From: an uncultured Methanobrevibacter sp.
GTDB lineage: Archaea > Methanobacteriota > Methanobacteria > Methanobacteriales > Methanobacteriaceae
Assembly: GCA_946541845.1 (NCBI GenBank)
Contig: CAMNJW010000009.1
Coordinates: forward strand, 1 to 38,897
Direction: 5' to 3'
DNA: 38,897 nucleotides
Part shown: in pieces, positions 1 to 38,897 of the stretch
How positions within the stretch are numbered: the stretch's first letter is position 1
How the letters are laid out: the number at the start of each line of letters is the position of its first letter
Notes under the pieces: generated by a model
Database searches by the model: none
Seen by the model: only the letters and a program-made list of their open reading frames with translations
What the model was told of the DNA's origin: nothing
Translations under genes and position numbers: made by a program

Positions 1-1222
1 AATTATGGACGGTATGGGTGACCGTCCAATTAAAGAATTAGGAAATAAAACTCCTCTTGAAGCTGCAAATACTCCAAATATGGATAAAATGGCTGAAGAA
101 GGAATAACTGGTATTATGGATTCAATCGCTCCAGGAATCATTCCGGGAAGTGACACAGCACATTTATCAATTTTAGGTTACAATCCTTATGAGGTTTACA
201 CTGGAAGAGGACCGTTTGAAGCAAATGGTGTTGGTGTTGAAGTGCTTCCTGGTGACATTGCATTCAGATGCAATTTCTCAACTGCTGATGAGGATTTAAT
301 TGTTACTGACAGACGTGCAGGAAGAATCAAGGAAGGAACCAAGGAAATCGTCGATGAATTGAACAAGATGGTTTTGGAAGATTATCCTGATGTCAAAATT
401 ATTTTCAAGGAATCCACCGGACATAGGGCAGTCCTGGTTTTAAGGGGAGAAGGTCTCTCTGACAAAGTAAGCGATGCTGACCCTAAAGTGGAAGGTAACA
501 AACCTAAGGAAGTAAAGGCTTTGGATGACACTCCTGAAGCAGCAAAGACTGCTGACATTTTAAACAAGTTGGTTGTAAAAACTTATGAAATGGTTAAAGA
601 TCACCCAGTTAACTTAAAAAGAATTGAAGAAGGAGAACCTCCAGCAAACATTGTCATCCCACGTGGTGCAGGTGAAGTGCCAGTTGTTGAATCCTTGAAT
701 GAAAAATATGAAGTTAACTCTGCATGTATCGCTGAAACCGGTCTTATCATGGGTATTGGAAGATTTGCAGGAATGGACATTATCGAAATGGAAGATGTGA
801 CTGGTGGAATTGACACTAACTTATATAACATTCGTGATACAATCATAGACCAAGTCAAAAACTCAGACCATGACTTTTTCTTAATAAACATCGATGGTGC
901 CGACGAAGCGGGCCACGACGGTCAAACCAAGGAGAAAAAGGAATTCATTGAAAAAGTTGATGAAGTAGTAATGAGCGAATTGATAAAGCTTGAAGATGTT
1001 TACATCTACTTGACTGCTGACCATTCAACACCAATTTCTGTAATGAACCACTCAGGAGATCCAGTGCCTGTTCTCATAAGGGGACCTGAAGTAAGAGTGG
1101 ACGATGTCTGTGAATTCTCTGAAAGGGCTTGTGCAAAAGGAGGACTCAACAGAATCAGAGGATCTGATGTAATGAACATCATGATGGATTTAATGAATTA
1201 CGCTCACAAATTCGGTGCATAG
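1..1222 (+). CDS. apgM: 2,3-bisphosphoglycerate-independent phosphoglycerate mutase, archaeal type (5' partial)
   Basis: Interconverts 3- and 2-phosphoglycerate in glycolysis and gluconeogenesis, in the cytoplasm. The frame is open to the window edge: the Ile codon at 2-4 precedes the Met at 5, and family members have several more residues before the DGMGDRP motif, so the true start lies upstream. Visible alkaline-phosphatase-superfamily metal ligands are the N-terminal DGMGDRP, the PGSDTAHLS motif with the probable phospho-accepting Ser near residue 49, [10 protein letters not shown] near residue 300 and TADHSTP near residue 340. About 405 residues remain, close to full length for the archaeal family. 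The stop lies 8 bases before the preferred glmM start, and the GlmM SD overlaps it, suggesting co-transcription. Confidence 0.95.
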
Positions 1223-1230
1223 GTGTGGCC

Positions 1231-2568
1231 ATGGTAGCTAAAAAACTATTCGGAACATCCGGAATCAGAGGATTAATAGGTTCTGAAGTAACCTGTGAGC
1301 TTGCCTTAAATGTTGGAAAATCATTGGCATACTATTTGGGCAATGAAGGTACTGTTGTAATCGGTTATGATACAAGAACCACCAATGTGATGCTTGACCA
1401 GGCAATTTGTGCAGGCTTGCTTGAAAGCGGAGTGGATGTGGTGAAAATAGGTATGGTTCCAACACCTTTGGTTGGATATGCTACCGAAAAACTCGATGCC
1501 GATGCGGGAATCATGTTAACTGCATCACATAATCCTTCCCAATATAATGGAATTAAATTATGGAATAAGAATGGAATGGCATACACTTCAGCTCAGGAAG
1601 CAAAAATCGAAGAAATTTATGCTGAAAAATCATATGTTTCAGTTACTTGGGACAAAGTTGGTAAATTAAGTTTCAATGAAGAAATCAAAGGTCAGTATAT
1701 CGATGATTTAGTTGATGCTGTAGATATTAAGAAAGGTTTAAAAGTTGTTATTGATTGCGCATCCGGTGCTGGAAGCGAAATATCACCTTTAGTATTTAGA
1801 AAAGCAGGATGTGAAGTTACTACACTCAATTCTCAGCCTGACGGATTTTTCCCAGGAAGAAATCCGGAACCTAATGAAGAAAACTTACAGACCTTAATGA
1901 AAACCGTTGTTGCTGTTGGAGCTGACCTTGGAATAGCTCATGACGGAGATGCCGATAGGATGATTACAGTTGATGAAAAAGGTAATGTTTCACCGTTTGA
2001 TTCACTCTTGGCATTGATTTCAAAAGAGTTTGATGGAGATATTGTTACAACAGTTGATGCAGGCTTATGTATGGACGAATCTGTAAAAGGTAATGTCTTA
2101 AGGACTCCTGTTGGGGACGTGAATGTTGCTGAAGTAATAATTGAAAAGAATGCAGCATTTGGAGGGGAACCTTCAGGAACCTGGTTGCACCCTGACTTTT
2201 GCATGTGTCCCGATGGAATTCTCTCTGGTCTGAGAATGGCTGAAATTGTATCTAGGGACGGCAAGCTATCTGACCTTTTGGCGCAAATTCCGTCTTATCC
2301 TAATATCCGTGAAAAGATTACCTGTTCCAAGGAAGCCAAACTTGCAGTCATGGAAAATATGGAAGAGTTGCTTAAAAACGCTTTTGATGACATCGTTGAT
2401 GTAAACTCATTGGATGGAGTAAGATTAACATTTTCTGATGATAGCTGGGTACTGGTAAGGCCTTCAGGAACTGAAGATTACATTAGGATTACCTTGGAAT
2501 CTCGCGATGAGACCAGAGCTGAATCAATTAGAGATACTTGCGTAAAAATAATCAACGAAAACTTGTAG
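1231..2568 (+). CDS. glmM: Phosphoglucosamine/phosphohexomutase (first of two GlmM paralogues)
   Basis: Alpha-D-phosphohexomutase that probably converts glucosamine-6-phosphate to glucosamine-1-phosphate for UDP-GlcNAc synthesis; phosphomannomutase activity cannot be excluded. It shows the N-terminal FGTSGIRG signature, TASHNP with the phosphoserine near residue 98, the metal loop DGDADR near residue 237, the sugar-binding loop GEPSGTW and the phosphate-binding RPSGTEDYIRI near the C terminus. About 445 residues, normal for the family. I chose the ATG at 1231 because AGGTG at 1221-1225 is a good SD five bases upstream; the in-frame GTG at 1225 overlaps that SD. The sugar loop (GEPSG) differs from the GEENGG loop of the second copy at 9328-10692, so substrates may differ. 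Confidence 0.9.
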   Translation: MVAKKLFGTSGIRGLIGSEVTCELALNVGKSLAYYLGNEGTVVIGYDTRTTNVMLDQAICAGLLESGVDVVKIGMVPTPLVGYATEKLDADAGIMLTASHNPSQYNGIKLWNKNGMAYTSAQEAKIEEIYAEKSYVSVTWDKVGKLSFNEEIKGQYIDDLVDAVDIKKGLKVVIDCASGAGSEISPLVFRKAGCEVTTLNSQPDGFFPGRNPEPNEENLQTLMKTVVAVGADLGIAHDGDADRMITVDEKGNVSPFDSLLALISKEFDGDIVTTVDAGLCMDESVKGNVLRTPVGDVNVAEVIIEKNAAFGGEPSGTWLHPDFCMCPDGILSGLRMAEIVSRDGKLSDLLAQIPSYPNIREKITCSKEAKLAVMENMEELLKNAFDDIVDVNSLDGVRLTFSDDSWVLVRPSGTEDYIRITLESRDETRAESIRDTCVKIINENL

Positions 2569-2684
2569 AAGATATTCGTTATCTTCATTTTCTTATTTTT
2601 AAGTATTCTTTTTTTTACATTTTTTGTTAAATTTTATTTAATATCCCTTTCATATATGGAATTATATTCAAATAATGAGGGTGA

Positions 2685-3977
2685 ATGATGATTGATAAAT
2701 TGAAAAATATCAGTTTGGGAAACTGGATATTGATTGGGATGGTACTTGGTTTGATTTTTGGGTTGTTCCTGAATTTCAATGTACATGATCCTTTTATAAA
2801 AAATGTAATTTTTATGGACAATGTTTTTTATTTGGGAGGTAATCTTTTCATTAAATTAATGAAGATGCTGGTAGTGCCTCTTGTCTTCTGTTCTATTGTT
2901 GTTGGAGTCGCTTCAATTTCCGATATAAAAACACTCGGTTCTATTGGAGGTACAACAATCGGAATCTATCTTATCACAACTGCAATTGCGGTTAGCATTG
3001 CTTTGGGAATAGGTATTTTAATCAAGCCGGGTTTGGGTTTGAACATGGTGAATGTTGCTTCATCCGCTAATGTAACACTCAATCAAACAATGGTCGACAC
3101 TATTTTAAATATGGTGCCTGATAATCCTATAAACTCCTTGGCCAGTGGGGACATGCTGCCTGTGATTATATTCGGGCTATTGGTGGGTATAATATTGGCT
3201 AAGCTAAAGGAAGAAACACAATTGGTCAGTGACCTTTTCACTCAGGGCAATAGAATCATGATGGAAATGACCTCTATCGTGATGAAATTCGCACCTATTG
3301 GAGTATTCTGTCTCATGGCAAAAACTTTCGGAGGCCTGGGAATAGAGGGGATATTGCCGTTATCAAAATACTTTGTCTGCGTTCTTATAGGGCTGGCAAT
3401 ACAGGCATTTGTTGTCTACCCTTCTTTGCTTGTGATATTCACCAGATTAAATCCAATCGGATTCTTTAAAAAATTCGCATCTGTCATGTTTTTCGCATTT
3501 TCATCCTCAACATCAAATGCGACAATCCCGTTAAACTTGGATAAACTGTCTGAAATGGGAGTGTCACGTGATGTGTCTTCATTCACCATTCCTTTGGGTG
3601 CAACAATTAACATGGACGGTACAGCTATTATGCAGGGGGTTGCGGTCATGTTTGCAGCTCAGGCATACGGTATTGATTTGGGCACATCCGCACTGCTGAC
3701 AGTAATCTTTACAGCGGTAATGGCATCAATAGGAACTGCGGGAGTTCCGTCTGTAGGTCTTGTCACATTGACAATGGTATTCAATTCTGTCGGATTGCCG
3801 ATTGAGGCAATTGGCATAATCTTCGGAATAGATCATATCATTGACATGTTCAGGACAGCAGTCAACATCACAGGTGATGCAATCTGTACAATCATTGTCT
3901 CATTTAGAAACAAGGCAATGGATGTGGATGTCTTCAATGGCAAAAAGGAACCTGAAGAGCACAAATCTATTATGTAG
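2685..3977 (+). CDS. Sodium- or proton-coupled dicarboxylate/glutamate symporter (DAACS family)
   Basis: Membrane transporter of about 430 residues with the glutamate-transporter fold. Visible elements are the serine-rich re-entrant hairpin SSSTSNATIP near residue 275, NMDGTA in transmembrane segment 7 near residue 308, GVPSVG in hairpin 2 and DMFRTAVNITGD in segment 8 near residues 387-398. In the well-studied archaeal homologue GltPh, the equivalent Asp, Arg and Asn of the last motif bind the amino and side-chain carboxylate groups. Retention of that Arg (about residue 390) therefore predicts an acidic substrate such as aspartate, glutamate or a C4-dicarboxylate. GAGGGTGA at 2677-2684 is the SD; the second ATG at 2688 has slightly better spacing. 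The gene looks monocistronic, and a T-rich tract follows the stop. Confidence 0.9.
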   Translation: MMIDKLKNISLGNWILIGMVLGLIFGLFLNFNVHDPFIKNVIFMDNVFYLGGNLFIKLMKMLVVPLVFCSIVVGVASISDIKTLGSIGGTTIGIYLITTAIAVSIALGIGILIKPGLGLNMVNVASSANVTLNQTMVDTILNMVPDNPINSLASGDMLPVIIFGLLVGIILAKLKEETQLVSDLFTQGNRIMMEMTSIVMKFAPIGVFCLMAKTFGGLGIEGILPLSKYFVCVLIGLAIQAFVVYPSLLVIFTRLNPIGFFKKFASVMFFAFSSSTSNATIPLNLDKLSEMGVSRDVSSFTIPLGATINMDGTAIMQGVAVMFAAQAYGIDLGTSALLTVIFTAVMASIGTAGVPSVGLVTLTMVFNSVGLPIEAIGIIFGIDHIIDMFRTAVNITGDAICTIIVSFRNKAMDVDVFNGKKEPEEHKSIM

Positions 3978-4084
3978 CACGATTGGTGTTACATTTTCCT
4001 TTCTTTTTTTTATTATAGTATTTCAAACAAAATAAGTCAATAGAAAAATTAATAAAATGATATTTTTTTAGTAAAAAATAGAAT

Positions 4085-4110
4085 AGAAGAAGATTATTTA
4101 TTCTTCTTCT
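4085..4110 (-). terminator. Terminator hairpin overlapping the rubredoxin stop codon
   Basis: A perfect 9-bp inverted repeat, AGAAGAAGA at 4085-4093 and TCTTCTTCT at 4102-4110, has an 8-base loop containing the rubredoxin stop codon. Read on the minus strand it is followed by a run of six T (near 4071-4076). The 5' arm consists of the final Glu codons of rubredoxin. Confidence 0.6.
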
Positions 4111-4265
4111 GCAATAAATGCGTCAATACCTAAAGCTGCGCATTCTGGGCAAACCCAATCATCTGGCATGTCTGCAGGAGTTGCTCCAGCAGGAATGTTG
4201 TATGCAGGGTCACCTTTTTCTGAATCAAATCTGTATTCACAGTGTAAACAAACATATACAGTCAT
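4098..4265 (-). CDS. Rubredoxin
   Basis: A 55-residue mono-iron electron carrier, read directly from the minus strand. It has the two iron-binding knuckles C6-x2-C9 and C39-P-E-C42, with the DDWVCPEC context and aromatic core (Y4, Y11, W37) typical of rubredoxins. The family serves as a small cytoplasmic electron donor, often in oxygen and peroxide detoxification in anaerobes; no partner (rubrerythrin, flavoprotein) is adjacent, so the role here is inferred. AAGGAG lies about 9 bases upstream of the ATG. The C terminus is EEE, and those codons with the stop form the 5' arm of a terminator hairpin at 4085-4110. The gene stands alone between two plus-strand genes. Confidence 0.93.
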   Translation of the reverse strand: MTVYVCLHCEYRFDSEKGDPAYNIPAGATPADMPDDWVCPECAALGIDAFIAEEE

Positions 4266-4424
4266 TTTATTAATCTCCTTTTTTGTTTTATCAGCATAGC
4301 TAATATGGTTCTATTATATTCAAACTATTATTTATAATTAGTTATTTGTTAAGGAAAAATTAATTTATAAGAAAAGAAAAAGACATATAATATTATTAGA
4401 TAATTTTCAAAGGGGATAGTGAAA

Positions 4425-5708
4425 ATGAAAGCAATTATTTTAAGCGCTGGTGAAGGGTCTAGAATGAGACCGTTAACACTTACAAAACCAAAAACAATGT
4501 TGCCAGTCGCTGGAAAGCCAATTATGCAGTATAATATTGAATCATTACGTGATAATGGTATTAAAGATATTTTATTAATTGTTCGTTATAAAGAGGAGAT
4601 GGTCCGTGATTACTTCGGTGACGGCAGTGAATTCGGAGTAAACATTACTTATAAAACACAAAAGGATTTCTTAGGAACTGCAAATGCCATTTCCTATGGT
4701 GAGGATTTCATAGAGGATAGTTTGATTGTGTTAAACGGAGATATTATCCTGGATGATGAAATCATTAATGAGATTATTGAAAAATACAATCAATTGACTC
4801 CGGATACACTAATGCTTCTGACTGAAGTTGAAGATCCTTCAGCATTTGGTGTTGTGGAAATAGAAAATGGAAATATATTGAGCATTGTTGAAAAGCCTAA
4901 AAAAGAGGAGGCACCAAGTAATTTGGTTAATGCAGGAATTTACATTTTTAACAAGGATATCTTTGAAAAAATCAGAAGAACTGAACTTTCTGAAAGAGGA
5001 GAATATGAGATTACAGATTCAGTGACTATTCAAATTGAAGAGGGAAAATCTGTCATCGGCCATAAAACCGATAAGGATTGGATAGATGTGGGACGTCCTT
5101 GGGAACTGATTGAGGTTAATGAGGAATTGATAGGAAATCTCAAGACAGAAATTAAAGGTAAAGTTGAGGATGGAGCTCATATCCACGGTGAAGTATTTTT
5201 AGATGAAGGAAGTATCATTAGGGCAGGCGTGTACATAGAAGGAAACGTTTACATTGGTAAAGACTGTGATGTAGGTCCTAATTGTTATATTAGAGGTAAT
5301 TCTTATTTTGGTGATAATGTTCACATTGGTAATGCGGTTGAAATCAAAAATTCAATCATCATGGAAAATACCAACGTGAGCCATTTAAGTTATGTTGGGG
5401 ACTCTGTAATTGGATCTAACTGTAATATTGCAGCCGGAACTAACATTGCAAACTTACGTTTTGACAACAAATCCGTTAAGACTAAAATTAAAAATAAGAT
5501 GATTGACAGTGGAAGACGCAAACTTGGATCCATTATTGGGGACTCTGTAAAAACTGGTATCAATTCCAGTTTCTCTCCTGGTGTAAAGGTTGGTCATAAT
5601 GCCACTATCGGTTCAGGGGTTTTATTGTATGATGACGTACCTTCCGATACAAGGGTATTGGTAAAACAAGATCATATCATTCAAGACAAAAAAGCGAAAA
5701 AAGAATAA
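4425..5708 (+). CDS. glmU: Bifunctional sugar-1-phosphate nucleotidylyltransferase/acetyltransferase (archaeal GlmU)
   Basis: Makes UDP-GlcNAc from glucosamine-1-phosphate by acetylation and uridylylation. The N-terminal nucleotidyltransferase domain (about residues 1-230) opens with LSAGEGSRMRPLT and contains TKPKTMLPVAGKPI and the metal-binding VLNGDIILDD. The C-terminal left-handed beta-helix (about residues 245-415) consists of hexapeptide repeats and includes the archaeal motif GTNIANLRFDNK. About 428 residues, as expected. The ATG at 4425 is preferred, with AGGGG at 4411-4415 as SD; an in-frame GTG at 4419 gives two extra residues. It leads a tight plus-strand row (glmU, carbonic-anhydrase-like, hisC, activase, ASCH-TPR). 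Two GlmM candidates for the preceding step are in this window. Confidence 0.92.
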   Translation: MKAIILSAGEGSRMRPLTLTKPKTMLPVAGKPIMQYNIESLRDNGIKDILLIVRYKEEMVRDYFGDGSEFGVNITYKTQKDFLGTANAISYGEDFIEDSLIVLNGDIILDDEIINEIIEKYNQLTPDTLMLLTEVEDPSAFGVVEIENGNILSIVEKPKKEEAPSNLVNAGIYIFNKDIFEKIRRTELSERGEYEITDSVTIQIEEGKSVIGHKTDKDWIDVGRPWELIEVNEELIGNLKTEIKGKVEDGAHIHGEVFLDEGSIIRAGVYIEGNVYIGKDCDVGPNCYIRGNSYFGDNVHIGNAVEIKNSIIMENTNVSHLSYVGDSVIGSNCNIAAGTNIANLRFDNKSVKTKIKNKMIDSGRRKLGSIIGDSVKTGINSSFSPGVKVGHNATIGSGVLLYDDVPSDTRVLVKQDHIIQDKKAKKE

Positions 5709-5720
5709 ATTGGCGATATT

Positions 5721-6203
5721 ATGGAAAATAATAAAGACTCTATTGTAATATGCCCTGGTGCACAAGTATTTGGTGATGTTGAATTAGGTGAAAACGTGTC
5801 CATATGGCATGGAGCCATATTAAGAGGAGATACAGACTCAATAACTATTGGGGATAATTCCAATGTCCAGGATAATTGTGTTGTTCATTGCACTCGCGGA
5901 TTTCCAGTTGAAATAGGAAAGAATGTTTCTGTAGGTCACGGTGCGGTTGTCCACGGCTGCAAGCTTGATGACAATGTTTTAATTGGAATGAATGCAACTG
6001 TTTTAAATGGCGCTCATATTTCTAAAAACTCCATTGTAGGTGCAGGTGCAGTTGTAAGTGAAGGAAAAGAATTCCCTGAAGGCAGTCTGATACTGGGAGT
6101 GCCTGCAAAAGCGGTCAAGGAACTTACACCCGAACAGGTCAAACTTATTCAAGATAACGCAGATAATTATGTTAAACTTTCCAAACAATACAAGGAAGAC
6201 TGA
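5721..6203 (+). CDS. Gamma-carbonic-anhydrase family hexapeptide-repeat protein
   Basis: A 160-residue left-handed beta-helix protein of the gamma-carbonic-anhydrase/YrdA family. Three His residues in the typical places, VVHCTRG near residue 54 and VGHGAVVHGC near residues 72-78, would form the trimer-interface zinc or iron site. Whether it hydrates CO2 is uncertain, since many family members show weak or no activity. The start ATG lies 12 bases after glmU and there is no convincing SD. hisC starts 3 bases after its stop, so it is almost certainly co-transcribed. A link to CO2 supply for methanogenesis is possible; no methanogenesis gene is adjacent. Confidence 0.88.
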   Translation: MENNKDSIVICPGAQVFGDVELGENVSIWHGAILRGDTDSITIGDNSNVQDNCVVHCTRGFPVEIGKNVSVGHGAVVHGCKLDDNVLIGMNATVLNGAHISKNSIVGAGAVVSEGKEFPEGSLILGVPAKAVKELTPEQVKLIQDNADNYVKLSKQYKED

Positions 6204-6206
6204 ATT

Positions 6207-7307
6207 ATGAAAGCAAGAAAAATTGTGGAAGAAATGGACTCTTACGTCCCAGGAAGATCTCAGGATGAAATCGCACAGGATTTCAACTTAAAAAAAGAGG
6301 ATATCATTAAATTAGGGTCAAATGAAAACCCATGGGGTCCGTCCCCTAAAGCAATGGAAGCTATTAAGGATGAAATTTCTTCTATTAACAGATATCCCGA
6401 ATCCCAATTGCATGAGCTTGTAAGTGAAATCGCACAATATTCTGGCGTTGAGGACTCACAAGTAATCATTGGTGGGGACGGTGCAGATGAAATCATTGAT
6501 GTGCTGGCAAAAACATTCATCGATGACGGAGATGAGTTCATTGTTCCGTTACCGTCTTACATGTACTATGAATATCTTTTAAAGCAATATGGTGCAAAAC
6601 CTGTTTATGCCAGATGGGACCTGGATAAAAACGAACTGGATGTCGATTCAATATTCGGGGCAATAACTGACAGGACAAAAATGATTTTCTTATGCAGTCC
6701 GAATAACCCGACAGGTACCTTAATTGATAAGGAAGTGCTGATGGACATCGCTTCCAAAAATCCGGAAATTTTGATTGTTATTGATGAAGCTTACTTTGAA
6801 TACTCAGAAGTAACCAATAAAGATTTAATCAACGAATTCGACAATATTTTCATTATCAGAACCATGTCAAAAGTATTGGGTCTTGCAGGTATGAGAATCG
6901 GTTACGGCCTTGCATGTGCCGAAATCATTGAATACATGCACAGAATCAAACCTGTATTCTCTCTTACAAGGTTGTCATTTGCAGCAGCGCTCAACACTTT
7001 CAGGGATAAGGATTACATTGAAGAATCAATTAGGAAAGGTATTGAATCTAGACAATATCTGTATGATGAAATCTCAAAAATCGATGGTTTAAATGTATTT
7101 CCGTCAAAATCCAATTTCATGTTGATTGGTGTGAAGGACACCGGGTTCACAGCCAGTGAATTGGCATTGGAACTTATGAAAAAAGGTATTATTGTGAGGG
7201 ATTGTACTTCATTTAAGGGATTGGATGAATATTGGATTAGAATTAGTATCTGTACACTTGAAGAAGACAAAAAATTTATTGAAATATTAAAAGAGGTTTT
7301 AAGTTAA
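6207..7307 (+). CDS. hisC: Histidinol-phosphate aminotransferase
   Basis: PLP-dependent class I/II aminotransferase, about 366 residues, catalysing the glutamate-dependent transamination of imidazole-acetol phosphate in histidine synthesis. It shows the N-terminal [14 protein letters not shown] substrate motif, the CSPNNPTGT loop, VIDEAYFEY with the cofactor-contacting Asp and Tyr, and the Schiff-base Lys in [16 protein letters not shown] near residue 222. No other his gene is in the window, so histidine genes are dispersed here. The start lies 3 bases after the preceding stop, and the next gene begins at the base immediately following its own stop, indicating tight operon coupling. Confidence 0.93.
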
Positions 7308-8012
7308 ATGTATATTGGAGGAACTGTAATATCTTCAGTCGAATTTCATGGAAATATGTCATTGGTTATTTTCATGTCCAAATGTCCATTGGCTTGCAGG
7401 TACTGTCACAATGTTGAACTTTTGGAAGACAATACGGAATGGTCTTTTGAAAAGGTTAAACATGAAATTGACTCTTCAGCAGACTTTTTGGATGCTGTTG
7501 TAATTTCCGGTGGGGAACCGCTGGTGCAAGTTGATGCAGTGATTGAGATATTAAAATATGTTCGCCAAATCGGTTTAAAAACAAAATTGGATACTAGTGG
7601 AATCTATCCGGATAACCTCAAAAAGATTCTAGATTTGAATTTACTGGATTTTGTTTCACTTGACGTAAAGACAACATTTTCCAAATATAGAAAAATCACT
7701 GGGGCAAATGTTGGTTTTCAAGTCAAGAAATCCATGGATTTAATCAATGAGGCAGGGGTTCATCTGGAAGCTAGAACAACTTATGTTCCAACATTACACA
7801 CTAAAAAAGACATTATCAATCTAGTCGATGAAATCGAAGCTGATATTTACACTATTCAACAATTCAGAAATAAAAATGTTCTTGATCCCGCTTTGGAAAA
7901 AGTGGATGTTCCAAATCCTCATGATTTGGCAAAGTTAGCAAAGGAGATTAAACCATATTTTGATGGTGTTGTGAAAGTTAAGTCCGGAGAATTCGGAGAA
8001 CAAATAATTTAA
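7308..8012 (+). CDS. Radical SAM activating protein, anaerobic ribonucleotide reductase activase-like
   Basis: A 234-residue radical SAM protein. The 4Fe-4S motif is C26-x3-C30-x2-C33 (SKCPLACRYCHN), followed by the SAM-binding VVISGGEPL near residue 63. The fold and length match the NrdG-like family annotated as activase for anaerobic ribonucleoside-triphosphate reductase, which installs a glycyl radical on the large subunit. No nrdD is present in this window, so the partner is inferred from family only; another glycyl-radical enzyme is possible. The ATG directly abuts the hisC stop, with AGAGG about 9 bases upstream inside hisC. The ASCH-TPR gene follows by 16 bases. Confidence 0.85.
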   Translation: MYIGGTVISSVEFHGNMSLVIFMSKCPLACRYCHNVELLEDNTEWSFEKVKHEIDSSADFLDAVVISGGEPLVQVDAVIEILKYVRQIGLKTKLDTSGIYPDNLKKILDLNLLDFVSLDVKTTFSKYRKITGANVGFQVKKSMDLINEAGVHLEARTTYVPTLHTKKDIINLVDEIEADIYTIQQFRNKNVLDPALEKVDVPNPHDLAKLAKEIKPYFDGVVKVKSGEFGEQII

Positions 8013-8028
8013 TGGGAGTGTGTCTTAA

Positions 8029-9165
8029 ATGCCTATTTTATCATTTTCAAGTAATGATATTGATGTAATCACTGGTAAGAAAACCAGGACAATACGTAAA
8101 GCATGGAAGACACCGCTTAAAGTTGGAGATAGACTTTATTGTTACTGGAACTTGGTTTCCAAGGAAAAAATGAAAATTTTTGAGGCATTCGTGACCGATG
8201 TTGAAACCATTTCATTTGAGGAAATTGACGGCAATGATGAATTGGCTCGTGAAGAGGGATTTAAAGATTCCAAGGATATGCTTCGTGAATTCAAGAAGAT
8301 GTATGGTGGAAGAATAGATCCTTCTGAAGAATTTCAAATAATTTATTTTGAAAAAATAGGCATCGATGACTGGAAAGGGGATAAAATCGATGAAAAGGCA
8401 ATGATTACCAAAAGGGCTGACATTTTATTTGACAGCGGTAAGTTTGACAAATCCACAATGTGCTACGATGCCGCATTGAGACTCGATCCCCATGATGTTT
8501 ATCTGCTTAACAAACAGGGGGACAACCTCTCTAGGTTGGGCAAATTCATTGATGCAATAGAATGTTATGACAAGGCATTGGAAATCGAGCCCGATAACAT
8601 TTACATTTTAAATAATAAAGCTATTGCTCTTCTTAACTCTGGAAACATCAATGAGGCATATAAGGTAAGCACAATCGCTTACAACTATAGGCCTAGCAGC
8701 CCTATTGTCCTTTATTGGAGAGGATTTATTCTGGAAATGCTTGGAAGGTATGATGCAGCATTGAGGGTGTATGACAAGCTAATAGTAATTGACGGCGAAA
8801 ATCCTGAAGTGTGGAACTCCCGAGGAAACCTATTGACTGATATGGGAATGCTTGAGGAAGCTATCGAATCATTTGACAAGGCTGTTGAAGTTTGTCTGGA
8901 TGATTCTGAAATGGATGCTGGTGCCATAAATAGAATGGGCAATGCTTACATTGATTTAGGTAAATTTGATGAAGCTTTGGAGTGTTTCAATAAGGCAATC
9001 TCATTGGAAAAAAACAACATTGATTTCTTACTCAATAAAGGAGTGGTGTTGATGGAATTGGGCAAATTTGAAGAAGCTGTTGATAGTTTTAACAAGGTAT
9101 TGCTTAGAAATCCTGATAATGAGGATGCATTTTTCTTAAAGGAAGAATGTTTGGAATACTTTTAA
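8029..9165 (+). CDS. ASCH-domain and TPR-repeat fusion protein
   Basis: A 378-residue protein in two parts. Residues 1-112 look like an ASCH domain: the ILSFSS opening, the basic GKKTRTIRK motif near residues 16-24, VGDRLYCYW, a VETISFEEIDG strand and an acidic, aromatic end. ASCH domains are predicted RNA-binding or modified-nucleoside-processing folds. Residues from about 128 to 378 hold roughly seven TPR units with recurring G-x-x-x-x-A and Y/F-D-K-A positions (for example LGKFIDAIECYDKAL), a protein-interaction scaffold. GGGAG at 8014-8018 is the SD. It ends the glmU-to-activase row and is followed by a strong hairpin. I recognise the domains but not a characterised function; a bridge between RNA or nucleoside recognition and a protein partner is inference. 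Confidence 0.75.
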   Translation: MPILSFSSNDIDVITGKKTRTIRKAWKTPLKVGDRLYCYWNLVSKEKMKIFEAFVTDVETISFEEIDGNDELAREEGFKDSKDMLREFKKMYGGRIDPSEEFQIIYFEKIGIDDWKGDKIDEKAMITKRADILFDSGKFDKSTMCYDAALRLDPHDVYLLNKQGDNLSRLGKFIDAIECYDKALEIEPDNIYILNNKAIALLNSGNINEAYKVSTIAYNYRPSSPIVLYWRGFILEMLGRYDAALRVYDKLIVIDGENPEVWNSRGNLLTDMGMLEEAIESFDKAVEVCLDDSEMDAGAINRMGNAYIDLGKFDEALECFNKAISLEKNNIDFLLNKGVVLMELGKFEEAVDSFNKVLLRNPDNEDAFFLKEECLEYF

Positions 9166-9265
9166 TCATTTTTATCCGTTCATATAGATTTGGATATTTT
9201 AATTTTCTAATTTTTAATTCAAGTTAATTTATTTTAAAAGTAGTTATATTTTAATAAATAGTTTT

Positions 9266-9300
9266 TGAAAAATAGCTATTTTAATTAAAGCTATTTTTCA
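9266..9300. terminator. Perfect 12-bp hairpin between convergent genes (bidirectional terminator)
   Basis: TGAAAAATAGCT at 9266-9277 and its exact reverse complement at 9289-9300 flank an 11-base A/T loop. T tracts flank the arms on both strands, at the base of a convergent gene pair (ASCH-TPR and glmM). Placement and symmetry suit termination of both transcripts. The rest of 9166-9327 is AT-rich with no gene visible. Confidence 0.6.
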
Positions 9301-9327
9301 TTAAATGAAAAGAAATTTTGGTCTGAT

Positions 9328-10692
9328 TTATTTCTTATATTTTTTTATTAAACTTATTCCCCATTCTGTCATCTCGTCAGCTTTCTGCTGTGAGTCTGAC
9401 TCGGCAAAGCATCTGAAAATAGGTTCGGTTCCGGATGGTCTGATGATTACCCAGCCGTCATCCTTTAGGATTTTGACACCGTCTGTAAGGTCAAGTTCAA
9501 AATCGGTAGTTGTCTTGATTTCTTCTGCAATGCTGGACATGACTGATTCTTTTTGGTCATCGGGGCATTCGATTTTCATTTTTTTAGCATAATATACAGG
9601 AAGTTCCGCAACCAGTTCTGACAATGACTTTTTCTCTTTTGCAATAATCTCTAGGATTTTAGCTACTGTCATTACTGCATCTCTTCCATAGACAAAATCA
9701 GGGAAGATTAAACCACCGTTTTCTTCTCCACCGAATAAACCGTTTTCGTCTTTGAGTTTACGTGCTACAAGCAAATCCCCAACAGCAGTAGCTATTACTT
9801 CGCCGTTGTATTCTTCTGCAACATCATAAATTGCCTGTGAAGTTGCAACAGTAGTAACGATAGTTCCGCCATTGTTCTCTTTAAGCATCTGTTTTTCAAC
9901 AAGTGTGAATGTCTTGTCTCCTAAAACGAAGTTTCCTTTCTCGTCTATACAAATGGTTCTATCCGCATCTCCGTCGTGAGCAAGACCAATGTCTGCACCC
10001 AGTTCTTTCACAACACTAATCAGTTCCTGCAAGTTTTCTTCAATAGGTTCAGGGTCACGACCCGGGAAAAAACCGTCAGCTTGACAGTTGAGAGTTGTAA
10101 CATCACATCCAAGTTTTCTGATTAAGTATGGTGCTGTAAAGCATCCCGCTCCGCTTCCGCAATCGACAACAACTTTCAGATTGGCTTTGCGTATTGCATC
10201 GGCATCAACTTTTGAAATGGCTTCGTCAATGTACTCATCAATGATTTTGTCATTGTGATATAATTGACCAATTTCAGAGAATGGAACTCTTATAGGCTCT
10301 TCATCGAAGTATAACTTTTCAATTTCGATATCCATTTCGTCAGGTATTCCAATACCGTATTCATCTAAAAACTTGAGTCCATTGTATTTTGGAGGATTGT
10401 GTGATGCGGTAATCATTACTCCTCCGTCATAATATTTGCGAACAGCATATTGAACACCAGGTGTTGGAAGTATTCCTAAATCCACGACATCGCAGCCTGA
10501 AGATAAAAGCCCGGCCTTAACCGCTTCCTTTAACATTATTGTGGAAGTTCTGGTGTCGCCTCCAACTGCAACTGTTCCTTGAATTTGTGAACCATAACAA
10601 GCAGCAAGTCTTGATGCAAATTCGGGAGTTAAAACATCATTTGCAGTTCTTCTAACTCCAAATGTTCCGAATAATCTTTTTTTGTCAGACAT
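9328..10692 (-). CDS. glmM: Phosphoglucosamine mutase (second GlmM paralogue)
   Basis: Alpha-D-phosphohexomutase of 454 residues with FGTFGVRR at the N terminus, TASHNPPKYNG with the phosphoserine near residue 95, DGDADRT as metal loop, GGEENGGLIFPDF as sugar loop and RPSGTEPIFRC as phosphate site. The GEENGG loop is the form I associate with archaeal GlmM, so this copy is the better candidate for glucosamine-phosphate isomerisation feeding GlmU. The start is the ATG at 10692. A TATA box at 10711-10720 lies about 24 bp upstream and no good SD is present, so the transcript is probably leaderless or nearly so. Confidence 0.92.
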   Translation of the reverse strand: MSDKKRLFGTFGVRRTANDVLTPEFASRLAACYGSQIQGTVAVGGDTRTSTIMLKEAVKAGLLSSGCDVVDLGILPTPGVQYAVRKYYDGGVMITASHNPPKYNGLKFLDEYGIGIPDEMDIEIEKLYFDEEPIRVPFSEIGQLYHNDKIIDEYIDEAISKVDADAIRKANLKVVVDCGSGAGCFTAPYLIRKLGCDVTTLNCQADGFFPGRDPEPIEENLQELISVVKELGADIGLAHDGDADRTICIDEKGNFVLGDKTFTLVEKQMLKENNGGTIVTTVATSQAIYDVAEEYNGEVIATAVGDLLVARKLKDENGLFGGEENGGLIFPDFVYGRDAVMTVAKILEIIAKEKKSLSELVAELPVYYAKKMKIECPDDQKESVMSSIAEEIKTTTDFELDLTDGVKILKDDGWVIIRPSGTEPIFRCFAESDSQQKADEMTEWGISLIKKYKK

Positions 10693-10710
10693 AATTAAAA
10701 TTCCTATACA

Positions 10711-10720
10711 TTTTATATAC
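10711..10720 (-). promoter_or_regulatory. TATA box of glmM (9328-10692), probable leaderless transcript
   Basis: The minus strand reads GTATATAAAA. Its centre is about 24 bases from the A of the glmM ATG, which is the usual TATA-to-start-site distance in archaea, so transcription should begin at or within a few bases of the start codon. Confidence 0.55.
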
Positions 10721-10752
10721 TACATTTTGAATTTATTTAAATAAATATATTG

Positions 10753-11151
10753 TTAATTGACAATCCTCAGACTGTCGCCGCTTGACAAAATCAGCTCCAA
10801 GTCTGATTTGTACTCGGCTATTGTTCCGGTAACTTCAACCTTTCTGTTCTTGAAATTTTCGATATCAAGATTTTTCGATTGTATTTCTGCAACCTGCTTT
10901 TCGAAAACGATTAGGGTAATCTGGCTTTCGCCGTCATTTATTGTTAAAAAGTAATTGGTTTTTGAGCTGGATTGGGCAATGTCCGTAATCACCCCGTCAA
11001 TGCATACCTTTTCATCCACCATTGCTCTTGAAATGTCCTTAATGTCAACCTTTTTCACTTCAATTGAGGGTGTGAATATTATTAGGCCGATTATTCCGAT
11101 AAGAGAAGTTATCAATGCGATTTTCAATAGTTTGTCATCTGTAATTTCCAT
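10753..11151 (-). CDS. Membrane-anchored OB-fold nucleic-acid-binding-like protein
   Basis: About 132 residues. A short charged head (MEITDDKLLK) is followed by one hydrophobic segment (IALITSLIGIIGLIIFTP, about residues 10-28). The remaining 100 or so residues resemble an OB-fold: VCIDGVITDIAQSSSKTNYFLTIND, then SQITLIVFEKQ and RKVEVTGTIAEYKSDLELIL, the strand pattern of tRNA_anti/BOF-like domains. The topology predicts the OB domain anchored at the membrane. The function is not known. The start is uncertain: ATG at 11151 is preferred, but a TTG at 11172 extends the frame by seven residues and neither has a good SD. A short AT-rich region separates it from the divergent transporter gene. Confidence 0.7.
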   Translation of the reverse strand: MEITDDKLLKIALITSLIGIIGLIIFTPSIEVKKVDIKDISRAMVDEKVCIDGVITDIAQSSSKTNYFLTINDGESQITLIVFEKQVAEIQSKNLDIENFKNRKVEVTGTIAEYKSDLELILSSGDSLRIVN

Positions 11152-11237
11152 GATTTTTGAATTTGTTTTCAAGGTAGAAATAGTCGATAGGATTTTAACT
11201 TGTAATATTTATTTAATTGTGGAAATATAGTATTATC

Positions 11238-11870
11238 ATGTTTGAAGATTTGACAAAAACTGAGCTTTATGCTACTTTAACTGGAATTTTCACGGCAAGC
11301 CTGATTATATCGAACATTATCGCTGGAAAAACATTTGATTTCTTCTCTTTTACTTTGCCATGTGCTGTCATAATATTTCCGATAATTTACATTGTTAATG
11401 ATGTTCTTGCGGAAGTTTATGGATATTCTAAAACCCGTAACGTGATTCTTTTGGGATTTTTCATGAATCTTGTTGCGGTAATCTGTTACAATGCGACCAT
11501 ACTGCTTCCCGCATCTGCATTTTTTGAAAATTCCGAGGCTTTCCGCATCGTATTGGGTTCAACAGCAAGGTTGCTGATTGCCAGTTTCACGGCATATCTG
11601 GTGGGTTCTATTGTCAATGCTAAATTGATGGTTTATCTTAAAGATTGGGATGAGAAAAAGCTATTCTTGAGATGCATCCTTTCAACATTGTTCGGTGAAG
11701 GATTGGATGCTATAATATTCATCACAATAGGATTCATGGGAACAATGCCTGCTGAGGCTCTTTTGGTCATGATTGCGGTTCAGGCATTATTTAAAACGGT
11801 GTATGAGATAATTGTGTATCCGGTTACAAGATATGTGATAGGTAGTGTCAAGTCACTACCTGAAAATTAG
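11238..11870 (+). CDS. Queuosine/7-deazaguanine precursor transporter (VUT/YhhQ family)
   Basis: A 210-residue integral membrane protein with about six hydrophobic segments. It carries the features of the YhhQ (QPTR) family: SNIIAGKTFDFF near the N terminus, PIIYIVNDVLAEVYGY near residue 50, a conserved GEGLDAIIFITIGF and a late TVYEIIVYPVTRYVI segment. Bacterial members import preQ0/preQ1; in an archaeon the likely cargo is preQ0 or a related 7-deazapurine for archaeosine. The start at 11238 (MFEDL) is chosen over an in-frame TTG at 11217. The stop codon overlaps that of the convergent MBL gene by four bases. An ArcS-like archaeosine gene lies at 27382-28290. Confidence 0.87.
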   Translation: MFEDLTKTELYATLTGIFTASLIISNIIAGKTFDFFSFTLPCAVIIFPIIYIVNDVLAEVYGYSKTRNVILLGFFMNLVAVICYNATILLPASAFFENSEAFRIVLGSTARLLIASFTAYLVGSIVNAKLMVYLKDWDEKKLFLRCILSTLFGEGLDAIIFITIGFMGTMPAEALLVMIAVQALFKTVYEIIVYPVTRYVIGSVKSLPEN

Positions 11871-12730
11871 TGTTTCGCTTTTAAAAATCCGGAATTCAAT
11901 GTGTTTTCTTTAGTGTCATCCGATTCGTCATATCCGTCATATGGAGCATCCGGATCTGGAACACGTTTTGAAAACGGAGAACATTTTTTGTCCTTATGGG
12001 CAAAGACAAAGTCAATGTCCTGGCTCCATCCAGTGTGTCCGGTTATTACTAGGGGATTGAGATTCCTGCTTCTTAACTTATTTTCAAGTTCCGCTAAAGA
12101 CTTGATTGATAGGTCGTTGTCTTCGGCCAATGTTGATATGAAGCTGTATCCTCCATCGGCACCAAACCAAATTGTGTCTCCGGTAAACAGGTATTTGTCG
12201 TCTATTAGGTAGACCATATGTCCCCAAGTGTGGCCGGGAACAAGGATGCATTCCACTTTGATGCCTTCAAAATCAAGGATGTCTCCATCTTTTAGAAGTA
12301 CCTTCTCATTGTTGATGGTAACCATCGGAAGCTTGTATAATTTGTAAATCACTTTTCTTCTGACCTCTCCTGTCAGGTATCTGTTTTCGATTTCGCTGAT
12401 GTATAGTTTGCAATGGTCAAACAGTCCGTCGCTGTCGGATTCCACTGCTCCCACATGGTCGGTGTCCTGATGGGTTATTAAAATGTCGCTGACATCATTA
12501 GGGTCAATTCCTAACCATTCCATTTTCTCAGCAAGTCTTGGATAATTGTAGCCTGCATCAATCATAATGGTTTTGCCGTTTTTTGTGTAAAAGAATATGT
12601 TTGCAATATATTCCCTAATGCAAGCAACATTCTCATCAATCCAACCTGTATTCAATGGTTTGAATATCTCTTTTCCTCTATACAATATCGCCATAGTTTT
12701 AATCTGAAAATCTGAAGCCTTTTTTGTCAC
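11867..12730 (-). CDS. Metallo-beta-lactamase-fold hydrolase
   Basis: About 287 residues with the MBL metal motif in the variant form THQDTDHVGA (H-x-D-x-D-H rather than H-x-H-x-D-H), then VPGHTWGHMVY with the third ligand His, FTGDTIWFG with the bridging Asp and VITGHTGW near the C terminus. The substrate cannot be told; relatives include glyoxalase II-like and lactonase-like enzymes. The C-terminal tail is short, charged and probably disordered. The start is uncertain: GTG at 12730 is well placed behind AGGTG (12740-12744); GTG at 12742 would add four residues, and ATG at 12694 would remove twelve. It lies 26 bases downstream of lig and may be the last gene of a thiC-lig-MBL unit. Confidence 0.85.
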   Translation of the reverse strand: MTKKASDFQIKTMAILYRGKEIFKPLNTGWIDENVACIREYIANIFFYTKNGKTIMIDAGYNYPRLAEKMEWLGIDPNDVSDILITHQDTDHVGAVESDSDGLFDHCKLYISEIENRYLTGEVRRKVIYKLYKLPMVTINNEKVLLKDGDILDFEGIKVECILVPGHTWGHMVYLIDDKYLFTGDTIWFGADGGYSFISTLAEDNDLSIKSLAELENKLRSRNLNPLVITGHTGWSQDIDFVFAHKDKKCSPFSKRVPDPDAPYDGYDESDDTKENTLNSGFLKAKH

Positions 12731-12768
12731 AGTAACACACACCTTTTAAATTTCCTCAATAATACTGC

Positions 12769-14427
12769 TTAATTTCCTGTATGATACATCGAAAGCAGCC
12801 GTTCTACCGTATCGGCATCCATTGGGCTCTTGTCCTTTCTTATATTTTTGACAACAGGGAACCTTAAGGAATAGCCTGTTTCATATTCCGGAGATTCGAC
12901 GATTTCGGAAAATGCAATTTCCAGAACGATTTTCGGTTCAACCTTGATTTCACGACCTTTGGTTGAAATTTCAAGCTCTTTCATTTTGCCTGTCAAATAC
13001 TCAAGGGTTGCATCATCAAGACCGGTTGCGGCATACGCCACACTTTTGAAATCATCGTTTTCGTCCCTAAGGGCCACAAGATAGGATCCGACAAAGTCCC
13101 CTCTTTTCCCGATTCCATATGTTCCTCCTATGACAACCATGTCCAGTGTTTCAGGTTCCGCTTTATATTTAAGCATTTTTTTGCCTCTTAATCCTGGAAT
13201 ATATGGTGCTTCGGAGTCCTTAATCATAATTCCTTCGTGTCCGTCATTGATTGATGTCTCGAATAGCTCCTGGATTTCATCAAGATTGTCTGAGGTTCCC
13301 ATTTTCATGGTACTGAGGTTCATCTCATCAACGCTGGTATCGACAATCTCTTCCAATGTTTTCCTTCTGGTTTTTAAAGGTTCATCAATCATTGGAACCT
13401 TATAATAAAGCACATCAAACAGGTATAATTTCAATGGAACATTTTCCATTGCTTCTTCCACGTTGTGTTTTCTTCTGACTCTGTGAAGGACATTCTGGAA
13501 TGGTAAGGGCTTGCCGTCTCTTGTAGCTATCACTTCACCTTCCACAATGTAGTTTTCATGAGGAAGATGTTCGTCAAACAGTTCAACGATTTCCGGAAGG
13601 GCATGGGTAATGTTTTCAAGCCTTCTGGTGAATATTCTAATCTCATCGCCGTTTCTGTGGACCTGCAAACGAATGCCGTCGTATTTTGTATCGCATATCG
13701 CAACGCCCATTTCCGGGATGATTTCATCCAATGGAGGTGCAAGCTGTGCGAGCATTGGCTTTACGGGTGTTCCGGGGATTAGATTGAGCTTTTTAAGGCC
13801 TGCTTCTCCTTGTTCTTTTGCAGTCCTTGCAACAACGGAAAAGTCGTTTGTGAGCATCTGCGCCCTTTCAACAACCTTCTTGTCAATGTCGAAAGCCTGA
13901 GCTATTGCATCCCGAACTACTCCGTCACCCACTCCAATCCTCAGCTCTTCAGTGATTGTACGGGTTAAATATTTGGCTTCGGTAGCGCTGGCCTGGCTTA
14001 ATAATTCTAAAATAACTGCAATCTTACGATTGGTAGATCTTGAACCGCTGATTTGGGATAATTTGCGTAAGCTGTTGAACACGAAATCAATTGTCAGAGG
14101 CTGTGAGAAGAATGTCATCTGGGACTTTTTGGCATATAGCTTGATGCATGCAAGCCCAATGTCTCCTTCATCACGAACTGCATCTTCCACTGCAGCCTGT
14201 GTGGTTCCAACAGCTTCAGCAACTGCCCTTTCAACTAATTTTCCTCCGATTCCAATTTCTTCTGAGCTCCAAGCCGGAAATACGACACCTAAAATCAAAA
14301 GTCCAACCTTTTCTATGGTGTCGGAATCTAACTTTTTCAAGTATTCAGCTATTATTTCAGTTTTCTCTAGTCTTTTTGTAGTTGCCTCAAGTGCTGAGTA
14401 AACATCTACCAATTCCTGATATTTCAT
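12769..14427 (-). CDS. lig: ATP-dependent DNA ligase
   Basis: Archaeal replicative DNA ligase, 552 residues, joining Okazaki fragments and repair nicks. The adenylated Lys is in CDTKYDGIRLQ (about K248), followed by the other nucleotidyltransferase motifs: FTRRLENIT (III), EGEVIA (IIIa/IV region), HEGIMIKD (IV) and KMLKYKAE (V). The N-terminal 220 residues form the helical DNA-binding domain and the C terminus is the OB-fold with the conserved RFP tail motif (LRFPVVKNIR). The ATG overlaps the thiC stop (TAATG), so translation is coupled to thiC. This pairing of thiamine synthesis and replication genes is unexplained by function. Confidence 0.96.
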   Translation of the reverse strand: MKYQELVDVYSALEATTKRLEKTEIIAEYLKKLDSDTIEKVGLLILGVVFPAWSSEEIGIGGKLVERAVAEAVGTTQAAVEDAVRDEGDIGLACIKLYAKKSQMTFFSQPLTIDFVFNSLRKLSQISGSRSTNRKIAVILELLSQASATEAKYLTRTITEELRIGVGDGVVRDAIAQAFDIDKKVVERAQMLTNDFSVVARTAKEQGEAGLKKLNLIPGTPVKPMLAQLAPPLDEIIPEMGVAICDTKYDGIRLQVHRNGDEIRIFTRRLENITHALPEIVELFDEHLPHENYIVEGEVIATRDGKPLPFQNVLHRVRRKHNVEEAMENVPLKLYLFDVLYYKVPMIDEPLKTRRKTLEEIVDTSVDEMNLSTMKMGTSDNLDEIQELFETSINDGHEGIMIKDSEAPYIPGLRGKKMLKYKAEPETLDMVVIGGTYGIGKRGDFVGSYLVALRDENDDFKSVAYAATGLDDATLEYLTGKMKELEISTKGREIKVEPKIVLEIAFSEIVESPEYETGYSLRFPVVKNIRKDKSPMDADTVERLLSMYHTGN

Positions 14428-15701
14428 TAGAAATCGCCTTTAGCTATTTTTACTGCACAATATTCTCCGCACATTGCGCACATTTCATCATCGTCAAGTT
14501 CACATTTGTCACGGTATGTTCTAGGTTTTGATTTGTCAAGAGCCAAATCAAATTGTTTTTCCCAATCAAACTCTTTTCTTGCTTTTGCCATTGCACGTTC
14601 ACGTGTCCATGCAGATTCGAGGCCTTTTGCAACATCTGCAGCTTCAGCTGCTATTTTGGATGCGATGACTCCTTCCTTGACGTCTTCCAAGCTTGGAAGT
14701 GACAAATGCTCTGCTGGAGTCACGTAACATAAAAAGCTGGCGCCGTAAGTTGCTGCAATTGCTCCTCCAATTGCTCCGGTGATATGGTCGTAGCCTGGTG
14801 CAATGTCGGTTACCAACGGTCCTAAAACATAGAATGGAGCGCCATGACATATTGTTTTTTGAATTTCCATATTTGCCTTGATTTGATTCAATGGCATGTG
14901 TCCTGGTCCTTCCACCATCACCTGAACATTAGCGTCCTGCGCTCTTTTAACAAGGCCTCCCAGATTTACAAGTTCTTGAATTTGAGGGATATCGCTTGCA
15001 TCTGATAGGCAGCCAGGTCTTAAGCCATCACCTAATGACAATGTGATGTCATATTCATAGGATAATTCTAAAAGATAATCGTAATTTTCATATAACGGGT
15101 TTTCCATGTCGTTATGGTTTATCCATGAAGCCATGAAGGTTCCTCCACGACTGACTATTCCCATCATTCTGTTTGCATCTTTTAACTTTTGGACTAAATC
15201 TTTGGTGATTCCACAGTGGAGTGTCATGAAGTCCACGCCTTCTTTTGCCTGATTTTCTATGGCTTTAAAGATGTCATCAGGATCCATGTCGATTATTTCC
15301 TTGTTTTTGCCAAGGGTTACGACGCCCGCTTCATAGATTGGAACGGTGCCTATGCATAAGTCCACTGCATCCATGATTTTTTTCCTGAAAAGTTTCAAAT
15401 CGGAACCTGTTGACAGGTCCATCAATGCATCTGCACCGTATTCCTGTGCCAGTTTAGCTTTGTTTATCTCCAAATCGATGTCATCAATCTTGGATGATGA
15501 ACCTATATTTGCATTGATTTTGGTTTTCAATCCTTCTCCAATACCGCAAGGCTTTGAATGTCCGTTGATGTTTTTTGGAATTACAACCTTTCCGATATCA
15601 ATTAATTTAGCTAGTTTATTTACATCTATATTTTCCTGTTTTGCAACAAACTCCATTTCTGGAGTGATATTGCCTTTTTGAGCTTCACTTTTTTGAGTCA
15701 A
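14427..15701 (-). CDS. thiC: Phosphomethylpyrimidine synthase
   Basis: Radical SAM enzyme converting aminoimidazole ribotide to the hydroxymethylpyrimidine phosphate of thiamine; 424 residues, the length of archaeal and short bacterial ThiC. It shows NGHSKPCGIGEGLKTKINAN, MDLSTGSD, MTLHCGIT, VSRGG, SLGDGLRPG and EGPGHMPL motifs, with the iron-sulfur Cys cluster at the very C terminus (CAMCGEYC). That cluster is C-x2-C-x3-C as read here, against the C-x2-C-x4-C of the classical bacterial enzyme. The start is TTG at 15701, supported by GAGGG six bases upstream (15708-15712). No TPP-riboswitch-like leader is visible. A minus-strand TATA-like element lies near 15755. Confidence 0.94.
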   Translation of the reverse strand: MTQKSEAQKGNITPEMEFVAKQENIDVNKLAKLIDIGKVVIPKNINGHSKPCGIGEGLKTKINANIGSSSKIDDIDLEINKAKLAQEYGADALMDLSTGSDLKLFRKKIMDAVDLCIGTVPIYEAGVVTLGKNKEIIDMDPDDIFKAIENQAKEGVDFMTLHCGITKDLVQKLKDANRMMGIVSRGGTFMASWINHNDMENPLYENYDYLLELSYEYDITLSLGDGLRPGCLSDASDIPQIQELVNLGGLVKRAQDANVQVMVEGPGHMPLNQIKANMEIQKTICHGAPFYVLGPLVTDIAPGYDHITGAIGGAIAATYGASFLCYVTPAEHLSLPSLEDVKEGVIASKIAAEAADVAKGLESAWTRERAMAKARKEFDWEKQFDLALDKSKPRTYRDKCELDDDEMCAMCGEYCAVKIAKGDF

Positions 15702-15819
15702 ATTTATCCCTCTAGTTGACTAATCAATAATAACTTTATTGTTTCAGATATATAGAATTATTTTTTTATAACTTTTTTATATTTTAATATCTAATAACTA
15801 TTAATTAGTTGGTGGTTAT

Positions 15820-16674
15820 ATGGTTAAAGATAAACATGTGATTGAAGCATTAGGAAAAGTTCGTGTAGTGATTGAAAACGGTGAAATTACAGAAGTAGGC
15901 TCATCTGAAGTAAAATACTGTCCAATGTTTCATGCAATGCATGGAGTAAAGGAACTGAATGAAGAATTCATACGCAAAAACATTAATTTCAGAATAAAGG
16001 ATTTCGGGATGTGCACTCCTGAAAGAATAGTTGAAATGGATGATGCAGTAACTGTCGGAATATCAGAAATCCTAAAGACCAATATGGAAATGGGAAACAT
16101 TGACTGCGTGGTTGGAGCATGTGAAGGAGCAGGAACAGTCATAATGACCAATTCAAGAATTGTACAGGGGGTTGGGGCCAGAGTTTCCGGCCTTGTGAGC
16201 ACCACTCCAATACCTGAAGTCATTGAAAAACTTGAGCAAAAGGACAGTGTTGTTTTAAATTCCGAAACTGCCGAGTTAAATCAGTTGGAAGGTTTGAAAT
16301 TGGCAATTGATAATGGATATAAGAATATTGCAGTTACAATTCTTCCTTCACAGATGGTTCGCGAGATTAGGGAGTATCCTGTTGATGATGATGTGAATGT
16401 CTACATTTTTGTAGCGCACACTACAGGTGCAAATCCTGATGAGGTTAAAATGCTGTTTGATAATGCTGATATCGTAACCGCATGCGCTTCAAAAGCAATA
16501 GATGAATATGCAGACAAGTATGAGCCTTACTATTATGGATTGAAAGTTCCGATATTCTGTGCCAGTGAGGACGGTCGCAGGTTGTTGGATACCAGGCTTG
16601 AAAAAATCGGAAAGCCATTGTCCACTAATGAATATCCAAGAAATAAGGATGATGCACCATATAAATTGATTTAG
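15820..16674 (+). CDS. Methanogenesis marker protein 8 (DUF2099 family)
   Basis: A 284-residue protein matching the methanogenesis marker 8 family, restricted mainly to methanogens and their close relatives; its biochemical role is not established. Visible conserved features are the Cys-containing EVKYCPMFHAMHG near residue 35, KDFGMCTPERIVE near residue 65, GACEGAGTVI near residue 100 and a late VPIFCASEDGRR. The repeated conserved Cys residues hint at metal or cofactor binding, which is inference. GGTGG at 15811-15815 is the SD. A downstream exonuclease starts 9 bases after the stop, suggesting a two-gene unit. Its presence supports the methanogen assignment of the window. Confidence 0.92.
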   Translation: MVKDKHVIEALGKVRVVIENGEITEVGSSEVKYCPMFHAMHGVKELNEEFIRKNINFRIKDFGMCTPERIVEMDDAVTVGISEILKTNMEMGNIDCVVGACEGAGTVIMTNSRIVQGVGARVSGLVSTTPIPEVIEKLEQKDSVVLNSETAELNQLEGLKLAIDNGYKNIAVTILPSQMVREIREYPVDDDVNVYIFVAHTTGANPDEVKMLFDNADIVTACASKAIDEYADKYEPYYYGLKVPIFCASEDGRRLLDTRLEKIGKPLSTNEYPRNKDDAPYKLI

Positions 16675-16683
16675 GATGTAAAA

Positions 16684-17340
16684 ATGAAAGTGATATATTT
16701 TGATACCGAAACCACAGGTCTAAATTTCAGATATGACAGGATTATTGAATTGGCGATGCTGACCGTTGAGGATGGTGTTATTAAAGATAATTATGATGAA
16801 TTCATCAATATCGGTGTGGATTTGCCTCCAAAAATCACACAGATAACTGGAATCACAGATGAAATGTTGATTACTAAAGGTGTGGGTGAGGCAACTGTTG
16901 CTGAGGATTTAAAAAATAGGTTAACACCAGGCACTTTAATGATTGCCCATAACTGTCAGTTTGACTTGTCCTTTGTTTATAATTTGCTTAAAAGACATTA
17001 TCCTGATGAGGCTGATGAGATTGTATCCAATCTTAACTGGATTGATACAGTCACTGTCTTAAAGGACCGTAAGGAGTTTCCTCACAAATTAATTGATGCC
17101 GTGAAGCATTATGAAATTGAGGAAGTTAATTTCCATCGTGCAATTGATGATACAAAAGCATTGTATGATGTTACTCAGGAAATGAAAAAAGAACGTAATG
17201 ATTTAAAGGAATATATTAATATTTTTGGATACAATCCTAAATGGGGAGTCAGCGGTTATCGATTCCCATTCATCACATATAAAAGACAGTATTTCACTAA
17301 ACGTATGGTTGACCAAGAGAATATCTTGCCAAGAAAATAA
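16684..17340 (+). CDS. DEDDh 3'-5' exonuclease (DnaQ/Pol III epsilon-like)
   Basis: A 218-residue protein with an N-terminal RNase-T-like exonuclease domain (residues 1-165). The catalytic carboxylates are in YFDTETTGLNF (D8, E10), the second motif is AHNCQFDLSF and the third FHRAIDDTKALYD with the catalytic His and Asp. It could proofread, trim DNA ends or degrade RNA; the sequence alone does not distinguish these. The last 50 residues (GYNPKWGVSGYRFPF onwards) are an extension of unknown role rich in aromatics. AGGATG upstream serves as SD. The stop is followed at once by a T10 tract, a probable U-rich archaeal terminator. Confidence 0.87.
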   Translation: MKVIYFDTETTGLNFRYDRIIELAMLTVEDGVIKDNYDEFINIGVDLPPKITQITGITDEMLITKGVGEATVAEDLKNRLTPGTLMIAHNCQFDLSFVYNLLKRHYPDEADEIVSNLNWIDTVTVLKDRKEFPHKLIDAVKHYEIEEVNFHRAIDDTKALYDVTQEMKKERNDLKEYINIFGYNPKWGVSGYRFPFITYKRQYFTKRMVDQENILPRK

Positions 17341-17365
17341 GTTTTTTTTTTAATTTTGGAGGTTT

Positions 17366-17391
17366 GGGGAAAGATTTCTATATCTTTCCCC
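17366..17391. repeat. Perfect 10-bp hairpin downstream of the DEDDh exonuclease
   Basis: GGGGAAAGAT at 17366-17375 and ATCTTTCCCC at 17382-17391 form an exact inverted repeat with a 6-base loop, about the most GC-rich stem in the intergenic DNA of this window. Neither strand has a T tract directly after it. It lies beyond the T10 tract that probably ends the exonuclease transcript, so it may be an RNA 3'-end structure rather than a simple terminator. Confidence 0.55.
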
Positions 17392-17436
17392 TTAAATATG
17401 GTTAGAATTCTTTCAATAATAATAAAGAGAGGAAAA

Positions 17437-17462
17437 AAGGAAGAAATTGTGGACTTTCTTCC

Positions 17463-17464
<2 letters not shown>
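17437..17464 (-). terminator. Terminator hairpin overlapping the cdc48 stop codon
   Basis: AAGGAAGAAA at 17437-17446 and TTTCTTCCTT at 17455-17464 are exact inverse repeats with an 8-base loop. Read on the minus strand, the 5' arm starts inside the cdc48 stop codon and the 3' arm runs into a T6 tract at 17433-17438. Confidence 0.65.
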
Positions 17465-19670
<2,206 letters not shown>

Positions 19671-19731
19671 GATAATCATCTCCTTTTAAATGGCTATAAT
19701 GTAATAATTGTAATTTTGTCAAAATCTTTTT

Positions 19732-19767
19732 GTTACTTTTGGTAACTTTATTGACAGATATACCTGT
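19732..19767. promoter_or_regulatory. Dyads in the cdc48 leader (possible operator)
   Basis: GTTAC at 19732-19736 and GTAAC at 19742-19746 form an inverted repeat with a 5-base spacer. A second dyad, ACAG at 19754-19757 with CTGT at 19764-19767, lies over the predicted start site. Both sit between the cdc48 TATA box and its start codon, where a bound repressor would block transcription. Confidence 0.4.
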
Positions 19768-19777
19768 GTATGTTTTA

Positions 19778-19794
19778 CTATATAAATGTTTCGG
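19778..19794 (-). promoter_or_regulatory. BRE/TATA promoter of cdc48
   Basis: The minus strand reads CCGAAACATTTATATAG, a good archaeal BRE (CGAAA) followed by a TATA box (TTTATATA). The expected start site is near 19757, giving an mRNA leader of about 85 bases with the SD before the ATG at 19670. Between 19671 and 19985 (315 bases) I see only this promoter, the dyads and T-rich tracts that may end tyrA; no gene. Confidence 0.65.
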
Positions 19795-19985
19795 TTTTGA
19801 AAATAAAATTATTCTTCCTTAAATTATTTTATTCATTGAAAAAACAGTTATAGTTTTTTTATTATATTTAAAATAAATTTTATATTTTAATTTTATTAAA
19901 AAAATAGAAATTAAAGTGTTTTAGTAAATTCTAAAATTTAATTACTTTTTGACACTTTAACATTTGTTCGTATTAATCAAAACAA

Positions 19986-21296
19986 TTATCTTATGACTCC
20001 GCCAAATCCTGTGAACAATTTTTTGACATTCTCAATATCTGATTTTGAAAGTGCAGTGACTTCAAATGTCAGGCTTATTGACTCATCGTTGATCTGCGGA
20101 CCGCTGTATGCATCAGTAAGTCTGATGTCTATGATATTTTCAATGTTGAGCACGGTCTTTTCGATAGTTTCGACATGGACATTTTTGGGAAAAATACAGC
20201 TTATTGATGCAGTCTTCTTATTCAGATTTTCAATTTTCCATTCATATAACTCTTGGGGAAGCAATATCCTCAGATTTGCAATCCGGAATTTGTTGACTTT
20301 ATTCCCATTTCTTAAAACGGCAGTCTTGTTATCGAGACTTTCCAGAATGCCGACATGGATTTTTTGAGTATAAATGTGCTTTAGGCCGACTTCCTGTCCG
20401 ATCATATTATTAAGGTAGGTATGTTCGGAGCTTAATGCTGAAATGGCCTTGTCACTTCTACCCAATGCGTTTTTAATGTCTCCCATATGTTTTGTTGCCT
20501 TGATTGCAATATTGATGAACTCTTCACTGTTCTTGCTATTAATCACGTCCCTTAGCTCAAGCACAGCTTCTGCAAAGGTATTTCTTATATGTTCTCCGTT
20601 GCTGTTTAGGGATTGTATATTGTAAGTCAGGTAAGGATTTTGAGCAACAATACGGGCAATCATATCAATCATAAGATTGTAGATTGGACTTTCATAATCT
20701 TCGGTCTCGGATATGTCGACCTGCAGTTTTTCAATGGCAGATGCGGTTGAGATGAAAGAAAAATGAGTCAAAACCTGCACGATGCTCATCATGTAATCGT
20801 GCTTTTGGGCGGTGGTTTCAATGATTCTCATGTTTTTGCTGGCCAGGTATTCGTAAACCCTGCTGTACCATTTTCCTTTCTTGTCGGCGGTTAAAACGAT
20901 TACCTGATTGTCGAGGGTTGTGGTTCTCGGACCGAAAACAGGATGTGTTGGAATATATTCAACAGTATCGGGCAGGGCTTCACCCATTGTTTTGGTAGGT
21001 CCCTCTTTTACGGAGGTCACGTCAACCATCAGGGTTCCCTCCTTCATAAAAGGAGCAACTTCACGTATTACTTCTTCAGTAAATTGAATCGGCACTGAAA
21101 CAATCAGAATATCGCTGATATTGGCTATTCCTGCATTTGATTCAATGTAACTGACATTTAATTCATCAGCAACTCTTCTTCCCTTTTTGTGATCGGTACC
21201 TGATATGTACACATTAAATTCGTCTCTAAAGTAGTAGACAAGTGTTTTACCAAGTCCATCACTACCACCAATTATTCCAACATTCATTTCAATCAT
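19986..21296 (-). CDS. tyrA: Prephenate dehydrogenase with C-terminal extension
   Basis: NAD(P)-dependent oxidative decarboxylation of prephenate in tyrosine synthesis. The N-terminal Rossmann fold opens with MNVGIIGGSDGLGKT and shows VDVTSVKEGP and PTHPVFGP, the conserved family motifs (about residues 90-125), then the helical dimerisation domain with QVLTHFSFI. At 436 residues it is much longer than the usual bacterial dehydrogenase domain (about 280). Residues 290-350 look like a small beta domain, and the last 90 or so (LTDAYSGPQI, then ISLTFEV) resemble the FDX-ACB anticodon-binding fold of PheRS-beta, or an ACT-like fold. A TATA box sits about 26 bp upstream of the ATG at 21296 with no SD, suggesting a leaderless transcript. 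Confidence 0.88.
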   Translation of the reverse strand: MIEMNVGIIGGSDGLGKTLVYYFRDEFNVYISGTDHKKGRRVADELNVSYIESNAGIANISDILIVSVPIQFTEEVIREVAPFMKEGTLMVDVTSVKEGPTKTMGEALPDTVEYIPTHPVFGPRTTTLDNQVIVLTADKKGKWYSRVYEYLASKNMRIIETTAQKHDYMMSIVQVLTHFSFISTASAIEKLQVDISETEDYESPIYNLMIDMIARIVAQNPYLTYNIQSLNSNGEHIRNTFAEAVLELRDVINSKNSEEFINIAIKATKHMGDIKNALGRSDKAISALSSEHTYLNNMIGQEVGLKHIYTQKIHVGILESLDNKTAVLRNGNKVNKFRIANLRILLPQELYEWKIENLNKKTASISCIFPKNVHVETIEKTVLNIENIIDIRLTDAYSGPQINDESISLTFEVTALSKSDIENVKKLFTGFGGVIR

Positions 21297-21317
21297 TAAT
21301 AATTTTAAATTAGAATG

Positions 21318-21327
21318 TATATATAAA
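21318..21327. promoter_or_regulatory. Shared bidirectional TATA box for tyrA and pelA
   Basis: The sequence TATATATAAA reads as a TATA box on both strands. Its centre is about 26 bp from the tyrA ATG (21296) on the minus strand. On the plus strand the expected start near 21350 lies 8 bases before the pelA ATG. The whole divergent gap is 61 bases. Confidence 0.55.
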
Positions 21328-21357
21328 TTATTAATTAGAAAAAATTACTGTGAAAAC

Positions 21358-22419
21358 ATGAAAATTACACATCAAGATACAAAGGAAGGAATAATAAAGG
21401 TAGTTCCGGAAACATTGGATGATTTGTGGCATTTGTCCCATATAGTTGAGGTTGGAGACAATGCTGCCTCTAAGACTACAAGGCGTATTCAGGACAACAC
21501 TGGAGACAAGCTCAGAAGCGATAGGGGAGTTAAAAAAACATTCACATTAGGGTTGGATATTGAAACAATAAGCTTTCATCTATTCACTGGAAAATTAAGA
21601 TTGACTGGAGTAATTACCAAAGGTCCCGAAGACCTGATTCCTCTCGGTTCACACCACACCTTGGAAGTGAAGCTCAACACTCCATTGACCATTAAGAAAG
21701 ACCGTTGGCCAAATTGGGCAATCAAAAGGTTGAACCAGGCTATCGATGCATCCAAAAAGTTATCTGCAATCATCATTGTTTTGGAAGATGATACTGCAAC
21801 TTTAGGTTTGATGAGACAATTTGGAATTGAATATTACGGCCCAATCAAGGGGCACGTTTCAGGCAAAAGAATAATAGATAAGAACAGGCAAAAGAATATC
21901 GTTCAGTTCTATGAAAAGGTCATTGAATCCGTTGAAAAGTTCGATTCAATACAGAACATTGTCATTGCAGGCCCGGGTTTTGTAAAAAATGATTTCTATG
22001 ATTATCTGAAGGACAAGCATGCTGATTTGGCAAAGATTTCAATCATTGAGTCAACAGGTTCCGGAGGGCGCAACGGAATATCTGAGGTTCTCAAAAAAGG
22101 AACGGTTGAAAAACTGACTGCAGAAAACAGGGTTGCAATAGAAATGGGAGCAATCGACAAGTTGCTTGCAGAAATAGGTAAAAATTCATCTAAAATCGCT
22201 TATGGTTTGACACAAACTCAAAATGCAATTAATTTAGGAGCAGTTAGTCAGCTATTGGTTTTAGACACAAAGGTGGCAAGCGAAAACCTTGGAGATTCAA
22301 TGGATATGGTTGAAAACATGAAAGGTGAAGTGATGGTAATAAGTAGTGAGCATGAAGGCGGAAAGCAATTGGAAAGCCTTGGAGGTATGGCTGCGATTTT
22401 AAGATATGAAATATCCTAA
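21358..22419 (+). CDS. pelA: mRNA surveillance protein Pelota
   Basis: Ribosome-rescue factor paralogous to release factor 1 that, with the ABCE1 ATPase, splits ribosomes stalled on damaged or truncated mRNA. It shows the N-terminal Sm-like domain with WHLSHIVEVGD and RSDRGVKKTFTLGLDIE, the central domain with FGIEYYGPIKGHVSGKR, and the C-terminal eL30-like domain with AINLGAVSQLLVLD and ISSEHEGGKQLESLGGMAAILRY split over the end. It lacks the GGQ loop of a true release factor, as expected. 353 residues, full length. The leader is predicted to be only about 8 bases. Confidence 0.95.
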   Translation: MKITHQDTKEGIIKVVPETLDDLWHLSHIVEVGDNAASKTTRRIQDNTGDKLRSDRGVKKTFTLGLDIETISFHLFTGKLRLTGVITKGPEDLIPLGSHHTLEVKLNTPLTIKKDRWPNWAIKRLNQAIDASKKLSAIIIVLEDDTATLGLMRQFGIEYYGPIKGHVSGKRIIDKNRQKNIVQFYEKVIESVEKFDSIQNIVIAGPGFVKNDFYDYLKDKHADLAKISIIESTGSGGRNGISEVLKKGTVEKLTAENRVAIEMGAIDKLLAEIGKNSSKIAYGLTQTQNAINLGAVSQLLVLDTKVASENLGDSMDMVENMKGEVMVISSEHEGGKQLESLGGMAAILRYEIS

Positions 22420-22472
22420 TTTCCATACTATTTATATATTATTAACAATTAAAAATTATATAAGTGATTAAT

Positions 22473-23438
22473 ATGTTCTATTCGTCGATTATTGTGGCAT
22501 TTATTATTGTATTTATTTTATCTGCACTAGGTACTGCAGTTTTAGACATTATTTTTAGATTTTTAGGGACAAGAGGTTATTTGGGCAACTTGTATCCGAA
22601 TGTAAGGGGAGGAACCCCACGTGCAATAGGTGTAATCCCATTCATCATATTGTCATTTTACATGTTGCCTGGCTGCAATTCCCTTATCCTTATAATCGGT
22701 ATTTTTGCATTAATCGACGATATAATGGGAAGAAAGAAATGCGTCCCATTAGGTATTGAATGGGGTCAACTCGCAAGAGGCATTGGAATCATACTGGTCA
22801 TGATTGCGGGAATTATCGAAGGATTTTGGATTTCAGCGATATTCATTGCTCTAATGGTTCAGCCAATGAATATTTCAGACATGCAACCTGGTTCCACATG
22901 CATAGTTACAATTATCATGTGTATTGTAACAATCATTCTCATGTTGATTGTCGGCTCTCCTGATTTTGCAGAGTTACCTGCGCTTTACACTCCATTACTG
23001 ATTTTGGTTGTATGTTTAGGATATTGTCCATTGGACTTCTCCGGAAAAATCATGTTGGGGGAAGTTGGAAACCATACATTCGGTGTTGCATTGGGAATAG
23101 CATTTTACATTGTCGGAGGATTATGGTCAGTAATCCTTCTTGGAATAGTAACAACCGCATTAATCGCTTTTGTTAGAAGAAATAATCTGACAGTATTCTT
23201 CAGACAGCAATTGGGATTGCTTGATCCAACATTTGGAGACTATTTCATGGACGTCTTGACCGGCGGAGGATTAGGAGATCTGGTTAGGAAATGGGTTCTC
23301 AAGGATAATCAGTATGAAGTTAGAAATCCTCTATTGATTTCACTTGGATTTAGAAGACTGTTGTATAATCCTCATGTATCACATTATAGAAGATATACTT
23401 CAAGCAATCAGATACCAAGGTTAGGAAAAGGAGAGTGA
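22473..23438 (+). CDS. MraY-like phospho-sugar/peptide transferase, candidate pseudomurein lipid-carrier step
   Basis: Polytopic membrane protein of about 321 residues in the MraY/WecA/GPT superfamily, which moves a phospho-sugar from UDP onto a polyprenyl phosphate. Signatures: ALIDDIMGR with the Asp pair near residues 82-83, NISDMQPGS near residue 133 (equivalent to NxxDxxDG) and GEVGNHTFG near residue 210 with Glu in the usual Asp position. In pseudomurein-walled methanogens this family is the candidate for loading the UDP-linked precursor onto undecaprenyl phosphate; other surface glycans are possible. I chose ATG at 22473 over an in-frame GTG at 22464 because AAGTGAT precedes it as a weak SD. 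A MurG-like gene starts 4 bases after the stop, and the pair forms one unit. Confidence 0.83.
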   Translation: MFYSSIIVAFIIVFILSALGTAVLDIIFRFLGTRGYLGNLYPNVRGGTPRAIGVIPFIILSFYMLPGCNSLILIIGIFALIDDIMGRKKCVPLGIEWGQLARGIGIILVMIAGIIEGFWISAIFIALMVQPMNISDMQPGSTCIVTIIMCIVTIILMLIVGSPDFAELPALYTPLLILVVCLGYCPLDFSGKIMLGEVGNHTFGVALGIAFYIVGGLWSVILLGIVTTALIAFVRRNNLTVFFRQQLGLLDPTFGDYFMDVLTGGGLGDLVRKWVLKDNQYEVRNPLLISLGFRRLLYNPHVSHYRRYTSSNQIPRLGKGE

Positions 23439-23442
23439 TTTT

Positions 23443-24492
23443 ATGAAAGCGTTATTTATTGTCACTGGAAGAGGTCTTGGTGGTGATGCAATGGTTGCAC
23501 TTAATGAAATGAGAGCTCTTGAAAAAAGGGGTGTCACTTGTGAAGTTGCACTGGATGCATCTGCTCATGGTTCCTTATTTGAAAAGAACGGTTATAAATG
23601 GCATAGAATTTCAGTTCCTCATGCCGGAGGACATTCAGCCACTAAATTGTCCGCTTTAAAGGGTGGAGTTAAGCTATTGACTGCCACATTCAAGGCAAGA
23701 AAACTTATTAAAAAACTAAATGTTGATTTTGTGGTTGGCGTTTTAGGCGGAGGAGCTATTGTAGGATCACTTGGGGGCAAGTTTGCAAGAAAGCCAACAT
23801 TTTCTCTAATATCAACTCCTCTTGACTCAAAGGTATGCCCTAAATTCAATCAGTGCTACATTTTACCAGAATTGAATATGTTCAGATGGGAAAATCTTCC
23901 AAAAAATACTTCAAAGGCATTTTATCCGTTATCCGATAATATGGGAGACGGTGATGAAAGTATTGCCCTTCAAAAACTTAAAGAATATCCTAATTTTGAT
24001 GAGAATAAGAAGACCATTGTATTTTCTTCAGGTTCATCAATATTTAAGGGAATGATTGACGGAATCAATATTGTTGCGGATAAGACTGATGAATACAATC
24101 TGGTATTGGTGGGCTTGCCTCTTAAGGAAGAGTATGGAGAGCTCATTGATGAAAATAAGATAATCTATGCAGGTTACATTGATTGGATAAATCATTTATT
24201 CAAATTCGCTGACTTGACAGTGCTTACAGATGATGGTGTTTCACTTGAGGAGGCATTTACTAATGGAAAACCAATTATTGCCCTAACCCGTGTTAAATGG
24301 GGAAGATATCAGAATATGGCCGGTGTATTTAAGGGTGCAATGATTGAGTCTGAAGTTGAGGATGTTTATGAAAGCATTCAAGAGGCTTTTGACAACTATG
24401 ATTCCCTGCAAAAAAATGCTCTTGTTTATGGAGACCAATGTCTTAGCGCTGCCGATAACCTTGCGGAAGACATCTTAAAAAAAGTGAAATAG
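23443..24492 (+). CDS. MurG-like family 28 glycosyltransferase
   Basis: A 349-residue GT-B glycosyltransferase. The N-terminal half opens with FIVTGRGLGGDAMVAL and carries VVGVLGGGAIVGSLGGK. The C-terminal half has VFSSGSSIFKG, VLVGLPL, a YAGYID strand and LTDDGVSLEEAFTNGKP, corresponding to the UDP-sugar-binding motif of MurG and related enzymes. By analogy it would add the second sugar to the lipid-linked precursor made by the MraY-like enzyme directly upstream. AAGGAG lies inside the end of the preceding gene, so translation is probably coupled. The stop lies 5 bases from the convergent stop of the flavoprotein gene. Substrate and linkage are not readable from sequence. Confidence 0.8.
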   Translation: MKALFIVTGRGLGGDAMVALNEMRALEKRGVTCEVALDASAHGSLFEKNGYKWHRISVPHAGGHSATKLSALKGGVKLLTATFKARKLIKKLNVDFVVGVLGGGAIVGSLGGKFARKPTFSLISTPLDSKVCPKFNQCYILPELNMFRWENLPKNTSKAFYPLSDNMGDGDESIALQKLKEYPNFDENKKTIVFSSGSSIFKGMIDGINIVADKTDEYNLVLVGLPLKEEYGELIDENKIIYAGYIDWINHLFKFADLTVLTDDGVSLEEAFTNGKPIIALTRVKWGRYQNMAGVFKGAMIESEVEDVYESIQEAFDNYDSLQKNALVYGDQCLSAADNLAEDILKKVK

Positions 24493-24520
24493 TGGTATTA
24501 TAACCACATATTTTTTATTA
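24492..24520. terminator. Bidirectional terminator embedded in two convergent gene ends
   Basis: GTGGT at 24492-24496 and ACCAC at 24503-24507 form a short stem starting in the MurG-like stop codon and lying partly in the last codons of the flavoprotein gene. On the plus strand a T6 tract follows at 24511-24516. On the minus strand a T7 tract follows, from the A run near 24477-24484. Confidence 0.5.
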
Positions 24521-25799
24521 TTTTATAGTTTGAGTCTGTTGATGGATGTATCTCTAAAAATTCAGAATAGTCATCCAAATCATAATCCATTCTCATCAGG
24601 TAAGATAAGTATGCAACATCACTTACTGATGATGGGGATATTGAATTTATTCTATTGATTTTATTGTTTTTCTTGTCGAATTCAACCTCGGTATAACCGG
24701 TGTCTCCAGTCAATATGTTCCAAAATGCTGAAGGTCCGGCAATTCCAGGTATTCCAATTGTCGCTTTGTCATCTTCATTGCATTCTGATTTTTCATTTTT
24801 AACAAAACTCACTTCAGTGTTCAAACTTAATGTTTGAGGAATGCAATTGTAGCTTACTTTATTTCCATATCCTGCCATATTCCTTGCAGCTGTGATGCCC
24901 TCTTTTCTAGCTACTGGAGTTAGCTGATATCCTCCGGTAACATCTCCTGCTGCATATACATTTTTAACATTAGTTTTCATCATTTCATCAACTTTGATGG
25001 TTCTGTCAGGATTCAATTCAACAAAATCTTCAGCGATTTCACTATTTGGGGTTCTGCCTGTTGCAAAAAATGGAACTCCTTCCAATTCCCTGCCGTCTTC
25101 AGTCAGAACCTTGTCCTTGAATGCTTCGGTTATGCTTGTGTTTTCGTATACGTTAACATCTGGCATGATTTTTTCCAGAACATATCTCTTGGTTTCTTCA
25201 CTTATCTCTTTTAAAAAGCTACTTCTTGCAAGAATGTTGACTTCACTTCCTAATGTGGAGTAGATGTTGGCTATTTCACCTGCAATGATTCCTCCACCAA
25301 TGATATTTAGTTTTTCAGGAACTTCATCAATTTTTAAAATGTCCTTGTTTGTCAAACCAAACTCCTTTCCTTTTATGTCTGGTATAAACGGACGGGCTCC
25401 GGTTGCTATCAAGAGATTGTCATATTCAAGACTTTCATTGTTGACTTTAACGATATTGTCCTCAATGGTGGCTTCTCCATAGATGATCTCATTGCCAAAG
25501 CTTTCATTTTCCATTTGGTTTAATGCCCTAAGCTTTTCCTGTGTTTCTGTAATTTTTTCAACTATTTTTTCATAAGATATGTCTAGCTGACTTTTGATAA
25601 ATCCGTAATTGTTGAATCTGTTATTTGAGTCTATAAACTTTGTAATGTCGGTTAGAGCACACACGACCATGCATCCTTCATTAAGGCAAGTACCGGCAAT
25701 ATGGTTTTTTTCAATTAAAGTGACATCTTCTCCCAGTTTTCCAAGCTCTAAAGAACCTAATCGTCCTGCAGGCCCGGATCCAATAACAATATTTTTCAT
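24498..25799 (-). CDS. Dihydrolipoamide-dehydrogenase-like flavoprotein disulfide reductase
   Basis: Class I pyridine nucleotide-disulfide oxidoreductase, 433 residues. It has the FAD-binding VIGSGPAG, the redox disulfide GTCLNEGC (Cys pair at about residues 38 and 43), the NAD(P) site IIGGGIIAGEIA near residue 170, the second FAD motif VYAAGDVTG and a C-terminal IHPSTD equivalent to the HPT-x-E catalytic dyad with Asp in place of Glu. The family reduces lipoamide, glutathione, mercuric ion, CoA disulfide or similar. No 2-oxoacid dehydrogenase or glycine cleavage gene is nearby, so the substrate is open. A TATA box at 25822-25829 lies about 26 bp upstream of the ATG and there is no SD, so the transcript is probably leaderless. 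Confidence 0.87.
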   Translation of the reverse strand: MKNIVIGSGPAGRLGSLELGKLGEDVTLIEKNHIAGTCLNEGCMVVCALTDITKFIDSNNRFNNYGFIKSQLDISYEKIVEKITETQEKLRALNQMENESFGNEIIYGEATIEDNIVKVNNESLEYDNLLIATGARPFIPDIKGKEFGLTNKDILKIDEVPEKLNIIGGGIIAGEIANIYSTLGSEVNILARSSFLKEISEETKRYVLEKIMPDVNVYENTSITEAFKDKVLTEDGRELEGVPFFATGRTPNSEIAEDFVELNPDRTIKVDEMMKTNVKNVYAAGDVTGGYQLTPVARKEGITAARNMAGYGNKVSYNCIPQTLSLNTEVSFVKNEKSECNEDDKATIGIPGIAGPSAFWNILTGDTGYTEVEFDKKNNKINRINSISPSSVSDVAYLSYLMRMDYDLDDYSEFLEIHPSTDSNYKIIKNMWL

Positions 25800-25821
25800 T
25801 AGTACACCTGTTTAGATAGTT

Positions 25822-25850
25822 TTATATAATACTAACTTTTAATAGTATTA
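25822..25850. promoter_or_regulatory. TATA box plus 8-bp dyad between the flavoprotein gene and hypC
   Basis: TTATATAA at 25822-25829 is palindromic and correctly placed to start the flavoprotein mRNA at its ATG; it could also serve hypC. Overlapping its right edge is a perfect inverted repeat, TAATACTA at 25827-25834 and TAGTATTA at 25843-25850, with an 8-base spacer. Such a dyad beside the TATA box is operator-like. Confidence 0.45.
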
Positions 25851-25875
25851 ATATATAAATTTTGGAGATGAGATT

Positions 25876-26154
25876 ATGTGTATTGCAGCACCTGCTCAAA
25901 TTGTTGAGATTAATAGGGAAGAAAATTGGTTGTTTGCCGACTTTGGCGGAGCAAGACAACAAGCTAAAATGGACCTTTTACCGGATGTTGAAATCGGAGA
26001 CTATGTTTTAATCCACGCTGGTTATGCAATTGAAAAATTATCTGAAGAAGCTGCTAAAGAATCTTTAGAAGCTTGGGAAGAACTTTTAGAAGTTCTTGAA
26101 GAAGAAGATAGAGAAATGGAAAAAGCAAGAATGGCTGATTTAGAAAATCAGTAG
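25876..26154 (+). CDS. hypC: Hydrogenase maturation chaperone HypC
   Basis: Small (92-residue) chaperone of the HypC/HybG family that carries the Fe(CN)2CO unit with HypD and delivers it to the large subunit of NiFe hydrogenases. The essential N-terminal Cys follows the initiator Met (MCIAAPAQIVEI), and the beta-barrel motif GDYVLIHAGYAIEKL sits near residues 45-60. The C terminus is a long acidic helix rich in Glu. GGAGATGAG directly upstream is a strong SD. Methanogens need it for the F420-reducing and other NiFe hydrogenases; no other hyp gene is in the window. The stop overlaps the convergent ACT gene by 7 bases. Confidence 0.95.
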   Translation: MCIAAPAQIVEINREENWLFADFGGARQQAKMDLLPDVEIGDYVLIHAGYAIEKLSEEAAKESLEAWEELLEVLEEEDREMEKARMADLENQ

Positions 26155-26663
26155 ATTGACACTCTTGTTACTCCTTTTATTTTTAAAAATTCGTTTATTA
26201 AATCGCCTTTTACAGGCTCTTCTGTTATTATTGTTAATAATGGTGTTTGTTGGAGCTCTGTATCTTCGGCATAAGCTTGTCTTATGTCAATTCCTTTTTT
26301 TGTAATTAATGTTGTTGTTTTTGCAAGGATTCCTTCGCTTTCAGATCCTACTTCTATTTCAATAACGCCTAAATCTAAGTTTTTGGCAATATTTTTTAAA
26401 AGTGTTCCTGCTGGAATGATGTTGCTGAATAAGTTATATAATTCTTCATCTTCTTTAATGACTTCAATTGTTGATTTTATTGCTCTTCTGTCAACATCTG
26501 CGGCGGTAGCTAGTGCCTTATCGCTTATTTTTAGATTTCCGCAATATATCTTGCCGTCGTCATTGATGGATAATCCAAGTTCAATCATTTTTTCTGCAAC
26601 TCTAATTCTTGCAGGGTATTTTTTGAATTTCTGATTTATTTTTTCCCACATTTTAATCATCAT
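26148..26663 (-). CDS. ACT-domain regulator of amino acid metabolism (predicted)
   Basis: About 171 residues. The N-terminal two-thirds is helical (RIRVAEKMIELGLSI, then VDRRAIKSTIEVI, suggestive of a helix-turn-helix). The C-terminal third has the ACT pattern: IEIEVGSESEGILAKTTTLI, GIDIRQAYAED and the closing strand TIITEE. Archaeal proteins of this arrangement are annotated as predicted amino-acid-responsive regulators; no target is known. The start is uncertain: ATG at 26663 is preferred, ATG at 26651 is possible and TTG at 26684 would extend it. It lies downstream of tRNA-Ile in the same direction, with about 165 bases between. Confidence 0.8.
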   Translation of the reverse strand: MMIKMWEKINQKFKKYPARIRVAEKMIELGLSINDDGKIYCGNLKISDKALATAADVDRRAIKSTIEVIKEDEELYNLFSNIIPAGTLLKNIAKNLDLGVIEIEVGSESEGILAKTTTLITKKGIDIRQAYAEDTELQQTPLLTIITEEPVKGDLINEFLKIKGVTRVSIY

Positions 26664-26830
26664 TCCAACTTTTTGTACATTCAAGATATTTTATGTTGAA
26701 TTTAGTATATATTTGTTTTTATTTTTTTGGGAAAATCTTAAAAAATATACTGTAACAAGATATGAAAACTAAAAAATTGTAGATAAAATTGTTAAGTAAT
26801 GTGAAAAATTCGTTAAAAAATAGTTTTGAG

Positions 26831-26905
26831 TAGGCTAGATGGGATTCGAACCCATGACCTCCCGGTTATCAGCCGAGCGCGCTAACCAAGCTGTGCCACT
26901 AGCCT
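26831..26905 (-). tRNA. tRNA-Ile (GAT anticodon)
   Basis: The 75-base minus-strand cloverleaf has a 7-bp acceptor stem (AGGCTAG/CTAGCCT), a T arm with TTCGAAT between ATGGG and CCCAT, and the anticodon loop CTGATAA on a CTCGG/CCGGG stem. The discriminator base is A and no CCA is encoded. The D stem (GCAC/GCGC) has one A-C mismatch at pair 12-23. No intron is seen. A T-rich tract (T6 near 26815-26820 on the minus strand) follows. Confidence 0.95.
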
Positions 26906-26955
26906 ATGATATATGTGTGACAATTAACTGTCAACACTTATACTTATATTAATTA

Positions 26956-26974
26956 CTATATATAACTCTTTCGG
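26956..26974 (-). promoter_or_regulatory. BRE/TATA promoter of tRNA-Ile
   Basis: The minus strand reads CCGAAAGAGTTATATATAG, a strong BRE plus TATA. The start site would fall near 26935, about 30 bases before the mature tRNA 5' end, leaving a short leader for RNase P. The same-direction MIP18 gene ends at 27007. Confidence 0.6.
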
Positions 26975-27006
26975 TTATACATAGAATTAATCAAGTTTTT
27001 TAAAAA

Positions 27007-27291
27007 TTATCTGTTAATCATTTCGTTGATAGAGTCTGCCATAGCATGTCCTTCAACTATGATTTTTGCATTTTCAATGCCTTCAACTTTTTCTGCTCTG
27101 ATTTTAGCATCAGCAGCAACACGGGTAATACTCATACAGCCTGGGTTGGTTGGTTTGAGAGTAATTTCAGCTTGATCGCCTTCAACAGTAATATTTTGTA
27201 CAATTCCCATTTCTACAATACTGATTCCCATATGTGGGTCGTTAATTACAGAAATAGCATCTTTAATAGTATTTACCAATTCTTCAGACAT
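27007..27291 (-). CDS. MIP18/DUF59-family iron-sulfur cluster assembly factor
   Basis: A 94-residue protein of the MIP18/SufT-like family, which helps deliver iron-sulfur clusters. It shows the family pattern INDPHMGISIVEMGIVQNI with the conserved D-P near residue 18, then ITLKPTNPGC with the conserved Cys and a final INEMI helix. Methanogens depend on many 4Fe-4S enzymes, so this is probably a housekeeping role. AGGAG at about 27300-27304 decides for the ATG at 27291; the open frame runs 26 codons further upstream but without a start context. The gene is followed by tRNA-Ile and preceded by the ArcS-like gene, 90 bases away. Confidence 0.9.
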   Translation of the reverse strand: MSEELVNTIKDAISVINDPHMGISIVEMGIVQNITVEGDQAEITLKPTNPGCMSITRVAADAKIRAEKVEGIENAKIIVEGHAMADSINEMINR

Positions 27292-27381
27292 AATTTTGTC
27301 TCCTATATTTTTATTGTATTTTATAATATAATCTAAGATATTTATAAACGTTGTTATTTTTACAAACAAAAAGACAGTAAA

Positions 27382-28290
27382 TTATTTAACGCGGTGTTTT
27401 ATCTTAACGCCTATTCCATTTTTGCATTCTTCCATTTCACGGCCGGTCATTATTGCTTTTCCAACACCAACTACTGTATCGTCTTTAACAACAACTACCT
27501 CATCATTTGGAACGATTTTATGGTCGGCTTTTTGTATTCCTGGTGCGAAAACGGTATTTGTTGTAAGGTCAAAGTCGACCTCAACCACATTTATTCCCAA
27601 ATCTTTTAAGATTTCTCCGCCAGGCAAATTCAATCTGTATAATCCATGATCCTTATTCAATAAGGCTAATTGCTTGCTGTCTGACAATATTCTTTTATGA
27701 TACATTCCTTTGGTTTTCACGTTATCCGGAATGAATTTGTCGCCGTTTTCTCCGAATTGGTATTTGGCAATGGACCTTAACTCGTGCAATGTTTTTTCAC
27801 GTCTGTTTATTTTCTTATGATTTTTAAGTTCCATTCTTAAATTGTAAAGTGAATCGGGGGAGGTTGGCCTTCCGTCTTCACAGACATTAATAAAATCATC
27901 AACATAGGCTTCACAGGATTCCAGATATCCTCCAGCAAGGTTTGCAACAATGGTCTTTCCTTCGCAGTATTTTGCGATTAGCTTGCCTGTCTCTTCAATC
28001 TCGTCCTGTGACCATGAGCCGGTTGTACTTACATCATATGATTGAATGGGGAAAGTGTTTTCAAGTTCCCTTGGACAGATTCCAAAGGGAGAAGTTACAA
28101 TCAACTCTTGGTATGATCTTGTAAGTTTTCTAAATTTTTGATGTGATTTTGAATTGGAATACGGCTTTTTCATACTGCATGGCAATAACACTACGGTGTC
28201 TCCTAGCGGTTCCATCATTTCCATTCTTTGTCTCCATCTGACCGCTTCTGGACGGTATAGAGATTCTTCACTTGAACATATGACCTTCAT
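27382..28290 (-). CDS. Archaeosine synthase (ArcS)-like protein without the N-terminal TGT domain (DUF5591 plus PUA)
   Basis: 302 residues. The first part holds LPCSMKKPYSNSKSH (P37 to H50), which fits the PC-x3-KPY-x2-S-x2-H signature described for archaeosine synthase; ArcS converts preQ0 at tRNA position 15 towards archaeosine. The last 75 or so residues (NTVFAPGIQKAD, then DDTVVGVGKAIMTGREM) form a PUA domain for tRNA binding. Classical euryarchaeal ArcS proteins are about twice this length with an N-terminal TGT-like domain, absent here. It could be a stand-alone ArcS core or a partner of a separate TGT-like subunit. ATG at 28290 follows GAGG with six bases of spacing and comes one base after the HD-gene stop. 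Confidence 0.8.
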   Translation of the reverse strand: MKVICSSEESLYRPEAVRWRQRMEMMEPLGDTVVLLPCSMKKPYSNSKSHQKFRKLTRSYQELIVTSPFGICPRELENTFPIQSYDVSTTGSWSQDEIEETGKLIAKYCEGKTIVANLAGGYLESCEAYVDDFINVCEDGRPTSPDSLYNLRMELKNHKKINRREKTLHELRSIAKYQFGENGDKFIPDNVKTKGMYHKRILSDSKQLALLNKDHGLYRLNLPGGEILKDLGINVVEVDFDLTTNTVFAPGIQKADHKIVPNDEVVVVKDDTVVGVGKAIMTGREMEECKNGIGVKIKHRVK

Positions 28291-28291
28291 T

Positions 28292-28783
28292 TTATTCCTC
28301 AAAAGCTTTAATCAATTCATTATCTAATTTAATTAGTCTTTCAATGTTTCCATCGCTGTCCTTGATTCGTCTTTTCCATTTTTTTATAACAAAATCAATG
28401 TCTACTTCATCGCTTCCGCTTATTAGGTTATCTGCATGGGCAACAATTTTCTCCTCAAGGGTCTGAGGTACATAAGATTTTTCCGGAAGACCTAGCTTTG
28501 CTGATTCCTCCTTGGTTATTCCAGCGCCAATATGTCTTTCAATAATGTTCAAGACATCCTGTGAGTAACCGTATTTCTCAGCAATTTTCACTCCCTCGAT
28601 GGCATGTTCAATTCCGTGGGTTCTGGACCTTCCGATATCATGCAAAAGGGCGCCTTTTCTAATAAGGTCTTCATCTACATTATCAAAATTAGCAGCTATT
28701 TCCATAGCTTTTTTATAAACTGCTTTGCAATGGTCTATTACATTGTCAGGGGTATTTTCCTTTTCAAGTAATTCAATTTCCAT
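28292..28783 (-). CDS. HD-domain phosphohydrolase family protein
   Basis: A 163-residue HD-fold protein. Metal ligands are His20 region (DHCKAVYKKA), the HD pair in LLHDIGRSRTHGIEHAIEG and the late HADNLISGSDE. It matches a small archaeal HDIG family whose substrate is not known; HD proteins of this size commonly hydrolyse nucleotides or phosphoesters. It sits between tfe (6 bases upstream) and the ArcS-like gene (1 base downstream), so the three are surely one transcription unit. That suggests, by context only, a link to RNA or nucleotide metabolism. Confidence 0.87.
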   Translation of the reverse strand: MEIELLEKENTPDNVIDHCKAVYKKAMEIAANFDNVDEDLIRKGALLHDIGRSRTHGIEHAIEGVKIAEKYGYSQDVLNIIERHIGAGITKEESAKLGLPEKSYVPQTLEEKIVAHADNLISGSDEVDIDFVIKKWKRRIKDSDGNIERLIKLDNELIKAFEE

Positions 28784-28789
28784 TTTAAT

Positions 28790-29308
28790 CTATTTATTTT
28801 TTTCAGTAAATGAATTAAAATTACTTTCAACCATTTTAATGTCTTCTTTGATTTGTTCAATGGTTTCGGTGTTGTCTTGGAATTCCAATTCTTCACCGCA
28901 AGCAGGGCATAAGAATTCATAATCGGAAGATTCATCAAAATCAAGTCTCACATGTCCCTGAGGACAGATAAAGAACATGTTGTTTTCTTCACGTTCTAAC
29001 TCTTCATTAAGCATATTCAAATAATTTTCAGAGTCTTTGATGATATGGTTGATGATTTCATCCTTTTCAAATTTCCAGGAATAAGTGAACCATTGTGTTT
29101 CAGGGTCTTTACTTCTTTTATAGCTTGCGATTCCTAAATCATAAAGTCTGTAAAGTATTTTTCTAACGATGTTTAATTTAATTCCGGTTTCTTCAGCAAT
29201 TCCTTCATCAGTTTCAATTCCATTATCTAATGCAGTAACAATAGGCAAATTGCTTTCATCTTCAACAAGGTTGGTTAATAATTGTTTTACTAATGGATCA
29301 TCTAACAT
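28790..29308 (-). CDS. tfe: Transcription initiation factor E, alpha subunit
   Basis: Archaeal TFE-alpha, 172 residues, stabilises the open promoter complex with TBP, TFB and RNA polymerase. The N-terminal winged helix (1-85) contains IVRKILYRLYDLGIASY; the C-terminal zinc ribbon has FICPQGHVRLDFDE and FLCPACGEELEFQDN. The first knuckle reads C-P-Q-G-H where many archaeal TFEs have a second Cys (C-x3-C), so the zinc may be held by Cys3His. The acidic tail is helical. GGGG upstream is the SD, and a TATA-like TTTTATATC lies about 80 bases upstream. It leads the tfe-HD-ArcS-like unit. Confidence 0.94.
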   Translation of the reverse strand: MLDDPLVKQLLTNLVEDESNLPIVTALDNGIETDEGIAEETGIKLNIVRKILYRLYDLGIASYKRSKDPETQWFTYSWKFEKDEIINHIIKDSENYLNMLNEELEREENNMFFICPQGHVRLDFDESSDYEFLCPACGEELEFQDNTETIEQIKEDIKMVESNFNSFTEKNK

Positions 29309-29424
29309 TTAATTTCCCCTACTATTAAATTAAATTATCATACAAATAAAAAAAGTAAAAATTATGTCATGATATAAAATTTAAAATCTATAATAGTTAT
29401 GTCTTTTTTATTATAAAAACATAA

Positions 29425-30624
29425 CTAATATTCTTTTAGAATTTCTAATAGATTTTTAATAATGTAATCTACTTCCTCATCAGTTAGACTGGAATATATC
29501 GGCAAGCTTATTTCATTTTCAAACAGGCCGTATGCATTAGGATAATCGGCAATGTCAAATCCTAAATTTTTATATGCGGTTAACATTGGAAGTGGCTTGT
29601 AGTGCACATTTGTGCTTATTCCTCTTTCTTCCATCTTGATTATTATTTCATTCCTCTCTTCTAATGAAATGCCGTCAATTCTAGTTAAGTATAAATGGCC
29701 TGAGGATGTTGAGTTTTCAGTAAAATGAGTAGGGGTTATGACTTTGCTGTCCTTGAATCCTTCGTCATACTTTCTGATTATTTCATGCCTTCTGCTTAAC
29801 ATTGAATCGTATCTCTTGAGTTGTCCAAGACCGATTCCTGCCTGAACATCAGTCATGTTGCATTTGTAAGCCGGAAGCAGAATATCATACTCCCAGGATC
29901 CTTTTTGGGTTTTTTCAAGTGCATCCTTGGTTTGGCCGTGAAGTGATAATATTTGCAATTGCTTGTATATCTTATCAGAATCAATTCCTTCGTGATGTTT
30001 CCATGTTACAGCACCACCTTCAGCAGTTGTTAGATTTTTAACTGCATGGAATGAGAAACAGGTGAAGTCAGCTAATGCACCTGATTTTTTACCATTTTTA
30101 ATGGCTCCAAATCCATGTGCGCTGTCAGCCAACACGATTATTCTTCCAAATGTTTCCTGAATGTCATTGTTTGCATTGAATAAATCTTTTTTATTTTCAA
30201 TTATTTCAAATAGCTTGTCATAATCACATAGGATTCCGGCAATGTCGACTGGGATTATTACTTTTGTTTTATCAGTAATTGCTTCGCTTAATTTGTCATA
30301 ATCCATTTCTTCTCTGTCTTCTTGACTGTCGATTATCACAGGTGTTGCTCCCACATGACATACTACGCTGCATGTTGCAGTATAGGTATATGCAGGCACA
30401 ATTACTTCATCACCTTCACCAATGCCTAATAACCTTAATGTCATTTCCAAAGCAGTTGTTGCAGCACTTAAACAGACTGTATTGTCACTGCCACAATATG
30501 CAGTAATTCTTTTTTCAAATTCCTTGGTTTTCGGTCCTGTTGTTATCCAACCGGATTTCAATGCGCTTACTACTTCTTCAATTTCTTCATCGGTTATATC
30601 TGGTGGTGAAAATGGTATATTCAT
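29425..30624 (-). CDS. DegT/DnrJ/EryC1/StrS family aminotransferase
   Basis: PLP-dependent sugar aminotransferase, 399 residues. It opens with IPFSPPDITDEEI and shows SGWITTGPKTKEFE, VIVPAYTYTATCS, ADSAHGFGA and the Schiff-base Lys in SFHAVKNLTTAEGG near residue 198. The family transaminates 4-keto or 3-keto nucleotide sugars. The dehydratase gene immediately upstream (6 bases) would supply a 4-keto-6-deoxy-UDP-sugar, so the likely product is a UDP-4-amino-4,6-dideoxy sugar for surface glycans. The exact sugar and stereochemistry are not readable. A T-rich tract after the stop (minus strand) is a probable terminator before tfe. Confidence 0.92.
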   Translation of the reverse strand: MNIPFSPPDITDEEIEEVVSALKSGWITTGPKTKEFEKRITAYCGSDNTVCLSAATTALEMTLRLLGIGEGDEVIVPAYTYTATCSVVCHVGATPVIIDSQEDREEMDYDKLSEAITDKTKVIIPVDIAGILCDYDKLFEIIENKKDLFNANNDIQETFGRIIVLADSAHGFGAIKNGKKSGALADFTCFSFHAVKNLTTAEGGAVTWKHHEGIDSDKIYKQLQILSLHGQTKDALEKTQKGSWEYDILLPAYKCNMTDVQAGIGLGQLKRYDSMLSRRHEIIRKYDEGFKDSKVITPTHFTENSTSSGHLYLTRIDGISLEERNEIIIKMEERGISTNVHYKPLPMLTAYKNLGFDIADYPNAYGLFENEISLPIYSSLTDEEVDYIIKNLLEILKEY

Positions 30625-30629
30625 TTTAT

Positions 30630-32516
30630 TTACTCTCCATTAACTTCTTTAGGGTCCCTATATGTTGGAACACATTTTCTCATAGTTTCTTTAATAATCT
30701 CTTTATCGTAAATTTCATTATCAATGATTTCTCTGAATGCATCCAGTTTTTCTTCTACATCATCCATTGTAAAGTCCATAGGTTCTGTAATGAATATCTT
30801 TTCGTGACCTGTTGCTTCAAGGTTTTCTTCATTCATTAACAATTCTTCGTATAACTTCTCACCGGGTCTTAGGCCTGTGAACTCAATTTCAATATCTTCT
30901 CCAAGAGTTAGTCCGGATAATTCGATTAGGCTTTTTGCAAGGTCATAAATTTTTACAGGTTCGCCCATGTTCAATACGAATATTTCTCCACCTTTGGCAT
31001 AGGTGATTGACTGCAATACCAATGCGACCGCTTCAGGGATGGTCATGAAGAATCGTGTAATCTCCTTATGGGTTACGGTTACAGGACCTCCTTCAGCAAT
31101 CTGTTTTTTAAATAATGGTACTACTGATCCATTACTACCCAATACATTTCCAAAACGGACGGCTACAAATTCGGTTTCGCTTTCCTTATCTTTTGCCTGA
31201 ATGATCATTTCACATAATCTTTTGGTAGCACCCATTATGTTTGTCGGATTGACTGCCTTGTCTGTTGAAATCAAAATGAAACGTTTTGCATGATATTTGT
31301 CGGATGCATTAACAAGGTTGTATGTTCCGAAAACGTTATTTTTAATTGCTTCTGTTGGGTTATTTTCCATTAGGGGAACATGTTTGTGTGCTGCTGCATG
31401 GAAAACAATCTCCGGAGAGTAATCCTCGAATATCTCAAACATTCTTTCTTTATCTCTGATGTTTGCAATTATTGCCTTAATGTCTTTGTCGGGATATTTT
31501 GCTTTGAGTTCCAGCTCAATATCATATAAGCTGTTTTCATAAATGTCTAACATGAGCAATTGTTTTGGATTGTGAAGCATTACTTGCCTACAAAGCTCCT
31601 CACCAATTGATCCGCCCCCTCCGGTAACTAAAACGACTTTGTTGTTAATTAAGCTTTTAATGTTATTGTTGTCAAGTTCAACAGGGTCCCTTCCAAGCAA
31701 ATCTTCGATTTCAACGTCTCTTAAGCTTTGGTATAGGTTTTCTTCGGAAATGAGTTCTCTTAAACCTGGCAGAACTTTAACTTTGGCATTTGTTTTATTA
31801 CAGATTTCCAAAATTTCCTTTTTGTCTTTATTGTCAATATTTACTATTGTAAAGAAAATTTCATCAACTTCATATTTTTCACATATATTAACAATGTCGT
31901 TTCTGTTTCCGATTATTCTTATTCCGGCAACGGAGTATCCCCTACGTTTTTGGTTATCGTCAATAATTCCGATAATTTCGTATTTTCCTTTTAAAGTTGA
32001 TTTTAATGTTTTAATGATGTCATTTGCAGAGTATCCTCCGCCTATAATCAATAATTTCTTCTGATCTTTTGGAGTATAGTTAATTCCCTTATTGGCAATG
32101 TCGGATAATAATGCATATCTTATAACTAATCTGTAAACGACAAGGATGATACCGATAAGGATTCCTACGGCAACGTTATATTTGATTGAAGGATTTTTCA
32201 TGCCCATCAAATCTTCAATTATTGATACAATAATTAAAATAATGACTGAAAGGATTATATACATCAGGTAATCTTGGTTGTTCTCATAACGCACAATATG
32301 GGAATATCTTTTAGCCAATCTAAAAACGACTTGAAGCACAACTATTGTTAAAATAATGCCTATTATGATTTCTTGTTTTGTTATTGCACTTGTCGGATTC
32401 ATTAAAAATGAATCGGTTATGAGCACAGATATCAAATAATATCCGAGTATGACGGAAATGCAGTCCATCAGGGGTAATAAAATATTCCTATATTTTCCAA
32501 AATTATCTATATTCAT
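30630..32516 (-). CDS. Membrane-bound nucleoside-diphosphate-sugar 4,6-dehydratase/epimerase (CapD/WbpM/PglF-like)
   Basis: About 628 residues. The N-terminal 125 or so residues hold four to five membrane segments; a CoA-binding-like Rossmann domain follows (LLIIGGGYSANDIIKTL) and then the catalytic SDR domain from about residue 290: TGGGGSIGEELCRQ, ADSAH-like FHAAAHKHVPLMENNP and STDKAVNPTNIMGATKR. In that last motif Met replaces the usual SDR Tyr, as in the long WbpM/PglF dehydratases acting on UDP-GlcNAc. It pairs with the aminotransferase 6 bases downstream. Start uncertain: ATG at 32516 has AAGG about nine bases upstream, while ATG at 32525 would add three residues. Upstream is a dyad at 32597-32621 beside a TATA-like element. 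Confidence 0.9.
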   Translation of the reverse strand: MNIDNFGKYRNILLPLMDCISVILGYYLISVLITDSFLMNPTSAITKQEIIIGIILTIVVLQVVFRLAKRYSHIVRYENNQDYLMYIILSVIILIIVSIIEDLMGMKNPSIKYNVAVGILIGIILVVYRLVIRYALLSDIANKGINYTPKDQKKLLIIGGGYSANDIIKTLKSTLKGKYEIIGIIDDNQKRRGYSVAGIRIIGNRNDIVNICEKYEVDEIFFTIVNIDNKDKKEILEICNKTNAKVKVLPGLRELISEENLYQSLRDVEIEDLLGRDPVELDNNNIKSLINNKVVLVTGGGGSIGEELCRQVMLHNPKQLLMLDIYENSLYDIELELKAKYPDKDIKAIIANIRDKERMFEIFEDYSPEIVFHAAAHKHVPLMENNPTEAIKNNVFGTYNLVNASDKYHAKRFILISTDKAVNPTNIMGATKRLCEMIIQAKDKESETEFVAVRFGNVLGSNGSVVPLFKKQIAEGGPVTVTHKEITRFFMTIPEAVALVLQSITYAKGGEIFVLNMGEPVKIYDLAKSLIELSGLTLGEDIEIEFTGLRPGEKLYEELLMNEENLEATGHEKIFITEPMDFTMDDVEEKLDAFREIIDNEIYDKEIIKETMRKCVPTYRDPKEVNGE

Positions 32517-32596
32517 TAAATTCATCCTTCATTGTTTGTTATAAGTTATAATATTTTGCAAATTTATTTTTGTATAAACATAAATATAAAATTTTC

Positions 32597-32621
32597 TTTA
32601 AGCTATTTTTTTTAGCTTAAA
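32597..32621. repeat. Perfect 9-bp inverted repeat with T7 loop upstream of the dehydratase gene
   Basis: TTTAAGCTA at 32597-32605 and TAGCTTAAA at 32613-32621 flank seven T. It could terminate the upstream minus-strand CofE-like gene, whose stop is at 32688, or act as an operator just upstream of the dehydratase TATA box (TTTTATATTTA near 32583-32593, minus strand). Confidence 0.45.
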
Positions 32622-32687
32622 TCTAATATTTCTATCATTTATTGCCTTTTTTATCCTTATTCTGATTATTATTTGCGGTATTTTTGT

Positions 32688-33548
32688 TTAAATTTTTCTG
32701 ATTATCACTGCAGGCGTATGGGTGATGGAATCAAGGTCTTCAATTGTGACTTCATCAACTTCAGTGCCAAGCACTGCTTTTACGCTATGTATTGTCTTCA
32801 TTTCTGTTGAAAGGGATTTTTGATAGTCTTCGGCAATATTGGCTATTTTTAATGCGGTTTCAACATCCATTTTTTCACTGCATCCCAATGGTGTTGATCC
32901 CATGTTTTCGGACAGCTGTCCCTTTACGTATCCGAAAAAACCGTTGTCCGCATCGATTCCGTCAATTGCAATCGGAAGGCCTGTAAAGTATTTTCCATTT
33001 TTCATATAGGTCGCATCAGTGTCTATGATCATGACGCAAACATCCTTGCCGATTTCTTTCTTGATTTCCTTTGCAACATTTTCGGGATTGTCCGGAAGTA
33101 GGGAAACATATGTTCCCGGCGCATTGCTCAAGTCAATGCCTGCTTCGGAAGCAGGTTTAAGTGCATGTTTTAAACCGTATAGTTGAAGTACAACTTCCTT
33201 ATGGGCTTTAGTTTCTTCAGGAAGTTTTCTCAGGTTTTTGATGGTTCTCTCCTTTATTCCCAATGCAGGGCCTAAAATGTAGCCCCATAGATATTTGCTC
33301 CAAACTGTTGTTAAAAATTTGGCGGTTATGGAAGGAGTGTATTTTGATTCGTCAACCAGCCTGTTTTGTGAAACTGAAATTGGTGTTTCAGCAATAACTA
33401 GATAATCATTGTCCTTCATTAATTCCTTTGCAGGTTTTATTATAACATCTAAATTGTCATTAGGTTTGATATAACCTGTTTCGATAGGGATAACAATATA
33501 ATCTCCGTTAATAACATGTTTTATATTTGTCAATTCTTTGTCTGTCAT
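32688..33548 (-). CDS. Coenzyme F420-0:L-glutamate ligase (CofE)-like protein
   Basis: 286 residues. It resembles the F420-0:gamma-glutamyl ligase family: VIPIETGYIKPNDNLDVII near the start, LVIAETPISVSQNR, a central VCVMIIDTDATYMKNGKYFTG split around residue 180 (equivalent to the metal/GTP-binding IDTDAT-like region), and AIDGIDADNGFFGYVKGQ. It is longer than a typical CofE (about 250 residues) and the N terminus is atypical, so it may be a paralogue with another amide-forming reaction. The ATG at 33548 lies about 6 bases after the expected start site of a shared TATA box near 33575-33587. Transcribed alone; the next minus-strand gene is 170 bases away. Confidence 0.7.
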   Translation of the reverse strand: MTDKELTNIKHVINGDYIVIPIETGYIKPNDNLDVIIKPAKELMKDNDYLVIAETPISVSQNRLVDESKYTPSITAKFLTTVWSKYLWGYILGPALGIKERTIKNLRKLPEETKAHKEVVLQLYGLKHALKPASEAGIDLSNAPGTYVSLLPDNPENVAKEIKKEIGKDVCVMIIDTDATYMKNGKYFTGLPIAIDGIDADNGFFGYVKGQLSENMGSTPLGCSEKMDVETALKIANIAEDYQKSLSTEMKTIHSVKAVLGTEVDEVTIEDLDSITHTPAVIIRKI

Positions 33549-33574
33549 AAAAATCTTTATTAAAATAGATATTA

Positions 33575-33587
33575 TAATATATAAAAT
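33575..33587. promoter_or_regulatory. Shared TATA region for the CofE-like and PK-C-like genes
   Basis: AATATATAAAA reads as a TATA box on the plus strand and TTTATATATT on the minus strand. The minus-strand start would fall about 6 bases before the CofE-like ATG. The plus-strand start falls about 17 bases before the ATG at 33625, leaving room for its GGGATGAG SD. Confidence 0.5.
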
Positions 33588-33624
33588 ATTAGAGTTTTAA
33601 ATAATTATCTATTGGGATGAGAAC

Positions 33625-34197
33625 ATGGCAAGAAAATTTATTACATACTTTGATAAAGAGGGTAATGATTATACCGATGAATTGATAATGGCTGTTAAAG
33701 ATAAGTTGGATGTTTCTGAAGACATTAAAAGAGTTCTAATCGCTTCATCTTCAGGTAAATCTGCATTAAAATTGAATGATGTAGTTGGAGATAAGGTTGA
33801 AATAATTAATGTGACCCATCATATTGGGTTCAGCGGTCCAAATGAATCAGATATCTCTGAAGAAATGATTCAAAAACTTGAAAATGAAGGTATTAAGACA
33901 TTAATTGGAAGTCATGCATTCAGTGGTGCTGCAAGAGGCGTTACCAATAAATATGGAGGATACTCTCCATTGGATGTTGTTGCAGATACTTTTAGAATGT
34001 TTTCACACGGTATCAAAGTGGGTGCTGAAATTTCAATCATGGCTGCCGATGCGGGATTAATTCCTGTTGGAGAAGAAATAATTGCCATTGGTGGAAGAGG
34101 CCATGGTGTTGACAGTGCAGTTATTTTGACTCCAGTCAATGCAAAAAATTTGTTTGATTTAAAAATTAAGGAAATAATTGCAATGCCAAGAGATTAA
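33625..34197 (+). CDS. Pyruvate kinase C-terminal (alpha/beta) domain-like protein
   Basis: 190 residues, matching a stand-alone family that resembles the C-terminal regulatory domain of pyruvate kinase. It shows RVLIASSSGKSALKL near residue 40, INVTHHIGFSGPNE near residue 65, the loop SHAFSGAARGVTNKYGG near residue 100 and IAIGGRGHGVDSAVIL near residue 155. No catalytic barrel is present, so it cannot be a pyruvate kinase. The role is unknown, possibly ligand binding. GGGATGAG lies just before the ATG. It ends before ftsZ, with 121 bases between. Confidence 0.82.
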   Translation: MARKFITYFDKEGNDYTDELIMAVKDKLDVSEDIKRVLIASSSGKSALKLNDVVGDKVEIINVTHHIGFSGPNESDISEEMIQKLENEGIKTLIGSHAFSGAARGVTNKYGGYSPLDVVADTFRMFSHGIKVGAEISIMAADAGLIPVGEEIIAIGGRGHGVDSAVILTPVNAKNLFDLKIKEIIAMPRD

Positions 34198-34233
34198 ATT
34201 GTATTTTTTACATTTTCGCTAAATTTTTAGTTA

Positions 34234-34245
34234 AGTATATAAATT
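34234..34245 (+). promoter_or_regulatory. Probable ftsZ TATA box
   Basis: AGTATATAAATT is a good archaeal TATA match. The expected start near 34265 gives a leader of about 54 bases before the GTG at 34319. A second, weaker TATA-like element (TTTAAATATA) lies near 34253-34262. Confidence 0.5.
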
Positions 34246-34318
34246 AGTTGCATTTAAATATAAAGAAAAATAGAAATATTTAACAATTATTTTAAAGCAG
34301 AGTATGTGGGGTTAATTT

Positions 34319-35455
34319 GTGAAATTTATAGATGATGCAATCAAAGAATCCGAACAAAGAATGGAAGAGAAAGCACCAGAAAAACTCTCTTCAGACATTG
34401 ATGATGATCTTATAGAGATGATTAAGGGTGCTAAGACTAATATATTTGTTGTTGGTGCCGGTGGGGCAGGAAACAACACTATTTCAAGATTAAATGAAAT
34501 GGGTATCGAAGGAGCAACAACAATTGCAGTAAACACTGATGCTCAAGATTTATTTTACAGCCAATCCGCTAAAAAAATCCTTTTAGGCAGACAAACTTCC
34601 AAAGGATTAGGTGCAGGTGGAGAACCATCTGTCGGTGAAGAATGTGCTGAAGAAAGTGAAGATGAAATCAGAAATGAATTAGAAGGCGCAGACATGGTAT
34701 TCGTTACCTGCGGTCTTGGTGGAGGAACAGGTACTGGTTCAGCACCAATCATTTCTAAATTATCTAAAAAATTAGGTGCATTAACCGTTGCTGTAGCTAC
34801 TATGCCATTTTCTGCAGAAGGTATTAAAAGAAGAGAAAATGCAGAACAAGGTTTAGAAAAACTTCAAGAATCTGCTGATACTGTAATTGTAATTCCAAAT
34901 GATAAATTATTAGAAGTTGCACCAAACTTACCTTTAAACAAAGCCTTTATGGTTTCCGATGAAATCTTAGGAAGAGCAGTTAAAGGAATAACTGAATTAA
35001 TCACTAAGAAAGGTCTTGTAAGTTTAGACTTTGCAGATATTAGAAGCATCATGGGCGGATCTGGAATGGCTATGATTGGTATGGGTGAATCTGACACTGG
35101 CGACAGAGCATTAGAATCAGTACATGAAGCATTAAGTAGCCCATTACTTGACATTGATATTTCTAACGCTACCGGTGCATTGGTTAACATATCTGGTAGT
35201 TCTGATTTAACATTACATGAAGCTGAAAAAATCGTTCAGGTTGTTGCTGATAAATTAGATCCTGAAGCTAACATTATTTGGGGTACTCAAATTGATGAAA
35301 GCCTTCAAAATACTGTTAGAACAACTGTTGTTGTTTCAGGTATTAAAACTAGTTATGACGTTGACACAACTCCTGAAATCGAGTATGCTGAAGAAAAACC
35401 AGAACCTGAAGCAACTGAAGATCAATTAGATGATTTCATTGATGGAATCTTCTAA
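34319..35455 (+). CDS. ftsZ: Cell division GTPase FtsZ
   Basis: Tubulin-like GTPase that polymerises into the division ring, 378 residues. It shows the GTP-binding [10 protein letters not shown] near residue 46, the signature [12 protein letters not shown] (about residues 138-150), [16 protein letters not shown] and the synergy-loop NxxxADI ([16 protein letters not shown]). The C terminus is acidic and ends in a short conserved-looking tail [11 protein letters not shown] that could bind partners such as SepF. The start is GTG at 34319, with GTGGGG about 9 bases upstream. The N-terminal 35 residues are charged and probably flexible. A T-rich tract follows the stop. Confidence 0.97.
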
Positions 35456-35570
35456 TCCCATCTTTTTATTTTTTTCGATTAATGCAAACATTTATTAATG
35501 TTTAAATTAAAAATTATTTTATTACTATTATTTTATTATAATTTACAAATTCTTAATTTTGGGTATTTAT

Positions 35571-35750
35571 ATGAATGTACAAGAAAGTGTTAACAAATTT
35601 ATCAAAGACAGTAAAAGAGTATTAAAAGTAGCAAGAAAACCTGATATGCCTGAATACTTGGATTTAGCTAAAATTTCTGCTATTGGTGTAGCTATCATTG
35701 GTGTTATCGGTTTTGTTATCGTGTTACTTGGTTCTTTAATTGGATTATAG
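35571..35750 (+). CDS. secE: Protein translocase SEC61 gamma subunit
   Basis: A 59-residue single-span membrane protein of the SecE/Sec61-gamma family, part of the SecYE channel. It has an amphipathic basic N-terminal helix (VQESVNKFIKDSKRVLKVAR), the P-D-M-P-E-Y hinge and one hydrophobic span (IGVAIIGVIGFVIVLLGSLI). I chose ATG at 35571; the TTG at 35559 adds four residues without a better SD. It lies between ftsZ and spt5, the usual euryarchaeal neighbourhood. A T-rich tract follows within 60 bases of the stop. Confidence 0.93.
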   Translation: MNVQESVNKFIKDSKRVLKVARKPDMPEYLDLAKISAIGVAIIGVIGFVIVLLGSLIGL

Positions 35751-35834
35751 AACCACCTACTTATTTTTTTGATAAAATTTAATTATAATAATTTTTTTTA
35801 GTAATGTTTATTTTATTCAAAAATTAATTTTTTG

Positions 35835-35849
35835 AGAAACTTTTAAATA
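35835..35849 (+). promoter_or_regulatory. Probable promoter of the spt5-rpl11 unit
   Basis: GAGAAACTTTTAAATA has a BRE-like GAAAC followed by a TATA-like TTTTAAATA. The expected start near 35871 gives an unusually long leader of about 120 bases containing the hairpin at 35881-35915. Confidence 0.45.
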
Positions 35850-35880
35850 CTATTATTTATATAGATATTGATATTATAGA

Positions 35881-35915
35881 AATCTTGTTTTCGAGAATTT
35901 TCGTTCTTGAAGATT
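35881..35915 (+). promoter_or_regulatory. Leader hairpin of the spt5-rpl11 mRNA
   Basis: AATCTT at 35881-35886 pairs with AAGATT at 35910-35915; inside, CGAGAA at 35892-35897 pairs with TTCTTG at 35904-35909 across a 6-base loop, leaving a 5-base bulge on the 5' side. It begins about 10 bases after the expected transcript start. Confidence 0.4.
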
Positions 35916-35991
35916 ATGGCTTTTATAATATTTTTAACTTAATGTATGATTTTATTAACAAGAAAAAATTTTAAAAATAGGTGAATTTTTC

Positions 35992-36462
35992 ATGGAAGAT
36001 ACTAATAGTTCCATATATGCTCTTAAGACCTCTGCAGGTCAAGAAAGAAATGTCGCTAGACTCTTAGCACGTAAAGCTAGGACAGTTGACGGCATTGGTA
36101 TTTCATCAATTCTTGTTCCAGAATCTTTAAAAGGTTATATTTTGGTTGAATCATCAACAAAAATTGATCTTAGAAATCCTGACTTAAAAGTACAACATTT
36201 AAGAGGGGTTGTTGAAGGTAGTGTTGGCATTACCTTCGAAGAAGTTAAAAGATTCTTAAAACCAGAACCGATTATTTCCTCTATTCAAAAAGGAAGTATT
36301 GTTGAACTTATTTCTGGTCCTTTCAAAGGAGAAAGAGCAAAAGTGGTTCGTATTGATGAATCACGTGAAGAAGTCGTTCTTGAGTTAATAGAAGCTGCAG
36401 TACCGATTCCGGTTACTGTTAAAGCTGATCAAATTAGAATAATTCAAAAGGAGGCTGACTGA
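35992..36462 (+). CDS. spt5: Transcription elongation factor Spt5 (NusG family)
   Basis: Clamps RNA polymerase with Spt4 and links it to ribosomes. 156 residues: the N-terminal NGN domain ([19 protein letters not shown], then [27 protein letters not shown]) and the C-terminal KOW domain ([22 protein letters not shown]). Length and domain order are standard for archaea. AGGTGA at 35979-35984 is an excellent SD, seven bases before the ATG. The stop overlaps the rpl11 start (TGATG), so the two are translationally coupled. The leader carries a hairpin at 35881-35915. Confidence 0.97.
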
Positions 36463-36944
36463 TGGCTAAAGATACAGTCGAAGTTCTTATCGAAGGTGGA
36501 ACTGCAACTCCTGGTCCACCATTAGGACCTGCTTTAGGACCTTTCGGTATTAACATGATGCAAGTTGTTGAAGAAATTAATAAAAAAAGCGCAGACTTTG
36601 CAGGAATGAAAGTGCCTGTTAAAGTCACTATCGACAGAGATACTAAAGATTTCGAAATCGAAATTGGTACTCCGCCAACAACTGCACTTATCATGGAAGA
36701 ATTAGGCATCGAAAAAGCTTCTCATGAACCAGGTTTAGACATTATTAATGACTTGCCAATTGAAACTGCTTTAAAAATTACTAGAATGAAATTCGATTCA
36801 TTATTAGCTAATGATTACAAATCAGGTATCAAAGAAGTCATTGGAACCTGTGTAAGTATGGGATTATCTGTAGATGGTAAAGACCCTAGAGAAGCACAAA
36901 AAGATGTTGATGCTGGAAAATATGATGATATCTTAGTAGAATAG
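36462..36944 (+). CDS. rpl11: Large ribosomal subunit protein uL11
   Basis: Ribosomal stalk-base protein, 160 residues, that binds the GTPase-associated centre of 23S rRNA. The N-terminal domain shows the proline-rich [16 protein letters not shown] and [13 protein letters not shown]; the C-terminal rRNA-binding domain has [15 protein letters not shown] and [22 protein letters not shown] directly upstream, inside spt5, is a near-perfect SD. It shares the TGATG junction with spt5. A 182-base gap with hairpins separates it from rpl1, so the second half of the cluster may be expressed separately. Confidence 0.98.
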
Positions 36945-36981
36945 ATATTATTTTGTTAAATTTAAATTAAGTTAATAAATA

Positions 36982-37029
36982 CAGTGTATATGATGTTATA
37001 ACTAAAATTATAATTGATATACTGTTTTT
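36982..37029 (+). terminator. Long imperfect hairpin plus T tract between rpl11 and rpl1
   Basis: CAGTGTATAT at 36982-36991 pairs with ATATACTG ending at 37024; within it, two TTATAA copies (near 36996-37001 and 37008-37013) can also pair. T5 follows at 37025-37029. It could end most spt5-rpl11 transcripts or act as an attenuator before rpl1. The stem is AT-rich, hence moderate confidence. Confidence 0.4.
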
Positions 37030-37096
37030 AATTCATGCAATCGTTGAAGAATTTTTTTCTTGTAATCGATACTCATGAAACCAAAAAAATAATCCA

Positions 37097-37115
37097 ATGA
37101 GCATTTAATGTTCAT
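37097..37115 (+). promoter_or_regulatory. Hairpin directly upstream of the rpl1 Shine-Dalgarno site
   Basis: ATGAGCATT at 37097-37105 and AATGTTCAT at 37107-37115 form a stem with one wobble position. It abuts the GGGGG SD at 37116-37120, where folding or protein binding would control rpl1 translation. L1 autoregulates its own mRNA in several archaea and bacteria, so this is a candidate target. Confidence 0.4.
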
Positions 37116-37126
37116 GGGGGATGAAT

Positions 37127-37765
37127 ATGACACAAGATGTAATTAACGCGGTGAAGGAGGCAAAAGAACAATCTAAGCCGAGAAACTTCACTGAGTCCGT
37201 AGATATTATTATTAATATCCGTGACTTAGATGTCAAAAAGCCAGAAAATAGGTTTAATGAGGAAGTTACTCTTCCTAACGGCCGTGGCAAAGATGTTAAA
37301 ATCGGAGTCATAGCTGATGGGGAACTCATTGTTCAAGCTAAAGATGCTGGTCTTGACACTGTAATTAATAAAGGAGATTTAGAAGAGTTTGGAAAAGACA
37401 GAAAAGCTGCTAAAAAAATGGCAAACTCTGTTGATTTCTTAATAGCTCAAGCTGATATGATGCCACTCGTTGGTAGATTCTTAGGTCCAGTTCTTGGTCC
37501 TCGTGGAAAAATGCCAAAACCAGTGCCTGCAAGTATCAAATTAGATCCTCTTTTAGAAAGATTACAAAGTACTGTCAAAGTTGGTGTAAAACAACAACCA
37601 AGTATTCAAATTGTTGTTGGAAGCCAAGACATGTCAGACGAGGATATAGCTGAAAATGTGGAAACTGTTCTTACAGTCTTAGACCGCAATTTAGAAAAAG
37701 GAAGAAGTCAAATCAAGTCCATGTTTATAAAAACAACTATGGGACCAGTAGTGAGGGTGATCTAA
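37127..37765 (+). CDS. rpl1: Large ribosomal subunit protein uL1
   Basis: L1 stalk protein, 212 residues, and in many organisms an autogenous repressor of its operon. It shows [39 protein letters not shown] and the highly conserved [17 protein letters not shown] near residue 125, with an RNA-binding [11 protein letters not shown] segment. Start: ATG at 37127, with GGGGG at 37116-37120 as SD; ATG at 37121 abuts that SD. The stop overlaps the rplP0 start (TAATG). The leader has hairpins described separately. Confidence 0.97.
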
Positions 37766-38775
37766 TGGCTCATGTTGCTGAATGGAAAAAGGAAGAAGTT
37801 AAAGAGCTTAAAGGTATTATCGACCAATATGATGTCGTAGGTATTGTCGACTTAATGAACATTCCTGCAAAACAGCTCCAAGAAATGAGAAAATCTCTCA
37901 AAGGTAAAGCTGTCATCAGAATGGCTAAGAAAAACCTTATTGATTTAGCTCTTGAAGATTGTAATGCTGATAAAAACAACATTGTTGATTTGTCCGAACA
38001 TATGGATGGTCAAGTTGCAATCATTGCAACCGAAATGAACCCATTCAAATTATACAAAATATTGGAAGACAGTAAAACTTCAGCTCCTGCAAAACCAGGA
38101 TCTATTGCTGATGAAGATATTATTGTACCTGAAGGGGACACCGGTTTCGAACCAGGTCCATTCTTAGGTGAATTACAACAAGTTGGAATTCCTGCAAAAA
38201 TTGATAAAGGTAAAATTTGCGTTCAAAAAGAAACTGTCGTTGTTAAAGCAGGCGAAGAAGTTTCTAGACAAGTATCCGCAACTTTATCCAGATTGGATAT
38301 TAATCCAATGGAAGTGGGAATCGATTTAAAAGCAGTATATGAAGAAGAAGCAATTTATACTTCAGACGTACTTGCAATCGATGAAGAACAAACATTAGCT
38401 GACGTACAAAATGCATTCAGAAATGCATTCAACTTATCTGTTAACGCAGCTATTCCTACTGATGAAACAATTTCCACTATCATTACTCTCGCATACACCA
38501 GAGCAATTAATGTCGGTGTGGCAGGAGCAATCATGACTTCCGAAACTTCAGAACCAATCATCGGTTTAGCACAAGCTAAAATGTTAGCTTTAGCATCAGA
38601 AGTTGCTGATGTTGAAGGAGCAATCGACGATGAATTAGCTGAAAAACTTTCCAATGTTGCTGTAGCAGCTGCTCCAGCAGTGGAAGAAGTTGTTGAAGAA
38701 GAAGAGGAAGAAGAAGAGGAAGAAGAAGATAGTGAAGAAACAGCAGCAGCTGGGTTAGGAGCTCTGTTTGGTTAA
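37765..38775 (+). CDS. rplP0: Large ribosomal subunit protein uL10 (acidic protein P0)
   Basis: Stalk core protein, 336 residues, that carries the L12 dimers and binds L11 and 23S rRNA. The N-terminal domain opens with [15 protein letters not shown] and contains [13 protein letters not shown]; the extended archaeal insertion domain and the helical L12-binding spine follow. The C terminus is a Glu tract of about a dozen residues and then the conserved LGALFG tail that contacts elongation factors. Translation is coupled to rpl1 through TAATG; a GGGTGAT SD lies inside the end of rpl1. The GAA/GAG repeat encoding the Glu tract is at about 38680-38730. Confidence 0.98.
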
Positions 38776-38833
38776 AATTAAAAATTTTTGATTATTATAA
38801 AAACTAACACTTTAAAAAATTAATGGTGATAAC

Positions 38834-38897
38834 ATGGAATACATATATGCGGCAATGATTTTGCACAGTGCAGAAAAAGATATTAACGAAGAAAATG
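38834..38897 (+). CDS. rpl12: Large ribosomal subunit protein P1 (L12), 3' partial
   Basis: The first 21 codons are in the window (MEYIYAAMILHSAEKDINEE), matching the N-terminal dimerisation domain of archaeal P1/L12, which binds the P0 spine. GGTGAT at 38824-38829 is a perfect SD. It follows rplP0 by 58 bases and completes the L1-L10-L12 order; the rest lies past the window edge. Confidence 0.93.
   Translation, partial: MEYIYAAMILHSAEKDINEEN

Follow-up and report, generated by a model that had tools for sequence, protein, structure and literature searches.

The window, i.e. the whole stretch of 38 897 nucleotides analysed here, corresponds to contig 9 of an assembly of 1.58 Mb in 118 contigs that is 84.7% complete; Methanobrevibacter are the closest named relatives of this genome's regulator locus (discussed below). 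On its minus strand the window carries a gene for a CDC48-family AAA ATPase, the product of which scores 1034.4 bits against the TIGR01243 CDC48 model (cut-off 802.65) and has relatives in all 41 genomes searched. Upstream of cdc48 lie a prephenate dehydrogenase gene on the minus strand and then a pelota gene on the plus strand. An inverted repeat, TTAAAGTGT...ACACTTTAA (19911-19960), stands directly past the stop of the prephenate dehydrogenase gene; a part of it, AAAGTGTCAAAAAGTAATT, is found in many relatives and bears a weak likeness to the proposed operator. The gene and the elements of its leader are as follows.

17463..19679, minus strand: cdc48, CDC48-family AAA ATPase, 738 amino acids as listed
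19680..19687, minus strand: Shine-Dalgarno sequence of cdc48, AAAAGGAG, read directly
19717..19756, minus strand: possible 5'-UTR stem-loop with outer stem UGUCAA/UUGACA and inner stem GUUAC/GUAAC, from folding
19727..19752, minus strand: proposed extended operator, AATAAAGTTACCAAAAGTAACAAAAA, the best match of profile R1 in this genome
19732..19746, minus strand: proposed operator core, the dyad GTTAC-CAAAA-GTAAC (TWAC-N5-GTWA), exact match
19754..19767, minus strand: ACAG-N6-CTGT, around the predicted transcription start
19779..19794, minus strand: BRE/TATA of cdc48, CCGAAACA-TTTATATA, read directly

Read in the cdc48 sense, the leader thus runs from the BRE/TATA (CCGAAACA-TTTATATA) through ACAGGTATATCTGT and AATAAAGTTACCAAAAGTAACAAAAAG to AAAAGGAG. 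The BRE/TATA recurs in most Methanobrevibacter leaders, as does GGAG before the cdc48 start in most leaders of the genus. The start codon is likely at 19670 and not at 19679: the first ATG stands right against GGAG, and the alignment with many relatives begins only at the second. An Rfam search for known RNA families over 19500-20100 returned one match, on the other strand and far under its gathering score.

At 19732-19746 the plus strand reads GTTACTTTTGGTAAC, which is GTTACCAAAAGTAAC in the cdc48 sense. The original prediction had placed a GTTAC-N5-GTAAC dyad between the TATA box and the cdc48 start, and this position was confirmed: the dyad has one exact match in the window and none in 100 dinucleotide shuffles, while relaxed forms with up to two mismatches are not enriched there (7 found, 9.0 expected). 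This genome holds three exact copies, in the cdc48 leader, beside the regulator gene and inside an unrelated open reading frame, and the reversed pattern used as a control occurs six times per strand, so that on its own the dyad is no rarity in this genome, and the signal lies in its placement and conservation. The core starts 41 nt past the first T of the TATA box. The usual archaeal TATA spacing places transcription start near 19755-19758, which puts the dyad at about +10 to +25 of the predicted cdc48 start, as judged from TATA spacing alone. A second dyad, ACAG-N6-CTGT, had been said to span the start; it does lie around the predicted start, with two copies in the window against a shuffle mean of 0.35 (5 of 100 shuffles reach two), but its symmetry is not conserved: relatives, among them most of the window's own clade (clade A), mostly read ACAG..TTGT or differ, and we rejected it as a second operator.

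Conservation was examined in a first set of 37 cdc48 leaders (24 from the genus and 13 from beyond it) and in a second set of 63 leader copies taken from 61 genomes of the genus; 62 of 67 genus genomes matched at threshold, G054 and G061 were omitted (gene start missing) and G020 was added. The motif TWAC-N5-GTWA-NN-AAA is present in 45 of the 63 genus leaders against 0.4% of dinucleotide shuffles, so that the dyad, put forward as something close relatives should conserve, survived that comparison in the window's clade. Its commonest form is GTTAC-AAAAA-GTAAC; the leader of G059 reads CTAAC-AAAAA-GTTAC, near the CTAAC-N5-GTTAG of HSR1, and those of G007, G017, G024, G044 and G076 have CTTAC...GTTA. 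The 18 genus leaders without the motif are eleven from clade B (see below) together with G011, G043, G042, G021, G056, G060 and G078, among which G042, only 89% identical in cdc48, has CATAC-AAAAA-GAAAC in the motif's place. Beyond the genus, in other families of the order and class, TTATAGTWAC-N5-TTTACTARAA is found in all 13 cdc48 leaders (eight from family f2, four from f3 and one from f4), the second half-site being TTTA rather than GTWA. Since the motif is defined by TWAC/GTWA, the statement that its core changes only at the W positions is partly circular. The forms TTAC/GTAA and TAAC/GTTA interchange between genomes and between promoters of one set. The operator given for HSR1 of Archaeoglobus fulgidus in PMC9133787 is CTAAC-N5-GTTAG; the original prediction held that the spacing agrees with that of HSR1 and that the half-site differs, and of this the 5-bp spacer stands, while the half-site difference reduces to a T/A wobble inside TWAC and, given the interchange of the two forms in the same set, is not one of kind.

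An exact dyad also stands just before a 191-amino-acid winged-helix gene in divergent orientation to grpE-dnaK. The closest solved relative of its product is Phr of Pyrococcus (2p4w, E 2.2e-21), with 38 of 72 winged helix-turn-helix residues identical, and the likeness to HSR1 comes by way of this Phr comparison. The protein is above the cut-off for Pfam HTH_5 and, at 88.8 bits, below the curated cut-off of 320 for the Phr model NF053602, and we therefore call it Phr/HSR1-like rather than Phr. A match was found in all 41 genomes searched (weak in G039 and G040, a fragment in G022), and GQKA and RGRPRKYY are invariant across nine aligned orthologues. The gap between grpE and the regulator holds two elements with a spacing of 35 bp, in this genome as in most of the genus, most commonly AGTAACAAAAAGTTAT twice; one of them (O1) adjoins the grpE TATA box, and some genomes, this one included (C28:3210), have a third directly before the regulator. 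Also in the long grpE-dnaK leader (L046 and others; C28 in this genome), many genomes share a strongly conserved stretch, GGAATTTATGGACATATAGGAAAATGGTTCAT as read on the regulator's strand, which by eye could encode a tiny peptide, MNHFPICP, in the grpE sense.

The breadth of this association was assessed at named regulator loci, of which 75 of 80 were entered and 73 were left after two with too short an upstream region were dropped. In 70 of the 73 at least one site falls in the 600 nt preceding the regulator, and in 63 two or more do, against 0 of 68 downstream control segments; many of these loci belong to species already covered and are not independent, and the control segments are partly coding. 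A more distant search returned a regulator match in 33 of 121 genomes. Among the 25 loci read outside Methanobacteriales, TWAC-N5-GTWA occurs no more than 160 nt from the regulator in 17 (a raw count) and is absent over that distance in eight; G145, G183 and G126 carry exact CTAAC-N5-GTTAG there. In G038, sites are found before the regulator, about 170 nt before an hsp20-looking open reading frame and about 300 nt before cdc48.

The tightened 16-bp pattern AGTWACNAAARGTWAY matches this genome three times, once at cdc48 and twice in the stretch separating grpE-dnaK from the regulator. Across the 41 genomes there are 85, of which 80 lie at cdc48, grpE-dnaK/regulator, get3 or hsp20 (73 at cdc48 or grpE-dnaK/regulator, five at get3, one at a get3 promoter displaced by an insertion and one at hsp20) and five are unexplained by these targets. 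The reversed pattern gave 57 (both figures being hand counts of match rows), so the total number is weak and the case rests on location. In the get3 leaders, TWAC-N5-GTWA is present in 20 of 25 genus genomes and in 0 of 4 outside the genus.

Further targets were sought with a sequence-only profile, R1, built from 22 sites at cdc48, dnaK, regulator and get3, PAN, psmA and hsp20 being absent from its training set. The profile was run on 13 genus genomes, and annotation of its matches covered 20 regions and then 18 sites, a part of all those listed. Among the best 11 of 21 matches in this genome, which extend to about E 1.1, the top five are cdc48, grpE O1, the regulator site, grpE O2 and PAN; get3 and psmA are also in this set, together with four chance-like matches. 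The extended cdc48 operator scores 21.4 bits (E 6.6e-4), a value to be read in the light of this site being one of the 22 used for training. Matches inside open reading frames or without a sensible target were set aside, namely C26, C7, C11 and C1 of G000 and, in other genomes, L341, L342, L343, L344, L346, L349, L351, L353 and L354. The PAN site and the psmA site were each present in 7 of 7 genus genomes read (G012 excluded) and in 0 of 7 genomes read from outside the genus. The psmA (proteasome alpha) site lies upstream of the TATA box, as does the second hsp20 site. Five of the nine genus genomes that have hsp20 show the core in its leader (G004, G044, G067, G079 and G080), and sites in G057 and G012 were found by R1 or the 16-bp pattern; the core is absent from the hsp20 leaders of G011, G014 and G021 in the genus and of G025, G026 and G037 outside it, G010 has a weak R1 match at most, and hsp20 was not found in the 84.7% complete assembly studied here. 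The expectation that the motif would recur near chaperone and proteasome genes was thus borne out at grpE-dnaK, PAN, psmA and hsp20. In two Hsp20 proteins (L122:1328-1945 and L352:192-773) the HSP20 domain is preceded by a charged-looking N-terminal extension of some 90-105 residues.

Direct results of these computations are the sites, with their conservation and positions, and the homology of the regulator. From them we infer, with high confidence, that the cdc48 dyad is the operator of an HSR1/Phr-family winged-helix repressor of proteostasis genes, which would bind these sites, repress by binding and be relieved by heat. A dimer of the regulator would occupy TTAWAG-TWAC-N5-GTWA-NN-AAAA, immediately past the predicted cdc48 start site, and at normal temperature prevent RNA polymerase from being recruited or from escaping; stress would release the repressor. 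The same repressor would shut its own gene, grpE-dnaK (through two sites), hsp20, PAN and get3; at psmA it would act from upstream of the TATA box, where activation is as plausible as repression. Stress-linked repression had been predicted with the factor left unnamed: the sequence of the HSR1-like operator is consistent with such repression, and the factor now has a clear candidate in a Phr/HSR1 homologue with putative sites at its own gene.

Among known systems, HSR1 resembles the one proposed here in its 5-bp spacer, in a site at the regulator's own gene, in having hsp20 and cdc48 among its targets (here as sites) and in a homologous regulator group, PMC5852551 placing Phr and HSR1 in arCOG01684. 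It differs in that the cdc48 half-sites here are GTTAC/GTAAC rather than exact CTAAC/GTTAG (the wider TWAC-N5-GTWA fits), that regulator, hsp20 and cdc48 do not form one operon here, and that the predicted targets extend to dnaK, PAN, psmA and get3. With Phr of Pyrococcus furiosus there are in common the winged-helix homology, an A-run at the downstream edge of the site (PMC9133787) and, according to PMC10746257, HSP20 and VAT1 as targets; the site around the start in Phr has its likeness here in a position predicted from TATA spacing. In contrast, the regulator here falls under the Phr NCBIfam cut-off, and the Pyrococcus regulon adds PbaA and others (PMC10746257, a study that used RegPrecise); the same source gives the P. 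furiosus proteasome subunits as not heat induced, which counts against the proposed operator. According to PMC5852551, most euryarchaea have arCOG01684, which acts on HSP20 and CDC48, and part of this regulation may be ancestral; the kind of regulation is therefore already known, and what is new here is the assignment of this site, a candidate factor for the lineage and a longer list of targets. The 2022 review PMC9133787 gives only two heat-shock regulators as identified in archaea up to then. Our literature search, for which most subscription papers were out of reach, found no description of this regulon in Methanobacteriales. The bacterial counterpart at dnaK is HrcA/CIRCE, a repressor acting at a dyad site in the grpE-dnaK operon; its repressor is of another family and its element is different and longer, and no relation is claimed.

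The cdc48 leader can also be folded into a two-tier hairpin in which the dyad forms the inner stem (z -2.0; 7 of 200 shuffles equally stable), and like folds occur in many relatives. In the window's clade a swap test found no signal of covariation in the outer stem (p 0.41, 39 haplotypes). In the sister clade, clade B (G009, G013, G014, G020, G041, G050, G051, G053b, G058, G064 and G073), tandem 5'-UTR hairpins replace the cdc48 operator and arm changes are compensatory, with variants such as GGTTAC/GTAACC, GACTGC/GCAGTC and AGCTAC/GTAGCT; arms pair with their own partners at 6.3 of 7 positions against 4.8 of 7 when swapped (permutation p 0.00025, 10 haplotypes, a soft value, the arms being hand-read and their sequences related). 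Clade B keeps its dnaK sites (G009, G013, G014 and G020) and PAN/psmA sites (G014 and G064). We read the leader of the window's clade as operator first and hairpin second.

Both elements might nevertheless hold, with a DNA operator lying within a 5' stem-loop in the window's clade and clade B having kept the stem-loop and lost the operator. The arrangement TGTCAA...TAAA...GTTAC...GTAAC common to much of both clades, the compensation in clade B beside an operator kept in clade A, and an outer stem in G012 that is wholly replaced yet paired all favour this; given the weak support for a stem-loop in the window's clade, we regard it as a possible though somewhat doubtful account. That the site serves another factor, or is a general promoter element of strongly expressed genes, seems unlikely to us: the link between protein and site is drawn by inference, and the psmA and second hsp20 sites lie upstream of the TATA box, but in 70 of 73 named loci sites are gathered at the regulator's own gene, the published HSR1 sequence is among those seen in distant families, and most of the matches that were placed belong to proteostasis genes.

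It is quite improbable, in our judgement, that the dyad is primarily the inner stem of an RNA element governing mRNA stability or translation, its operator likeness being secondary. The two-tier fold and the covarying arms of clade B speak for such an element; against it are the absence of outer-stem covariation in the window's clade, the softness of the clade B p value, the poor pairing of the f3 cdc48 sites, and G008, which retains TWAC-N5-GTWA (as GTTAC/GTTAC) but breaks the RNA stem. Moreover, grpE O1 cannot be an RNA element of the grpE transcript, since it adjoins the TATA box and so precedes every likely start. A chance dyad in an AT-rich leader, to which the background level of relaxed matches and the frequency of the bare dyad genome-wide might point, is rejected by the conservation in cdc48 leaders (45 of 63 against 0.4%) and has a negligible probability.

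Taken with the preferred operator reading, the results define a concrete candidate regulon for rumen and gut methanogens, with one protein and one motif, that would join unfolding (Cdc48, PAN), degradation (20S), refolding (DnaK, Hsp20) and tail-anchor targeting (Get3); TWAC-N5-GTWA, which fits both the published half-site of HSR1 and that of cdc48, offers a reason for their apparent difference. More tentatively, and with rather low confidence in the whole, a single Phr/HSR1-family repressor may govern most of Methanobrevibacter proteostasis (Hsp20, the DnaK system, Cdc48, PAN with the 20S proteasome alpha subunit, and Get3), dnaK having been recruited to it and control of cdc48 in clade B having passed from DNA to RNA. 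Archaeal DnaK is thought to be of bacterial origin. Were this combined reading to hold, the cdc48 operator of clade B would have been overwritten by a co-evolving RNA hairpin.

Five genus get3 leaders lack the core, four with apparent insertions and one ended by a contig edge. In L124, L133 and L135-L137 (get3 leaders of G001, G006, G002 and G004) the operator seems to be split by the insertions, and an operator-like end followed by TTTTCCGNNGGACAA recurs in these leaders, in L001:945-1010 and in L211 and L212, as if it were the target of a mobile element. Elsewhere, on C2 of G021 (L127, around 1517), a ferritin gene and a nifH-like gene flank a good operator-like site.
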